This document shows, piece after piece, positions 1 through 64,000 of a stretch of 64,000 bases of DNA. Position 1 is the first letter of the stretch. Each line of letters begins with the position of its first letter. Below the pieces are notes generated by a model. It searched no databases. It was not told where the DNA came from and worked only from the letters and a program-made list of their open reading frames with translations. The translations under genes and the position numbers were made by a program. Origin of the DNA: Meghimatium bilineatum (Eukaryota; Mollusca; Gastropoda; Stylommatophora; Philomycidae); NCBI GenBank assembly GCA_034231615.1, contig CM067317.1:48675376-48739375 (forward strand), read 5' to 3'.

Positions 1-260
1 CCTAAAGGAAAGCAAAGAAAAGCAACACTGTTTACCTTCCACGCATGTCGTAAAAGGCGACTAAGGAGGTTATGGGATGGAGTTGGCTGTCTCATCCCAT
101 ATAGGGCCAGTGACCCAAAGCCATGCTGAAGTCGGATGTGTCATGAAGAAAGGCGCAAATATCGCAGCAATGCTGTAAACCATGTCATAACGCATTCTGT
201 TCTCCGGACTACATTCTGCTAATCTGCAGGAGTTTGAGAACGAACGCAGAAGAAGAAGAA
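1..260 (+). mobile_element. SINE-like element, main dispersed family, near full length
   Basis: This is one of at least six recognisable copies of the same roughly 260-bp element in the window. It reads from a purine-rich head (GCAAAG..AGCAACACTGTTTACC), through GGCGACTAAGGAGGTTATGGG and GAAGTCGGATGTGTC, to CAGGAGTTTGAGAACGAACG and a GAA-repeat tail ending at 260. Other copies lie at 16852, 33810 (minus), 42037, 51281 (minus, truncated) and 62709. It shows no tRNA-type A/B boxes. The tail and the CGGATGTGTC..AAAGGCGCA block resemble the 3' end and 5' leader of the LINE at 18058, so I infer mobilisation by that LINE. An 86-residue antisense ORF inside it is a by-product. Confidence 0.8.
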
Positions 261-676
261 TTATACTTTTCTGAACACCCTGTACTATTAAACACCGAGA
301 CAACGTGTTATAGTTCTGAAATATACTCACTAGTTTACCGATTTATCTAATAACAGCGAATTTTTACAAACTGCCAAATACATTCTTCTAAAGTGTCATC
401 ACAACAGGAAAGTCGTAGAGAAAATATGGCATACTGCGAAGGTGCTACGCCCAAAACCTTATTGGCTCAACGGATGACTTGAAGCGAATCATTCACCTCA
501 TTGAATCTGTTTGTGTTTTGGTCTGACAAGTGAAAGAAGATTGACAGACTTGATAAAAAAATAAAAAAATATGTACAGATTTATTATATACCTTGTTGGG
601 TAGTTTATAGTATTCACATGTGTATTAGTTTTTACAAATATTTTATTTACCAAATATAAGTTTGGATATTTTTGTG
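261..676. other. unannotated AT-rich stretch
   Basis: I see no open frame of useful length, no RNA gene and no clear repeat structure here. The last part becomes T/G-rich as it runs into the minisatellite that begins near 677. Confidence 0.5.
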
Positions 677-975
677 GGTGTGTGTACCAGATGGTACTCT
701 ATTGTTGGATGTAGTTTTGTGGTGTGCACTAGCTAGTACTCCCATGGTGGATGTAGTTTTGTAGTGTGTACCAGCTGGTACTCTCCGGTCAGATGTAATT
801 TTTTTATGTGTACCAGCTGGAAGGCCTACTCTTCTGTTGGATGTAGTTTTGTGGTGTGTACCAGCTGGTATTCTCCTGGTGTATGTAGTTTTGTGGTGTG
901 TACCAGCTGGTATTCTCCTTGTGGATGTAGTTTTGTGGTGTGTACCAGCTTGTATTCTCCTTGTAGATGTACATT
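677..975. repeat. minisatellite, 42-bp period, about 7 copies
   Basis: The unit contains GTGTACCAGCTGGTA followed by a variable CTC segment and GATGTAGTTTTGTGG. Spacing measured at ATGTAGTTTT (841, 883, 925) is exactly 42 bp. Because 42 is a multiple of three the array stays open in several frames, producing spurious repetitive ORFs on both strands. Confidence 0.9.
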
Positions 976-1730
976 TCCTGATGAAAAGCGTAATTTGTAT
1001 GTTATGTGATTGTGAAATGCGGGATTAAAGTATTTTGTCGAGGCACGATCTTTCATCTTAAACTGGTATCTATATTCATTATATCTGATCGTTTCGGCTT
1101 CAATTTTTGTGTGTGACCTAATGATCTTGGATATTAATAGCAGGGTGTGCAATTATTGCTACCGAAAGTCTGTAGCGCTAGTCTTCTGTAGTGAGCGTTC
1201 CCCTGTTCAAGTGACTGGAAAAGAGATTGAAGTCTTATAAAGGACTAAAATTAATGAGAATAGCTAAAATTCATGAAAAGGATTAAACGTTCTGAGAAGG
1301 GCTAACGTTATAAGAAGGAATGAAAGTTCTGAAGAAAATAGGTGGGAGTATTGAAATTGAGTAGAAGAGAACCGGAGTAGGTGATTTGAAACTCTGAAAA
1401 CGGCTGGTGGAAGTCTTGAAGAGGCACTGGTCAGGAAATTGTGGAAACATTTACGTGTCATTTTGCTGAATGACAATTATCACAAGCTTGTGGTATATTT
1501 TCCTAGGGATTCAAGAGGAGCTTGTCACCGTCATTTATTATCTTACGCAAATAACAATTCTAGAAATGAGTCAACTATGCGTGGAGAACTACATTATATG
1601 AACATGGAATGTTCGTACACTATATGCGGGTGGGAAGACAAATTGATTTTAACAAAATTCGTGAACTTAACAACTACTATTTGTGACATACCAGGTTTTG
1701 CAGAAGTCAAATGGTCAAGAATCGAATAAA
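976..1730. other. unannotated stretch with one 96-codon ORF
   Basis: A plus-strand frame from 1439 to 1729 encodes 96 residues rich in Asn, Cys and His. It has no motif I recognise, no obvious splice context and no matching neighbour. I treat it as chance. Around 1200-1440 there are loosely repeated GAAGTCTTGAA/GAAAGTTCTGA phrases but no regular array. Confidence 0.4.
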
Positions 1731-1905
1731 TAATCACAGATTTAGTGGATAACATTTGGTCTCATGTTTACAGACAGTACCAATATCAACTAGACCCAAT
1801 AATACCACAATCACAGGTTTAGTGTTTAACATTTGGCCTAATTTTTACAGACAGTACCAATATGAATATTAGCTAGATCCAATAATATCACAAGCATTCA
1901 AATTT
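1731..1905. repeat. two-copy tandem duplication, about 85 bp
   Basis: The phrases AATCACAGATTTAGTGG.. and AATCACAGGTTTAGTGT.. each lead through ACAGACAGTACCAATAT to CTAGAYCCAATAATA. The two copies are diverged and differ by a short insertion in the second. Confidence 0.7.
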
Positions 1906-1999
1906 GTGATCTAGCTACCGACAAGGAAAAAGAGCAACTAAGCGTTGAAGGGTTGACACAATAAAGGTATTTCCCATATACAAATTTATGAATAGTACT

Positions 2000-2320
2000 A
2001 GACGACTGGATGCGAAAGTAGGACCTGGTGCACATGATCAAAAATTGAAAAGTTTGTGAGTGGTAACATCAGTGTACTCGAGTTACCCCACATATACGAA
2101 GTCGAGCCGCGCCAGCTGATAGTACCATTCATTGCACGTAAATCCGTAGCTTCAAACGATAATCTCCATGGATCTCCAAACAAATCCACGAAATAATCAC
2201 TGTATAGAAAAGAAGACTCGAGCGACATTTGAACCCAGAACTTATTGAGCACAAAGCGAACGGTTTAACCACTATCAATGGTCTGCTACCGTAAGAAAAT
2301 GTGGGCAAGAGAAACAAACG
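2000..2320 (-). mobile_element. decayed tRNA-derived SINE, family 1
   Basis: On the minus strand this aligns by eye with the better copy at 27800-28036. It keeps TAGTGGTTAAA of the A-box region and a damaged B box (GGTTCAAATGTCG). The shared body, read on plus, includes CACGTAAATCCGTAGCTTCAAACGATAAT against CACGTAACTCCGTAGTTTCAAGTGATAAT-type sequence. The pol III promoter is probably dead. Confidence 0.65.
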
Positions 2321-2399
2321 AACAAGATTTTGTTCTATAATTATTCGAATTAGTCCTGTAAACTTAAATTAACCCAAGTAGATAGTGTATTGCAACACA

Positions 2400-2515
2400 A
2401 GCTCTCATGAACAACAACAAGACGATATCATGTACAGGCTCTCCTGAACAACAACACCATGATATCCTGTACATGCTCTCCTAAACAACAACATGCCATT
2501 CTGCACAAGAAGACT
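2400..2515. repeat. three imperfect ~39-bp repeats
   Basis: The phrase GCTCTCMTGAACAACAACA recurs three times with GATATCMTGTACA between copies. The third copy is truncated and diverged. Confidence 0.65.
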
Positions 2516-2793
2516 TTATTCCTACATCCAAAATATCCGTCCAGCATAACAGAACAAAAACAAGACATTTTCTAGGAGCAGACATTAGTAGTAGCCATTA
2601 TATGGTGTTACTTATCGTTAAACGTACAAAGGAATCATAATCAAAACAAATGAAGACGTTTAACATTCAGCTCAGAATCAGCAGAAATATTTGAGGCGAC
2701 TATCCGTGGAAAATTTGTAGGCATAAACCTTTGTCAGTAAAGATGCTCTCACACAGACATCATGAACATTTTACTACAACTCATCAACAAAAA

Positions 2794-2809
2794 CATTAGG
2801 GACAGGAAT
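2794..2809. repeat. target-site duplication, left copy
   Basis: The 16 bases cattagggacaggaat recur without mismatch at 3843-3858, directly beyond the other end of the RTE fragment. Confidence 0.9.
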
Positions 2810-3842
2810 CATCATCATCATCAAGTGCCGTCTCCGCAAGAAAGGTGGGCTGCAACGTATCTCCTGTCTCTTGTCTTGGTGGTGCACTCTGCTAGACTGT
2901 AACCTGTCCATCGTGTAATGTTACTCTCCCACTTGTATCTCTGCCTACCTCTTGCTCGCTTCCCTTTGATTTTACCCTCAAGTAAGGTTTGCAATAGGGT
3001 GTCATGTCTTTTAATGTGTCCAAAGTATTTTATTTGCCTGATCTTTATTTCTCTTAGTAGTTCTTTCTTCATATTAAGTGTCTTTAGCACCTCTTTATTT
3101 GTTTTCTTCTCTTTCCATGATGTTCTCCCTATTCTTCTATATACCCACATCTCAAAGGCATCAATTTTGTCTTCTAATTGTTTATTTAGAGTCCATGTTT
3201 CTGAGCCATACATTAATATGGAATAGATGTAGCATTTTATAATTCTCATTTTTAACTTGTTTGTAATTTGTTTAGATATTAATAATTTCCTCATTTCATT
3301 GAAGGTACTTTTAGCCATTCCTATTCTCCTTTTAACTTCTGTTTCACATCTGCCATCATTTGTGACTATGTGTCCAAGATATTGGTACTGTTTTACTTGT
3401 TGTAGTTTCTCTCTCTGTATGTTTATGTTTACCTCCTGTTCTTCTGTGTCTTTGCTGATTATCATGGTTTTTGTTTTTTGAATGTTTATATCCAGTCCAT
3501 ATTCATTACTTGATTTATTGACTTGATCTATTAGTCTTTGTAGTTCATGTTCACTTTCTGCTAAAAGAACAGTGTCATCTGCATATCTAATGTTGTTTAT
3601 TATTTTCCCATTGATCTTGAGTCCTGGTATTTCTTCTATATTTTTAAAGATATTCTCTGTGTAGATATTAAATAGGCTTGGTGATAAAATGCATCCTTGT
3701 CTTACCCCTCTTCTTATTTCTATGTAGGGAGAGTAGCTGTTTTCACACCTTATTGATGCAGTATGTTCCCAATATATATTTCCAATCAGCCTGATGTCTT
3801 TTCCATCTATGCCTATTTCTTGAAGACATTTGATTAATTTTT
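2810..3842 (-). mobile_element. 5'-truncated RTE-like non-LTR retrotransposon
   Basis: The insertion is bounded by perfect 16-bp duplications and ends, on its own strand, in a TGATGATGATGATGA run that includes the stop codon. Short simple-repeat tails of this sort are typical of RTE-clade elements. Only the second half of the reverse transcriptase and the C-terminal region are present, so this is an ordinary 5'-truncated target-primed insertion. The reading frame is intact across the whole copy, which suggests a fairly recent event. Confidence 0.85.
2821..3840 (-). pseudogene. partial reverse transcriptase (RTE-like), C-terminal ~339 codons
   Basis: The frame is open from the truncated 5' edge to the stop with no disruption. 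The first methionine is internal, at 3465, so most of the RT lies upstream of it. Reading along the minus strand one finds a GVRQGCILSPSLFNIY-type motif, then the catalytic YADD box (complement of 3574-3585), an NIQKTKTM segment, YLGHIVTNDG, YGSETWTLNK, and a basic FGHIKRHDTLL..GKRARGRQRYKW tail. These are the RT palm-to-thumb and C-terminal blocks of RTE-type endonuclease/RT polyproteins. The endonuclease and N-terminal RT are missing, so the copy cannot be autonomous. Fragments of related elements occur at 47865, 58810 and 59522. Confidence 0.85.
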
Positions 3843-3858
3843 CATTAGGGACAGGAAT
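3843..3858. repeat. target-site duplication, right copy
   Basis: This is identical to 2794-2809. The sequence after it (AATAACTCACAAATCAG) continues the pre-insertion locus. Confidence 0.9.
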
Positions 3859-3988
3859 AATAACTCACAAATCAGTCAAACTGTATTTGTGTAATTTTGT
3901 GTTCAATGATGCAAACAGTTGATAACTGATCAGTAACCGTGGAAACTTTACAAATTTATTTACAAATCTTCCTGATAGATATAGTATG

Positions 3989-4252
3989 ATAAGCGCGCGT
4001 AACACACGTAAACACATACATTGGTGCAACTAATAACTAGATAAGTGCGTGTCACACACGTAAACACATACATTGATGCAACTAATAACTAGATAAGTGC
4101 GTGTAACACACGTAAACACATACATTGATGCAACTAATAACTAGATAAGTGCGTGTAACACACGTAAACACATACATTGGTGCAACTAATAACTAGATAA
4201 GTGCGTGCAACACACGTAAACACGCACACTGGTGCAACTAATAACTAGATAT
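3989..4252. repeat. minisatellite, 52-bp period, about 5 copies
   Basis: The unit carries AACTAGATAAGTGCGTG, then ACACACGTAAACACATACA and TTGRTGCAACTAAT. Copies are nearly identical in the middle and diverge at the ends. A single inverted copy of the ACGTAAACACATACATTGGTGCA part lies at 6309-6343. Confidence 0.9.
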
Positions 4253-4374
4253 AATTAGACTTATATCATTGTCTGAAGAAATTATTAAATTTTCAAATGG
4301 AGCAAAAAACAAAATTATCAAATTTTAAAGAATAATATTAATAATTGGAGGTTTAAACTGATCTTAAATGTGTT

Positions 4375-6165
4375 TGTGGAATTTTGTATTCACATGCTTT
4401 TGTTTCATTGTGTGTGATTTTGTGTTTAAAGCTTTGTGTGTGCATGTGACATTTTGTGTTTAAAGCTCTGTGTGTGCGTGTGTCATTTTGTATTCAAATG
4501 TTTGTATTGTTAAGTAGATTTCGTACTTAACTATGTGTGTAATTTTGGGTTTAAATGTGCCTGTGCCATTTTGTGTGTAATTTTAATGTGGCATTGTGTA
4601 TGTGCATGTTTTTGTCTCATTTTGTGTTTAATTGTGTGTGTTTCCGTTTGTGTTTAAAATGTGTGTCATTGTGTGGGTCACTGTGTATGGTATTTTGTAA
4701 TTAACCGCGTATGTGGTATTTTGTGTTTAAATGTATGTATATCGTTTTTTGTTTAAATGTACATATGCAATTTTGTGTTTAAATGTATGTATGTCATATT
4801 TTGTTTAAATGTCGGTGTGCCATTTGTTATTTAAATGTCTGTGTACCATTTTTTTATTTAAATGTCTGTGTACCATTTTTTTATTTAAATGTCTGTGTAC
4901 CATTTTTTTATTTAAATGTCTGTGTACCATTTTTTTATTTAAATGTCTGTGTGTCATTTGTTATTTAAATGTCTGTGTGTCATTTGTTATTTAAATGTCT
5001 GTGTGTCATTTGTTATTTAAATGTCTGTGTGTCATTTGTTATTTAAATGTCTGTGTGTCATTTGTTATTTAAATGTCTGTGTGTCATTTGTTATTTAAAT
5101 GTCTGTGTGTCATTTGTTATTTAAATGTCTGTGTGTCATTTGTTATTTAAATGTCTGTGTGTCATTTGTTATTTAAATGTCTGTGTGTCATTTGTTATTT
5201 AAATGTCTGTGTGCCATTTGTTATTTAAATGTCTGTGTGTCATTTGTTATTTAAATGTCTGTGTGTCATTTGTTATTTAAATGTCTGTGTGTCATTTGTT
5301 ATTTAAATGTCTGTGTGTCATTTGTTATTTAAATGTCTGTGTGTCATTTGTTATTTAAATGTCTGTGTGCCATTTGTTATTTAAATGTCTGTGTCATTTG
5401 TTATTTAAATGTCTGTGTGTCATTTGTTATTTAAATGTCTGTGTGTCATTTGTTATTTAAATCTCTGTGTGTCATTTGTTATTTAAATGTCTGTGTGTCA
5501 TTTGTTATTTAAATCTCTGTGTGTCATTTGTTATTTAAATGTCTGTGTGTCATTTGTTATTTAAATGTCTGTGTGTCATTTGTTATTTAAATGTCTGTGT
5601 GTCATTTGTTATTTAAATGTCTGTGTGTCATTTGTTATTTAAATGTCTGTGTGCCATTTGTTATTTAAATGTCTGTGTGTCATTTGTTATTTAAATGTCT
5701 GTGTGTCATTTGTTATTTAAATGTCTGTGTGTCATTTGTTATTTAAATGTCTGTGTGCCATTTGTTATTTAAATGTCTGTGTGTCATTTGTTATTTAAAT
5801 GTCTGTGTGTCATTTGTTATTTAAATGTCTGTGTGTCATTTGTTATTTAAATGTCTGTGTGTCATTTGTTATTTAAATGTCTGTGTGTCATTTGTTATTT
5901 AAATGTCTGTGTGTCATTTGTTATTTAAATGTCTGTGTGTCATATGTTATTTAAATGTCTGTGTACCATTTTTTTATTTAAATGTCTGTGTACCATTTTT
6001 TTATTTAAATGTCTGTGTACCATTTGTTATTTAAATGTCTGTGTACCATTTTTTTATTTAAATGTCTGTGTACCATTTTTTTATTTAAATGTCTGTGTGT
6101 CATTTGTTATTTAAATGTCTGTGTGTCATTTGTTATTTAAATGTCTGTGTGTCATTTTATGTTTA
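4375..6165 (+). repeat. satellite, 26-bp period, ~50 regular copies plus degenerate edge
   Basis: The core unit is GTCATTTGTTATTTAAAT followed by GTCTGTGT and is highly homogeneous from about 4900 to 6150. A 27-bp variant with ACCATTTTTTTATTTAAAT occurs near both ends (4850-4945 and 5958-6085). From 4375 to 4790 the array is a degenerate, older-looking T/G-rich version. Each unit contains the palindrome ATTTAAAT. The 27-bp variants create short spurious Cys/Leu/Phe-rich ORFs. Confidence 0.95.
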
Positions 6166-6308
6166 ACTGTATGCGAGCATCTTGCTGTTTTTTTTTTCTT
6201 TTTCTTTTTTTCTCAAATTCCACAGGAAATTCTCTTATACCGGTTCTACTAGAGTTCTAGCAGCTTGTGGTCCAGTGAATCGAAATACTCTGTATTACAA
6301 TTTTACTT

Positions 6309-6990
6309 GCACCAATGTATGTGTTTACGTGAATTGCACGCACATAGATTAAACACAAAATGACATACACAATTAAATAACACGAAAAACATTCAAGTAA
6401 AAACATACAGTAACACATCAGAATAACACTAAATAACACACACAGTTAAACACTCAATGATGCATACAGTTAAACATAGAATGACACACAGAAACTCTAA
6501 AAGTTAAACATAAAATCACACATAAACACACACACGTAAACACAAAATGGCAACACAAAATGACGCACAATTCAACACAGAAACACATTCATAGTTAAAA
6601 ACAGACCGATATACACACACAAAAACATTATCTCACAAAAAAACTCTTACATTTAAAAAACAGACTGACACTCACACACACACACACATATATATATATA
6701 ACGCTTACACTTAACACAGACTATAACACGCACATACAGAATGACGCTTACAGTAAAACAAAGTTACACGCACAGACATTTAAACAAAATAACACACACT
6801 GATAAATACAAAATTACACATTAAATCATATACAAAATGACAACACAGACAGTTAAACACAACATGATACACACATTCAAGCAAACAATAAATGACACAC
6901 CGACACTGAATCTGAAAATAAAAGACATACACATACTCACTCAAAAAATTAACAAAAAACACATACATATTTTAGCATAAAATGAACGAC
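6309..6990 (-). repeat. inverted, degenerate counterpart of the 52-bp and 26-bp satellites
   Basis: Read on the minus strand this region gives TGTGTCATTTTGTGTTTAA-like units matching the degenerate edge of the array at 4375-4790. Its first 35 bases are the reverse complement of the 52-bp minisatellite. The two blocks therefore face each other across about 145 bp (6166-6308), which hold a T-rich tract and no gene. CA and TA microsatellites interrupt it near 6677-6700. Confidence 0.75.
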
Positions 6991-7352
6991 GCAGTGAAAC
7001 GTTCATGCACAAAAGATCCCACACTGTGCACGCCCATACAAAGACACTTTTGTACATCAGTTTTCAATAGAAGGATTAGCTTAACAGAAGCAGAATCTCA
7101 ATAATCATACACGTAGATTAAAAAACACACTGGAGATTATTTATGTATAAATTTAAGTTGGGCAACCTTTATTGGAAGGTGGGCCAGATTAAAGTTGTTG
7201 TAGGTGCACATAAATGGAAAGATAGAGCAAAAACGGATGCTTGGCCACATAGCTCCTAACTCTGCATATTGTGGAAGGTAGAAAAGCCACAAAACCCCCA
7301 TAATTTACCTTTCTGAGAATAAAGAACTCAAAGCACTGTATACCTCTAAGAG
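6991..7352. other. unannotated stretch
   Basis: No open frame of note, RNA gene or regular repeat is visible. A weak CA-rich bias continues from the left for about 150 bp. Confidence 0.4.
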
Positions 7353-7545
7353 TTGCAATCTTCCAGATATGAAATAAACTTTGGAGAAAACACCCTATTG
7401 TACATAGGCAGTAAGAACTAATCTTCAAGGTATGAAATAAATTTTGGAGAAACCACCATATTGTATATAGGAAGTTAAAAACTAATCTTCCAGGTATGAA
7501 ATAAACTTTGGAGAAACCAACCTACTGTGCATAGGCAGTAAGTAA
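7353..7545. repeat. three tandem ~69-bp repeats
   Basis: Each copy contains ATGAAATAAACTTTGGAGAAA (last base variable), then a CCAYCYTATTGTACATAGG phrase and GCAGTAAG. Copies are about 90 percent alike by eye. Confidence 0.8.
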
Positions 7546-7608
7546 CTTTTACCGGTAATCACTTTTAATTCCTTGGGATCAAAATGTCAATAAGCTTTAT
7601 AATTTCAG

Positions 7609-7868
7609 ATGGGTACAAATGGAGTGCAAAAGGGATATATATTACTTCCTTCCAATCCCAGATAACCAAAATCCTGAAAGAATATCTCCGCTGTGCATCC
7701 TGAAAACAAATTACCGTGATGCCTGTGTGTTTCCGGGGCCCGAAAGTGGAGCAAAGAATAGTGACACTTTTGTACTGATTACTTGCGAGCAAATACAGAA
7801 TATACAAAGAGGAATCAGAAGACAAACTGCATGTTCTCTTCCATCTAACTGCCACGATCTTGGTAACC
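7609..7868 (+). CDS. unproven candidate exon, Cys-rich, ~86 codons
   Basis: An open frame of 84 codons from the ATG at 7619 sits between a pyrimidine-containing acceptor-like site (TTTATAATTTCAG at 7596-7608) and a donor-like CTGTGAGA just at its stop. The translation contains six cysteines (MEC, PLC, DAC, ITC, TAC, SNC) and lacks the low complexity seen elsewhere. Codon content differs from the surrounding arrays. I recognise no family. The antisense strand is also open for 128 codons, but that frame starts inside a SINE fragment and is probably spurious. It could be part of a host gene whose other exons lie outside the window, or chance. Confidence 0.15.
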
Positions 7869-7904
7869 TGTGAGAAACTCATCAAATTTGAAATCGTTTG
7901 TTGC

Positions 7905-7968
7905 CATACTCGAGAGGGAAGCAAAGAATAGCAGTACTGTTTACCTTCCATGCATGTTGTAATAAATA
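7905..7968 (+). mobile_element. SINE fragment, main family, 5' portion
   Basis: The phrase GAAGCAAAGAATAGCAGTACTG followed by TTTACCTTCCATGCATG matches the head of the family and then breaks off at GTAATAAATATG. Confidence 0.75.
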
Positions 7969-8024
7969 TGCCAAAATAAATATGAATAATTTTAAGATGT
8001 CTATATAAGTATTATTTAATTTAT

Positions 8025-9450
8025 GTTAGTAGCTATTTTGAATATTAATTAGCTGTACGTACATATGAACATTACAGTAATGTGGTAAACAGATACGTCT
8101 TTTCTTATCGAACACAAAAATATACAGTTGTTCTATTTTATTTAAATATATTCAATAGTTGTATAATTTATTTTCATTTCAATTATGCTAATTATCTGCC
8201 ATTTTGAATATTAATCAGTTCTGTGCTCATCTAAAAATTACAGAAATTGATCTTGCCTTTGCGAACATAAAAATGTATATATTATGAGATATTTAAATAT
8301 AGGCCTATTTAATAGCTATAGGCCCTATAATTAATTTTTGTATTTTAAATTTAGTAATGAGCTGTCATTTTTTAATATTAATTAGTTGTGCAAGCTTGTG
8401 AAATTACAGAAATGGGATCAACAGATAGGCCTATGTCTTGTCTTCACAAACAAACAAAATGTGTATATTGTGTGTTGTATTATTGAAAATAGCAAAGATG
8501 ATTTAGAAATTATCAGCATGGCTACATTTTATGGTCATAAGTTTTGTTACTTATATTTTCTTATATGTTTAATTAATTTAAATTATTTTGATGTCAAATT
8601 AATGCGAAAAATAATCATAACTTTTTTTCAGGATTGACGTACAGACTCGGTTGAGATATTGTTGAATTGCAATTTTCAGCGCCTATATAAATGTATTGTT
8701 TTTAATTATGTAGCACCATTTTGAAAATTGTGTCAAAGTACCTATAATAATTAATATAGGTACTTGGACATCCAGGATTCACGTGTACAGAACATTTTGC
8801 TTAGGTAGGTTATACATTTCTTGGACTAATATTTACATTTAGTGATCTCGCCGTTTTTCGTGTCTGCAACCAGATTTATTATGTTTTTTAACAATTTTTC
8901 TTTTTATATATGTAACTTTTACGGATGCAGCATGATGCTGAAAACGGCAGTTAATTTTTTTTAAAACATCAACATTTGTTTTATTTATGCAAATTGGCTG
9001 TCATTTTTAATATTAATTAGTTGTACATGCCTCTGAGAATCACAGCAATGTGATCAACAGATGTGTCTTGTCTTTGTGAATACAAAAATATATAGTTTCT
9101 GTGGTATTTTATTATGTTTAATAGATATTTAATTTATTTTCATTAATTATGCAAATTAGCAGCCATTTTGAATATCAAGTGTTCTGTGTCCATCTGAAAA
9201 TTCCAGAAATGTGATCAATTTAAACGTCTTGTCTTCACAAACACAAAAATGTATAGTTTGTATTATTGAAAAGAACTAAGATAATCCAGAAATTGTCAGC
9301 TCAGTTACATTTTTGTGGTCAAGTTTTATTTATATTTTTCTATGTTTCATATGTAAATTATTTTGATGTCAAATTACAAATTAATTCGAAAAAATTCATA
9401 ACCTTTTTCAGGGTTCATGTACAGACTTGGTTGATGTATCATTGAATTGC
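8025..9450. repeat. degenerate tandem repeats, ~160-bp unit, five copies
   Basis: A unit with TTTTGAATATTAATTAGTTGTAC, AATTACAGAAATGTGATCAACAG and CACAAAAATGTATAG recurs near 8025, 8190, 8350, 8990 and 9165. Copies three and five share a long right extension ending TTTTCAGGRTT..GTACAGACTYGGTTGA (about 8500-8660 and 9280-9440), so a block of two or more units was itself duplicated. Between them (8670-8985) lies AT-rich sequence with no other feature. Confidence 0.7.
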
Positions 9451-9654
9451 AATTATTATCAAGACTATCTAACTATAGTATTGTTAATGCTGTAAGTGTA
9501 TGACTATCCATTATTTTGATTGAATTATTAAATCAAATCCAAATCTAATCTAGTATTTCAAACAGAAATATATAATTAATTGGCCAGTGAGTTATTAAAA
9601 AAACATATACTTTTACCTAAGTATTCTTTCTCTCAGATATCACTATATTTGGTA
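9451..9654. other. unannotated AT-rich stretch
   Basis: Nothing recognisable is seen between the degenerate repeats and the terminal-inverted-repeat element. Confidence 0.4.
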
Positions 9655-10590
9655 TAATCTTCGTATCTACGGTCACCGCGCTAAAAATAGAACACTGTTG
9701 ACATTTTTAAACAAGCGACGTCATTGAGTTCCGCTAGAAAATCCGGCAACCAATCAAATCCCGCGTGCAATGACGTCACACACCCAACGAACGCCAAGCG
9801 ATTTTGTGCGTGGCGGACATTTTTTTTTTAAAGATTTGATCGATTTGAGCAGAGATTTCACTAGCGGAAATCTGCAGTTGCCTAATTAAAAATATAAACA
9901 GTGTGAAATGGGTAAAATGAAGCACTTACCTTATTCACCGGATAAATTCTCCGCAAACCATGCATTAATTATAATATAAATCTCAAATCATAAGAATAAC
10001 ACAAACCATGAGCACCGATCCACTTTGTTGAAATGTGCGGGCTTTTGCTGGTTTCTGATCACGCCTCGCCCAGTGTTGCCAACTCTTTTCATCATAAAGC
10101 ACCAGATTTGAGTGCTTTCTTTCGTGTTTTTTTTCAATAATTTTTTTAATTTGAAATAAAAACTGGACATTCAAATGCCATGAGGGGGGAGACCCCCCTC
10201 AACCCCCCCCTTTTTGGACTTTCAAATGTCATGAGGGGGGAGACCCCCCTCAACCCCCCTTTTTGGACTTTCAAATGTCATGGGGGAGACCCCCCTCAAC
10301 CCCCCCCCCCCATTTTAAACTTTCATATGCCATGTATTTCCCCCCCCCCTTTTTTTATACCACCCCTCCCTCTCCTTTTTATTATTTTTTATCTCCTTTA
10401 TTTTACTTAAAACCACACACAACCTAACTAACTAACTCCAAAACGATTCCCGCGCGAACAGTGATATCATAACCTCTCGCACGCCGTGGCACATTTCCGC
10501 GCGAACAGTGGATCCGCGCAACTACAGCTTTGGGGAATACCTCAAAACTAGGTCAAATTCCACCATGACCGTAGATACGTGGATTGCGCC
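9655..10590. mobile_element. terminal-inverted-repeat DNA element, copy 1 (longer form)
   Basis: It begins AATCTTCGTATCTACGGTCA and ends with the inverse CGTAGATACG..GATTGCGCC. The outer 20 bases match in 18 positions between the two ends. Internal landmarks shared with copy 2 are GACGTCATTGAGTTCCGC, CCAATCAAATCCCGCGTGC, the G/C hairpin block and TTCCGCGCGAACAGTGG. Copy 1 has about 370 bp (9780-10150) that copy 2 lacks, ending in a T-tract. The only ORFs in this extra part are short and I recognise no transposase. I see no convincing target duplication for this copy. Confidence 0.7.
10165..10330. repeat. ~50-bp repeats carrying G6/C6 hairpins, three copies
   Basis: Each unit has TTCAAATGYCATGAGGGG followed by GGAGACCCCCCTCAACC and a C8-C12 tract. 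The G and C blocks are exact complements around a GAGA loop, so each unit can form a very GC-rich stem. The third unit has a shortened G run. A single related unit sits in copy 2 at about 10850-10905. Confidence 0.85.
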
Positions 10591-10708
10591 GTAACATCAA
10601 ACTTAGAACAAAGACTAAACACCTTTCAAAATAAATGTCTTAGAAGGTTACTGAACATACGTTGGTCAGACTTCAAATCAAGGATAAAAACAAAGACAAG
10701 AATCACAA
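10591..10708 (+). pseudogene. non-LTR reverse transcriptase C-terminal fragment, left part
   Basis: The translation includes LEQRLNTFQNKCLRRLLNIR followed by WSDFKSR, a conserved block near the end of many animal non-LTR RT polyproteins. The frame runs without a stop to 10708, where the DNA element of 10709-11223 is inserted. It resumes in the same frame at 11232. Confidence 0.75.
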
Positions 10709-11223
10709 CAATCTTCGTATCTACGGTCACCGCGCTAAAAATAGCACACTGTTGACATTTTTAAACAAGCGACGTCATTGAGTTCCGCTAGAAAATCCGG
10801 CAACCAATCAAATCCCGCGTGCGATGACGTCACACATAATAAAAAATGGACATTCAAATGTCATGAGAGGGGAGACCCCCTCAACCCCCCCCTTTTTATG
10901 CCACCACCTTCCCCTGGGGAGAGACCCCCATGCCCCCTTTTTAAACATTCATATGCCATGTATTCCCCCCACTTTTTTATACCACCCCTTCCTCTCCTTT
11001 TTTATTATTTTCTATCTCCTTTATTTTCCTTAAAACCACACACAACCTTAACTAACTAACCTCGGATCTCCAAAACGATTCCCGCGCGAACCGTGATATC
11101 ATAACCTCTCGCAAGCCGTGGCACATTTCCGCGCGAACAGTGGATCAGCGCAACTACAGCTTTGGGGAATACCTCAAAACTAGGTCAAATTCCACCATGA
11201 CCGTAGTTACGTGGATTGCGCCA
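10709..11223. mobile_element. terminal-inverted-repeat DNA element, copy 2 (deleted form)
   Basis: It shares both ends and most of the interior with copy 1 but is only 515 bp. It is flanked by AATCACAA at 10701-10708 and again at 11224-11231, an 8-bp duplication as expected for hAT- or P-type transposases. Removing the element and one repeat joins the two RT halves in frame, which fixes the insertion point. It has no coding capacity. Confidence 0.8.
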
Positions 11224-11231
11224 AATCACAA

Positions 11232-11593
11232 ATACTAATTGGACAGACTTCAAATCAAGAGACATACTGAGGAGACAAAACATGAATATGTGACGAACAT
11301 CATCAGAAAACGTCGCTGGACATACATCGGCAACATACTTAGACTGAAGGAAGACAGAATTCCACGACAAGCCTATATGTGGACACCAGACGGTAAAGAA
11401 AACAGGAAAGACAAAAAACAACGCTCAGAAGAACATTTATGAATGAATTAAAATCAACAGGCATAAATGTACAAGACCTGCAATCCTTGGCAACTGACCG
11501 ACATGCATGGAGAACTATGACATCCGTCCTATGTGCCAAACTGGCAAAACAGGAACTGACTGAGGTGCACAAGAATAAAACAATTTCTTAGTC
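11232..11593 (+). pseudogene. non-LTR reverse transcriptase C-terminal fragment, right part
   Basis: After NTNWTDFKSRDILRRQNMN there is a frameshift. The next segment reads RKRRWTYIGNILRLKEDRIP and RQAYMWTPDGKE, the classic RRW.IG..LR..DRIPR.A..W.P.GK block of RTE/CR1-like C-termini. A second shift near 11442 leads to LATDRHAWRTMTSVLCAKLA. The element ends near CTGACTGA (about 11560). A 47-bp copy of the same 3' end lies at 47642. Confidence 0.75.
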
Positions 11594-11960
11594 ACTTGGT
11601 GCTCCAAGTAATTAATTCCTAGTTTGGAGGCACATGTATATATCACTTCTGAATCAATGTTCCCGGACAGTAAAATTGGTTAAACAAACACAATTCTTAC
11701 GGCTTATATATATATATATATATATGCACTGGAAAAAAAATGATTCCTCAGAACATCGAAGACCAAGCAAGATCACTAAAGAAAACATTCGGAGAAAACT
11801 GGTTAACAAGGTTCACTAAAGACAAGTGCACTATTTGGCTATAAACATGAAATGATATCCTGGAAAAGATCATAACTGAAGGGATGACGTCAAGATAACG
11901 AAACAGGGGTACAACACGAAGTAGTGGTCAGAAGATAGCAAATACCGCCTGAACTTTGAA

Positions 11961-12164
11961 CGAACAGAACCAGCAAGATTGGAACAGAACCAGCAAGATT
12001 GGAACAGAACCAGCAAGATTGGAACAGAACCAGCAAGATTGGAACAGAACCAGCAAGATTGGAACAGAACCAGCAAGATTGGAACAGAACCAGCAAGATT
12101 GGAACAGAACCAGCAAGATTGGAACAGAACCAGCAAGATTGGAACAGAACCAGCAAGATTGGAT
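11961..12164. repeat. minisatellite, 20-bp period, ~10 perfect copies
   Basis: The unit GAACAGAACCAGCAAGATTG repeats essentially without variation and ends in a GATC variant. Because 20 is not a multiple of three, all frames cycle, and every ORF through it is low complexity. Confidence 0.97.
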
Positions 12165-12284
12165 CAAAAGATGTGATGACTTCTACATCAAACCAACGCC
12201 CATTCTGAAGACTCGCACTGACCCAGTAGGGGTGTTTTCGCAGTTCTAGAGAAACGAAAAAGAAAATTGGGGGTTCCTATTTTA

Positions 12285-12640
12285 GGAATGTCCATAAATT
12301 ATGTCAACAAACAGAAGTGGGTCTGATACAGTTTAACAAGAGTTGGCATCAACGATTAGGAGGGGTATGATACAGGGCATTCTTATTCGTAGGACATAGG
12401 ATACTTTGTTTACATAAGTTGACGTCAACAATGTGAAGGGGTTTCATACAGTTTGACAGTTGTTAACACAAGGGAGAGGAGGGTTTTGAGAAAAGTAGAG
12501 TCACCAATTAGAAGGTGGTTTGATAAAATTTGACAATTGTTAAATGGTAGAGGAGGGTTTGACAGAAGATGACGTCAACAGAAACGTTCGTATACACTAA
12601 TTCAATTTCGTGAATTTGAATTGATTTTGAAAAAACCTGC
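12285..12640 (+). repeat. dispersed repeat with GACGTCAACA and TTTGACARTTGTT motifs
   Basis: The sequence GTTGACGTCAACAATGTGA, a G-rich run, TTTCATACAGTTTGACAG and TTGTTAAC matches, in reverse orientation, 38230-38350 and the right end of 54270-54820. Two or three degenerate ~60-bp internal repeats are visible. I cannot assign it to a transposon class. Confidence 0.55.
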
Positions 12641-12669
12641 AAAAAATTCAGTATCTTTTCGTAATTATC

Positions 12670-12953
12670 TTGATACAAGTATTCTCATGAAGTTGGGGTT
12701 ACATTTGATACAAGTATTCTCATGAAGTTGGGGTAACATTTGATACAAGTATTCTCATGAAGTTGGGGTAACATTTGATACAAGTATTCCCATGAAGTTG
12801 GGGTAACATTTGATACAAGTATTCTCATGAAGTTGGGGTAACATTTGATACAAGTATTCTCATGAAGTTGGGGTTACATTTGATACAAGTATTCTCATGA
12901 AGTTCGGGTTACATTTGATACAAGTATTCTCATGAAGTTGGGGTTACATTTGC
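12670..12953. repeat. minisatellite, 35-bp period, ~8 copies
   Basis: The unit is TTGATACAAGTATTCTCATG followed by AAGTTGGGGTWACAT. Single-base variants occur in copies four and seven. Confidence 0.95.
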
Positions 12954-13546
12954 TTGACCTTATCTCAGCGGCTAAGTCAGGTTGCTGAATTCTTGACCGT
13001 TTGTTGACATGAGGGAGTGGGGGGGGGGGGGTGAACAATTTGAGAACAAAATTGACGTAATGTTATGGACATCTCCACATAAACTACAAATATAAAGGTG
13101 TAAACCCGGTAAAAATGCTGTTTCGTCCACCATTGGGCTATATAACGTTACGGATTTCCCTTGAAAAACCAATCATATCTATTCACACCTTAGACAAGAA
13201 TTCTTAGAGAATTAATTATTAATTCTAAACACTGATTCTAATCCTTCTCCCCCCTCCCAAAAAATATATAAACTAATTCTAATCCTTTTAACCCCCCTAA
13301 AAGTCACAATGGTGGACGAAACAGCAGATGCGCCGTAAACCCTTCTGCCATAGCAAGTACAACATGAAATTTAGTACTTGGGACAATGTAGATAATAACA
13401 TTCCCCCCTCCCCCATTGTTTCTCCAAAGAAAAGTTAAGCCAATGTGCCACGACAGCGAGGAAATGATCTTATGCATGGACATTATTCGACCCCCCACCC
13501 TCTATCCTCCCAAGACATATCTAAGAAGAAGCCCACACACACATAC
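12954..13546. other. unannotated stretch with a fragment of the dispersed GACGTC repeat
   Basis: Around 13000-13090 the phrases TTGTTGACATGAGGGAGTGG, a G10+ tract and GTTATGGACATC resemble the repeat seen at 54780. The rest has C-rich tracts (13245, 13290, 13405, 13490) and no gene. Confidence 0.4.
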
Positions 13547-13752
13547 GTATAGTTAAACTGAGGCTGCGTTGAACATATATAGTTAAAATGAGGCTGCGTT
13601 GAACATAACATATATAGTAAAAATGAGGCTGCGTTGAACATAACATATATAGTTAAAATGAGGCTGCGTTGAACATAACATATATAGTTAAAATGAGGCT
13701 GCGTTGAACATAACATATATAGTTAAAATGAGGCTGCGTTGAACATAACATT
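13547..13752. repeat. minisatellite, 35-bp period, ~6 copies
   Basis: The unit is GAGGCTGCGTTGAACATAAC followed by ATATATAGTTAAAAT. The first copy lacks the ATAAC segment. Confidence 0.95.
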
Positions 13753-14680
13753 GTAATTGTTTTGATAATTGCAATTTAAACATTTATTTGTATCCCGACG
13801 TATGTGTAATAGCGGGGGGTTGTGAGAAATGCAAACAAGAAGAAAGACAACTACAGACTTCGAAGTCTAGTTATGAACAACAGCCATTTTGCACTTACCT
13901 GAAAAATTTGTCTGTATTGTTTGCAAGACTCTCATCAAAACTTAAACATCCAATTTCTCCGGGGAAACAAATGAAGGTTAGAATAAAGGTATCGAATATA
14001 GTGAGCTGTCCATTCATAACAGGGACTAGTTTTTGTGCGTGTGGAAATGTTGTTTTTTTATGTCCGAGGATCGATAGTAGATTTTAGTATATTCCAATTT
14101 TGAAATCAACTCCCGCGAAATGGTGAAATAATAAACACAAATTATAGAAAAAAAAATTCCTTCCCGTTGTACAAACACAACTCAGCAACAAGCGCTTTCA
14201 CGATATATCTAACCCCGTTAGGGAACAGTATAACTTAATGAAATTATTTATAGAAAAGTGTGCACGCGAACTTACGTTTTCAGGTGCAAGATTTCATTAT
14301 GCACTCTATAACTCGGTTCGATATTAGCACATTAGCAGTCGAAATCACATTATGAATAAATGTTTTAATAGCGTGAAGCGACACGACTGAGGCATAGAAC
14401 TATTACCCCGTACTGAAGTTCAGAACTTCGGTGTTGCGGTGAAGGGTAAGCGCGCGCCCACTGTGGAAAACCGAATTGTGATTGACAGAAGATTCTTGCG
14501 TTTGATTGGTCGTAGCAGTTGACTGTTGATAATCTACGGGTCTAAATTGTGCGAGAGAAGGGACGTAATCGTTTCTAGAACACACACAAGAGTTACATAC
14601 AAACGTAAACAACTCTGGGTGTGTGAGTTTTTTTTTACCTCCAGGACTAATTAATGGATTAAGCACTACACATGAAGAGT
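13753..14680. other. unannotated stretch
   Basis: A 99-codon plus frame at 13788-14087 has no recognisable domain and no supporting context. The rest has only short frames. No array or RNA gene is seen. Confidence 0.4.
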
Positions 14681-14750
14681 GGTAGCCTAGTTGATAGTGA
14701 GCTGGCTAACTATCACCGGGTTACAGTGTGCTAGGTTCGAAACCACGTTT
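14681..14750 (+). mobile_element. tRNA-like SINE head
   Basis: GTAGCCTAGTTGATAGTGAGC resembles an A box and, about 40 bases on, GGTTCGAAACC matches the B-box consensus GGTTCRANNCC. There is no acceptor-stem pairing to make a true tRNA. The downstream body up to about 15000 is unique in the window, so its length cannot be set. Confidence 0.5.
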
Positions 14751-15055
14751 CGAAAATAATATTAATATGGCCCAGGTCGCAAAATACGTTTGGCCTGACA
14801 CGAACGCTCTTACAGTCAACCGAGCTGTAAATCTTTGCGTGACGCATGCGTTAGAAGAGGTAGATACAGCGAGGAAGGGAACTGACCATCCTCATTCCCG
14901 ACGGCAGGTTGCTACCATGGGATTTACCTCTACCTTTAGTACACGAATCTATTTGACATCAATTCTAGTATTACTTTTGGGCATAAGACTGTCCCTGAAT
15001 GTTTGAATGTAGAAGGAAATTCTCAAACTCTGTCCTCGTGGAGTTCTTTTGCTAA

Positions 15056-15325
15056 CCAAGTAATTTATGAAAGGTATGTATTCACTATGTAATTTATGAA
15101 AGGTATGTATTCACTATGTAATTTATGAAAGGTATGTATTCACTATGTAATTTATGAAAGGTATGTATTCACTATGTAATTTATGAAAGGTATGTATTCA
15201 CTATGTAATTTATGAAAGGTATGTATTCACTATGTAATTTATGAAAGGTATGTATTCACTATGTAATTTATGAAAGGTATGTATTCACTATGTAATTTAT
15301 AAATGCTATGTATTCACTATGTAAG
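15056..15325. repeat. minisatellite, 29-bp period, ~9 copies
   Basis: The unit is ATGTAATTTATGAAAGGTAT followed by GTATTCACT. Copies are identical until the last, which has AAATGCT in place of GAAAGGT. Confidence 0.97.
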
Positions 15326-15719
15326 TCTGGTTCATGATTCTTGAATAATAAAATGTAACCCTGTTCACTCTAAGAATGAAGTGAGTCAGTGCCTCTTATT
15401 GGTTGTTGGACGCAGAACGCATTAAACGATTGTTAAGTGCTAATAATATAGTTTCTTTTTTTAAATTTCGCTTTTAAATGTTATTTAAATATTGTTTTAA
15501 ATTGTTTTTATATGTTTTAAATAATATTGTTTTCACATGTCATCATCTGTTTAAAAATCACCTGTTGTCGCGGATTCGGGTGGGGAGGGGGTGAGGGAGG
15601 TGTGAATACGAAGAGAGTGAGATCTCTGTGAAAAGATCCGAAGGTCACATAATCAACATTTGACTGGGACTTTAGGTCTATATACTTTTGTATGGTTGCC
15701 AGCGTGGATTAAAAAAAAC
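15326..15719. other. unannotated AT-rich stretch
   Basis: No gene, RNA or regular repeat is visible. A run of TTTTAAAT-like words lies at 15450-15540. Confidence 0.4.
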
Positions 15720-15940
15720 TTTCGTTACAGCATGTTTTTCTATGAAGGCACGAAGGCTTTCTTCTACGGGCTGTGGAAATAAAGGCAGTTTTGGTAGCAG
15801 TCGCCGCGACATGTACAGGAAGGATTTTGATTGTACCTCCGAAGAAAAGATCATGTCCTAACCGTGGATAGAACCCAGTACCTTAATAGGTATGAGAGCA
15901 GAGCTCTAACCAAACGGTCATGCTCTCCACCTCGAATGAA
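15720..15940 (-). mobile_element. tRNA-derived SINE, family 2
   Basis: On the minus strand GACCGTTTGGTTAGAGC lies upstream of GGGTTCTATCC, placed like the A and B boxes of a tRNA. The body read on plus (GACATGTACAGGAAGGA, TTGATTGTACCTCCGAA, TCCTAACCGT) is shared with 62395-62600 in the same orientation. Both copies have drifted from the B-box consensus. Confidence 0.65.
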
Positions 15941-16030
15941 TAATAAATACTATACTCTTGGATGGTTGCTGGAAGGGAGAGGGGATCACTTATGGGAATA
16001 TCTCTTGTGTCATGATTAATCAAGAATCAA

Positions 16031-16240
16031 GACTACAGTTATACAGTTATATACAGTTATATACAGTTATATACAGGTGTATACAGTTATATACAGGTGT
16101 ATACAGTTATATACAGGTGTATACAGTTATATACAGTTATATACAGTTATATACAGTTATATACAGTTATATACAGTTATATACAGTTATATACAGTTAT
16201 ATACAGTTATATACTGTTATATACAGTTATATACAGTTAT
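16031..16240. repeat. minisatellite, 10-bp period, ~21 copies
   Basis: The unit is ATACAGTTAT, with three ATACAGGTGT variants near the left end and one ATACTGTTAT near the right. It produces Tyr/Ile/Gln-rich spurious ORFs. Confidence 0.97.
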
Positions 16241-16334
16241 AGCCTTCTCATTTTGATAACAAAAAAAATGCACAATTATTAATGTGATATATCAACACAT
16301 TTTCTAAATATTTGAAAACAAAAAGACACTTTAA

Positions 16335-16622
16335 TTTCTTAACGGGCTCAAACATAAATCCAATACACAAAATATATTATATGTACACGTTGTACTCTCG
16401 TAGACATATTTATCAAGCATAAATCCTGCACAAAAAAAGTAAATAGAAAACATCAAGATAGCCTTGAACAAATATGTACTAAATGCAACCACAGCGACAC
16501 ATCTGGCTTTGGAACGACAGCTTAAGCTCTCACCCCTACGCTTAACGGCAAGCGTGAATAAGATCAACTATCATTCATTCACATGCGGACAGACAAAATC
16601 CTACATACTAAACATATAAGAT
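16335..16622. repeat. ~70-bp dispersed unit, seen three times around the SINEs
   Basis: Phrases such as AACATAAATCCWAYACACAAA, ATATATTATAT, GTACACG and CTCGYARACATAT occur at 16345-16410, 16781-16845 and 17118-17180. The two retroposons of this locus lie between these copies. Frames within it are not credible genes. Confidence 0.55.
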
Positions 16623-16780
16623 TCCGCCGAAGACAGATGTGTTGGGCCATTAGCGCAAATAAAACGGCAACACAACCATTTCCATTCTCTGGACTTCATT
16701 CAACTGGAAATCTTGTAGAACCATTGTCCCACTACAAGAGAATTCCAGTGGGAGTTTGAGAATGAACGCTGAAGAAGAAG
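16623..16780 (+). mobile_element. 158-bp truncated retroposon sharing the GAA tail
   Basis: It is bounded by the 13-bp direct repeat aaacatataagat (16610-16622 and 16781-16793). It ends GGAGTTTGAGAATGAACGC and TGAAGAAGAAG, the tail of the main SINE family, but its 5' part is different. GAAGACAGATGTGTTGGGCC resembles the GAAGTCGGATGTGTCAGGCC block of the SINE. It may be a diverged subfamily. Confidence 0.75.
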
Positions 16781-16851
16781 AAACATATAAGATGTACACG
16801 GTGCACGCTCGCAAACATATTTATTCAACAAAAATTCCGCCCATGTTTTCG

Positions 16852-17117
16852 CCGAGGCTCGAAAGGGGAGCAAAGAATAGCAACACCGTTTACCTTCCAT
16901 GCATGTCGTAAAAGACGACTAAGGAGGTTATGGGACGGAGTTGGCTGTCCCATCCCATATAGGGTCAGTTACCCAAAACCATGCAGAAGTCGGATGTGTC
17001 AGGCCGAAAGGCACAGATATCGCAGCAATGTTGTAAACCATGACACAACGCATTCCGTTCTCCGATATACATCATGCTAATCTGCAGGAGTTTGAGAACG
17101 AACGCAGAAGAAGAAGA
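16852..17117 (+). mobile_element. SINE-like element, main family, best-preserved copy
   Basis: This copy runs from GAGGCTCGAAAGGGGAGC to GAACGAACGCAGAAGAAGAAG and contains every landmark of the family. The block GTCAGGCCGAAAGGC followed by ACAGATATCGCAGCAA closely resembles the 5' leader of the LINE at 18058 (CATCCAGCCAAAAGGCGCAC, AGATAATCAGG). I infer a composite of LINE leader and LINE tail. Confidence 0.85.
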
Positions 17118-17189
17118 TGAAGAAACATAAATCCTACACACAAAATATATTATATCGACATGTACGGTCGTAAACATATACTATGTAAT

Positions 17190-17589
17190 CACACTGGCAG
17201 GTTCTCGTGTGCTGGACAGAATATCTTCTAGTGATATAAGTTGTGCGTAAAGAAAAAAGTATATCTAGTAATGTAGAATTAATATGAATCCAAATTGCGC
17301 ACCCTGGACTGTGAGTATGTCTCTATACAAAATATTTTAAAAATTGAATGATGGACTGCAGGAAGCGATTCGTACCTGTCAAGAAAGAATTTATACTGAT
17401 GTGATGTGTTCTGGCGGTTCTGGGAATACCTATCAGTTGGTATCTAAGCTGAATCTCACTCATATTCGTCCTACTGATGGACATTATCATACACCTACAA
17501 TATTTTTTGTAGACTTTTCATAAAATATCTCCACTCTGTTTTACTGACATTAATAGGTAAATATATCCATTCGTTTCATCAACTGTTTT
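17190..17589. other. unannotated stretch
   Basis: No gene or RNA is visible. The right edge grades into the 35-bp minisatellite with loosely similar ATCTCCAYTCTGTTTACTGAC words. Confidence 0.4.
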
Positions 17590-18057
17590 AATCTCACATC
17601 TCCATTATCTTCCAACTGGTTTACGGACAGTTATAACCACACACTTCCAACCGATTTACTGACAGTTATAACCACATACTTCCAACCGGTTTACGGTCAG
17701 TTATAAGCATACACTTCCAACCGATTTACGGACAATTATAAATAACCACATACTTCCAACCCGTTTACAGACAGTTATAACCACATACTTCCAACCCGTT
17801 TATAGACAGTTATAACCACATACTTCCAACCCGTTTACAGACAGTTATAACCACATACTTCCAACCCGCATACAGACAGTTATAACCACACACTTCCAAC
17901 CCGTTTACAGACAGTTATAACTACACACTTCCAACCGGTTTACGGACAGCTATAACCTCATACTTCCAACCCGCGTATAGACAGTTATAACCACACACTT
18001 CCAACCCGTTTACTGACAGTTATAACCACACACTTCCAACCGGTTTACGGACAGCTA
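17590..18057. repeat. minisatellite, 35-bp period, left segment, split by a LINE
   Basis: The unit is CACTTCCAACCCGTTTACAG followed by ACAGTTATAACCACA, with many CCGCGTAYAGA and CCGGTTTACGG variants. The array is interrupted at 18057 by the 4.05-kb LINE and resumes at 22111. The 11 bases ACGGACAGCTA (18047-18057) are repeated at 22111-22121 as the target duplication. Confidence 0.95.
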
Positions 18058-18132
18058 CTCCATCGAGACCAGCACCGTGCAGAGGTGATGGGGCTTAGTT
18101 CAGCCATCAGGGGCTGGAAACTAAGACTGGTC
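18058..18132 (+). ncRNA. candidate HDV-like self-cleaving ribozyme at the LINE 5' end
   Basis: Helices seen on paper are P1 18058-18064 with 18087-18093 (CTCCATC/GATGGGG, one U-G pair), P2 18067-18072 with 18127-18132 (GACCAG/CTGGTC, perfect), P3 18074-18076 with 18084-18086 (ACC/GGT) around a 7-nt L3, and P4 18101-18105 with 18112-18116 (CAGCC/GGCTG). The joining strand before P2' holds CTAAG, as in J4/2 of HDV-like ribozymes of other retrotransposons. The order P1-P2-P3-P1'-P4-P2' is the HDV nested pseudoknot. Its first base directly follows the target duplication, where such ribozymes cut. The first base is C rather than the usual G, and P1.1 is not evident. CTTAGTT after P1' could alternatively pair with AACTAAG. 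Confidence 0.6.
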
Positions 18133-18226
18133 GGGCAGTCCCACTCGAGCAGGACCATAGTCCTGCCCTAGTAAGCAGAGTGCTGAAGACGGAGGCATCC
18201 AGCCAAAAGGCGCACAGATAATCAGG

Positions 18227-21200
18227 ATGCCACGCACAAAACACAATGGAAACATGTCTACATCTATAAATAGTTATGGTGCCTGCCCTGTGGCGGACGT
18301 TCAGGCAGGGACGGTGCCGGGCCCTATACCTCGAAGGGGCCCAACCTCAGTTACTGGAAGTCCTTCTCAATTGCCCCGAGGAGCCAGGAGGCAAGGGAAT
18401 AAAGCTACTGGCCAAACAAACAAACGACCAATAAAAATAATGCACTGGAATGCTGAGGGTGTCAACAGTAAAAGATATGGATACAGCAAAAAATTGGAAC
18501 TTGAAAATGTCCTCAGTGAAGAACAAGTTAACATATGCTGTATCCAAGAAACACACATCAGCAGCGACATAGCCTTCAAAATCAGAGGCTACCAGTGCTA
18601 CCGATGTGACCGAAAGGACAGGCGAAAGGGTGGAATTCTGACACTTGTTAAAAACAATATCAGTGCATGTCAGCTGGAAGTATATATGGAAGGGGCAGAA
18701 TACCAGATGCTCCACCTAAAAACAGACAGTGCAGAATTCCATCTCCTGAACTACTACTGCCCAAATGATAAACCATTGGCACTAGACACAATTCCAGACA
18801 AAGAGAGACTTATGGTGTGTGGTGACTTCAACAGCCACTCTCAGAGCTGGGGCTACGATCATATCGACAAGAGAGGTGAGGAACTTGAGAGCTGGCAGGA
18901 TGAAAATAATCTCATCCTTATTAACCAGCCAGCTGACTCACCAACCTTCTACTCGAGAGCATGGCACACCACCTCTACACCAGATCTGGCATTCCACTCA
19001 CCAGGCCTGGAATGGAACATCACACGTGTCGTTGGAAAGCAGCTTGGGGGTAGTGACCACAGACCAGTATTTCTGGAAATCCACAATGAATTTACCAAGG
19101 ACAGCAGCACGCTCACTAGGTGGAACTATAAGAGGGCAGACTGGAAAATGTACCAGCATTTAACCAGTGTTCTAGCTAAGGACATGAACTTGGACAAAGA
19201 CATCAATAGAGCAGTGAGTGAATTTAATAAATGTATACTACATGCTGCTAGTAAAACCATACCCAGGGGAGCACGCAAAAACTACAAACCCTACTGGAAT
19301 GATGAACTGGAAAAGCTGCAAAATGAGATGGAAACATCTAGACAGCAGGCTGAGAACAGACCTAGCCAAGAACATCACAACAAATATCAGCAAACAAAGG
19401 CTAAATTTCAAAGAGCCAAGTTACAAGCCAGACGGAGTAGCTGGAAAGAAAAAACAGAGTCGCTGAACCTAGAAAGAGATACTAGGAAATTATGGAAACT
19501 TGTAAAACAACTAAATGATGAAGGTACATGGAGAAATACCAGGATCACACTTTATAAAGATAGAGACATTTTAACAGGTAAACATGCAGCTGATTACTTT
19601 GCAGATTCCTTTGCAGAAGACAATAACATCCAAGTCAGCCCAGACAAACAACAGGAGGTTCGAGAGAACCAGCAAAACATTGGACAAGGCGAACCTATAC
19701 CTGAAGTCATGGAGGCACCAATCACAATGAGAGAACTGGAGCATGCAATATCCAAATTGAAAATGAAAAAGTCCCCTGGAGCTGATGGAGTGTCCAATGA
19801 AATGATTAGAAACCTGGGAATTGCAGCAAGAGCAAAGCTACTGCAGATCTTTAACACAAGCTGGTCCACGGGTAATGTACCACAGGCGTGGAGAGAAGCA
19901 ATAATGATACCACTCCTCAAATCAGGAAAAGATGGCAACACAGTCTCCAACTACAGGCCCATCAGCCTCACAAGCTGTCTATGCAAAACAATGGAACGCA
20001 TTATCAATCTTAGGATGCAGTGGTACCTTGAAAGTGAAAACCTTCTGGTATCACAGCAAGCAGGTTTCAGACAGTGCTACTCTACTGAAGATCAGGCAAC
20101 CTACCTCTCCCAAGAGATTGAGGATGCCTTCCAAGAAAAGAAACTGGTACTAGCAGCATGGATAGACCTCAGGAAAGCATTTGATAAGGTCTGGAAAGAA
20201 GGGCTCCTAAAGAAATTGCGAAATTGCAGGGTTAGCTCAAGAATGTACAAATGGGTAAAAACATACCTGCATAATAGAAGAGCCAGGGTACAATTAGATG
20301 GTCGCAAGAGCAAGAAGGTTCTACTGCGTCATGGAGTCCCCCAGGGAGGAGTCCTGTCGCCCACACTTTTCTTGGTTTACATCAATGACCTAGTTGCTGA
20401 ACTACCACACGGGATCAAAGTGGCAATGTATGCTGACGACCTGGTGATCTGGTGCACAGAAGAACATGCGACAGTGGCCACTAAACAAATACAAAGAGCT
20501 ATCGATGCCCTAACCTTATGGGCTAATAGATGGTGCGTCAGCATTAACACAGATAAGTGCAGCACTACACTTTTTACTCTCTCACCAAAACAAAAAGCCG
20601 GTCATATTAAAATAGATGGAGAGCTCTTGAAAGAAGACAAACAACCCACATACCTCGGAGTTACTTTTGATGATAAACTGACATGGAAGCAGCACATAAA
20701 CAAAGCAACAACAAAAGCCAGGAGGAAGTTAGCTATCCTGAGAAAACTAAGTGGAACCACATGGGGAGCCAGTGGGAATATACTCAGTAAAGTTTACCAG
20801 CAAGGCATAAGACCACACCTGGAATATGGTTCAGCAGCATGGTGTCCTGCATCAAACACCACATTACAAGATCTAGATAAAGTGCAAAACCAGGCACTTA
20901 GAATAATGTTGGGAGCAATGAAATCAACACCCATAGCAGAGATGCAGAAAATGGGAAGAATGCAAACACTTGGCGAACGCAGAGACACAAAAGTACTAAT
21001 TCAGGCAGAAAAGTTTCATTGTATGCCAAGTCATCCAATGAAGGAGAGATTCCAAAATCTAGCAATGGGACGACTGAAAAGAAGCAGCTTTATCCATCAA
21101 GCTAAACGACTCCGCAGACAACTTACAGACCTACCTGAAGTTGACAGCCCCTTAAGGCCTGTACCAGAACAAACCCCGTGGAGTGAAAGGCATGGAATGC

Positions 21201-22076
21201 CAATATACATTCAGACCCATGTGAAAGGAATACTAAGTGAGGACGAACAGAACAGTGTGCAGAGAAGGACAGTCACCCTCAGTCTCCTGGATGAGGAATA
21301 TCCACAAGATATATGGGTCAGAGTATACACAGATGGGTCAGCACAGAATGCCGTGAGGAATGGAGGTGCAGGTGTATATATAGAATATCCACACAAGCCT
21401 AGAGATACAATCAGAACACCGACAGGAAAATTCTGCAATAATTATGATGCAGAAATCCAGGCAATTAGTGTGGCAGCTAAAAAACTGCTGAACTCCAACT
21501 CTGACCTACAGCCTGTGGTATTCCTGACAGATGCAAGGTCAGTGCTTCAAGCTCTCCAGTCTGGAAAACTAACAGACTTGAAAAAACTACTTAGCGAATT
21601 GTCTTACCAGTATAGGGTAACCATGCAGTGGATACCCTCTCACTGTGGAATACCAGGAAATGAAAAAGCAGACCAACTGGCTAAGGAAGGTGCTGCCGAA
21701 GACCAACCAGATATACCAATCACCTACCATCAGAAAAAACAGATGATCAAGTCAATAAGAAAGCCACAAACACCACCACAAGATGACTCATATTATGAAC
21801 AGACCAGAACAAGTTATAATTCTACGTCTCAGAACAGGACACAACAGACTCCGCAGTCACATGTATACAAAGTTCAAGATTGGCAACACAGCCATGTGTA
21901 CATGTGGACAGGCAGCACAGAGTGCCAAACATATACTTCAAGAGTGTTCTGAGCATGAAACTCTGAGGCAGACATATTGGCCAGAGGAAACAACACTGGA
22001 ATCAAAACTCTATGGGACACTGTATGAACTACAAAAGACAGTGAGTTTTATTAAGGAGACAGAATTACAGATATAG
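18227..22076 (+). CDS. LINE polyprotein: endonuclease, reverse transcriptase, RNase H (one frameshift)
   Basis: The protein makes and inserts DNA copies of its own RNA. The ATG at 18227 is the first in a frame open to 21952 (1241 codons). Visible domains are an APE-type endonuclease from about residue 70 (IMHWNAEGV, CIQETH, GDFNSH near 199, GGSDHRP near 277). The RT runs from about 500 to 860, with KKSPGADGVSNEM, AWIDLRKAFDKVW, HGVPQGGVLSPTLF and catalytic YADD near 735-738. The RNase H follows, with YTDGS near 1034, DAEIQ, LTDARS and EKADQLA giving all four D-E-D-D residues, plus IPSHCGIPGNEKADQ. Around 21785 the frame shifts. The true C-terminus lies in the next frame to 22076, with EQVIILRLRTGHNRL and a zinc-knuckle-like CTC..HILQEC. 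That single shift probably inactivates only the tail, or is a sequencing error. Confidence 0.92.
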
Positions 22077-22110
22077 ACATGTTTCAAGTGAACGAAAGAA
22101 GAAGAAGAAA

Positions 22111-22310
22111 ACGGACAGCTATAACCAGATACTTCCAACCCGCGTACAGACAGTAATAACCACACACTTCCAACCCGTTTACTGACAGTTATAACCACAC
22201 ACTTCCAACCACTTTACGAACAGCTATAACCACACACTTCTAACCGTTTTACGGACAGTTAAAACCACACACTTCTAACCGGTTTACGGACAGTTTACAT
22301 GACATATTAC
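22111..22310. repeat. minisatellite, 35-bp period, right segment
   Basis: This is the continuation of the array at 17590-18057 beyond the LINE, with the same CACTTCCAACC and ACAGTTATAACC words. Units degrade toward 22400. Confidence 0.92.
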
Positions 22311-22435
22311 CGCTCTGTTTACGGATAGTTATAGTGACACTTATCTACGCTGTTTATTGAAAGTTTTAATCATACCTCTGTACTCTATTTATCAACAATA
22401 ATCACCACACATCTCCACCATGGCGTATTACGAGG

Positions 22436-22685
22436 GCGCATTTCCAGCAACACGAGAGTTCATTTCCAGCAACACGAGGGTATATTCCCGGCAATACGAG
22501 GGTGTATTCCCAGCAACACGAGGGTGTATTCCCAGCAACACGAGGGTGTATTCCCAGCAACACGAGGTTATATTCCAGGCAACACGGAGGTATATTCCCG
22601 ACAACACGAGGGTGTATTCCCAGCAACACGGAGGTATATTCCCGGCAACACGGAGGTATATTCCCGGCAACACGAGGGTGTATTA
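22436..22685. repeat. minisatellite, 22-bp period, ~11 copies
   Basis: The unit is GCAACACGAGGGTGTATTCC plus CA, with GGAGGTATATT variants that alternate in the right half. ORFs on both strands through it are by-products. Confidence 0.95.
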
Positions 22686-23339
22686 CATCAAATTATAAAA
22701 ATAGATATTTCGTCTATTAAAACTATTTCTATACAATATAATGGAAAACTTCAATGACAATCAGACACATATAATATTTTGAGCATACTAAAGACATAAC
22801 ACCTCGTTGAAGATCTTACTTGAACGTAGAATTGAGGGTCGGAGATCAAGAGGTAAGCAGAGATACAATACAAGAGAAATATCGCGAGATGTACAATATT
22901 ATGTCTAGTAAAGGGTACCACAAAGGTACCATACATAGGATGTTGGGAGTCCGTTCCAGTCAACCACCGATGCGAAAGCGGCACATGATGATGATGAGAA
23001 AAAACATTTAATGTGCTAAACATTTTATATGTAAATATCTTTCTGTGTCAAAAATGTATTTCCTAATTCTATATGGACAGGTGGAATTTGGTGGAGGAGA
23101 GTAATTTAGAAACGGAAAATTGTTAATATTTGCATTACTCAAATCTGTTGTAAATTTTCAAATAAAGGTGAGATGTCTTAAACATGATTAGTTGTATCAC
23201 GTTGAAATCGTACATGTCAGACAGACAGGCGCAGATATATCAGACCAGTCATAACTGTAAGTCTTGACACAGAGCAACTGGTTGTCATAGTTACATGCGG
23301 ATAAACAGCAGGTGTATGAGAAGTGGTGGAGATTACTTT
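22686..23339. other. unannotated stretch with possible decayed retroposon pieces
   Basis: A 63-codon frame ending in HMMMMRKNI comes from an ATGATGATGATGAG run near 22985, which looks like an RTE-type simple tail. The coding part before it is not recognisable as RT. Near 23214-23290, CATGTCAGACAGACAGGCGC and AGATATATCAG resemble the SINE core. Confidence 0.35.
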
Positions 23340-23500
23340 ATATCAGGAAGATTGATTAGGGAGAATAGAGTGAAACTGTTGAGAAAGATTGATTAGGGAG
23401 AATAGAGTGAAACTGTTGAGAAAGATTGATGAGGGAGAATTGAGTGAAACGAGGAAGATTGATGAGGGAGAATAGATTGAAACTGTTGAGGATGATTGAT
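23340..23500. repeat. minisatellite, ~39-bp period, ~4 copies
   Basis: The unit has GAAAGATTGATTAGGGAGAA followed by TAGAGTGAAACTGTTGA. The third copy is shorter. The sister LINE begins directly after the array. Confidence 0.85.
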
Positions 23501-23576
23501 CCCCATCGAGGCCAGTTCCTTGACTTGGAGATGGGGGCTTAGTCCAGCCAACAGGGGCTGGAAACTAAGATTGGTC
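23501..23576 (+). ncRNA. second candidate HDV-like ribozyme (sister LINE)
   Basis: All helices of the 18058 candidate are kept. P1 is CCCCATC (23501-23507) with GATGGGG (23530-23536), now fully Watson-Crick. P2 is GGCCAG (23510-23515) with TTGGTC (23571-23576) using two G-U pairs. P3 is TCC with GGA (23517-23519/23527-23529), which covaries with ACC/GGT. P4 is CCAGCC with GGCTGG (23544-23549/23556-23561). The AAACTAAGA joiner is identical. L3 has the same length (7 nt) but a different sequence. Confidence 0.55.
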
Positions 23577-23613
23577 GGCCAACCCAATATCGAGTAGGGT
23601 CACAATCCTGCCC

Positions 23614-26412
23614 ATGCAAGCACAGGTGCTGAAGTCAGAGATGCCAGACCGAGAGGTGCACCAGCAATTATGGTATCATGCAAACAGAAAAGTTGACTTG
23701 TCTGCACGACAAAATTATAAAAATCGTCATGTTGCTCGCCCTGTGAAGTTCCCCCAGGCAGGAGCAGTGCCGGATTCTGAACCTCGACAGAATCTACCCC
23801 CAGCTACTGGAGGTCCCTCTAGTCTACCTCGTGAGCCAGGAGGCAGACGAGGAAAGCGACTGGCCAACCAGACAGGATGAAAACCCATCTGAATGTTATG
23901 CACTGGAATGCAGAGGGAGTTAGAAATAAAAAATCCTAACTCGAAAACACTTTGCACCAGAAATAAATTAGTATTTTCTGCATACAGGAAACCCATCTCA
24001 ACGAAAAAATAACATTCAAAATACGAGGGTACCAATTCTTTAGAGTAGACAGGAAAGATCGGAGGAAATGTGGCATACTAACTCTGGTCAAGGATAACAT
24101 CAACGCATTAGAAACGAAAACACAAGAGGAAGGCGCAGAATACCAGATGATTCCTATGAAAGACAATTCCCTTGAACTGGACATACTAAACTTCTACTGC
24201 CCAAATGACATCCCACTAAACATGACCAGTATTAACATCCCGAACAAAAACTTTCTGGCAGTCGGAGACTTTAAAACCACACCCAAAGCTGGGGATATAA
24301 CAATTTAGACAGAACGGGAGAAGAGATAGCAAGTTGGCAAGATGATAACAACCTAATCCTCCTGAACAATCCACAGGATCCACCAACTTTCTACTCAAGA
24401 AAATGGCATAGCACCTCAACCCCAGACCTGGCATTCTGCACCTCAGTACTGGCTGGAATAATGGAAAGAACAATAGGCGAACAACTTGGTGGCAGTGATC
24501 ACCGTCAAGTTATCATCAAAGTGAACAAATCAACAATTATAAGACCAACTAAGCCAAGATGGAACTTCTTGAGACTAACGGGAATTAAACAGTCCGTTCA
24601 ACGGCACCAAATCGCCTAGCAACTATTGAACACGCGTTCTTCCGTACTTGACTAACCGCATCTCCAAAAAAGATGCGATTTCATCAAGCCTTTCAAACGA
24701 TGCACACAAAGTCACCAGAACGGACCGATCTAGACAAGGCCTATTACAACAACAACAAACATCCCGTACAGGTATTGAAATGTCCTCAGTAACAACAAAC
24801 CTATAACATAATATCCGTATTAGTTATACAAGGGCCAATAGGTCTTCTTGTAAACATGGATAACTTGTATAAACAATTACTCGAAGCAAAATTGTATTGT
24901 CTATATATGTTATCCATGTTATCCATAAGAACGCGTGTTCAATAGTTGCTAGGCGATTTGGTGCCGTTGAACGGACTGGTTCTATTCCCGTTAATCTCAA
25001 GAATTTTTAAACATTGTTCTCTATCTTCCTACTTATATTTACTTGTATAAACAAGATGGAACTACAAGAAAGCAAACTGGTACATATATAAACATAGAGC
25101 AAACCTACTTACAAAAGACATAAAATTAACAGGCAGAGACATCAACACTATTATCATGGAGTTTAATAAAGGAATACTTCAGGCAGCTAAGGAGACAATA
25201 CTAAGAGAAGCAAGGAAGAATTATATACCATATTGGAACAATACACTCCAAAAACTACAGGAAGAACTGAATTAAGCACGTAATATGGCAGAGAAGTAAC
25301 CATCACAACAGAACCACATCGCTCTACAAAAAACCAAAGCAAAGTTTGTTAAAGAAAAATAGAAACAAAGAGACGAAGAGACGAAGCTGAAGGGAAAAAA
25401 CTCAAAACTAAATTTTGAAAAGGAAGGAGAAAGCTGTGAAAACTAACCAAGCAAATCAATGATGATAGCAATACCCAGCGACAAAAAATTACATTGGAGG
25501 ATTCAGGCAAACTCCACTGTGGCAAACAAGTAGCAGACAAACTTGCGGAATCTTACCGAAAAGAAAGCACAATTACCATCAATACATGTAGACAACGAAG
25601 CATTCGTCAAGAAATGAACAATGATAAGAACACAAACTGCCCAGACTATTCACAATAGAAGAATTAAAGGCATCTATAGGGAAATTAAAGGATAGAAAAT
25701 CACCAGGACCGGACGGTGTCACCAATGAAATGCTTAGGAACCTAGGACAGGCAGCAATGTACAAATTATTACAGATATATAACTATAGTGGGGAAACAGG
25801 TAATGTACCACATTCGTGGACAGAAGCGTTTATGTGTCCTATTATTAAAAAAAGCAAGGACAAACAGAAACCCGACAGTTATAGACCAATAAGTCTAACG
25901 AGTTGTGTCTGCAAGACAATGGAAAGGATGGTCAACAGAAGACTAAAGTGGTACCTAGAGTCAGAGAAGCTATTGGTGCCAGAACAAGCTGGGTTTAGAG
26001 AGTGTAACAGCACGAAGATCAAACAACATTCCTGTCCCAGATCATAGAAGATGCATTTCAAGAAAAGAAAAAAAGTTTTCAACCTATGGATACATCTTCA
26101 AAAAGCTTTCGACATGGTCTGGAAAGATGGACTGATAATAAAGCTGCAAAGAAACGGAATAGGGGGCAACATGAGCAAGTGGATCCGTTCCTTCCTACAC
26201 AGTAGGAAAGCAAGAGTTACCATGGAAGGATATAACAGCAAAAAAGCTCTTCTAAAACATGGAGTTCCTCAAGGCTCAGTATTGTCTCCAACTCTGTTTC
26301 TTGTCTTCATAAATGATATAATTTGTTAATTGCCACAACGTGTAAGAGTTGCAATGTACTCTGATGACTTGGTGGTGTGGTGTGTAGAAGAACATCTAAA
26401 GATCGCCAACAT
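23614..26412 (+). pseudogene. sister LINE polyprotein remnant
   Basis: The N-terminal part is open in 23614-23880 and matches the Pro/Gly/Arg-rich leader of the intact protein (PATGGPSSLPREPGGRRG). The endonuclease is broken into several frames. The RT is better preserved, in 25640-26412, with DRKSPGPDGVTNEMLRNLG, YRPISLTSCVCKTMERM, HGVPQGSVLSPTLFLVF and YSDD in place of YADD. The Ala-to-Ser change is tolerated in some RTs, but the many stops and the missing C-terminus make this a pseudogene. Confidence 0.85.
24567..25051. mobile_element. foldback SINE with divergent tRNA-like arms, copy 1
   Basis: A 485-bp insertion interrupts the sister LINE between two copies of CAAGATGGAACT (24555-24566 and 25052-25063). 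Its ends are inverted repeats of about 85 bp (for example CAGTCCGTTCAACGGCACC on the left and its complement on the right). The right arm contains GGTTCTATTCC at 24978, a B-box-like sequence, preceded by TTGCTAGGC. The left arm carries the same in the other direction. A unique 3' extension ends CTTCCTACTT.. as in the copy at 37518. The 12-bp duplication fits LINE-mediated insertion rather than a DNA transposase. Confidence 0.75.
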
Positions 26413-26429
26413 TTATTACTTTGGTATAG

Positions 26430-26770
26430 TTTATCTCAGAACTTATCAGTCGTAAGTGATTTATCTCTTTAGCGAGTCTAGGAGATTTATCTCTCTAACG
26501 TTTCTATTAGATTTATATCTTTAGCGACACTAGGAGATTTATCTCTGTAACGTTTCTAGGAGATTTATCTCTTTAGCGTCTCTAGGAGATTTATCTCTCT
26601 AACGTTTCTAGGAGATTTAAAACTTTAGCGTTCTATGAGAGTTATCTCTTTAGCGGCCTAGGAGATTTATCTCTTTAACGTCCTAAAAGATGTATATCTT
26701 TATGGTCGTAAGAGATTTATCTTTTTAGCGTCGTTGAAAATTTATTTCCTAAGGGTCGCAGGAGTATTTT
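26430..26770. repeat. minisatellite, ~27-bp period, ~12 copies
   Basis: The unit is TAGGAGATTTATCTCTTTAG followed by CGTTTC. Each copy contains an imperfect palindrome GAGATTTATCTC. Copies degrade toward the right. Confidence 0.9.
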
Positions 26771-26824
26771 TACAGACAATTCGAAGAAGCCAAGGTTAGT
26801 GACGTTGTATAAGATCTGTTCCTA

Positions 26825-27075
26825 GGACTATTTCTGAGAGGGAATTGATCAACGCATGGAGATTGATGTTTTCGTCTCCCTGTATAGTGCCGACGAATTC
26901 GTACTGTTCAAGTCCCGTTTATCTTGTGATGTGGTCAATCCATGACTTACTTTTCACTCCCCCCCCCTCACTTCCCAGTGACACTATAGTTCTCCACTGT
27001 ACCCTTCAAGATTACTTTAGCAAATCCTTCTCTGTGACTGCTGTCGCATATCGATTCATACATCTTGGGTGATCA
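26825..27075 (-). pseudogene. RTE-like RT tail, heavily decayed
   Basis: On the minus strand fragments read KVILKGTVE and KSWIDHITR in compatible frames, matching the C-terminal TILQGTVEG..RGRQ..W.DNIK block of the copy at 58810. A G9 run interrupts it. Confidence 0.55.
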
Positions 27076-27564
27076 GGATAAAACATTTCCATTGATCACT
27101 TTGCGTATACTTTATGTCGCAAACCAATGAGAATCATGACTGAGTCAACGGTCAGCCTACTAAGCATGGCACGCCCGTACGATCTACATAATATAGAAGA
27201 ATTTGGCCTCAGACATAGCATCGTATCAGATAACATGTTCTAACTACATCAGCGGTATATTATGCGGTATAATCCAGCATATGCGACGTTGAAATTGCCT
27301 TCTATAGAATAACTAGATTATACATAATAATCTAATACAACTTTATCAATAGCAGGTTCATGAGGCCTGAAAACTATATTAGACCTTGACATGTTAGGAG
27401 AACACACACGGCGGATATTCTTGTTTTGTAACCAAAAATTACGTACACTTATGTACTGAAACAAGTTCAGGAATAATAAATATTTTGGAAATATGTATAT
27501 AGACGACGGTACAATGAGAAGATAGATTTTCTTCTTTTTTCTGTCCTCGTGTACCTATCGGTGC
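27076..27564. other. unannotated stretch
   Basis: No gene, RNA or repeat structure is recognisable. Confidence 0.4.
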
Positions 27565-27735
27565 TTAGAGGAGAGTGAGTGTACGGTCTTTTGCTCTTCT
27601 GTCTGCCTCTTCTGCTGTTATATTTCCGAGTGTCTCTAATACACTATCTATCCACCTTTCACGAGGGTGTTCAATAGGTAGACTGTTTTCGTATCGTTCG
27701 TTAAGGGTGATACGTTTACTCGGGGTTGCCTATTT
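27565..27735 (-). pseudogene. non-LTR RT C-terminal fragment
   Basis: The minus strand is open and reads PIEHPRERWIDSVLETLGN followed by ITAEEADRRAKDRTL and a stop. The R.RW.D...E......A.DR pattern is the very end of many RTE-type polyproteins. Only about 55 codons survive. Confidence 0.6.
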
Positions 27736-27799
27736 CCCCGTGCTGGTCACTAGCTGGTTAGAAAAGAGATTAAAGGGTTTAAAGGGTTTAAAAGCCGTA

Positions 27800-28036
27800 G
27801 AAGATTGACTTCACTGTACTCGTTTACCAATATGTACTCCGTCCCTCTCAACGAAGCGGCACGCCGCCTGCCGAGAGTACCACTCACAGCACGTAACTCC
27901 GTAGTTTCAAGTGATAATCCAAAGGCATCTCCGAAAATAATCCACCATATAAACAAGACGACACGAGCCGGATTCGAACCCGTGACCTCTTGAACATAAG
28001 CCAAACAGCTTAACCACTACGCCAGGGAGATCCCCA
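27800..28036 (-). mobile_element. tRNA-derived SINE, family 1, best copy
   Basis: On the minus strand the head reads TGGCGTAGTGGTTAAGC (28008-28024), a perfect A box, then GGTTCGAATCC (27970-27980), a perfect B box, about 45 bases downstream. These are internal RNA polymerase III promoter elements. The acceptor stem is not closed at the 3' side, and the sequence continues into a SINE body shared with 2000-2320. Confidence 0.88.
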
Positions 28037-28099
28037 GAGAAAAGAGAAATAGACAAGAAATCAAAAAGCAGACTACGTACATTATGAACTGGAACCAAT

Positions 28100-28480
28100 C
28101 TTGAAACATATCTTTCCCGATGGAAAGGAAAATGTAAATTGTATATTCAGTCTTCATACAAACATTGTGATATGAATGTCAGACATGGACACTAACTAAA
28201 GAACAAAAGAGAAAGCTTACTACGAGTGAAATGAGAAGTCTAAGAACAGAAGCTAATAGAACAAGAGGAGATCATGTGAGAAATGAAAGGATACATGAAC
28301 TGTTGAAAGTACGTGTTTAGTCAAATATATTGAAAAACAGAGACTGAAATGGTTCGGCTATTTAATAGGAATGAATCAATATTGACCTTGCAGCAAGTGG
28401 ATATAACATGAACATGGAACCATTAATAGTCAGAGGGAAACCAAGAAGAAAGTGGATTGAGTTATCAACTTTCTGAGATA
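28100..28480 (+). pseudogene. non-LTR RT C-terminal region, decayed
   Basis: Fragments such as QTWTLTKEQKRKLTTSEMRS, KQRLKWFGYL and RGKPRRKWIEL follow one another in shifting frames. They match the SETWTL..., ...RLKWFGHL... and GRPRKRW blocks at the ends of RTE-like polyproteins. Several stops are present. Confidence 0.65.
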
Positions 28481-28769
28481 CACAACAATACTGCGACCAA
28501 ACTTACCATAGCTTGAAAACCGATTGTCTCACACTCCTGTTACTCCTTCCAGCAAAAGCAGAGAAAAAGCAATATATAGACAGAATCAATATATCATGCC
28601 CGCCCACAACCTGTATGCTGGAGGTCTGTAAGTCCTACCATTGGCCTGCCGGATCTACCATCATGCTACATTGTACTTCTAGTAGCTGGTATGTCTATAT
28701 GGCGAGACTTTAATCTAGTGGAAATCCAACAAACATTCATTCATCCCATCTATAAGTACAGAACCAGTT

Positions 28770-28990
28770 AAGATTGTAGGGGTGCCACATCGAATACATC
28801 AACACACAGAGTTCTCCATCGATTTTTATCTTCACTGATGCGAAAGAGTGAGAAAATATCTCGATCCATCCATTTCTTGATGTTGTCTATCCATGATTTT
28901 CTTTGTCATCATCTATCACTTCCACCTTCGACTGTTCCCTGTAGTATCATTTCATATCCCACTTTGTGTGTTCTGATGTCCTCTGTCCAG
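28770..28990 (-). pseudogene. RTE-like RT tail, same family as 58810
   Basis: The minus strand gives MILQGTVEGGSDR, a stop, RKSWIDNIKKWMDRDIFSLF and RWRTLCVDVFDVAPLQ. This aligns with LQGTVEGG, WTDNIKEWTGQDISTL and RILWRTLCAEASNVVPLRP of the element at 58810. Both have a stop in the same short interval after VEGG. Confidence 0.7.
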
Positions 28991-29172
28991 GGGTCAGATG
29001 TATGTATTGTTCAATTTCTTACTTTCGTCTTCCATAAAAAGTAAAAAAAACATCCCCAATGGATGACGAAAAGATGCGGGTCAAAGGACATTGTAACTTT
29101 TCTCCCTTTATGACATACTCTTATGTGACGGGTAATGACACATATACAATCAATAAAAATGGGTAAACGTAT

Positions 29173-29357
29173 CTGACAGAAGCATGATGAAATAGTTGAC
29201 AGAAGCATGATGAAATAGTTGACAGAAGAATGATGAAATAGTTGACAGAAGCATGATAAAATAGTTGATAGAAGCATGATGAAATAGTTGACAGAAGCAT
29301 GATGAAATAGTTGACAGAAGCATGATGAAATAGTTGACAGAATCATGATAAAATAGA
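29173..29357. repeat. minisatellite, 23-bp period, 8 copies
   Basis: The unit is TGACAGAAGCATGATGAAAT followed by AGT, with GAA/GCA and TGATA variants. Confidence 0.95.
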
Positions 29358-29399
29358 TAATACAGAAGAATGTGATGTGCTTCTAGCAAGACATGAACC

Positions 29400-29605
29400 T
29401 GCACTGGAATGTTGCCTCACTGGAATGTTGCCTCACTGGAATGTTGCCTCACTGTAATGTTGCTCTACTGGAATGTTGTCATACTGGAATTTCGACGATC
29501 TGGAATTTTGTCGTACTACACTGTTGCCGTGCCGGAATGTTGCCGTGCTTGAATGTTGCCGTACCGAAATGTAGCCGCACTGAACTTTTGCCATACTGGA
29601 ATGCC
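29400..29605. repeat. minisatellite, 16-17-bp period, ~12 copies
   Basis: It starts with identical CACTGGAATGTTGCCT units and drifts into 17-bp versions such as GTGCCGGAATGTTGCC. Drift increases toward the right. Confidence 0.9.
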
Positions 29606-30129
29606 ACCCCTCATCTGCAAAACACGAATCTATAAACCCTCCTAGCGCAAGGATGCCTTTAAAATAACGAACCTTTTTGTCAGAAACGCTATAAGCTGCC
29701 AGGACCAACATATTCACAGTTAAATAAATTACTGTATCATCATCATCATACACCCTGCACACAACATCGAGTAAACGAAAGTACAGAATCATCCTACAGA
29801 ATATATTGGTTTTAAGTAAAGCTCTTATTTTTAACTCATTACGTTTATATTGTAATTGTTATTGAAGAAAAAAAACCGATGTGTGTGTGTGTGTATTTGT
29901 GTGTGTGTGTGTGTGTGTGTGGGGGGGGGGGGAGTTATCTTGTTCCTTAGAACAAAATGCCATTTTACGTTTTGCTAAGAAAGGGGGTGGTGGGTTGTAA
30001 CTATAGAAAGCTATTATCTACGTTCATATGCATTCTTTTTTTTACCATAACACCTGAACACTTTTTTTACCATAACACCTCAACACATTTTTTACTACAA
30101 CATAGGGTCACCCCCTTGACAAGGAAGTG
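29606..30129. other. unannotated stretch with a GT/G microsatellite
   Basis: A (GT)n run followed by 13 Gs lies at 29879-29932. ACACCTGAACACTTTTTTTACC-like phrases repeat twice at 30048-30090. No gene is seen. Confidence 0.6.
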
Positions 30130-31365
30130 AGGGTGAAGTAATCCACCAGCTGACTAGGAAGCAATTAGCCACGAGGCGCACACACCAGCAATCAGGAACC
30201 GAGACACCAACCACCAACTGACAAGGATGCAACTAGCCACGAGGCGCACACACCAGCAATCAGGAACCGAGACACCAACCACCAACTGACAAGGAAGCAA
30301 CTAGCCACGAGGCGCACACACCAGCAATCAGGAACCGAGACACCAACCACCAACTGACAAGGAAGCAACTAGCCACGAGGCGCACACACCAGCAATCAGG
30401 AACCGAGACACCAACCACCAACTGACAAGGAAGCAACTAGCCACGAGGCGCACACACCAGCAATCAGGAACCGAGACACCAACCACCAACTGACAAGGAA
30501 GCAACTAGCCACGAGGCGCACACACCAGCAATCAGGAACCGAGACACCAACCACCAACTGACAAGGAAGCAACTAGCCACGAGGCGCACACACCAGCAAT
30601 CAGGAACCGAGACACCAACCACCAACTGACAAGGATGCAACTAGCCACGAGGCGCACACACCAGCAATAAGGAACCGAGACACCAACCACCAACTGACAA
30701 GGAAGCAACTAGCCACGAGGCGCACACACCAGCAATCAGGAACCGAGACACCAACCACCAACTGACAAGGAAGCAACTAGCCACGAGGCGCACACACCAG
30801 CAATCAGGAACCGAGACACCAACCACCAACTGACAAGGAAGCAACTAGCCACGAGGCGCACACACCAGCAATCAGGAACCGAGACACCAACCACCAACTG
30901 ACAAGGAAGCAACTAGCTACGAGGCGCACACACCAGCAATCAGGAACCGAGACACCAACCACCAACTGACAAGGAAGCAACTAGCCACGAGGCGCACACA
31001 CCAGCAATCAGGAACCGAGACACCAACCACCAACTGACAAGGATGCAACTAGCCACGAGGCGCACACACCAGCAATAAGGAACCGAGACACCAACCACCA
31101 ACTGACAAGGATGCAACTAGCCACGAGGCGCACACACCAGCAATAAGGAACCGAGACACCAACCACCAACTGACAAGGATGCAATTAGCCACGAGGCGCA
31201 CACACCAGCAATAAGGAACCGAGACACCAACCACCAACTGACAAGGAAGCAACTAGCCACGAGGCGCACACACCAGCAATCAGGAACCGAGACACCAACC
31301 ACCAACTGACAAGGATGCAACTAGCCACGAGGCGCACACACCAGCAATCAGGAACCGAGATATCA
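30130..31365. repeat. satellite, 68-bp period, ~18 near-identical copies
   Basis: The unit contains CCACCAACTGACAAGGAAGC, AACTAGCCACGAGGCGCACA, CACCAGCAATCAGGAACC and GAGACACCAA. The only common variants are GGAAGC/GGATGC and CAATCAGG/CAATAAGG, which cluster in blocks as expected from local unit duplication. 68 is not a multiple of three, so long frames arise only by chance of frame cycling. Confidence 0.97.
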
Positions 31366-31574
31366 AACCAACATAATGAGAATATGCTTATGTCTGACAT
31401 AGTTATATTGCCTTTCCTGAGACCGTCATCCAGGTAGAGATTATGTCGGGCACTATGACGTTATAGGATCCAAGTGCAATTATCGGAAGCACTTTTTAAT
31501 TGCCATGTGGAACAAAGATGTATGAGAATATACAACACTTTTCAGCGATACAAAATTTCAGATATAGGTACATT

Positions 31575-32890
31575 CCAGACACACAAACGATGAGGAATCT
31601 AACATCTCAACAAGCCAGGACCAGACACACAAACGATGAGGAATCTAACATCTCTACAAGCCATAACCTGACACAAACGATGAGGAATCTAATATCTCAA
31701 CAAGCCAGGACCAGACACACAAACGATGAGGAATCTAACATCTCAACAAGCCAGGACCAGACACACAAACGATGAGGAATCTAACATCTCAACAAGCCAG
31801 GACCAGACACACAAACGATGAGGAATCTAACTTCTCTACAAGCCATAACCTGACACAAACGATGAGGAATCTAACATCTCAACAAGTCAGGACCAGGCAC
31901 ACAAACGATGAGGAATCTAACATCTCAACAAGCCAGGACCAGACACACAGACGATGAGAAATCTAAAATCTCAACAAGCCAGGACCAGACACACAAACGA
32001 TGAGGAATCTAACATCTCAACAAGCCAGGACCAGACACACAAACGATGAGGAATCTAACATCTGTACAAGCCATAACCTGACACAAACGATGAGGAATCT
32101 AACATCTCAACAAGTCAGGACCAGACACACAAACGATGAGGAATCTAACATCTCAACAAGCCAGGACCAGACACACAAACGATGAGGAATGTACATTTCA
32201 ACAAGCCATAACATGACACACAAACGATGATGAATCTAACATCTCAACAAGCCAGGATCAGACACACAGACGATGAGAAATCTAACATCTCAACAAGCCA
32301 GGATCAGACACACAAACGATGAGAAATCTAAAATCTCAACAAGCCAGGACCAGACACAAAAATTAGGAATCTAACATCTCAACAAGCCAGGACCAGACAC
32401 ACAAACGATGAGGAATCTAACATCTGTACAAGCCATGACCTGACACAAATTATGAGGAATCTAACATCTCAACAAGTCAGTACCAGACACACAGACGATG
32501 AGGAATCTAACATCTCAACAAGTCAGGACCAGACACACAAACGATGAGGAATCTACATTTCAACAAGCCATAACATGGCACACAAACGATGAGGAATCTA
32601 ATATCTCAACAAGCCAGGACCAGACACACAAACGATGAGGAATCGAACATCTATACAAGTCAGGAACAGACACACAGACGATGAGGAATCTAACATATCT
32701 ACAAGCCATAACCTGACACAAACGATGAGGAATCTAACATCTCAACAAGCCAGGACCAGATTCACAAACGATGAGGAATCTAACATCCATACAAGCCAGG
32801 ATCAGACACACAGACGATGAGAAATCTAAAGTCTCAACAAGCCAGGACCAGACACACAAACGATGAGGCATCTAACATATTAAGAAGCCA
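31575..32890. repeat. satellite, 46-bp period, ~29 copies with a 44-bp variant
   Basis: The unit has ACACAAACGATGAGGAATCT followed by AACATCTCAACAAGCC and AGGACCAG. A variant with ACAAGCCATAACCTGACACA is 2 bp shorter and recurs about every 5-8 units, which gives a loose higher-order pattern. The array is more variable than its 68-bp neighbour. Confidence 0.95.
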
Positions 32891-33809
32891 GGTTGCGATT
32901 TATTTATCATCTGGACAACTTTGTGACAAATATCGCAGATTGCATGTAACGTAATTAAATAAACTGTTGTTAAATTAACCAGAAAAGAAAGAAAGCCAAA
33001 ACTATTTGTGAAGAATTTAAAACATTGCCACAAAACAAAAATCTAAACTACAAGCACAAAGATACCAACAGAACATTTCGAATTCCGCCACTCAGATGCC
33101 AACAAAACTTCGGCTGTAAAGAGCTCACGTAAATGGCTACCAAGTATCGAATTTGTTTATTTTCCTACAGTAAGGGGTGACGAATGTCTGCATAGATTCA
33201 AATCTTATCGTCACAATACTAGGCCAGACGTATCGTGTTCAACACACTACATTTAACGTTATGTTAAACGAATTCTTCCCGTTAATTTTCAAATGCATGG
33301 AAACGTTAAAATTCCCGTTTTTCCTTTTATTTTTAATTGTTGCTTCTTAACACGTGCACTAATATGAGATTCCCCGTCTGCTCACTTCTGATGTTATAAC
33401 GAAAGTCTGCGAATTTAAATGTTTACCTTTCTCCGTTCTAAAAACTTTATTTCGTTTGATCCAAACTGACGGTCAGTCTTAAATCAAAGAGAGTTAATAG
33501 GCTATCAAATGTTATAGAAGTTCATAAGTGTGAAAATCGTCAGTGATCGTTGTGTATGTTTTAACACAAGTGAACTAAACACCCTATCTATACCACAGAG
33601 AAACTCAGTCTTTTAACGTCCAGAGCAAGTTCTGGCTACTGCGCGTTCCCCCTTTACATGAGCCTTCTTAATGATGGTTGTATTGTTACTGGGGATTGAT
33701 TTTGGCTAGAAAATAGGGCGCCCGGTTCGTTGATCTTGATTAGTTTCATTGTTGATCTTCTTGATGATAGCCTTCATTCTTGATCACAGCCTGTATTCTT
33801 CATCACATC
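32891..33809. other. unannotated stretch
   Basis: No open frame or RNA gene is recognisable. GATCACAGCCTTCATTCTT-like 19-bp repeats occur at 33770-33800 and again at 34085-34130, on either side of the SINE. Confidence 0.4.
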
Positions 33810-34076
33810 ATTTCTTCTTCTGCGTTCATTCTCAAACTTCTGCAGATTAGCAGGATGTAGTCCGGAGAACGGGATGCGCTGTGTCATGGTTTACATTATT
33901 GCTGAGATATCTGCGCCTTTCGGTCTGACACATCCGACTTCAGCATAGCTTTGGGTCTCTGACCCTATATGGGATGGGACAGCCAACTCCATCCCATAAC
34001 CTCCTTAGTCGCCTTTTACCACAGGCGTGGAAGGTAAACAGTGTTGCTATTCTTTGCTCCCCTTTCGGGCCCCGGC
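33810..34076 (-). mobile_element. SINE-like element, main family, full-length copy
   Basis: On plus it starts with the complement of the GAA tail (TTCTTCTTCTGCGTTCATTC) and runs through CTCCTTAGTCGCCTTTTACC to TTTGCTCCCCTTTCGGGCCC. It has all the landmarks of the family and is little degraded. Confidence 0.85.
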
Positions 34077-34311
34077 AACACACGGGCGATCACAGCTTTC
34101 ATTCTTGATCACAGCCTTCATTCTTGATCACCTTTCTGTTTCGTCTACTGTTACTCAATTATTCTTATTGTACATGCCGTGTGGCGTTGGTTATCATGCC
34201 TTTCCACAGCCTTCTATTTCATGTACTGTCAATCATTTTGCGACACTGATAATCTCAAATGTCACAATGCTAGGTTGTCAAGCATTGTTTCTCTTGGTCT
34301 TTCCCTACATC

Positions 34312-35569
34312 CAGTGGCGTATACTAAGCATAAGCAAGGCAAGCATTGCATGCCTTCAAGAGTTGCGAAAATGATAAACCAGTCAGTGATCTATCCCCCA
34401 TCCAAACTTAGCCCTTGCAGCATTGCTCAAAAATATATTTTAAAATATTTTTCTCACAAATCTGAATTTTTCCGAAAATTAGTGCTGGCAACACATATGA
34501 AAGATGAAGTGGCCGCACTGAAGCAATTTTGAAGTTGCTTTCGTTAAAATAGTCCCTTTACATATAAGCGCAGTGATATACTGTGTGTTTTTTTTAAATC
34601 CTTGTCTCCAGAGTAAGCTTGCGACGAAAAAAAAATTAATACATTTTATGATTCAATCACTATTATAACAATTTAGCACTGGCAAATAATAAATTGATTG
34701 ATGAACATTTATTTACTGGCGTGAAACAGTGCAATTTCTATGTTCTAGTACTTTTATTTGAATGTTAAACTAATGATAACAATGCAAGCAATTATAATCT
34801 TGATTGCATACACACACACTTGTTTAGTAAGCCATTTCTGGTCACTTTTGGTACACGTCACGTGATCTTACTCAACACACACGCACATTTACACAGCGAT
34901 GAGGTTTCGATTTCAAACCTTAAGAATTCAAAACTTCAAACGTGATTTTAATCCGCTGATTTTTAATATTTTGTGTTTGTACAGAAACATGTGTATTGCT
35001 ATTGTTAATTACTAAACTTAGTATATTTGTTTACTGTGGTGGTTATTATGGCTGATTCTATTAATGATGTTGTTGTAGATTTATTTGAGCGACCGTTTCA
35101 ATCGCGAACATTTAATGAAAAATTGGACTTGGTAAAAATGGGCAGACCGATTCCTGCGTTAAGCAGTTTGAAACGAGAAGGAACAAAATGTGTCCGTTCA
35201 TTTAACAATGATTTATATAAGAAAGTCGTTTGGCTTTGTGGTTCGGAATCATTATGTAAGTTATTTTAATATTGACAATTCCTGCATCGTCGTCTTCAGT
35301 GGAACGTTCGTTTTCTGCATTAAAACGCATTAAAAATGTCATAAGGAACTCGCAGGGGCAATGTCGTCTTTCTGCTCTATCAATGATGTCAATTGAAAAA
35401 GACCTTCTTGTAGAGATGAAAGGCAATGATGACTTTTATAACAAAGTAACAGAGGACTTTAGCAGAAAGAGCCGCAGAATAGAACTGAACTTCAAATAAC
35501 TGGGTGAGTAGAAAATTATCATTTTTTAAAAGTTGCATGCTCTCTTTCAGACCCCAGGATACGCCACTG
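34312..35569 (+). mobile_element. hAT transposon, internally deleted, with 8-bp target duplication
   Basis: The ends are CAGTGGCGTATACT.. and ..GGATACGCCACTG, inverted over about 14 bases, a typical hAT terminus. CCTACATC flanks it exactly (34304-34311 and 35570-35577). Inside is a transposase gene that has lost its middle. About 700 bp of AT-rich, non-coding sequence precede the coding part. It could move only with transposase supplied in trans. Confidence 0.92.
35027..35499 (+). pseudogene. hAT transposase, N- and C-terminal parts joined by deletion
   Basis: The first frame (35027-35269) carries RTFNEKLDLVKMGRPIP, SSLKREGTKCVRSFNNDLY and WLCGSESLCKLF, the start of the TTF-type zinc-finger region seen in ZMYM1/ZMYM6-like hAT transposases. 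It stops exactly where the second zinc-binding half should follow. The next frame (35272-35499) begins at TIPASSSSVERSFSALKRIK and RLSALSMMSIEKDLL, the C-terminal hAT dimerisation motif. The catalytic DDE/RNase H-like core and its insertion domain, usually several hundred residues, are absent. Confidence 0.88.
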
Positions 35570-35892
35570 CCTACATCTCCTGCTCTTCAACTTGCTTGTT
35601 GTTGCGATGTATTCCATCTTTACCCTTCTCATGATGTATCCAAACATGTCGACCGTCTCTTTCTCATCCCGGTTAGTTAGCTCTAATTTTGAATTAATTT
35701 CTTTCAAGATATGTTCTTTACACTTTTAAACTGTACATGTTGTTATTAACATTCTTATATAAAATCTGCACGCAGGACATCTCAGGAGAAATGATTGGAT
35801 AACGCTTGCTTAGGACCCACAAATGGGCGTATAAAATCATACCTCTATTGCCTCTTTATGGTTGTTCACTATTCTGCTATAGACCACGAGTA

Positions 35893-37517
35893 TAGTGATC
35901 TAAACTAAAGTAATGATAACTATTATTGTTCTAAACTAAAGTAATGATAACTATTATTGTTCTAAACTAAAGTAATGATAACTATTATTGTTTTAAACTA
36001 AAGTAATGATAACTATTATTGTTCTAAACTAAAGTAATGATAACTATTATTGAGCTAAACTAAAGTAATGATAACTATTATTGTTCTAAACTAAAGTAAT
36101 GATAACTATTATTGAGCTAAACTAAAATAATGATAACTATTATTGTTCTAACTAAAGTAATGATAACTATTATTGTTCTAAACTAAAGTAATGATAACTA
36201 TTATTGAGCTAAACTAAAGTAATGATAACTATTATTGTTCTAAACTAAAGTAATGATAACTATTATTGAGCTAAACTAAAGTAATGATAACTATTATTGT
36301 TCTAAACTAAAGTAATGATAACTATTATTGTTCTAAACTAAAGTAATGATAACTATTATTGTTCTAAACTAAAGTAATGATAACTATTATTGCTCTAAAC
36401 TAAAGTAATGATAACTATTATTGTTCTAAACTAAAGTAATGATAACTATTATTGTTCTAAACGAAAGTAATGATAACTATTATTAATCTAGACTAATGTA
36501 ATACTAATTATTTTTATTGATCTAGACTAAAGTAATGATAACTATTATAGTTCTAAACTAAAGTAATGATAACTATTATTGAGCTAAACGAAAGTAATGA
36601 TATCTATTATTGATCTAAACTAAAGTAATCATAACTATTATTGAGCTAAACGACAGTAATGATAACTATTATTGTTCTAAACTAAAGTAATGATAACTAT
36701 TATTGAGCTAAACTAAAGTAATGATAACTATTATTGTTCTAAACTAAAGTAATGATAACTATTATTGTTCTAAACTAAAGTAATGATAACTATTATTGTT
36801 CTAAACTAAAGTAATGATAACTATTATTGTTCTAAACTAAAGTAATGATAACTATTATTGAGGTAAACTAAAGTAATGATAACTATTATTGTTCTAAACT
36901 AAAGTAATGATAACTATTATTGAGCTAAACTAAAGTAATGATAACTATTATTGTTCTAAACTAAAGTAATGATAACTATTATTGTTCTAAACTAAAGTAA
37001 TTATAACTATTATTGAGCTAAACTAAAGTAATGATAACTATTATTGTTCTAAACTAAAGTAATGATAACTATTATTGAGCTAAACTAAAGTAATGATAAC
37101 TATTATTGTTCTAAACTAAAGTAATGATAACTATTATTGTTCTAAACTAAAGTAATGATAACTATTATTGTTCTAAACTAAAGTAATGAGAACTATTATT
37201 GTTCTAAACTAAAGTAATGATAACTATTATTGTTCTAAACGAAAGTAATGATAACTATTATTAATCTAGACTAATGTAATACTAATTATTTTTATTGATC
37301 TTGACTAAAGTAATGATAACTATTATAGTTCTAAACTAAAGTAATGATAACTATTATTGAGCTAAACGAAAGTAATGATAACTATTATTGATCTAAACTA
37401 AAGTAAGCATAACTATTATTGAGCTAAACGACAGTAATGATAACTATTATTGATCTAAACTAAAGTAATGATAACTATTATTGATGTAAACTAAAATAAT
37501 GATAACTATTATTGATA
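35893..37517. repeat. satellite, 31-bp period, ~52 copies, with higher-order duplication
   Basis: The unit is CTAAACTAAAGTAATGATAA followed by CTATTATTGTT, with a common ..GAG variant of the last bases. A distinctive run (CTAAACGAAAG, TTAATCTAGACTAATG, AATTATTTTTATTGAT, CTATTATAGTT, GAGCTAAACGACAG) occurs at about 36455-36665 and again at 37233-37445. This shows a segmental duplication of roughly 778 bp, about 25 units. The array is split by a foldback SINE and resumes at 37990. Confidence 0.95.
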
Positions 37518-37989
37518 CTTACAACTGACGGGAATTGAACCAGGTCTGTTCTATCAGCACCGAATCGCTTTGCAACACAAGTAAACAGGTTTTCCGTACT
37601 TGACCAACCACATCCTCAAAAAAAGATGTGGTCACGCCAAGACGTTCAGCCTGTGTACTCAAGTCACTTAGAACAGACCAGTGAAGACCTTTTGGCCCTT
37701 GTATACGAATATGCATGTTCTGTGTTTGTGTTCCTGAGGATACTTTAATACTTGTACGTTCGTTGATGTTGTAATAGTCCTTGTTTTGATTGGTCTGTTC
37801 TCAGTGACTTGAGTACACCGGCTGAAAGTCTTGGCGGAACCATATTTTTTTTTGAGGTTGTGGTTGGTCAAGTACGGAAAACCTGTTTACTTGTGTTACA
37901 AAGCGATTCTGTCCTGCTAGAACAGGTCTGGTTCAATTCCCGTCAGTTGTAAGAATTATTTTCATTTATCCTCATGCTTCCTACTTGAA
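37518..37989. mobile_element. foldback SINE with divergent tRNA-like arms, copy 2
   Basis: This 472-bp insertion in the satellite has arms of about 165 bp (37518-37690 and 37785-37952), nearly perfect inverted repeats around a ~95-bp loop. On plus, TTGYRAAGC-like and GGTTCAATTCC (37930-37940) resemble A and B boxes. The left arm has GGAATTGAACC (37531-37541), the same box on minus. The 3' extension GTAAGAATTATTTTC..CATGCTTCCTACTTGA matches copy 1. The satellite sequence ATAACTATTATTGATA occurs on both sides (37502-37517, 37990-38005). Confidence 0.8.
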
Positions 37990-38090
37990 ATAACTATTAT
38001 TGATATACGCTAAAGTAATGATGCCTATTTTTGATCTAAACCAAAGTAATGTAAACTATTATTGACCTATACTAATTTAGTCATAACGTC
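37990..38090. repeat. 31-bp satellite, right remainder
   Basis: Three degraded units (TAACTATTATTGATATACGC, AAAGTAATGATGCC, AAACTATTATTGACC) continue the array beyond the foldback SINE. Confidence 0.85.
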
Positions 38091-38224
38091 ATCGTTAAAA
38101 TGTAATACTTTGTCACCTAAACATTTTTGAAAGCTTTAGAAAGACCCCTCCCCCGCCACTTCCTTATTTTCTTAAAACAGAAAAAGGGGCAAAGTTAATA
38201 CCCGTTGAATACATATTTTTGGTC

Positions 38225-38350
38225 AACCTTCATATTCAAACAATTCAGTTGGTGTATAACAACAATCTTGTTGATGTTAGCGTTTGACACCACCCACTCC
38301 ACCTTGTCAACAACTGTCAAACTATTTCAAACCTCCCACCCCCCAAATGT
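38225..38350 (-). repeat. dispersed GACGTC/TTGACAGTTGTTGACA repeat
   Basis: On the minus strand GCGTCAACATTTGGGGGG, GAAATAGTTTGACAG and TTGTTGACAAGG match 12412-12480. It ends at the start of the next minisatellite. Confidence 0.55.
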
Positions 38351-38384
38351 TGACGCAATATATGAACTTCACTTCCTTCCTTAT

Positions 38385-38745
38385 AGGAGCAGGTATATGA
38401 ACTTCTCCTTCCTTATAGGAACAGGTATATGAACTTCTCCTTTCTTATAGGAACAGGTATATGAACTTCTCTATAGGAGCAGGTATATGAACTTCTCTAT
38501 AGGAGCAGGTATATGAACGTCTCCTTCCCTATAGGAGCAGGTATATGAACTTCTCTATAGGAGCAGGTATATGAACGTCTCCTTCCCTATAGGAGCAGGT
38601 ATATGAACTTCTCTATAGGAGCAGGTATATGAACGTCTCCTTCCCTATAGGAGCAGGTATATGAACTTCTCTATAGGAGCAGGTATATGAACTTCTCCTT
38701 CTCTATAGGAGCAGGTATATGAACTTCTCCTTCTCTATAGGAGTA
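38385..38745. repeat. minisatellite, ~26- and ~33-bp units alternating, ~13 copies
   Basis: The core CTATAGGAGCAGGTATATGA is followed by ACTTCT (short form) or ACGTCTCCTTCC (long form). From about 38460 to 38690 short and long forms alternate, a two-unit higher-order pattern. Confidence 0.92.
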
Positions 38746-38854
38746 TTGTTATTTCAACCGATGGTCACCTGACGCGAACTAACTGACCTTTCAATTCCAC
38801 ATACGAGAGGAAAATGTGTACACGCACAAATGTTGAGACGAACTGAATCAGCGA

Positions 38855-39165
38855 TTTCATTTCATGATTGTATGTTACCAACTGAATCAACGATTTCGTC
38901 CCTTGATTGTATGTTACCAACTGAAGCAGCGATTTGATTTCATGATTGTATGTTATTATATGAAGCAGCGATTTGATTTCATGATTGTATGTTGCCAAAT
39001 GAAACAACGATTTCATTTCATGATTGTATGTTACCACCTGAAGCAGCGATTTGATTTCATGATTGTATGTTACCAACTGAATCAACGATTTCGTCCCTTG
39101 ATTGTATGTTACCACCTGAAGCAGCGAACTGTTACAAATTGTATTATGGTTTCCTTTAATGATTG
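38855..39165. repeat. minisatellite, 39-bp period, ~8 copies
   Basis: The unit is TTTCATGATTGTATGTTACC followed by AACTGAAKCARCGATT. As 39 is a multiple of three, frames on both strands stay open for 110-160 codons. Confidence 0.93.
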
Positions 39166-39169
39166 TATG

Positions 39170-40410
39170 TTACAAACTAATGCAATAATGTTACTGCATA
39201 TATTACAAACGGGAGCAATGAGCACATTACATACGGTACAACCTGGATCAATGCATTGTTTCATTTCATATGTTACAAACCGCAGCAATGATTTCATTTC
39301 ATGTGTTACAAACTGGAGCAATGATTTCATTTCATGTGTTACAAACTAGAGTAATGGTTTCATTTCATGTGTTACAAACTAGAACAATGGTTTCATTTCA
39401 TGTGTTACAAACTAGAGTAATGGTTTCATTTCATGTGTTACAAACTAGAACAATGGTTTCATTTCATGTGTTACAAACTAGAGTAATGGTTTCATTTCAT
39501 GTGTTACAAACTAGAACAATGGTTTCATTTCATGTGTTACAAACTAGAGCAATGGTTTCATTTCATGTGTTACAAACTAGAGTAATGATTTCATTTCATG
39601 TGTTGCAAACTGGAGCAATGGTTTCATTTCATGTGTTACAAACTAGAGCAATGGTTTCATTTCATGTGTTACAAACTGGAGCAATGATTTCATTTCATGT
39701 GTTGCAAACTGGAGCCATGATTTCATTTCATGTGCTAAAAACTGGAGCAGTGCTTTCATTTCATGTTACAAACTGGAGCAATGATTTCATTTCATATGTT
39801 ACAAACTGGAGCAATGATTTCATTTCATGTGTTACAAACTAGAGCAACGACGTCATTTCATGATTTACAAACTAGAGCAATGGTTTCATTTCCTGTGCTA
39901 CAAACTGAAGCAATGCTTTCATTTCATGTTACAAACTGGAGCAATGATTTCATTTCATGTGTTACAAACTAGATTAATGGTTTAATTTCCTGAGCTACAA
40001 ACTGGAGTAATGATTTCATTTCATGTGTTACAAACTGGAACAATGATTTCATTTCATATGTTACAAACTAGAGCAATGGTTTCATTTCCTGTGCTACAAA
40101 CTGGAGTAATGATTTCATTTCATGTGTTACAAACTGGAGCAATGCTTTCATTTCATGTGTTACAAACTAGAGAAACGACTTCATTTCATGTTTTACAAAC
40201 TAGAGCAATGGTTTCATTTCCTGTGCTACACACTGGAGCAATGCTTTCATTTCATGTTACAAACTGGAGAAATGATTTCATTTCATGTGTTGCAAACTGA
40301 AGCAATGATTTCATTTCATGTGTTAAGACTGGAGCAATGATTTTATTTCATATGTTGCAAACTGGAGCAATGGTTTCATTCTAGGTGTTACAAACTCCAG
40401 CAATGTTTAT
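39170..40410. repeat. minisatellite, 33-bp period, ~37 copies
   Basis: The unit is CATGTGTTACAAACTAGAGC followed by AATGGTTTCATTT. In 39350-39560 units with GAGTAATGG and GAACAATGG alternate strictly. Shortened units (CATGTTACAAAC) reset the frame at several places. The 33-bp period gives a 190-codon frame of 11-residue repeats (MVSFHVLQTRA-like). I regard it as non-coding because the frame is broken by those shortened units and has no gene context. Confidence 0.93.
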
Positions 40411-40429
40411 TCTCCAAATTTTCTACTGT

Positions 40430-40815
40430 CGTTGTGATATGATATTAACACTTTCTACTGGCGTTGCCATGTGATATTAACACTTTCTACTGGCGTTGTT
40501 ATGTGATATTAACACTTTCTACTGGCGTTGCCATGTGATATTAACACTTTCTACTGGCGTTGTAATGTGATATTAACACTTTCTACTGGCGTTGTCATAT
40601 GATATTAACACTTTATACTTTCGTTGTCATGTGATATTAACAATTTCTACTGTCGTTGTGATATGATATTAACAATTTCTACTGGCGTTGTTATGTGATA
40701 TTAAAACATCCTATTAATGTGATATGGTTTTAACACTTTCTACTGTCGTTGTGATTTGATATTAACACTTTCTACTGCCGTTGTCATGTAATATTAAAAC
40801 TTTCTATTGATGTTG
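40430..40815. repeat. minisatellite, 32-bp period, ~12 copies
   Basis: The unit is AACACTTTCTACTGGCGTTG followed by TCATGTGATATT. Variants change TGGCG to TGTCG and CATG to GATA. Confidence 0.93.
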
Positions 40816-41328
40816 TGATATGAGCTCGTTATTATGGTTGCTCCAGACATGATTGTTCATGTATGTGATTATATGTCGATGAGATTGAGTTATTTGTCTT
40901 GTGCTCAAGAGATTGCGTTATTGAAATCGGGCCAGAACATTTTGTTTACAATTGCACTTTTGAAGGGCAGGATCAATTATCCTTTGCTCTCTGGAGGACA
41001 TACTCTGATCATTACTTTTGGAAGACTTGCCTGTTTTTCTGTTGAGTAGTACGGATTAAGATGTATTGTGAAAACTTAAGCAGAATTTCATGCATCCTAC
41101 ATTGTGAATATTTTTGGCTTTTAAAAAATCATTAAATATAATTTGAAAGTTGCAGGCAACCTTAGATATGGAGGCGATTTTTGATGGTGGTGATGAGAGT
41201 TCAGCAACTCAGTCTTCAGAAATTTCGGCTCCATTGATTCTAAAGTGTCCTCATAAGATTTAGAAAGAGGAGATGGGTACAGAATGTCTGCTATCTACTA
41301 GTAACGTACACAATAATAATACACATAT
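40816..41328. other. unannotated stretch
   Basis: A 71-codon plus frame (40834-41049) has no recognisable motif. No repeat or RNA gene is visible. Confidence 0.4.
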
Positions 41329-41362
41329 ATCGACATTTCGACCAAAATGCCTTTATCAAGAT
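41329..41362 (-). ncRNA. hammerhead-like core remnant, probably Penelope-like element
   Basis: The minus strand reads CTTGATAAAGGCATTTTGG followed by TCGAAATGTCG. It aligns with the better motif at 45470 and with the CTGATGAAG..GTCGAAACGTC phrase typical of terminal repeats of Penelope-like elements. The CUGAUGA box is mutated (UUGAUAA), so it should be inactive. Confidence 0.35.
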
Positions 41363-42036
41363 CACAATATAGCATTGTTTCTCTATATATTTGATGCATG
41401 ATCTTATACCTATTATCTTTCTGATGTTCTCACTGCACATTTTGTCGAGTCTTATGACTCCAATAGCCTATCTTAGACATTTCATATCGCAAGTTTCGAT
41501 CTTTTTATTACGTGTAGTAGATGTCAGTTGCCAAGTTAACATTGGTAGCATAGGTTTGGTATAAAGATGCTCTTAATCATTTCTTTCTTTACTTCCATGT
41601 TGATTTTTGAGTGCAATAGTGCATTTGACAAATGCTATGCGCCATTTACTCGGACACACCTGGTTTAAGTTTAGTTTTTGTGATCATTTTTATCTGTGTG
41701 ATCTGTTTCTCAACAACACCCCCCATAACCTTCTTAGTCGCATCTTACAACATACAAGGTCGGTGACAACGCTGTTATTTCTGGCTATTCTGGTGAGACA
41801 GTATCAATTATTTCACTGAATATGAAAGTTGTAGTACCTAACTCTCGACAAAGACAGTCCTTTATGCTGTTATGCTGTGTTCCTCGTCGATTAAGTCCCG
41901 TGGACTTATGGCAAATCATCATTCAAAAGTAACACTGCCGTTTCCTGTTACTTTCATTGACCGTCTACACTAAATATACACAAAGTGAATAAATGAGAAT
42001 CACAGGAAAAGTCTAATTCTGTCATCAGAATAGTTA
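41363..42036 (-). other. mostly unannotated; decayed SINE piece at 41718-41800
   Basis: CCCATAACCTTCTTAGTCGC and ATCTTACAACATACAAGG match the complement of the SINE block GGCGACTAAGGAGGTTATGGG. The rest shows no gene. Confidence 0.45.
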
Positions 42037-42285
42037 TCGAGGTGCAAAGAATAGCAACATTGTTTGTATCCATGCATATCATACGAGGCGATTAAGGAGG
42101 TTCTGGAGTGGAGTTGGCTATCCCCTCTCATATATAGAGTCAAAGTGACGCAAAAGGCATGCTGAAGTAAGGTGTCAGGCAGAAAGGCGCAGATATGTAA
42201 ATCATGACAGCACATTCCTTTCTCTGAACTACATCCTAAAAATATGCAGGAGTTTAAGAACGAATATAAAAGAAGAAGAAGATGA
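42037..42285 (+). mobile_element. SINE-like element, main family, diverged copy
   Basis: GCAAAGAATAGCAACATTGT, GGCGATTAAGGAGGTTCTGG, CAGGCAGAAAGGCGCAGATA and GCAGGAGTTTAAGAACGAA follow in family order, with a short deletion after the AGATATG block. It ends AAAAGAAGAAGAAGATG. Confidence 0.82.
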
Positions 42286-42334
42286 ATGATAATTCACCAT
42301 GTCTCCACTGAATTCATTTAGGATAGATATGAAC

Positions 42335-42585
42335 CCATTGGGAATCATCCGTCTAAATATGAAATCATCCGTCTAAATAGGAAATCATCATCTAAATAGG
42401 AAATCATCCGTCTAACTAGGACATCATCCGTCTGAATAGGAAATCATCCGTCTAAATAGGAAATCATCGTCTAAATAGGAAATCCTCCGTCTAAATAGGA
42501 AATCATCCGTTTAAATAGGAAATCATCTGTCTAAATAGGAAATCATCTGTCTAAATAGGAAATCATCCGTCTAAATTGGGAATTC
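42335..42585. repeat. minisatellite, 20-bp period, ~13 copies
   Basis: The unit is AAATCATCCGTCTAAATAGG. Two copies are 1 bp short (ATCATCATC, ATCATCGTC). Confidence 0.94.
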
Positions 42586-42597
42586 TCTTAAAAAAAT

Positions 42598-42820
42598 GGT
42601 AGCATACCATATTCAGGGCGAAGCCATGAAACCAGCTAAATTTTTGGGGTTGTGAACATTTTCTAGACAATGTAAATATGTTCAGTAGTTTGCCATTGCT
42701 TTCTAAATGGTTCGAATTCACAATTACCTGCGGCGGCTTTCGAACCCAGTACCTTGGCCGTCACAGACGAACTCTGTTACCAGCACCGTCACAGAGTCGG
42801 ACAAACCAAATTGACGCAAT
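42598..42820 (-). mobile_element. tRNA-derived SINE, family 3
   Basis: On the minus strand an A-box-like GGTGCTGGTAACAGAG precedes GGGTTCGAAAGCC, a close B box (about 42745-42757 on plus). The 3' body, at the left on plus (GGTAGCATACCATATTCAGG, GCGAAGCCATGAA), is shared with the right edge of the window at 63934. Confidence 0.7.
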
Positions 42821-43339
42821 TTGATCTTTTCTACGATTTTCCTTTATCAGTTTGTGTGCACTTTGTAGGATGTCAATGAAAATCGAGGGATTGTCAATCG
42901 CTATTCAAATATCGTCACTTTAGAACGATGATTCTCAATGAATCCAATGAATTATAAACTCGATCGACCGTTGTACTTGTTTCACATTCGTCTTGAAGGT
43001 AAAAAAAACAAACCAAGAGTGAAAGGTGAATACCATAACCTCAACAAAAGTAGTAATGTTCAAGTCCCTAGACCTAATTTCTTTGTTAAGAGTCCGTCTC
43101 TGAAGTCAGGTAAGCACTTAATTGTGTACGTGATGTTTCTATAAGCATCCTAGCTCGTTTCCCTGCCCAGTTAGAAAAGCTGACATTTGTTCAGTTAAAT
43201 GAGTTTTTAACACTTTTCAGTCAATATTCCCTGAGCATCTCACGAAATTGAGTACATGGTATGCTTTCTTTGCGTGTAAGTGTAACGTGGAGTGGTCGTT
43301 TGAGAAATGTTAAGGTAAACCTCATGAGTAGATGTGTAT
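42821..43339. other. unannotated stretch
   Basis: A 68-codon plus frame (42938-43144) is unrecognised. No array is seen. Confidence 0.4.
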
Positions 43340-43900
43340 ATTTATTTACATGTATGTGTATGTGTTTGTTACTTTCTGTATATGTATGTGTTTGTTACTT
43401 CCTGTATATGTATGTGTTTGTTACTTGATTATTTGAGAACCTAGGGACCTATTTGAGAACCCAATTACTTTGGGTCACACATTTGTATGTATACATATGC
43501 AGTTGTTATAGCATTATCTTTATGTGAACGAACGTTTTTATTTACATTAATATATGTATATGTTTCTATGTGTACGAATGTTCATGTTATTGTTTTTATT
43601 TATGTGAGAAAGTGTTTATGTGGATGCATGTTCATATATATATATATATATGAGCGCTTGTTTATGTTAATGCACGTATCTCCATTCTGTGTCAATATGT
43701 ATACCTATTCTGGTGTGAGCCATTTCCTATGTGTGAATACATTTACATGCCTGTGCATTTTGTGTGGGTATCCTTCAAACATCTGTGTCCATTTTGTTAT
43801 ATATTTATTTGTTAACTCGTGGTGTCTGTATACATTTCTATGTATGTTTAGGTTTGGTTTTATATAATGGTTTATGTCTATATTTGGTTTCACATTCATT
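43340..43900 (+). repeat. dispersed TG/TA-rich repeat, uninterrupted copy
   Basis: Three 26-bp TATGTATGTGTTTGTTACTT units start the block. From 43567 on, GTACGAATGTTCATGTTATTG.., GTTTATGTGGATGCATG, a TA run and ACATTTACATGCCTGTGCAT match the reverse complement of 59515-58600. That other copy has an RTE tail inserted at the GCATG point. The overlapping Tyr/Cys/Phe-rich frames are not credible genes. Confidence 0.65.
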
Positions 43901-44414
43901 CCATGTGTTTTCAAATGATGATTCTTCTTGTATCCTTCCTTCCCCAAACCCACTCACCCCACCACCACACAACCTCATCATTAATCATCTATCATTATCA
44001 TATGCCATTCTGGTTGGCGTAGGTGACCATGGTTCTCTGTTCACAGTATTGTTATCAGGATCGTTGTTTCCAAGCCTTGCTAGGTTGTCACATGAATATT
44101 TTCTCACGTCCCCATCTGTCTCTGTTCCCTTCAGTCTTGCCTGTTGTGACTATGTTCTTAAAACCTGCCTGTCTGATAAAGTGACATAAGGGGTATTTTT
44201 CTTATCTTTTTCTTTTATTATTCTTGCACTCATTATAAACATCCCAACTACATCTATAGTGCCTCTAATTTCCCACTTTCAATTTGTTTATAATGAATGC
44301 ACGCATTTTCTCTTTTACTAGATGCGTTGCCATCCCCGCGCTATGGAGACGGGGCGTGATGAAATATAGTCATCTATTTTGTTTTTTATTTTGTTTTTTT
44401 CTGTTGGTTTGTCT
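43901..44414. other. unannotated stretch
   Basis: A plus frame to 44189 partly overlaps the dispersed repeat and lacks motifs. Nothing else is recognised. Confidence 0.35.
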
Positions 44415-44445
44415 CTTGAAAAAGGTTCAATTTGAGCCGATACGT
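44415..44445 (+). ncRNA. possible decayed hammerhead motif
   Basis: CTTGAAAAAGGTTCAATTTG followed by AGCCGATACGT has a good stem II (GGTTCA/TGAGCC). The conserved boxes are damaged (CUUGAAA for CUGAUGA, GAUA for GAAA). It is similar in layout to the motif at 45470. Confidence 0.25.
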
Positions 44446-44784
44446 GGAGAATTGTCCTGTTTAGTTTTATTGTATGTTTTAAATATATACTTTAAAAAAA
44501 ATATTTTTATTAATAGGCAAGGTAAGATTTTTAGTAACCTGTTTAATTCATTTTGCTTGACTATTTGTTCATTAGGTTACTGCGGCACCATCCACTTTGT
44601 CGGACACCCTCTGACCATTTGGTTATTTATATTGTTTTGGAGTCCGTGGACCTTTTAGCACGCAGAAAAAATGGTTCATGGAGGGTCATCCTGGCAACTC
44701 TTCTTTGACATCTGACTTTTTGTGAAGTCGTAGCATTTATCTAGATGACCGTAGTTTATTACAATGCACCTTTAGTGCTGGTCT

Positions 44785-44985
44785 GGTGATTTTAACAAAA
44801 GTGACGGTGATTTAAACAAGTGACGGTGATTTTAACAACAATAACGGTGATTTTAGAAAAAGTAACGGGGATTTTAGCAAAAGTAACGGAGAATTTAGCA
44901 AAAGTAACGGTCATTTTAGCAAAAGTAACGGTAATTTTAGCAAAAGTGCTGGTGATTTTAAGGAAAAGTAAAAAATAATACAGCA
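44785..44985. repeat. minisatellite, 21-bp period, ~9 copies
   Basis: The unit is GTAACGGTGATTTTAGCAAA plus A, with several substitutions. The 21-bp period gives an in-frame 7-residue repeat on the minus strand that I regard as a by-product. Confidence 0.88.
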
Positions 44986-45469
44986 AGTGCATTGTGATAG
45001 TAGTGAAAATTTAAAGAATGTTGTTCCTATTAATTTTTCAATCTCTGTAAAGTAGGAGCGATTAGTTTTTAGTTTCCTATCTCCAGTGGGGTGCTTTCTT
45101 CAGAACTTTGTTTCATATTTAGACACAATTTCAAATCGCGACGGTGAACGATGATTTAAGAAGAATCACCTTACCTCTATGTCGCTAAGCGAGTTTGGTA
45201 TATTTTTTGCGTCTATCTTCAAACAAGATGTTTTGTTAACACGAAACATTACTAGTGCATCAATGCGAGTTCATTCACTCAATATTAACTTGGGAGTCTA
45301 TCCTTTTTTTTCTGTAGGGAGGTATTGGATAACACGTGTTAAATGAAATGAACTTGGACTGCTTCGCCCTCTCAGACGGGGTCCTTTCCACCGACAAAAT
45401 ATACAAAAATAGGTAGGTGTGTTACCAAAATAAAACATAAAACACCTTAGCAACGAGATACAGGGACAG
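44986..45469. other. unannotated stretch
   Basis: No gene or array is visible. Confidence 0.35.
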
Positions 45470-45503
45470 ACGACGTTTCGACTATAAAGCCTTCATCGGG
45501 ATA
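45470..45503 (-). ncRNA. hammerhead-like core, probably Penelope-like element
   Basis: The minus strand reads CCCGATGAAGGCTTTATAGT followed by CGAAACGTCG. GATGA and CGAAAC boxes are intact around a short GGC/GUC stem. Only the U of CUGAUGA is replaced by C. Penelope-like elements carry such motifs in their terminal repeats. No Penelope RT or GIY-YIG is seen nearby, so this is a lone end. Confidence 0.4.
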
Positions 45504-46019
45504 AACAAATTACCACAATAAAACAAATCTTACATGGAGACAAATAGGGTTAAAAGGAGGAGGACAATAGCAGATAGGTAATGAGGGAAGAAAAGATGTG
45601 GAAGCATGACAGGTGAGACAAACGTATGGGGAGAAATTAGTAGTAAGTAGGGAGGAGAAAGTAGACTGAAGAAAGTGAGATGAACAAAGGAAAAGATATG
45701 GTAGCAAGTAAATTAAAAGTACATCAAAAATACTCACCTCAAAAAGGCAACAGAGAATGAATGCTACAGACAAGCAATCATGATGTAAGGGAAGATCAAA
45801 ATGAGATGGTATGAGAGATCAGGAGAGAGAGAAAGGGGAGAGAGAAAGAGGCCAAAAAAGGCAGGAACAGAAGAGAAAGAGCAAACAGCATGAAGAGAAT
45901 ATGAACAGATAATGGTGATATATAGGAATAAAATAGTGCAATAACTCAACTGATGCAACGACTGGTCTACGTTCCTTCCAAATGAATTAGCACACACATA
46001 ATGGCAACAAAGTAAAAAA
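45504..46019. other. unannotated purine-rich stretch
   Basis: The plus strand is rich in AGAGA/GAAGAG words (45530-45900). Minus-strand Leu/Ser/Phe-rich frames follow from this composition. No gene is recognised. Confidence 0.4.
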
Positions 46020-46325
46020 TTGACCAGGATATCATCGGCATATGACATTGTTCTGCCAACACCCGTGATTTGATTGCCAGCGACATGTACTGTGTTAACA
46101 TTGAAAAGTACAGGAGATAGAGGCGATCCTTGTGGCAGACCAGGGCTAATAACCGTTGGTGGAGATATCCAGTTACCACACTTAAGAATTACTATCCTGC
46201 GCATCACGGCGGCGCCAACCCACCGCACGACAAAAGGATTTACTGCAAGATTTAACAGCTGGTCCATCAAGATATCCAAGGACACCCTATTGTACCCGTC
46301 CTCAAGGTCTATTGAGGATAGACAT
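46020..46325 (-). pseudogene. reverse transcriptase fragment of a different LINE clade
   Basis: The minus strand is open and reads SSIDLEDGYNRVSLDILMDQ, then GLPQGSPLSPVLFNV and MSYADDILV. These are RT motifs A (D in IDLED), B (the PQGSPLSP block) and C (YADD). Spacing between B and C is short, so part is deleted. Coding similarity ends right after YADD. The GLPQGSPLSPVLFN wording differs from the GVRQGC/GVKQGC wording of the RTE copies here, so it is a separate family. Confidence 0.8.
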
Positions 46326-46867
46326 TTCTGATGTTCTCTTATTATAACTCAAAGAAGTCTACGTAGACAGGTCATTTCTGTTTTAAAAAGCTTTCTTTTG
46401 TCTTTTGTTGTTAGTATCCATGTTTGACATTTCTAGCACAGTGATGGTATGATAGTATTTTATAAAGGGCAGTTTTAGTATTTATAATCATATACTTGTT
46501 TTTGAAAATAGGAAACACCTGTCCTGCGATCTGGATGCTATATTGCATCTTTGTTCAATTTCTGTTGTGTTTTCCCGTTTGATGATATGATGTTTCCAAG
46601 GTAAGTAAATTCTTTCACCTGTGTAAGTTGTTGATCATCGATGAAAATAGTAGTGTTTCTTTCTGTTTCTGCGATTGGCGTGAACTCTGTTGTTTCTGTG
46701 TCTATGCTTCATGTTAAAGTCCCAACATGTTGTGTAGAGTCTGTTTATATGTTGTTGTAGTTGTTCCTCTGTTGTTAATATTATTTCTTGATCATCTGCA
46801 ACAATAAGTTTGCTCAAGAGGTTTTTTTGTTCTTACGTTTTTGATGTTGGCAATTTTACATATACAA

Positions 46868-46869
46868 TC

Positions 46870-46942
<73 letters not shown>
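46868..46942. repeat. (TA)n microsatellite inside the RT pseudogene
   Basis: About 35 TA units lie between the codons for SPLLF..I and the catalytic ADD region. The run creates spurious (IY)n frames. Confidence 0.95.
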
Positions 46943-47057
46943 GAATAACAAGGGAGATAGGAAACATCCTTGTCGCACTCCAGAGTGTGTGTTGATTTTG
47001 CATGAAAGAACAGCACGTGTCCTAACTGTACATTGACTTTCTATGTAACTTCTGCAC

Positions 47058-47262
47058 ATGTTGATTAGGTGTTATGGGACTCTGTATGTTGATTAGGTGT
47101 TGTGGGACTCTGTATGTTGATTAGGTGTTGTGGGACTCTGTATGTTGATTAGGTGTTGTGGGACTCTGTATGTTGATTAGGTGTTGTGGGACTCTGTATG
47201 TTGATTAGGTGTTGTGGGACTCTGTATGTTGATTAGGTGTTGTGGGACTCTGTATGTTGATA
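47058..47262. repeat. minisatellite, 28-bp period, ~7 copies, made of RT coding sequence
   Basis: The unit is TGTTGATTAGGTGTTGTGGG followed by ACTCTGTA. On the minus strand it lies exactly between the codons for QQLWKCYQH and for MCRSYIES, and one unit fits the RT reading there. So a piece of the RT gene was amplified in place. Six of seven copies are identical. Confidence 0.92.
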
Positions 47263-47641
47263 GCATTTCCACAATTGTTGTCTGCCTACTGTGTCGAATA
47301 CTTTTTCGTGATCGACAAATGCGATATATAGATCTTGGTTGATTTCCGTTGTTGTTTTTTTCAGTTGTCTGAAAGTAAAAGTTGCATCTGTACAGCTCTT
47401 GTTCTTACGAAATCCCATCTGAGTGTTGTTGAGTTGTGGTTCGATGAAAACAATCTTCTTGCAATCTTCTCATAATCTTCTTTCTAGAAATCTAATGAAT
47501 AGTTTCACAATTTTGGCTTAGAAGTGAGATAATGCTGTATTTTGTAAAATCTCTTGCGCTGCCTTTTTCTTCCAAATAGGTATTATTCCAGCATTCTTTC
47601 AGTCTTCTTGTGTTTTTTTTGTGTATTCCATATTATGTTAA

Positions 47642-47688
47642 CGTCCGCCCTATGTGCCAAACTTGGCAAAAGAGGAACTGCCTGACTG
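47642..47688 (+). mobile_element. 47-bp minimal LINE 3'-end insertion with 12-bp target duplication
   Basis: CCGCCCTATGTGCCAAAC, TTGGCAAAAGAGGAACTG and CTGACTG match the last bases of the RT copy ending near 11560. ATATTATGTTAA flanks it on both sides (47630-47641, 47689-47700). It is inserted in the minus-strand RTE pseudogene. Confidence 0.82.
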
Positions 47689-47864
47689 ATATTATGTTAA
47701 ACAGCCTATGCTGCCATTTTATCCCTGCATGTGCTGCCGCTTTGGTTAATTCGATTTGTATGTTATCGGGTCCTGGGATTTTGTTTTGTGGAGCTGTTTG
47801 TATGGATTATTCTACGATCTACCAACTTACCGCAACATTGATTATTTTATCATCATCTGATTAT

Positions 47865-48335
47865 CTTTCTCTCCATCTTTTATCTCTGCCTACCCCTTGT
47901 TGACCTCCCAAAACTCTACCGTCAAGTAAGGTCTTGAACAAGTTGTCATCTCTTTAACTATGTACACAAATTTATTTCATATTTAGTTCTTTAATATTTT
48001 TGTATTTTTCATAAGCAGTGTTGTCACATCTAGCTCTATTTTGTTCTGCTCCTTCCATGAAATTCTCCCCATTCTTCTATATATCCACATGAAATTCTAC
48101 CTTTTCTTCTATATATCCACATGAAATTCTCCCTTTTCTTCTATATATCCACATGAAATTCTCCCTATACTTCTATATATCCACATGGAATTCTCCCTTT
48201 TCTTCTATATATCCACATGAAATTCTCCATATTCTTCTATATATCCACATGAAATTCTCCCTATACTTCTATATATCCACATGAAATTCTCCCTATACTT
48301 CTATATATCCACATTAAATTCACTCCATTCTTCTA
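47865..48335 (-). pseudogene. RTE tail fragment with in-place tandem expansion
   Basis: Plus-strand words ATCTCTGCCTACCYCTTG, YTCAAGTAAGGTYTTG, CCATGAWRTTCTCCC and ATTCTTCTATATAYCCACAT are shared with the RTE copy at 2930-3150, in the same orientation and order. The region equivalent to codons for MWVYRRIGRTSWKEK is then repeated in tandem. Confidence 0.75.
48057..48335. repeat. minisatellite, 32-bp period, ~9 copies, made of RT coding sequence
   Basis: The unit is CATGAAATTCTCCCTWTTCT followed by TCTATATATCCA. A single copy of this sequence (with ATGTTCTCC and ATACCC) is part of the RTE gene at 3115-3150, so the array arose from such a gene fragment. Confidence 0.93.
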
Positions 48336-48954
48336 TACATCATTAGAATATCATAAAATATTCGAGGTAACAAAGACCCCAATTAATCTAGTCTAAATGT
48401 GTGTATCATGTTTTATGTTGTGTATTGTCGTAGAATATAAGATCACAACTTTTACTGTTCAGTTGTGACCTTCTTGTTTATTTTGATATAGTATTTGTTT
48501 GTTTTTCTAGGTGACTGCCTATTCCTAATTTTTAAGTTCCTGTATCTCCCTCTTATGCTTTCACTTCTATTATTATTATTTTTTTTTAAAAAGTGGTAAA
48601 CACAGAATTGATTATTCTTTTAATACTGATAAAAGAGAGATAATAAAAATGTATAGCAATGCTTTCAAATTTCATGATTATGTCCCTTGCGGAAATGTTT
48701 TTTATTAAATGTGACAATTATAATGCAGTGCTCCTTAGATCGCCGCGCAGCAGCAACATGTTCAACAAGCCGCGAGAGTATCCTCTTGAAATATAACTTT
48801 GTTTTTAAGGTATTTAGAACTTATCTGGTCCTAGTCTGATAATTTGTTATCTAGTTGAGTAGAGGTTTCCCAAATGTTAAAGGAATAAGGGAACTCTCCT
48901 TTGTGCTAATTGTCACGCACTTTCAATCCTAATAATATATTACTATTTACAATT
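48336..48954. other. unannotated AT-rich stretch
   Basis: No gene, RNA or array is visible. Confidence 0.4.
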
Positions 48955-50890
48955 TCTTCTTCTTCTACGTGTATTCTCAAATTCCTGCAGAATAGCAGCG
49001 TGTAATCTGGAGAACATTCTCAAATTCCTGAAGAATAGCAGCGTGTAATCTGGAGAACATTCTCAAATTCCTGCAGAATAGCAGCGTGTAATCTGGAGAA
49101 CATTCTCAAATTCCTGCAGAATAGCAGCGTGTAATCTGGAGAACATTCTCAAATTCCTGAAGAATAGCAGCGTGTAATCTGGAGAACATTCTCAAATTCC
49201 TGAAGAATAGCAGCGTGTAATCTGGAGAACATTCTCAAATTCCTGCAGAATAGCAGCGTGTAATCTGGAGAACATTCTTAAATTCCTGAAGAATAGTAGC
49301 ATGTAATCTGGAGAACATTCTCAAATTCCTGCAGAATAGCAGCGTGTAATCTGGAGAACATTCTCAAATTCCTGAAGAATATCACGATGTAGTCTTGAGA
49401 ACATTCTCAAATTCCTGCAGAATAGCAGCGTGTAATCTGGAGAACATTCTCAAATTTCTGCAGAATAGCAGCGTGTAATCTGGAGAACATTCTCAAATTC
49501 CTGAAGAATAGCAGCGTGTAATCTGGAGAACATTCTCAAATTCCTGCAGAATAGCAGCCTGTAATCTGGAGAACATTCTCAAATTCCTGAAGAATAGCAG
49601 CGTGTAATCTGGAGAACATTCTCAAATTCCTGCAGAATAGCAGCGTGTAATCTGGAGAACATTCTCAAATTCCTGAAGAATAGCAGCGTGTAATCTGGAG
49701 AACATTCTCAAATTCCTGAAGTATAGCAGCGTGTAATCTGGAGAACATTCTCAAATTCCTGAAGAATAGCAGCGTGTAATCTGGAGAACATTCTCAAATT
49801 CCTGAAGAATAGCAGCGTGTAATCTGGAGAACATTCTCAAATTCCTGCAGAATAGCAGCGTGTAATCTGGAGAACATTCTCAAATTCCTGCAGAATAGCA
49901 GCGTGTAATCTGGAGAACATTCTCAAATTCCTGCAAAATAGCAGCGTGTAATCTGGAGAACATTCTCAAATTCCTGCAGAATAGCAGCGTGTAATCTGGA
50001 GAACATTCTCAAATTCCTGCAGAATAGCAGCGTGTAATCTGGAGAACATTCTCAAACTCCTGCACAATATCAGGATGTAGTCTGGAGAACATTCTCAAAC
50101 TCCTGCACAATATCAGGATGTAGTCTTGAGAACATTCTCAAACTCCTGCACAATATCAGGATGTAGTCTTGAGAACATTCTCAAACTCCTGCACAATATC
50201 AGGATGTAGTCTTGAGAACATTCTCAAACTCCTGCACAATATCAGAATGTAGTCTTGAGAACATTCTCAAACTCCTGCACAATATCAGGATGTAGTCTTG
50301 AGAACATTCTCAAACTCCTGCACAATATCAGGATGTAGTCTTGAGAACATTCTCAAACTCCTGCACAATATCAGGATGTAGTCTTGAGAACATTCTCAAA
50401 CTCCTGCACAATATCAGGATGTAGTCTTGAGAACATTCTCAAACTCCTGCACAATATCAGGATGTAGTCTTGAGAACATTCTCAAACTCCTGCACAATAT
50501 CAGGATGTAGTCTTGAGAATATTCTCAAACTCCTGCACAATATCAGGATGTAGTCTTGAGAAACTATGTGATTTTCGTCATGGTTTATAACATTGTCGAT
50601 ATATCTGCACCTTTCGTCCTGTTACATATTCATGACTTCTTGGTCACTTTGATAACTTTTCAGAGGGGGTGACTTGATTATCAGAACCTCGACCTCCAAT
50701 AATTTTTTATGGATGTGAATCTCTGATATAACCAAATTGGACTTGTATCAGCAGTTAAAAAATATACTTCATTGTAGCTGGTACATTTTACTTCACGAAA
50801 TTCACCCTATAACCTGCTTAGTCACCTCATCCGACATGCGAAAAAAGGTAGACAGTGTAGTTATCCTCAGCTCACCTTCCGGTCACCTGC
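48955..50890 (-). mobile_element. SINE-like element, main family, swollen by an internal tandem array
   Basis: It begins on plus with TTCTTCTTCTACGTGTATTC, the complement of the GAA tail. After the array, GTCATGGTTTATAACATTG and ATATATCTGCACCTTTCGTC continue the SINE in order. CCTATAACCTGCTTAGTCAC and AGGTAGACAGTGTAGTTATC at 50800-50880 give its head. About 170 bp of other sequence lies in the middle (50630-50795). The repeats are therefore an expansion within this one copy. Confidence 0.82.
48975..50560. repeat. satellite, 43-bp period, ~37 copies, derived from the SINE tail
   Basis: Units on the left (to about 50050) contain CATTCTCAAATTCCTGCAGA and ATAGCAGCGTGTAATCTGGA. Units on the right contain TCAAACTCCTGCACAATATC and AGGATGTAGTCTTGAGAA. 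The change is abrupt, giving two homogeneous blocks. The intact SINE has TCTCAAACTCCTGCAGATTA and GCAGGATGTAGTCCGGAGAA once. Unit junctions form GAGAACATTCTC. Confidence 0.97.
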
Positions 50891-51079
50891 AAACACAAGG
50901 TAGTTTTCTTGACTGGAGCGCTTGGAATACTATCTTGGTTCAATCAGGAATATTCTATGGAAACGAAACATAGACAATATAAAAACAAACAAGCATATAT
51001 AATCAATGAGTTTAGGGACCTTTCACATTTTCAATATTTAAAAAGTATCAGTCGTAGGCGTTCTAAAGATTTTGAAAAA

Positions 51080-51268
51080 ATTGAAGCAAAGATCGGGTCA
51101 AAGTTTGAAGAAGCGATTTTTAAAGCAAAGATTGGATCAACGATTAGATCAGATTGCATCAAGGATTGAGAAAATGATTGGAGCAAAGATTGGAGTAAAG
51201 ATTGGATTAAAGATTGAATAAACGATTGGAGCAAAGATTGGATTAAAGATTTGAGCAAAGATTGGTTC
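51080..51268. repeat. minisatellite, ~12-bp units, ~15 copies
   Basis: Units such as GCAAAGATTGGA, TTAAAGATTGGA and AACGATTGGAGC recur with many substitutions. The array is split by a SINE and a few units continue at 51426-51485. Confidence 0.85.
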
Positions 51269-51280
51269 AAAAATTGAAGC

Positions 51281-51425
51281 TTCTTCTTCTTCTTCTTCTG
51301 CGTTCGTTCTCAAACTCCTGCAGATTAGCAGGATGTAGTCCGGAGAACGGAATGCGTTGTGTCATGGTTTACAGCATTGCTACGATATCTGCGCCTTTCG
51401 GCCCGACACATCCGACTTCAGCATG
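51281..51425 (-). mobile_element. SINE-like element, main family, 5'-truncated, with 12-bp target duplication
   Basis: AAAAATTGAAGC flanks it exactly (51269-51280 and 51426-51437). It holds only the 3' 145 bp of the family, ending in about seven GAA units. 5' truncation, a variable-length duplication and a simple 3' tail show target-primed retroposition. Confidence 0.92.
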
Positions 51426-51621
51426 AAAAATTGAAGCAAAAACTGGAACAAATATTTGATCATAGATTGAAACAAAGATTGGAGCGGTTGGGAAAGAGAA
51501 GCATTAGGTACTGTCCTTAAATTGCGTCAACGGTTATTTGTTCAATTTCTGATACCATCTCCTCCCCACAACCTGATTAACAAAGATCACAGCTTCAGAC
51601 TGCCTCTACTTAATTATGTAA

Positions 51622-54260
51622 ATGAGGTCCGACAAGAGAGTGAGGGCGACGCTTTGCACAACTCTTCCTCACTTTAATCAAAATCCCCAGTCCAAGTCAT
51701 TATCACATTCACGAAAATTCACCCGAAGGGAAAAGCTTTTTCCACTGACTCTAGAAGCATGGAATGTACGCACACTCCTCGACAATGACTCTAACACAAA
51801 TAGACTGATTCGAAGAACAGCCCTGATTGGGAGAGAGTTAGCAAGGTACCATATTGACATAGCAGCTCTGAGTGAAACACGACTTGCTGGAGTCGGTCAG
51901 CTCTGTGAAAGAGTTGCAGGATATACATTATTTTGGAGAGGAAGAGATATTAAGGGAAGACGTGAAGCAGGAGTAGGCTTCGCCATTAAAACAACACTCG
52001 TTGGCAAACTAGCAGGCCCACAAAAGGCAATAAATGACCGCCTCATGACAGTAAAAATCCCCCTGCTCTCTGGTAAAAAATATGCAACAATCACCAGTGC
52101 GTATGCACCAACACTGACAAATCCAGAAGTTAATGATAAGTTCTATGATGAACTTCATGCAGCTATCAGTGCAGTTCCAAAAACTTATAAGCTCATATTA
52201 CTTGGAGACTTCAATGCAAGGGTGGGTAAAGACAATATCTCCTGGAACGGTGTAATAGGGAAATATGGAGTGGGTCAGTGCAACAACAATGGACTTCGTC
52301 TGTTACAAACTTGTGGCGAACATCACCTCCTCATTACCAACACCATATTTCAACTCGCAATCCGAAACCGGACCTCCTGGATGCACCCTCGATCAAAACA
52401 CTGGCATCTTATAGATTATATAATTGTAAGAAGAAAGGACCGCCAATATGTTCGAGTGACAAAATCCATGTGCGGTGCAGACTGCTGGACTGACCATCGT
52501 CTTATTTTGTCAAAACTAAGAATTCGCATACAGCCTGCCAGACGCCCACAAGGAAGCAAAGCAAAGAAATGTATAGACGTCAGAAAGTTATCAAATGTAA
52601 ACACACAACAGTCCCTAGCCTCTACTCTGGATGAATGTCTGAAATCTGCACAACTAGAGCAAGATGTAGATAGGAACTGGACATATCTGATCAAGCAAAT
52701 TTACGACACTGCTACTGAGGAACTAGGTCATTCTATCAAAAAACATAATGACTGGTTTGATGAGAATGATAATAAAATCAAAGATATGTTGGACGAAAAA
52801 CACCACCTTTTCAAAGCATACTTAAATGATCCAAAATCAATGTCTAAAAAAGAAGCACTCAATTGCAAACGGAAAATAGTTCAAAATAAACTACGCCATA
52901 TGAGGGACTCATGGCTGAATAAGAAAGCAGATGAGATACAAAGATTTGCAGACACAAACGATTTGAGAAACTTCTATGATGCACTTAAAATGTTATATGG
53001 CCCAACCTCATCAGGATCTTTTCCACTTCTCAATGCAAATGAAACACAACTAATCGTAGAAAAAGATAAAATCCTGCAGCGCTGGGTAGAACACTTTAAG
53101 CACATTTTGAATAACCCATCATCAATAAATGAAGAGGCTATCAACCGACTACCGCAGGTTCCTCGCAATGAAATGCTAGGTGACATCCCTACTTTGGAGG
53201 AAACTCGTAAAGCAGTTCATCAGCTTTCTAGTGGAAAAGCACCTGGCTCCGACTCAATACCAATCGAAATATACAAATATGGTGGTAAAAATCTTATTGA
53301 GAAACTTCACATAATTTTCTTTCCAACAGTAATGGAAAAGCGAAAAGATTCCACAAAATGTTAAGGATGCTACAATTATACACCTGTATAAACGTAAAGG
53401 GAACCGCCAGTCCTGTAACAACCATCGTGGTATCTCTCTACTGTCCATTGCTGGAAAGATATTTGCCAGAATCCTTTTGAACTGTCTTACATCTCATCTA
53501 AATGAAGGACTACTACCCGAAAGCCAATGTGGTTTCAGAAAAGAACGTGGAACAACTGATATGATCTTTGCTGAAAGACAGCTTCAAGAAAAATGTCAAG
53601 AACAACACTGTGACCTGTACACAGCATTCATAGACTTGACAAAAGCATTTGACACAGTAAGTAGAGAGGGTCTGTGGAAGATTCTGGCAAAGTATGGATG
53701 TCCACAGAAATTTATCTCAATGGTGCAGCAATTGCATGATGGAATGCAAGCTAGAGTTCAGGATGATGGAGAGGTATCTGAAAGATTTCCTGTCTCAAAT
53801 GGAGTAAAACAAGGATGTGTATTAGCACCTACCCTATTTAGCATCATGTTCTCTGCTATGTTGAATGATGCTTTCAGAGATCTAGACCTGGGAGTACACA
53901 TCACCTATAGCATAGACGGAAAATTGTTCAACCTTCGGCGGCTTCGAGCAAAAACCAAAGTTAAATCCCACACAATCAGGGATCTTCTATTTGCTGATGA
54001 CTGTGCCCTAAATGCCAACTCTGAGGCTGATCTACAATGTATTATAGACAGATTCTCCAAAGCCTGTACCAACTTTGGGCTTACCATTAACACAGAGAAA
54101 ACAGAAATCATATTACAACCAGCACTTGGCAAAAGCTATCTCTAGCCCTGCATAAAGGTAAATGGTGTAGCACTGAAAGTTGCGAATAGATTCACATATC
54201 TAGGCAGTACGTTATCACAAAATGCCATCGTTGATGATGAAGTGTATACAAGGATCAACA
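51622..54260 (+). mobile_element. RTE-like LINE, endonuclease plus most of RT, 3'-truncated
   Basis: The element holds an endonuclease, the RT and the first part of the C-terminal region. Similarity stops near 54260 after YLGSTLSQNAIVDDEVYTRI-type sequence, where the dispersed GACGTC repeat begins. The 5' limit is uncertain. I saw no TSD. Confidence 0.85.
51622..54260 (+). pseudogene. RTE-like endonuclease/reverse transcriptase, three lesions
   Basis: The first frame (51622-53364, 580 codons) has a complete APE-type endonuclease: LEAWNVRTL near residue 48, ALSETRL near 85, GDFNARVG near 195 and TDHRLIL near 290. The start of the RT follows (SSGKAPGSDSIPIEIYKYGG). Near 53310-53330 a frameshift and a TAA break it. 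The RT continues in the next frame, with NNHRGISLLSIAGKIFARIL, CGFRKERGTTDM, FIDLTKAFDTVSREGLW, NGVKQGCVLAPTLFSIMF and the catalytic FADD near 53992. A TAG at 54145 precedes the in-frame YLGSTLS block. Such proteins are often mislabelled as craniofacial development protein 2-like. This copy cannot be autonomous. Confidence 0.9.
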
Positions 54261-54269
54261 TAACAAATT

Positions 54270-54820
54270 ATGTTAACATGTTTTTATGACATCAAATCCC
54301 ACCCCCCCCCACACACACACACCACAAAAGTGGTACATTTACAAAAGAAAAACATAATTTGTTGTACATTTTTTAACATTATTTCAATATGAGACATTGT
54401 AATATGTGAATAGAAATGATGTAGTTGACGTCAACTTGTGTCAATTCCCCTCTTCCCACTGTCAACTTGTGTCAATCCATCTTTTCCCACTGTCAACTTG
54501 TGTCAATCCATCTCTTCCCACTGTCAACTTGTGTCAATCCATCTCTTCCCACTGTCAACTTGTGTCAATCCATCTCTTCCCATTGTCAACTTGTGGTAAT
54601 CACTCTCATCCCACTGTAAACTTTTGTCAATCCTCCTCTTCCCATTGTCAATTTTTGCCAAACCTCCCTCTTCCCATTGTCAATTTTTGCCAAACCTCCC
54701 TCTTCCCATTGTTAACTTGTGTCAATCCCCTTCTTCCAATTGTCAACAGCTGTCACAATTTGTTATACCCCACCCCCCTCACATTTGTAGACGTCATGAA
54801 TGTTATGGACATCCTCTAAT
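54270..54820 (-). repeat. dispersed GACGTC repeat, two ends around a derived array
   Basis: ATGACATCAAATCCCACC with C9 at the left, and TTGTCAACAGCTGTCACA, ACATTTGTAGACGTCATGAA, GTTATGGACATC at the right, match 12285-12640 and 13000-13090. The array at 54430 fills the middle. Confidence 0.55.
54430..54745. repeat. minisatellite, 31-bp period, ~10 copies
   Basis: The unit is CCACTGTCAACTTGTGTCAA followed by TCCATCTCTTC. Copies to the right vary (TTTTTGCCAAACCTCC). The TGTCAAC..TGTCAA..CCC words are those of the host dispersed repeat, so it probably arose from it. Confidence 0.92.
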
Positions 54821-55479
54821 AGATATAAGAAGAGACTGATAAATCAGCATGGAACTGGAACTGTCAGCAGCTACGTGCCGAGAGATTTATTTTAGGCAGA
54901 GATTGGTGCATTTACGGACTTGTTCGCTGACGACAACCTACACAGATAATTCTTAACTTAAACCCACAAACAAAGCAATTGAAGATGTAGTTCTAGCAAT
55001 GAATTTTGATAGTCACGTGAACAGATAGAAAAATTTACTGAAAGGGAGAGACACCAAAATAATATTAATAATAAGACCGCCAGGGTCATATGGGTGCCAA
55101 TCTGGGTACTTCAGCACCAAAAAAAATCTTCATACAACGCTATCCTCAGCCATTCAGAGGAGTGTAAAAACATAAACGTTCAGATCACCCCTAGATGTTA
55201 TCAATTCAGTAGTTTCTCCTATCCCATCTCCTTCTTGCAACCTCAACTGTTCCTTGCAAAATAATTTCAGAAAGCGTGTCGTGTCTCGTTGCATGTTCAA
55301 ACTAAACATGTTTATGAGATTTCAGTACTCTAAAAGTGGTTCATGATATCCCTGTAAGTTCGTTTATTTGCTGCCGGACAAAAAGACAAGACATCAGAAG
55401 AGAATTGCGACATGTAGAAATGTCTACATTTATTGACCACATTATTTAAACAGTATTTAGAAAAGTATGTGACAACAGG
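54821..55479. other. unannotated stretch
   Basis: No gene or array is recognisable. Confidence 0.4.
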
Positions 55480-55774
55480 CTAAACAAATGGGGAATAGTA
55501 TGTGACAACAGGCTAAACTAATGGGGAAAAAAAGGTGACAACAGGCTAAACTAATGGGGAAAAGTATGTGACAACAGGCAACATGCTAAACTAATGGGGA
55601 AAAGTATGTGACAACAGGCTAAACTAATGGGGAAAAGTATGTGACAACAGGCTAAACTAATGGGGGAAAAAAGGTGACAACAGGCTAAACTAATGGGGAA
55701 AAGTATGTGACAACAGGCAACAGGCTAAACTAATGGGGAAAAGTATGTGACAACAGGCTAAACTAATGGGGAAA
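55480..55774. repeat. minisatellite, ~33-bp period, ~9 copies, split by an insertion
   Basis: The unit is AGTATGTGACAACAGGCTAA followed by ACTAATGGGGAAA. Two copies have AAAAAGGTG, and two have an extra CAACAGG. One more unit lies at 57046-57078, beyond the insertion. Confidence 0.93.
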
Positions 55775-55781
55775 AGTATTT

Positions 55782-57038
55782 TCTTCTTCAGCGTTCGCTC
55801 TCATGTAACCACAACGAATGTTTCGTGTGATTTCCGCCGGGGAGCGTAAAGTACGTTGTGATGCAAGTTCCACAGTAGAACTTTGATTAATTGCACCCCG
55901 GTTGGCCACTTGTGGACAGGACGTTTGAGGTCCAGCACATCCGTTTTCGTCATGCCTTTAATTCGGGAAGGTCTCCCTAGCCCGCGATAACCTGTACATC
56001 TGTCGCCGGGAACGCTGGTGTGTAGTGCCTCTTCGCCAAGACGCTTGTCGAGCGCGTCTGGCACGAGGTGTTCCACCGTCTATGAACCCATCTCGTGCAA
56101 TTGGACGCACTCTGCCTGTGTCATCCGGGTACTGAACCGTTTCTCATCTGCGAGCCTGGTTCCGTATGAGGAAGAACTCGCCAGAAGAGTTGGACCCTGG
56201 CTCATTCGACCTCCTGCCCTAGGCGTCGTTCTCAGACATCGTGAACCCCTCGTCCAAGTTCGAGTCTCACACCACACATTTGAGAGCAAGGCGTTCTCGA
56301 GCTGGGCGACCGTGTCCCAATAGCGCCTGAGCCCATCAGGTACTGAATCCTTTCTCTCTGCAAGTGTATTTCCGATATAAGAAAGCTTGACAGTAGAGTT
56401 GGGCCAAGACTGTCATCGTTGCCCCTTTCTTGCCTAATCCCATCGGTACGGAACCCTTTCTCTTCGCGAGCATACTTCCGGTTTACGAAGGCTCGACATT
56501 AGAGTTAGGTCTTCTTGCTTTTCCGAACGCCCATGATTGGGTCTGGGTCTCTGTCTATAAGGAGCACAGGTAACTAGAAGCTCGCCTCGAGCTGACGGAG
56601 CTTGTATTTCCCATTTCTTAGGAACTTTCCACTTTCTATTTGCAGTTCGCGCTGCCCTCTAGCGCTGTTCTGCCCTTTCATTGTTTCATTGTACTCGGTA
56701 TGAAATCTATTTGTCTCGCCATGCATCTACGTTTACGTGCATTTTACATTGGCCTCCCCTCCAATGTTTGGACTGAACTGACTAGCTTCACTGTATGTCG
56801 ACAGTGTCGCTATATGTGGTGATGTCAGAGATATTTTCTGTCTCTTATGCAGTCAAATATCTTTCCATCTGCTACCTCCACATTCTTGGACACGACCCCA
56901 GATGATTTGGCCAGAATCAGCTGGAGCTGCTGTATTTCTGTTTCCAAGGTACACCCCGAGGAGGTACATTTGCGATCTTGGTTATCTGCTAACCCTGGGT
57001 CCGCCGAGAGTAATGCTTTCCCTTTGCACCCCGGGAAC
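55782..57038 (-). mobile_element. unclassified GC-rich insertion with the GAACGC..GAAGAAGAA tail
   Basis: This 1.26-kb block interrupts the 33-bp minisatellite, with AGTATTT on both sides (55775-55781, 57039-57045). On minus its end reads GAGAGCGAACGCTGAAGAAG, the SINE/LINE-type tail. GAAAACGGATGTGCTGG near the end resembles the SINE core. The rest has no match in the window and is much more GC-rich than its surroundings, which suggests coding origin or transfer from a captured gene. Confidence 0.6.
55801..56290 (-). pseudogene. unrecognised protein with ~70-residue repeats, one internal stop
   Basis: The minus strand is open from about 56420 to 55801 apart from a TAG at 56080-56082. Residues include WDTVAQLENALLSNVWCETR, RLADEKRFSTRMTQAECVQ, HLVPDALDKRLGEEALHTS and HKWPTGVQLIKVLLWNL. 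The phrase NTLAERKDSVPDGLR upstream resembles RLADEKRFSTRMTQ. A third version, MLAKRKGSVPMGLG, lies in another frame near 56470, so the protein seems built of repeats. I recognise no family. It might be an ORF of the mobile element or a captured host fragment. Confidence 0.3.
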
Positions 57039-57078
57039 AGTATTTGAAAACAGGCTAAACTAATGGGGAAAAGATCTA

Positions 57079-58029
57079 GCTATCAGGCGGAGCATGAGGA
57101 TACCATAGAAATGTATAGCATGGCATCAATGAAGCGAGGCTGTCGAGAGTAAAGTCCTATTTAGAGAAAATAAACAAGTAATCATTTTTCACGTTGTTGA
57201 TTATTGTCGTGATTTTCGTTAGTCACAAACCAAATGCATGGAAATAATAACAAATTAGCCTTCTAGGTTTTGTTTACTTAGTGTTGTCTTATAGTCTGTC
57301 CAAGGTATAAGACAATTGCAGCCTGTTAATTTTATTCGTATGTGTACTACTATTTTTACTGGCCAATCAAATTTATTTCAAATTTCTGCAAATGGTTGTC
57401 CAAGAACTCAGAAAAAAATATAAAATCTAGCTATCTTAGCATACGTATGTGGTTGCGTCTGTGGGTCTCACCAATGGCCCACTAGACATACCACCCATGC
57501 AACAGAAAACCTTAGTGGATGACATGCCGTTATATTGAGGTTATCTTCTTATAGGTAAATGCAAATAAAGTAAATATGTTACTATATCAATATAAAATAA
57601 TAAAATATAGAAAATAACAATAAATAAAAGGAACAAACACAACAGTCAACGTGTCGGTCCAATTGAGACCTTTAAAGACAACAAAAACAGTTACGAACAA
57701 AAGACCTAACGAATATAAACAAAATGGATCTCTCCCACCAGGAAATCAACAAAAAGCTGCACCAGATCCAGTGCAACACAATTCCAACAAGTGCACATCG
57801 ATGCGTTCAACATGTCTAAACTATGAAATTCCCAAACATGAAAGACGCAGAACCAAAGAAAAGGGGACACCAAACAGCACTGCCAAGAACGGGGAGGGGG
57901 GCAAGTGGGCAACGGGAAACAAAAGGGGAAAGGACAGAGAATGACAATACACGTAGGAGCGGGGGGGGGCACAAATAGACAAAGGGAACACAGAAATATG
58001 CAAAGAAGAATATAATTTGACAGCACATG
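57079..58029. other. unannotated stretch with a weak 97-codon frame
   Basis: A plus frame at 57651-57944 is rich in Lys, Asn and Thr and has no motif. A G9 run lies at 57961. No RNA gene or array is seen. Confidence 0.35.
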
Positions 58030-58799
<770 letters not shown>

Positions 58800-58809
58800 A
58801 TACACATGC

Positions 58810-59418
58810 TTGAGGAGGTGAATACCTTCAAATACCTCGGATCCAGTATATGCAGCGATGGTAAATGCAAAACAGAACTAAAAATAATGCTGTGGATGGC
58901 TTTAGCGTCCTTCTCAAGGCTAACTGTGATTTGGAAAAGCAACATCAGTGTTGGAGTGAAAATCAAACTGTATAAGTCGCTGGTGCTTTCTGTTGTGTTC
59001 TATGGTTGTGAGAGTTGGACACTCACTGCGGACATGGAGAGAAGATTACAGGCTTTCGAGTATAAATACGACAGAAGAATTCTACGAATTTTCTATAGGG
59101 AACATAAGACCAATGTGTACGTAAGAAATAAAGTAGAGATGTGTGCAGGTGTCCAGGAGCCATTGCTTTCAATAGTGAAACGACGAAAACTAGCATGGTT
59201 CGGACATGTATGCAGGCACGATTCCTTGTCAAAAACAATACTGCAGGGAACTGTCGAGGGTGGATGAAGCAGAGGAAGACAAATAAAGACATGGACAGAC
59301 AACATCAAGGAATGGACAGGGCAAGATATTTCCACACTCATCCGCATCGCTGATGATAGAATTCTCTGGAGGACTCTGTGTGCTGAAGCATCCAATGTGG
59401 TACCCCTACGACCCTGAA
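58810..59418 (+). pseudogene. RTE-like RT C-terminal region
   Basis: The frame reads [54 protein letters not shown] and RRKLAWFGHVCRHDSLSKTI, then LQGTVEGG and a TGA at 59265. It then continues in frame with GRQIKTWTDNIKEWTGQDIS and RILWRTLCAEASNVVPLRP to the natural stop. It lacks the endonuclease and the catalytic RT core. The blocks correspond one to one with the C-terminus of the copy at 2821. Confidence 0.85.
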
Positions 59419-59447
59419 GGGTTATGGGTTTATTGATTGATTGATTG
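58810..59447 (+). mobile_element. 5'-truncated RTE-like tail with (TTGA)n end and 10-bp target duplication
   Basis: ATACACATGC occurs at 58800-58809 and 59448-59457, directly at the two ends. The 3' end is a short TTGATTGATTGA run after the stop codon. The related dispersed repeat at 43600 has the site without an insertion. Confidence 0.85.
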
Positions 59448-59521
59448 ATACACATGCATTCACATAAACATTTTCTCACATTAATAAATATAACATGAAC
59501 ATTCGCACACATAGAGATATG

Positions 59522-59839
59522 TCATGTGATGTATTCCTTCCAGAACGTTGTCTTCCCAATGAACTCTCTGAACCTCTCTCTGTCTTGGGCGATGTGGCTT
59601 GCATTTTCTAGCGATGTATTCATATTATCTTTAATGTCGTCAGTCCATCGTCTTCTTGGTCTGCCCCTTCTCCTCTTTCCAGGTACTCTTCCCTCCATTA
59701 TTTGTCTTTCTAAACAGTTATGTCTCTTTATATGACCAAACAGGCGTAGTTTTCTTTTTGTTATTGTGTTTAGTAACCAACATTCTGGAATATTCAGTGT
59801 GTTTATAATATAGATATATACATGTATTATTATACCCAT
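59522..59839 (-). pseudogene. RTE-like RT tail, third variant
   Basis: The minus frame reads ITKRKLRLFGHIKRHNCLER, QIMEGRVPGKRRRGRPRRRW and TDDIKDNMNTSLENASHIAQ, ending at 59522. It is intact but holds only the last ~90 residues of the polyprotein. It differs enough from 58810 and 2821 to be a separate subfamily. Confidence 0.8.
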
Positions 59840-59989
59840 TCGTTCACATGAAGATATTTGTTGGTCATCCTCCGATATATGGGTTATTTATATTATCTTC
59901 ATATAGAAGCTTCATGGCATGTCATCTATACAATTGTGCGTTTATTTTGTTGTTTAAATGTGTTTCATGTTTACCTGAATATATAGATT

Positions 59990-60405
59990 GGGAGGGAGCC
60001 AGAGATGTACTGTGCAGCGCTGGGGTGGAGGAAACTGACAGCACTGTTTTTTTTCCTATGGCTTAGACCCATCATAGAGGCACAGTGACTCAGGACGTGA
60101 CAATCCTTTTGACTTGAACATTCGGTTGCATGCCTGGAGCAATAGAGAAGTTTGGCATAACCAGTAGTCAATTGGTGGCGGGGAATGAGCACAGTGAACT
60201 CTATCTTGACTACAATGGCTAGGAGCAGTGCATAGGTTGAAACCTACCTTCCTGGAGGTGTGACAGTTATTCTCTGGCTCTGTCCCGGGGTGGGCCGAAA
60301 GTCCACATAATTCCCAGCAATATAATGCCATTTAATGGTATTAGGTCACAGGGCATGAGCCCATGAACCGCTGGATCAGCTACCAACCAACCAACCAACC
60401 AACCA
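59990..60405 (+). mobile_element. possible unclassified retroposon with (ACCA)n tail
   Basis: A block of more balanced composition than its surroundings (GGGAGGGAGCCAGAGATGTA to CCGCTGGATCAGCTACC) ends in five ACCA units. The tail suggests a retroposon 3' end. No frame, A/B box or target duplication is evident. Confidence 0.35.
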
Positions 60406-60529
60406 GCTATCTTAGCCAAGCTGTAGATTGCAACATAGCGACAAGGAAAAATATACCACGTCCACAGTTGAAGTTTTGGATAATCTTCGACAACTACTTC
60501 CACATCTTTTTTGACTAATAAAAACCTAG

Positions 60530-60845
60530 CTGTAAAAATAAATCTCCGGGCATATTTTTGTAGTAAAACCTAGCTGTAAAAATAAATCTCCGGGCATATT
60601 TTAGTAGTAAAACTTAGCTGTAAAAATGAATCTCCGGGCATATTTTAGTAGTAAAACTTAGCTGTAAAAATGAATCTCCGGGCATATTTTAGTAGTAAAA
60701 CCTAGCTGTAAAAATTAATCTCCGGGTATATTTTAGTAGTAAAACTTAGCTGTAAAAATGAATATCCGGGCATATTTTAGTAGTAAAACTTAACTGTAAA
60801 AATGAATCTCCGGGTATATTCTAGTAGTAAATCTTAGCTTAGTTT
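60530..60845. repeat. minisatellite, 44-bp period, ~7 copies
   Basis: The unit is AACCTAGCTGTAAAAATAAA followed by TCTCCGGGCATATTTTAGTA. Variants are few and scattered. Confidence 0.94.
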
Positions 60846-61309
60846 CTTAATCCGACCTGCAAACAAAAAATGATTGCCCACATTTGCTATACAACATTGG
60901 TCGTCTACGTCTACAGCAGCACAACAATAATAATTTAAAATCGAAAACGCACCTACAACAATTGACGAATTTCTCCAGTTAATATTCCTGAAATTGGAGA
61001 CTTTTCCCTCTCAACTCAACAAGGGACTCTCCCACGCTGGATGACCTGAATTCTAGGAAATCGGTGATCGATATTAATATAGTATGGAATATACCTGTTT
61101 GAAAACGGCCTTCATATTATTGACATCCGCTGTCTGAAGATTCATATTTTCATTCATTTACAAAAATGCCGTGTTGTCATTCTGAGAAAACATGTAGACT
61201 GAGAAAAAATCTAGTAGTTTAATGAAAATGATTTCATTATTTATGGGTAAACCGTGCTTTGTGGGTACGGTTATGCATCGAAAATATATAATTATATTTG
61301 GTGCATTAC
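60846..61309. other. unannotated stretch
   Basis: No gene, RNA or array is visible. Confidence 0.4.
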
Positions 61310-62370
61310 TCTCTCAAACTGATCTCTCCATATCATCTGACTGTCACAAACTACTTGCTCCGTCCTCTCTGACTCTCACAAACTAGTTACTCCGTCCTCT
61401 CTGACTCTCACAAACTAGTTACTCCGTCCTCTCTGACTCTCACAAACTAATCACTCCGTCCTCTCTGACTCTCACAAACTAGTCAATCTGTCCGGGAAAG
61501 TAAAGTAGATTTTCTCAGTATGATGCAAGTCTTTAAAAAGCCGTCCCCAAAAATGTATTTTGATTCTGATGTAGCCGCGTTTCTTCACCATATCGCTGCA
61601 TGGCTCTGGCTCTGTCCACCCTGACTCTCTCACAGTATCTAGTCGCTCTATTCACCCTGACTCTCCCTCACAAACTTGTCGATCTGTCCACCCCAACTCT
61701 CCCACATAATCTAGCAGCTCTGTCCTATCTGAATCTCTCTCAAACTAGTAGACCTGTCCTCCATGACTCTCTCACAAACTAGTAGACATGTCCTCCATGA
61801 CTCACTCACAAACTAGTAGATCTGTCATCCATGACTCTCTCACAAACTAGTAGATCTGTCCTCCATGACTCTCTCACAAACTAGTAGACATGTCCTCCAT
61901 GACTCTCTCACAAACTAGTAGACATGTCCTCCATGACTCACTCACAAACTAGTAGACCTGTCATCCATGACTCTCTCACAAACTAGTAGACCTGTCCTCC
62001 ATGACTCTCTCACAAACTAGTAGACGTCCTCCATGACTCTCTCACAAACTAGTAGACCTGTCATCCATGACTCTCTCACAAACTAGTAGACCTGTCATCC
62101 ATGACTCTCTCACAAACTAGTAGACGTGTCCTCCATGACTCTCTCACAAACTAGTAGACCTGTCCTCCATGACTCTCTCACAAACTAGTCGATATATATT
62201 CCCTGACTCTCTCACAAATTAGTCGATATATATTCTCTGACTCACAAACTAGTCGATCTGTCCTCCCTGACTCACAAACTAGTCGATCTATACTCCCTGA
62301 CTCTCTCACGGACTAGTCGATCAATACTCCCTGACTCCCTCACAAACTAGTCGATCAATACTCCCTGACT
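61310..62370. repeat. satellite, 32-34-bp period, ~30 copies in two blocks
   Basis: Units contain GACTCTCTCACAAACTAGTA and GACCTGTCCTCCAT in the main block (61610-62370), and CTCTGACTCTCACAAACTAG and TTACTCCGTCC in the left block (61310-61490). Each has ACTAGT. About 110 bp of other sequence (61493-61600) separates the blocks. Right-edge units have TCGATATATATTCCC. Confidence 0.94.
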
Positions 62371-62394
62371 CATAATCTAATAGATTTATGCTAT

Positions 62395-62600
62395 AAAGGA
62401 AAGCTGGGGGCTTTCTCTGTGGACTGAGAAAATAAAGGTCACTTTTCCATAGCAGACGACACGACATGTGCAGGAAGGAACTTGATTGTACCTCCGAAAT
62501 AAAAAATCCTGTTCTAACCGTATTGAACCTGGGACCTCAAGTGTACATGAACGACGCTCTAACAACACGGCGATGCGCTCTATGCAATCCAAGCACGATT
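62395..62600 (-). mobile_element. tRNA-derived SINE, family 2, second copy
   Basis: It shares GACATGTGCAGGAAGGA, TTGATTGTACCTCCGAA and TTCTAACCGT with 15720-15940. On minus, GGTCCCAGGTTCAATACGG carries a B-box-like GGTTCAATACGG, and GCGCATCGCCGTGTTGTTAG is in the A-box position. Confidence 0.65.
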
Positions 62601-62708
62601 GGATGATTTCAACCATGTCAACACTGATATCTTATACAAAATATACGTTCAAATATGAAGTAACAAATAGCTGCAATAACGCCCTTGTGGTGTCGAAGCT
62701 TAAGGGGA

Positions 62709-62945
62709 TGAAAGAAAAGAATAGCAACACTATTTACCTTCAAGGCCTGTCATAAGAGGCGACTAAGGAGGTTTTGAGGTGGAATTGGATACCCCATCCC
62801 ATATAGGGTCTACGTGACATATAAGTACTGCTGGTCAGATATGTCAGGATGAAAGGCGCATATATCACAGCTAAGCTGTAAACTATGACATAACGAATAT
62901 CGTTTTACGGATTACATTCTGCTAACTTGCAGGAGGTTGAGAACC
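62709..62945 (+). mobile_element. SINE-like element, main family, diverged copy
   Basis: AAAGAATAGCAACACTATTT, GGCGACTAAGGAGGTTTTGA, CCCATCCCATATAGGGTC and TTGCAGGAGGTTGAGAACCA occur in order. The GAA tail is lost. Confidence 0.82.
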
Positions 62946-63334
62946 AACGGTCAATAGATGCATAAAATATAGTTTAAGTACACGGTCAATAGCGACAACG
63001 GCAGACATGAAATATAGTTTAAGTACACGATCATTAGCGACAGTGGACATACATAAAATATAGTTTAAATACACGTTAAAAACGACAGCAGTCATATTTT
63101 AATTATAGTCCTACAATTAATAGCTGCAGCTAGCATAACTTTATTTCGAACTCAGAAGCTGCAGCACACCTGGCTTAAAGTCGCTGCAGCCAGCCTATTT
63201 TAATTACACAGCCATAATCTGCAGCTAACAGCTTAATAGTACATCCACTATCTGCACATCATTAAGTTATTCCCGTTCTCTTCAATACCCACTAATTATA
63301 TTGCTATATAAAGACCTACATTGAGGACGAAGCT
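62946..63334. repeat. three ~50-bp degenerate repeats, then unannotated sequence
   Basis: ATAAAATATAGTTTAAGTAC and ACGGTCAATAGCGACA recur at about 62950, 63010 and 63060. The following 250 bp hold GCTGCAGC-type palindromes and no gene. Confidence 0.6.
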
Positions 63335-63895
63335 TTACTACACTTGATAACTCTTCTCTCACGCCACGCAAAAGTAAATTGATAGATCTTCTCTCATGGC
63401 CGCGCAAAAGTAAACTTGATAACTATTCTCTCATGGCCATGCAAAAGTAAATTGATAACTCTTCTCTCATGGCCATGCAAATTGTAAAAGTAAATTTGAT
63501 AACTCTTCACTCATGGCCACGCAATAGTAAATTGATAGATCTTCTCTCATGGCCGCGCAAAAGTAAACTTGATAACTATTCTCTCATGGCCATGCAAAAG
63601 TAAATTGATAACTCTTCTCTCATGGCCATGCAAATTGTAAAAGTAAATTTGATAACTCTTCACTCATGGCCACGCAATAGTAAATTGATAGATTTTCTCT
63701 CATGGCCATGCAAAAGTAAATTGATCGATTTTCTCTCATGGTCATGTAAAAGTAAATTGATCGATTTTCTCTCATGGTCATGTAAAAGTAAATTGATCGA
63801 TTTTCTCTCATGGTCATGTAAAAGTAAATTGATCGATTTTCTCTCATGGTCATGTAAAAGTAAATTGATCGATTTTCTCTCATGGTCATGTAAAA
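63335..63895. repeat. satellite, ~36-bp units, ~16 copies, with a ~154-bp higher-order unit on the left
   Basis: The unit is GTAAATTGATCGATTTTCTC followed by TCATGGTCATGTAAAA. In 63379-63690 four distinct variants (GATAGATCTT, AACTATTC, AACTCTTC, AACTCTTCAC) repeat in the same order twice. From 63690 one variant with TCATGT is amplified alone. The 36-bp period leaves frames open on both strands. Confidence 0.94.
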
Positions 63896-63931
63896 GACTC
63901 ACGACCACTGCGAATAAACGACATTAAAATA

Positions 63932-64000
63932 TTGGTAGCGTATCCTATTCAGGACGTAGCCATCAACCCAGCATTTTTTGGCTATACTGATTTTCTAAGA
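63932..64000 (-). mobile_element. SINE family 3, 3' part, cut by the window end
   Basis: GGTAGCGTATCCTATTCAGG, ACGTAGCCAT and CCCAGCATTTTTTGG match the 3' body of the copy at 42598. Its tRNA-like head should lie beyond position 64000. Confidence 0.6.

Follow-up and report, generated by a model that had tools for sequence, protein, structure and literature searches.

An HDV-like ribozyme candidate with a competing internal helix at the 5' end of a gastropod LINE

Introduction

Does the LINE that begins at position 18058 of this DNA carry, as its own first bases, a ribozyme that would set its 5' end? HDV-like ribozymes at the 5' ends of LINEs are established for R2, L1Tc and others, and they explain how elements that are transcribed from host promoters come to have defined 5' ends. 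HDV and HDV-like ribozymes have their helices in double-pseudoknot order and a J4/2 of the CNRA type, in which the catalytic C is followed by NRA, and a U and a G at their usual positions in L3 form a reverse wobble. A sequence-only reading of the window (the whole 64-kb stretch of DNA analysed here) had placed an HDV-like candidate at 18058-18132, exactly at the 5' end of a near-intact LINE. Here we examine the structure, the element that carries it and a second, diverged element in the same window.

Results

Two LINEs start directly after tandem arrays

LINE A (18058-22110, plus strand, the end being approximate) is a single-ORF non-LTR retrotransposon with a GAA-rich tail. Its ORF of 1241 aa (18227-21952, plus strand) encodes an endonuclease (EN), a reverse transcriptase (RT) and an RNase H. 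The C-terminal end of the LINE protein, which contains a cysteine-rich stretch, lies in a different frame that overlaps the end of the main one (21789-22073, plus strand) and, by comparison with the relative P0001, continues to 22073; LINE A therefore has one frame disruption. The description of the element as near-intact fits the 1241-aa EN/RT/RNase H frame but has to be qualified, as the element is incomplete by this one disruption.

The insertion site of LINE A is a 35-bp tandem array, the final bases of which (ACGGACAGCTA, 18047-18057) form the left target-site duplication. The right duplication (11 bp, ACGGACAGCTA, 22111-22121) is identical to it. Since an uninterrupted unit is visible in the 35-bp array, 18058 can be identified as the first non-array base, and the first base of P1 directly follows the duplication, as had been claimed.

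The Ingi clade is defined by a single ORF with EN, RT and RNase H together with a C-terminal cysteine motif. All of these parts are present in LINE A, with the cysteine stretch in the other frame, and LINE A is a gastropod I-superfamily LINE that, by its ORF architecture, probably belongs to Ingi. Among the best 120 of the 656 relatives of the LINE A protein, the proteins with a named source, and so the nearest named ones, come from snails, namely Bradybaena similaris (P0009, 75% identical to the query, of which it covers 86%) and Littorina saxatilis. Ingi elements are reported to be numerous in several gastropods, for example Plakobranchidae (PMC11203168), and the word "ribozyme" is absent from the main text of that paper. 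We also observed an N-terminal leader in the ORF (GAxPV...QAG..PGP...TG, encoded at 18275-18395; consensus from 22 sequences), which can be seen by eye in many of the listed relatives that extend that far and lies outside every Pfam match.

LINE B (23501-26407, plus strand) is a diverged relative of LINE A with several frame breaks. A different array, made of 37-bp units, ends at 23500, and the first base of LINE B, which is homologous to the start of LINE A, follows directly at 23501. C18058 and C23501 are thus both the first bases after tandem arrays, and the structure that they begin is compact and located at element +1, as in L1Tc/ingi-type ribozymes. Both complete 5' ends are located in minisatellite arrays, with units of 35 bp and 37 bp, a possible sign of target preference. 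A further LINE lies at 51622-54145; it has an endonuclease frame and, after it, an RT-like stretch spread over other frames, and its relationship to LINE A is only remote.

The first 75 bases can be drawn in HDV order

The structure at 18058-18132 lies on the plus strand and begins with the P1 5' strand CTCCATC (18058-18064), the predicted cleavage site being immediately before 18058. Its partner GATGGGG (18087-18093) completes a 7-bp P1 that includes one U-G pair. After the two bases of J1/2 (GA) comes the P2 5' strand GACCAG (18067-18072), which pairs over 6 bp with CTGGTC at the far end of the structure (18127-18132). The P3 hairpin ACC-(GTGCAGA)-GGT (18074-18086), whose 7-nt loop is L3, stands before the P1 3' strand, and the P1 3' strand is followed by J1.1/4 (CTTAGT, 18094-18099), the P4 hairpin TCAGCC-(ATCAGG)-GGCTGG (18100-18117) and J4/2 (AAACTAAGA, 18118-18126), in which C18121 is the presumed catalytic base by analogy with the HDV-like family. 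J1.1/4 is also complementary to J4/2, which would give a competing, extended P4. Downstream of the structure there is a 7-bp hairpin, GCAGGAC-(CATA)-GTCCTGC (18149-18166).

As had been proposed, complementarity for P1, P2, P3 and P4 is present in HDV order, and the perfect 6-bp P2 (GACCAG/CTGGTC), the 7-nt L3 and the CTAAG-containing J4/2 were all recovered. The order is that of a double pseudoknot with P1 at the 5' end, here as complementarity, and P2 occurs in none of six pseudoknot-free minimum-energy folds. The P2 strand is bulged out between P1 and P3, matching the requirement of HDV topology. CTAAG, which reads as a C followed by NRA, stands in J4/2 of both copies, and in four of the six minimum-energy folds its C is paired within the extended P4.

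Other parts deviate from the family. Measured against the usual positions, L3 of LINE A (GTGCAGA) has a G where the U is expected, with U and G both present at another spacing, and L3 of LINE B (TTGACTT) is without G at the usual place; the two loops differ at five of seven positions. P1.1 had been described as not obvious, and we found at most one pair (G22-C37, adjoining a U-U), which in LINE B can be formed only with an extra G outside the junction. A search with covariance models, which had been suggested as a check, returned no match to the HDV families of Rfam, either in the whole 64-kb window at gathering score or at the two 5' ends at E up to 10; such a match is supporting, not defining, for divergent members. 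The further objection that P1 starts with C falls, because the mapped products of L1Tc/ingi-clade ribozymes start at C1 (PMC4035085).

The L3 deviations make activity of the LINE A copy itself less certain. In R2 ribozymes, a conserved G of L3 forms a reverse wobble with a U and is important (PMC3774820), and R2 elements with changes at conserved L3 sites can be inactive in vitro, as described for the sow bug and for a Nasonia variant. It is possible, though doubtful, that an ancestor had an HDV-like ribozyme and that the LINE A copy and LINE B are both catalytically dead through different losses in L3, of the U in LINE A and of the G in LINE B, an account that overlaps our preferred one. The number of changed L3 positions and the several frame breaks of LINE B would agree with it. 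However, LINE A looks young, with identical 11-bp duplications and one frame disruption, and the spacing in L3 is variable among R2 ribozymes, including that of the jewel wasp, for which the predicted self-cleavage site was confirmed (PMC3774820).

The drawn pairs are preserved in LINE B

In the LINE B structure (23501-23576, plus strand), P1 is CCCCATC/GATGGGG with an additional G, P2 is GGCCAG/TTGGTC, P3 is TCC/GGA, and J4/2 contains CTAAGA. In an alignment of these two copies within the window, with gap columns left out of the identities, the first 75 bases are 83% identical, the next 34 bases 71% and the remaining 5' UTR 62%, and identity is 57-66% from there to 1 kb, that is, in the coding part of the first kilobase. 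An alignment of copies had been named as a test of the drawn helices, and with two copies all 22 drawn pairs are kept in LINE B, which has the same first base. From LINE A to LINE B, P1 changes from U-G to C-G at one pair, P2 from A-U to G-U and from G-C to G-U, P3 from A-U to U-A with both sides altered, and P4 from U-G to C-G. The downstream hairpin is likewise kept; three of its seven pairs differ between the copies, and one of these three differs on both sides.

When 13 substitutions with the matched transition/transversion mix were placed at random, P1-P4 survived in 117 of 400,000 trials. For each helix on its own, conditional on how many changes it carries, survival is unremarkable (0.32 for P2, 0.15 for P3, 0.57 for P1 and 0.58 for P4). 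In the ribozyme structure and the downstream hairpin together, 58 of 58 cells are paired, compared with 25-49% when the partners are slid by 1-3 columns; a letter-shuffle control, which has no power with two sequences, reached the observed value in 135 of 500 shuffles.

The pattern of changes bears on whether the conserved 5' stretch might be an internal promoter at the DNA level and not an RNA device. The Pr77 of L1Tc is described as both promoter and ribozyme and has CGTG at +25 to +28, and LINE A has CGTG at +19 to +22. LINE B, on the other hand, is without CGTG in that stretch, and the conservation tracks base pairing, with both sides changed in one ribozyme pair and in one pair of the downstream hairpin. 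As two-sided pair changes are not predicted by a promoter, we regard this explanation as improbable, and promoter activity could be an additional role of the stretch.

Matches by chance are rare

We wrote a strict descriptor (7-bp P1, perfect 6-bp P2, 3-bp P3, a P4 with 5 bp or more, and CNRA ahead of the P2 3' strand) and found a single match on both strands of the window, at 18058. The descriptor was fitted to the candidate after it had been seen, and its figures are therefore optimistic in that they overstate the surprise. Across 160 strands, each of 64 kb and simulated with a first-order Markov model, it matched 16 times, 146 strands being empty (~1.6e-6 per start position). After local dinucleotide shuffling of LINE A's first 110 bases, it matched at base 1 in 0 of 200,000 shuffles, and once in 200,000 when up to two G-U pairs were allowed in P2. 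The corresponding values for LINE B, which itself satisfies only the version that permits G-U in P2, were 1 and 6 of 200,000. With the hairpins given, a perfect 6-bp P2 match to the bases 3' of P4 arises by chance in ~1% of cases for LINE A (1813 and 2035 of 200,000) and a P2 match in 2.4-6.5% for LINE B, which is weaker evidence than that of LINE A.

Chance complementarity could appeal to the post hoc descriptor and to the background matched by its relaxed versions. The loosest version has, besides LINE A and LINE B, three starts on the plus strand and six on the minus strand of the window, against ~5.4 expected per strand, and a relaxed match at 46870 was rejected because it is an AT microsatellite. 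The strict shuffles of LINE A and the preservation of the pairs in a second, diverged element make chance very improbable.

A conserved helix competes with the double pseudoknot

The sequence-only reading had set a competing CTTAGTT/AACTAAG helix against its own proposal, and this point stands in a sharper form. CTTAGT of J1.1/4 and ACTAAG of J4/2 are identical in LINE A and LINE B and perfectly complementary, and the helix between them pairs, and so sequesters, the presumed catalytic C. In the six minimum-energy folds, calculated on pieces of LINE A and LINE B by a method that cannot show pseudoknots, the extended P4 appears in four and P1 in five.

RNAalifold applied to the two sequences chose a nested three-way junction (35 pairs, -39.5 kcal/mol) in which P2, P3 and the extended P4 are retained while P1 is absent. 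In this junction a helix between TCGA at 18063-18066 and a second TCGA farther downstream stacks on P2, and the arms are P3 and the extended P4. The 5' end might then be a conserved, non-catalytic UTR structure that serves RNP assembly, translation or RNA stability, and the HDV drawing a by-product of it. This structure needs no pseudoknot to cover P2, P3, the extended P4 and the downstream hairpin, and it also accounts for the conservation of CTTAGT. For the first 113 nt of LINE A it is more stable than the fold with P1, P3 and the extended P4 (-40.1 versus -35.8 kcal/mol), and its outer TCGA helix has a pair probability of 0.78-0.90.

However, the minimum for the same 113 nt is a third fold at -45.6 kcal/mol, and P2, which the nested structure includes, has a pair probability of only 0.06-0.07, as does P1. 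In LINE B the outer helix has a pair probability near 0; in the alignment register the three-way fold has -32.2 and the P1 fold -32.8 kcal/mol, and the minimum-energy fold (-41.8 kcal/mol) contains the P1 hairpin and the extended P4. The nested fold also leaves unexplained why, in both elements, the first seven bases pair with the seven that follow P3, and why this 7-bp P1 is placed exactly at the first base. It could just as well represent a ribozyme's off state: for L1Tc, a conversion of the ribozyme to a three-helix structure on transcription of the downstream region has been proposed (PMC4035085). We therefore consider a purely non-catalytic role rather unlikely.

Relatives and repeats

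We found no LINE relatives in a viral contig collection, where none of 18 pattern-matching stretches encodes a relative. A genome contig collection yielded four remote RT loci. Only one of them (L001) has a long match, and it contains no match to the relaxed descriptor; the other three (L002, L003 and L004) have 3, 1 and 4 rows, which we read as background. The translated ribozyme frame had no match in a protein search, and looking by eye for the translated ribozyme sequence in the N-terminal extensions of the best 120 of 656 relatives was uninformative.

The window also contains a SINE family, with copies at 16838-17120 (+), 34088-33808 (-), 4-259 (+), 62713-62949 (+) and 42041-42292 (+) and a fragment at 51425-51281 (-). 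The middle of the SINE (GCTGAAGTCGG...) is similar to positions 18181-18219 in the LINE A 5' UTR (E = 0.001). The 3' end of the SINE (GAACGAACGCAGAAGAAGAA) is similar to the LINE A tail, and because of these resemblances the SINE may be mobilised by LINE A or partly derived from it. The SINE motif GTCGT-AAAAG-ACGAC-TAAG was considered as a P4 with J4/2 and rejected, as an HDV order could not be drawn by eye and none of the descriptor matches starts in the listed copies. Repeated stretches at 48955-50600 (-) and 30149-31353 (+), with spacings of ~43 bp and ~68 bp, show similarity to part of the SINE and, weakly, to the LINE 5' UTR (E 0.07-1.4).

Discussion

The position, the complementarity and the pair conservation in two elements lead us to a candidate HDV-like ribozyme, L1Tc/ingi in style, in this gastropod LINE family of the I superfamily (probably Ingi). 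On balance this reading appears probable, with cleavage predicted from the sequence. The nested fold ignores P1, and the HDV order needs no CTTAGT; a ribozyme with an alternative off fold would bring all of these features together in one explanation.

LINE A shares with the HDV family the double-pseudoknot order and the CNRA-type J4/2, and differs from it in that P1 starts with C, P1.1 is weak and Rfam gives no match. R2 differs from LINE A in its protein architecture. Like R2, LINE A has HDV topology at a LINE 5' end, where in R2 it releases the element from a co-transcript (PMC3774820); unlike LINE A, R2 inserts in 28S rDNA, its J1/4 is 0-2 nt compared with 6 nt for J1.1/4 of LINE A, and its L3 keeps the conserved G that pairs with a U (PMC3774820). 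The L1TcRz or Pr77-hallmark ribozymes belong to trypanosomatid elements of the L1Tc/ingi clade (PMC4035085; PMC4748587), the Pr77 5'-end primer of L1Tc starting with CCCTGG, and their active constructs are 78-94 nt long and cleave before C1 (PMC4035085). As in these, the LINE A structure is compact, is 5'-terminal on an EN/RT/RNase H LINE, has C as its first base and can be folded in an HDV-like way, and downstream sequence is predicted to be able to switch the fold. The screen for L1Tc/ingi ribozymes used target duplications of 7-11 nt, and that of LINE A is 11 bp. In contrast to them, LINE A has a gastropod host and a J1.1/4 that is complementary to J4/2. The likeness is thus drawn from position, first base, size and predicted folding.

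In the mechanism that we propose, the element would be transcribed within a longer host RNA, and its first 75 nt would fold into the double pseudoknot of P1, P2, P3 and P4. A cut immediately before C18058 would then release an RNA whose 5' end is the first base of the element itself. Such a release would account for the exactly matching start of the two copies whose 5' ends are complete. After the cut, or when P2 is unformed, CTTAGT of J1.1/4 would pair with ACTAAG of J4/2, and downstream sequence may rebuild a three-helix fold that inactivates the ribozyme and keeps the 5' UTR structured.

Among the literature matches listed, which lie mostly outside the subscription literature, no title or abstract opening describes an HDV-like ribozyme in an Ingi element of a gastropod or other animal. 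A wider and distinctly tentative idea, unlikely on present evidence, is that ingi-type LINEs of animals and trypanosomes have in common a two-state RNA, which cuts at the first base and then locks itself through J1.1/4 and J4/2 into a three-helix 5' UTR. If this is true, the ribozyme with its switch would be an inherited module of the ingi lineage that is older than the split of the hosts. The 5' end of LINE A is a candidate addition to the established HDV-like ribozymes at LINE 5' ends. If it is active, the L1Tc/ingi type of ribozyme would reach beyond trypanosomatids into a LINE family of a gastropod, and LINE A would provide a natural example of a ribozyme that carries its own off-helix.
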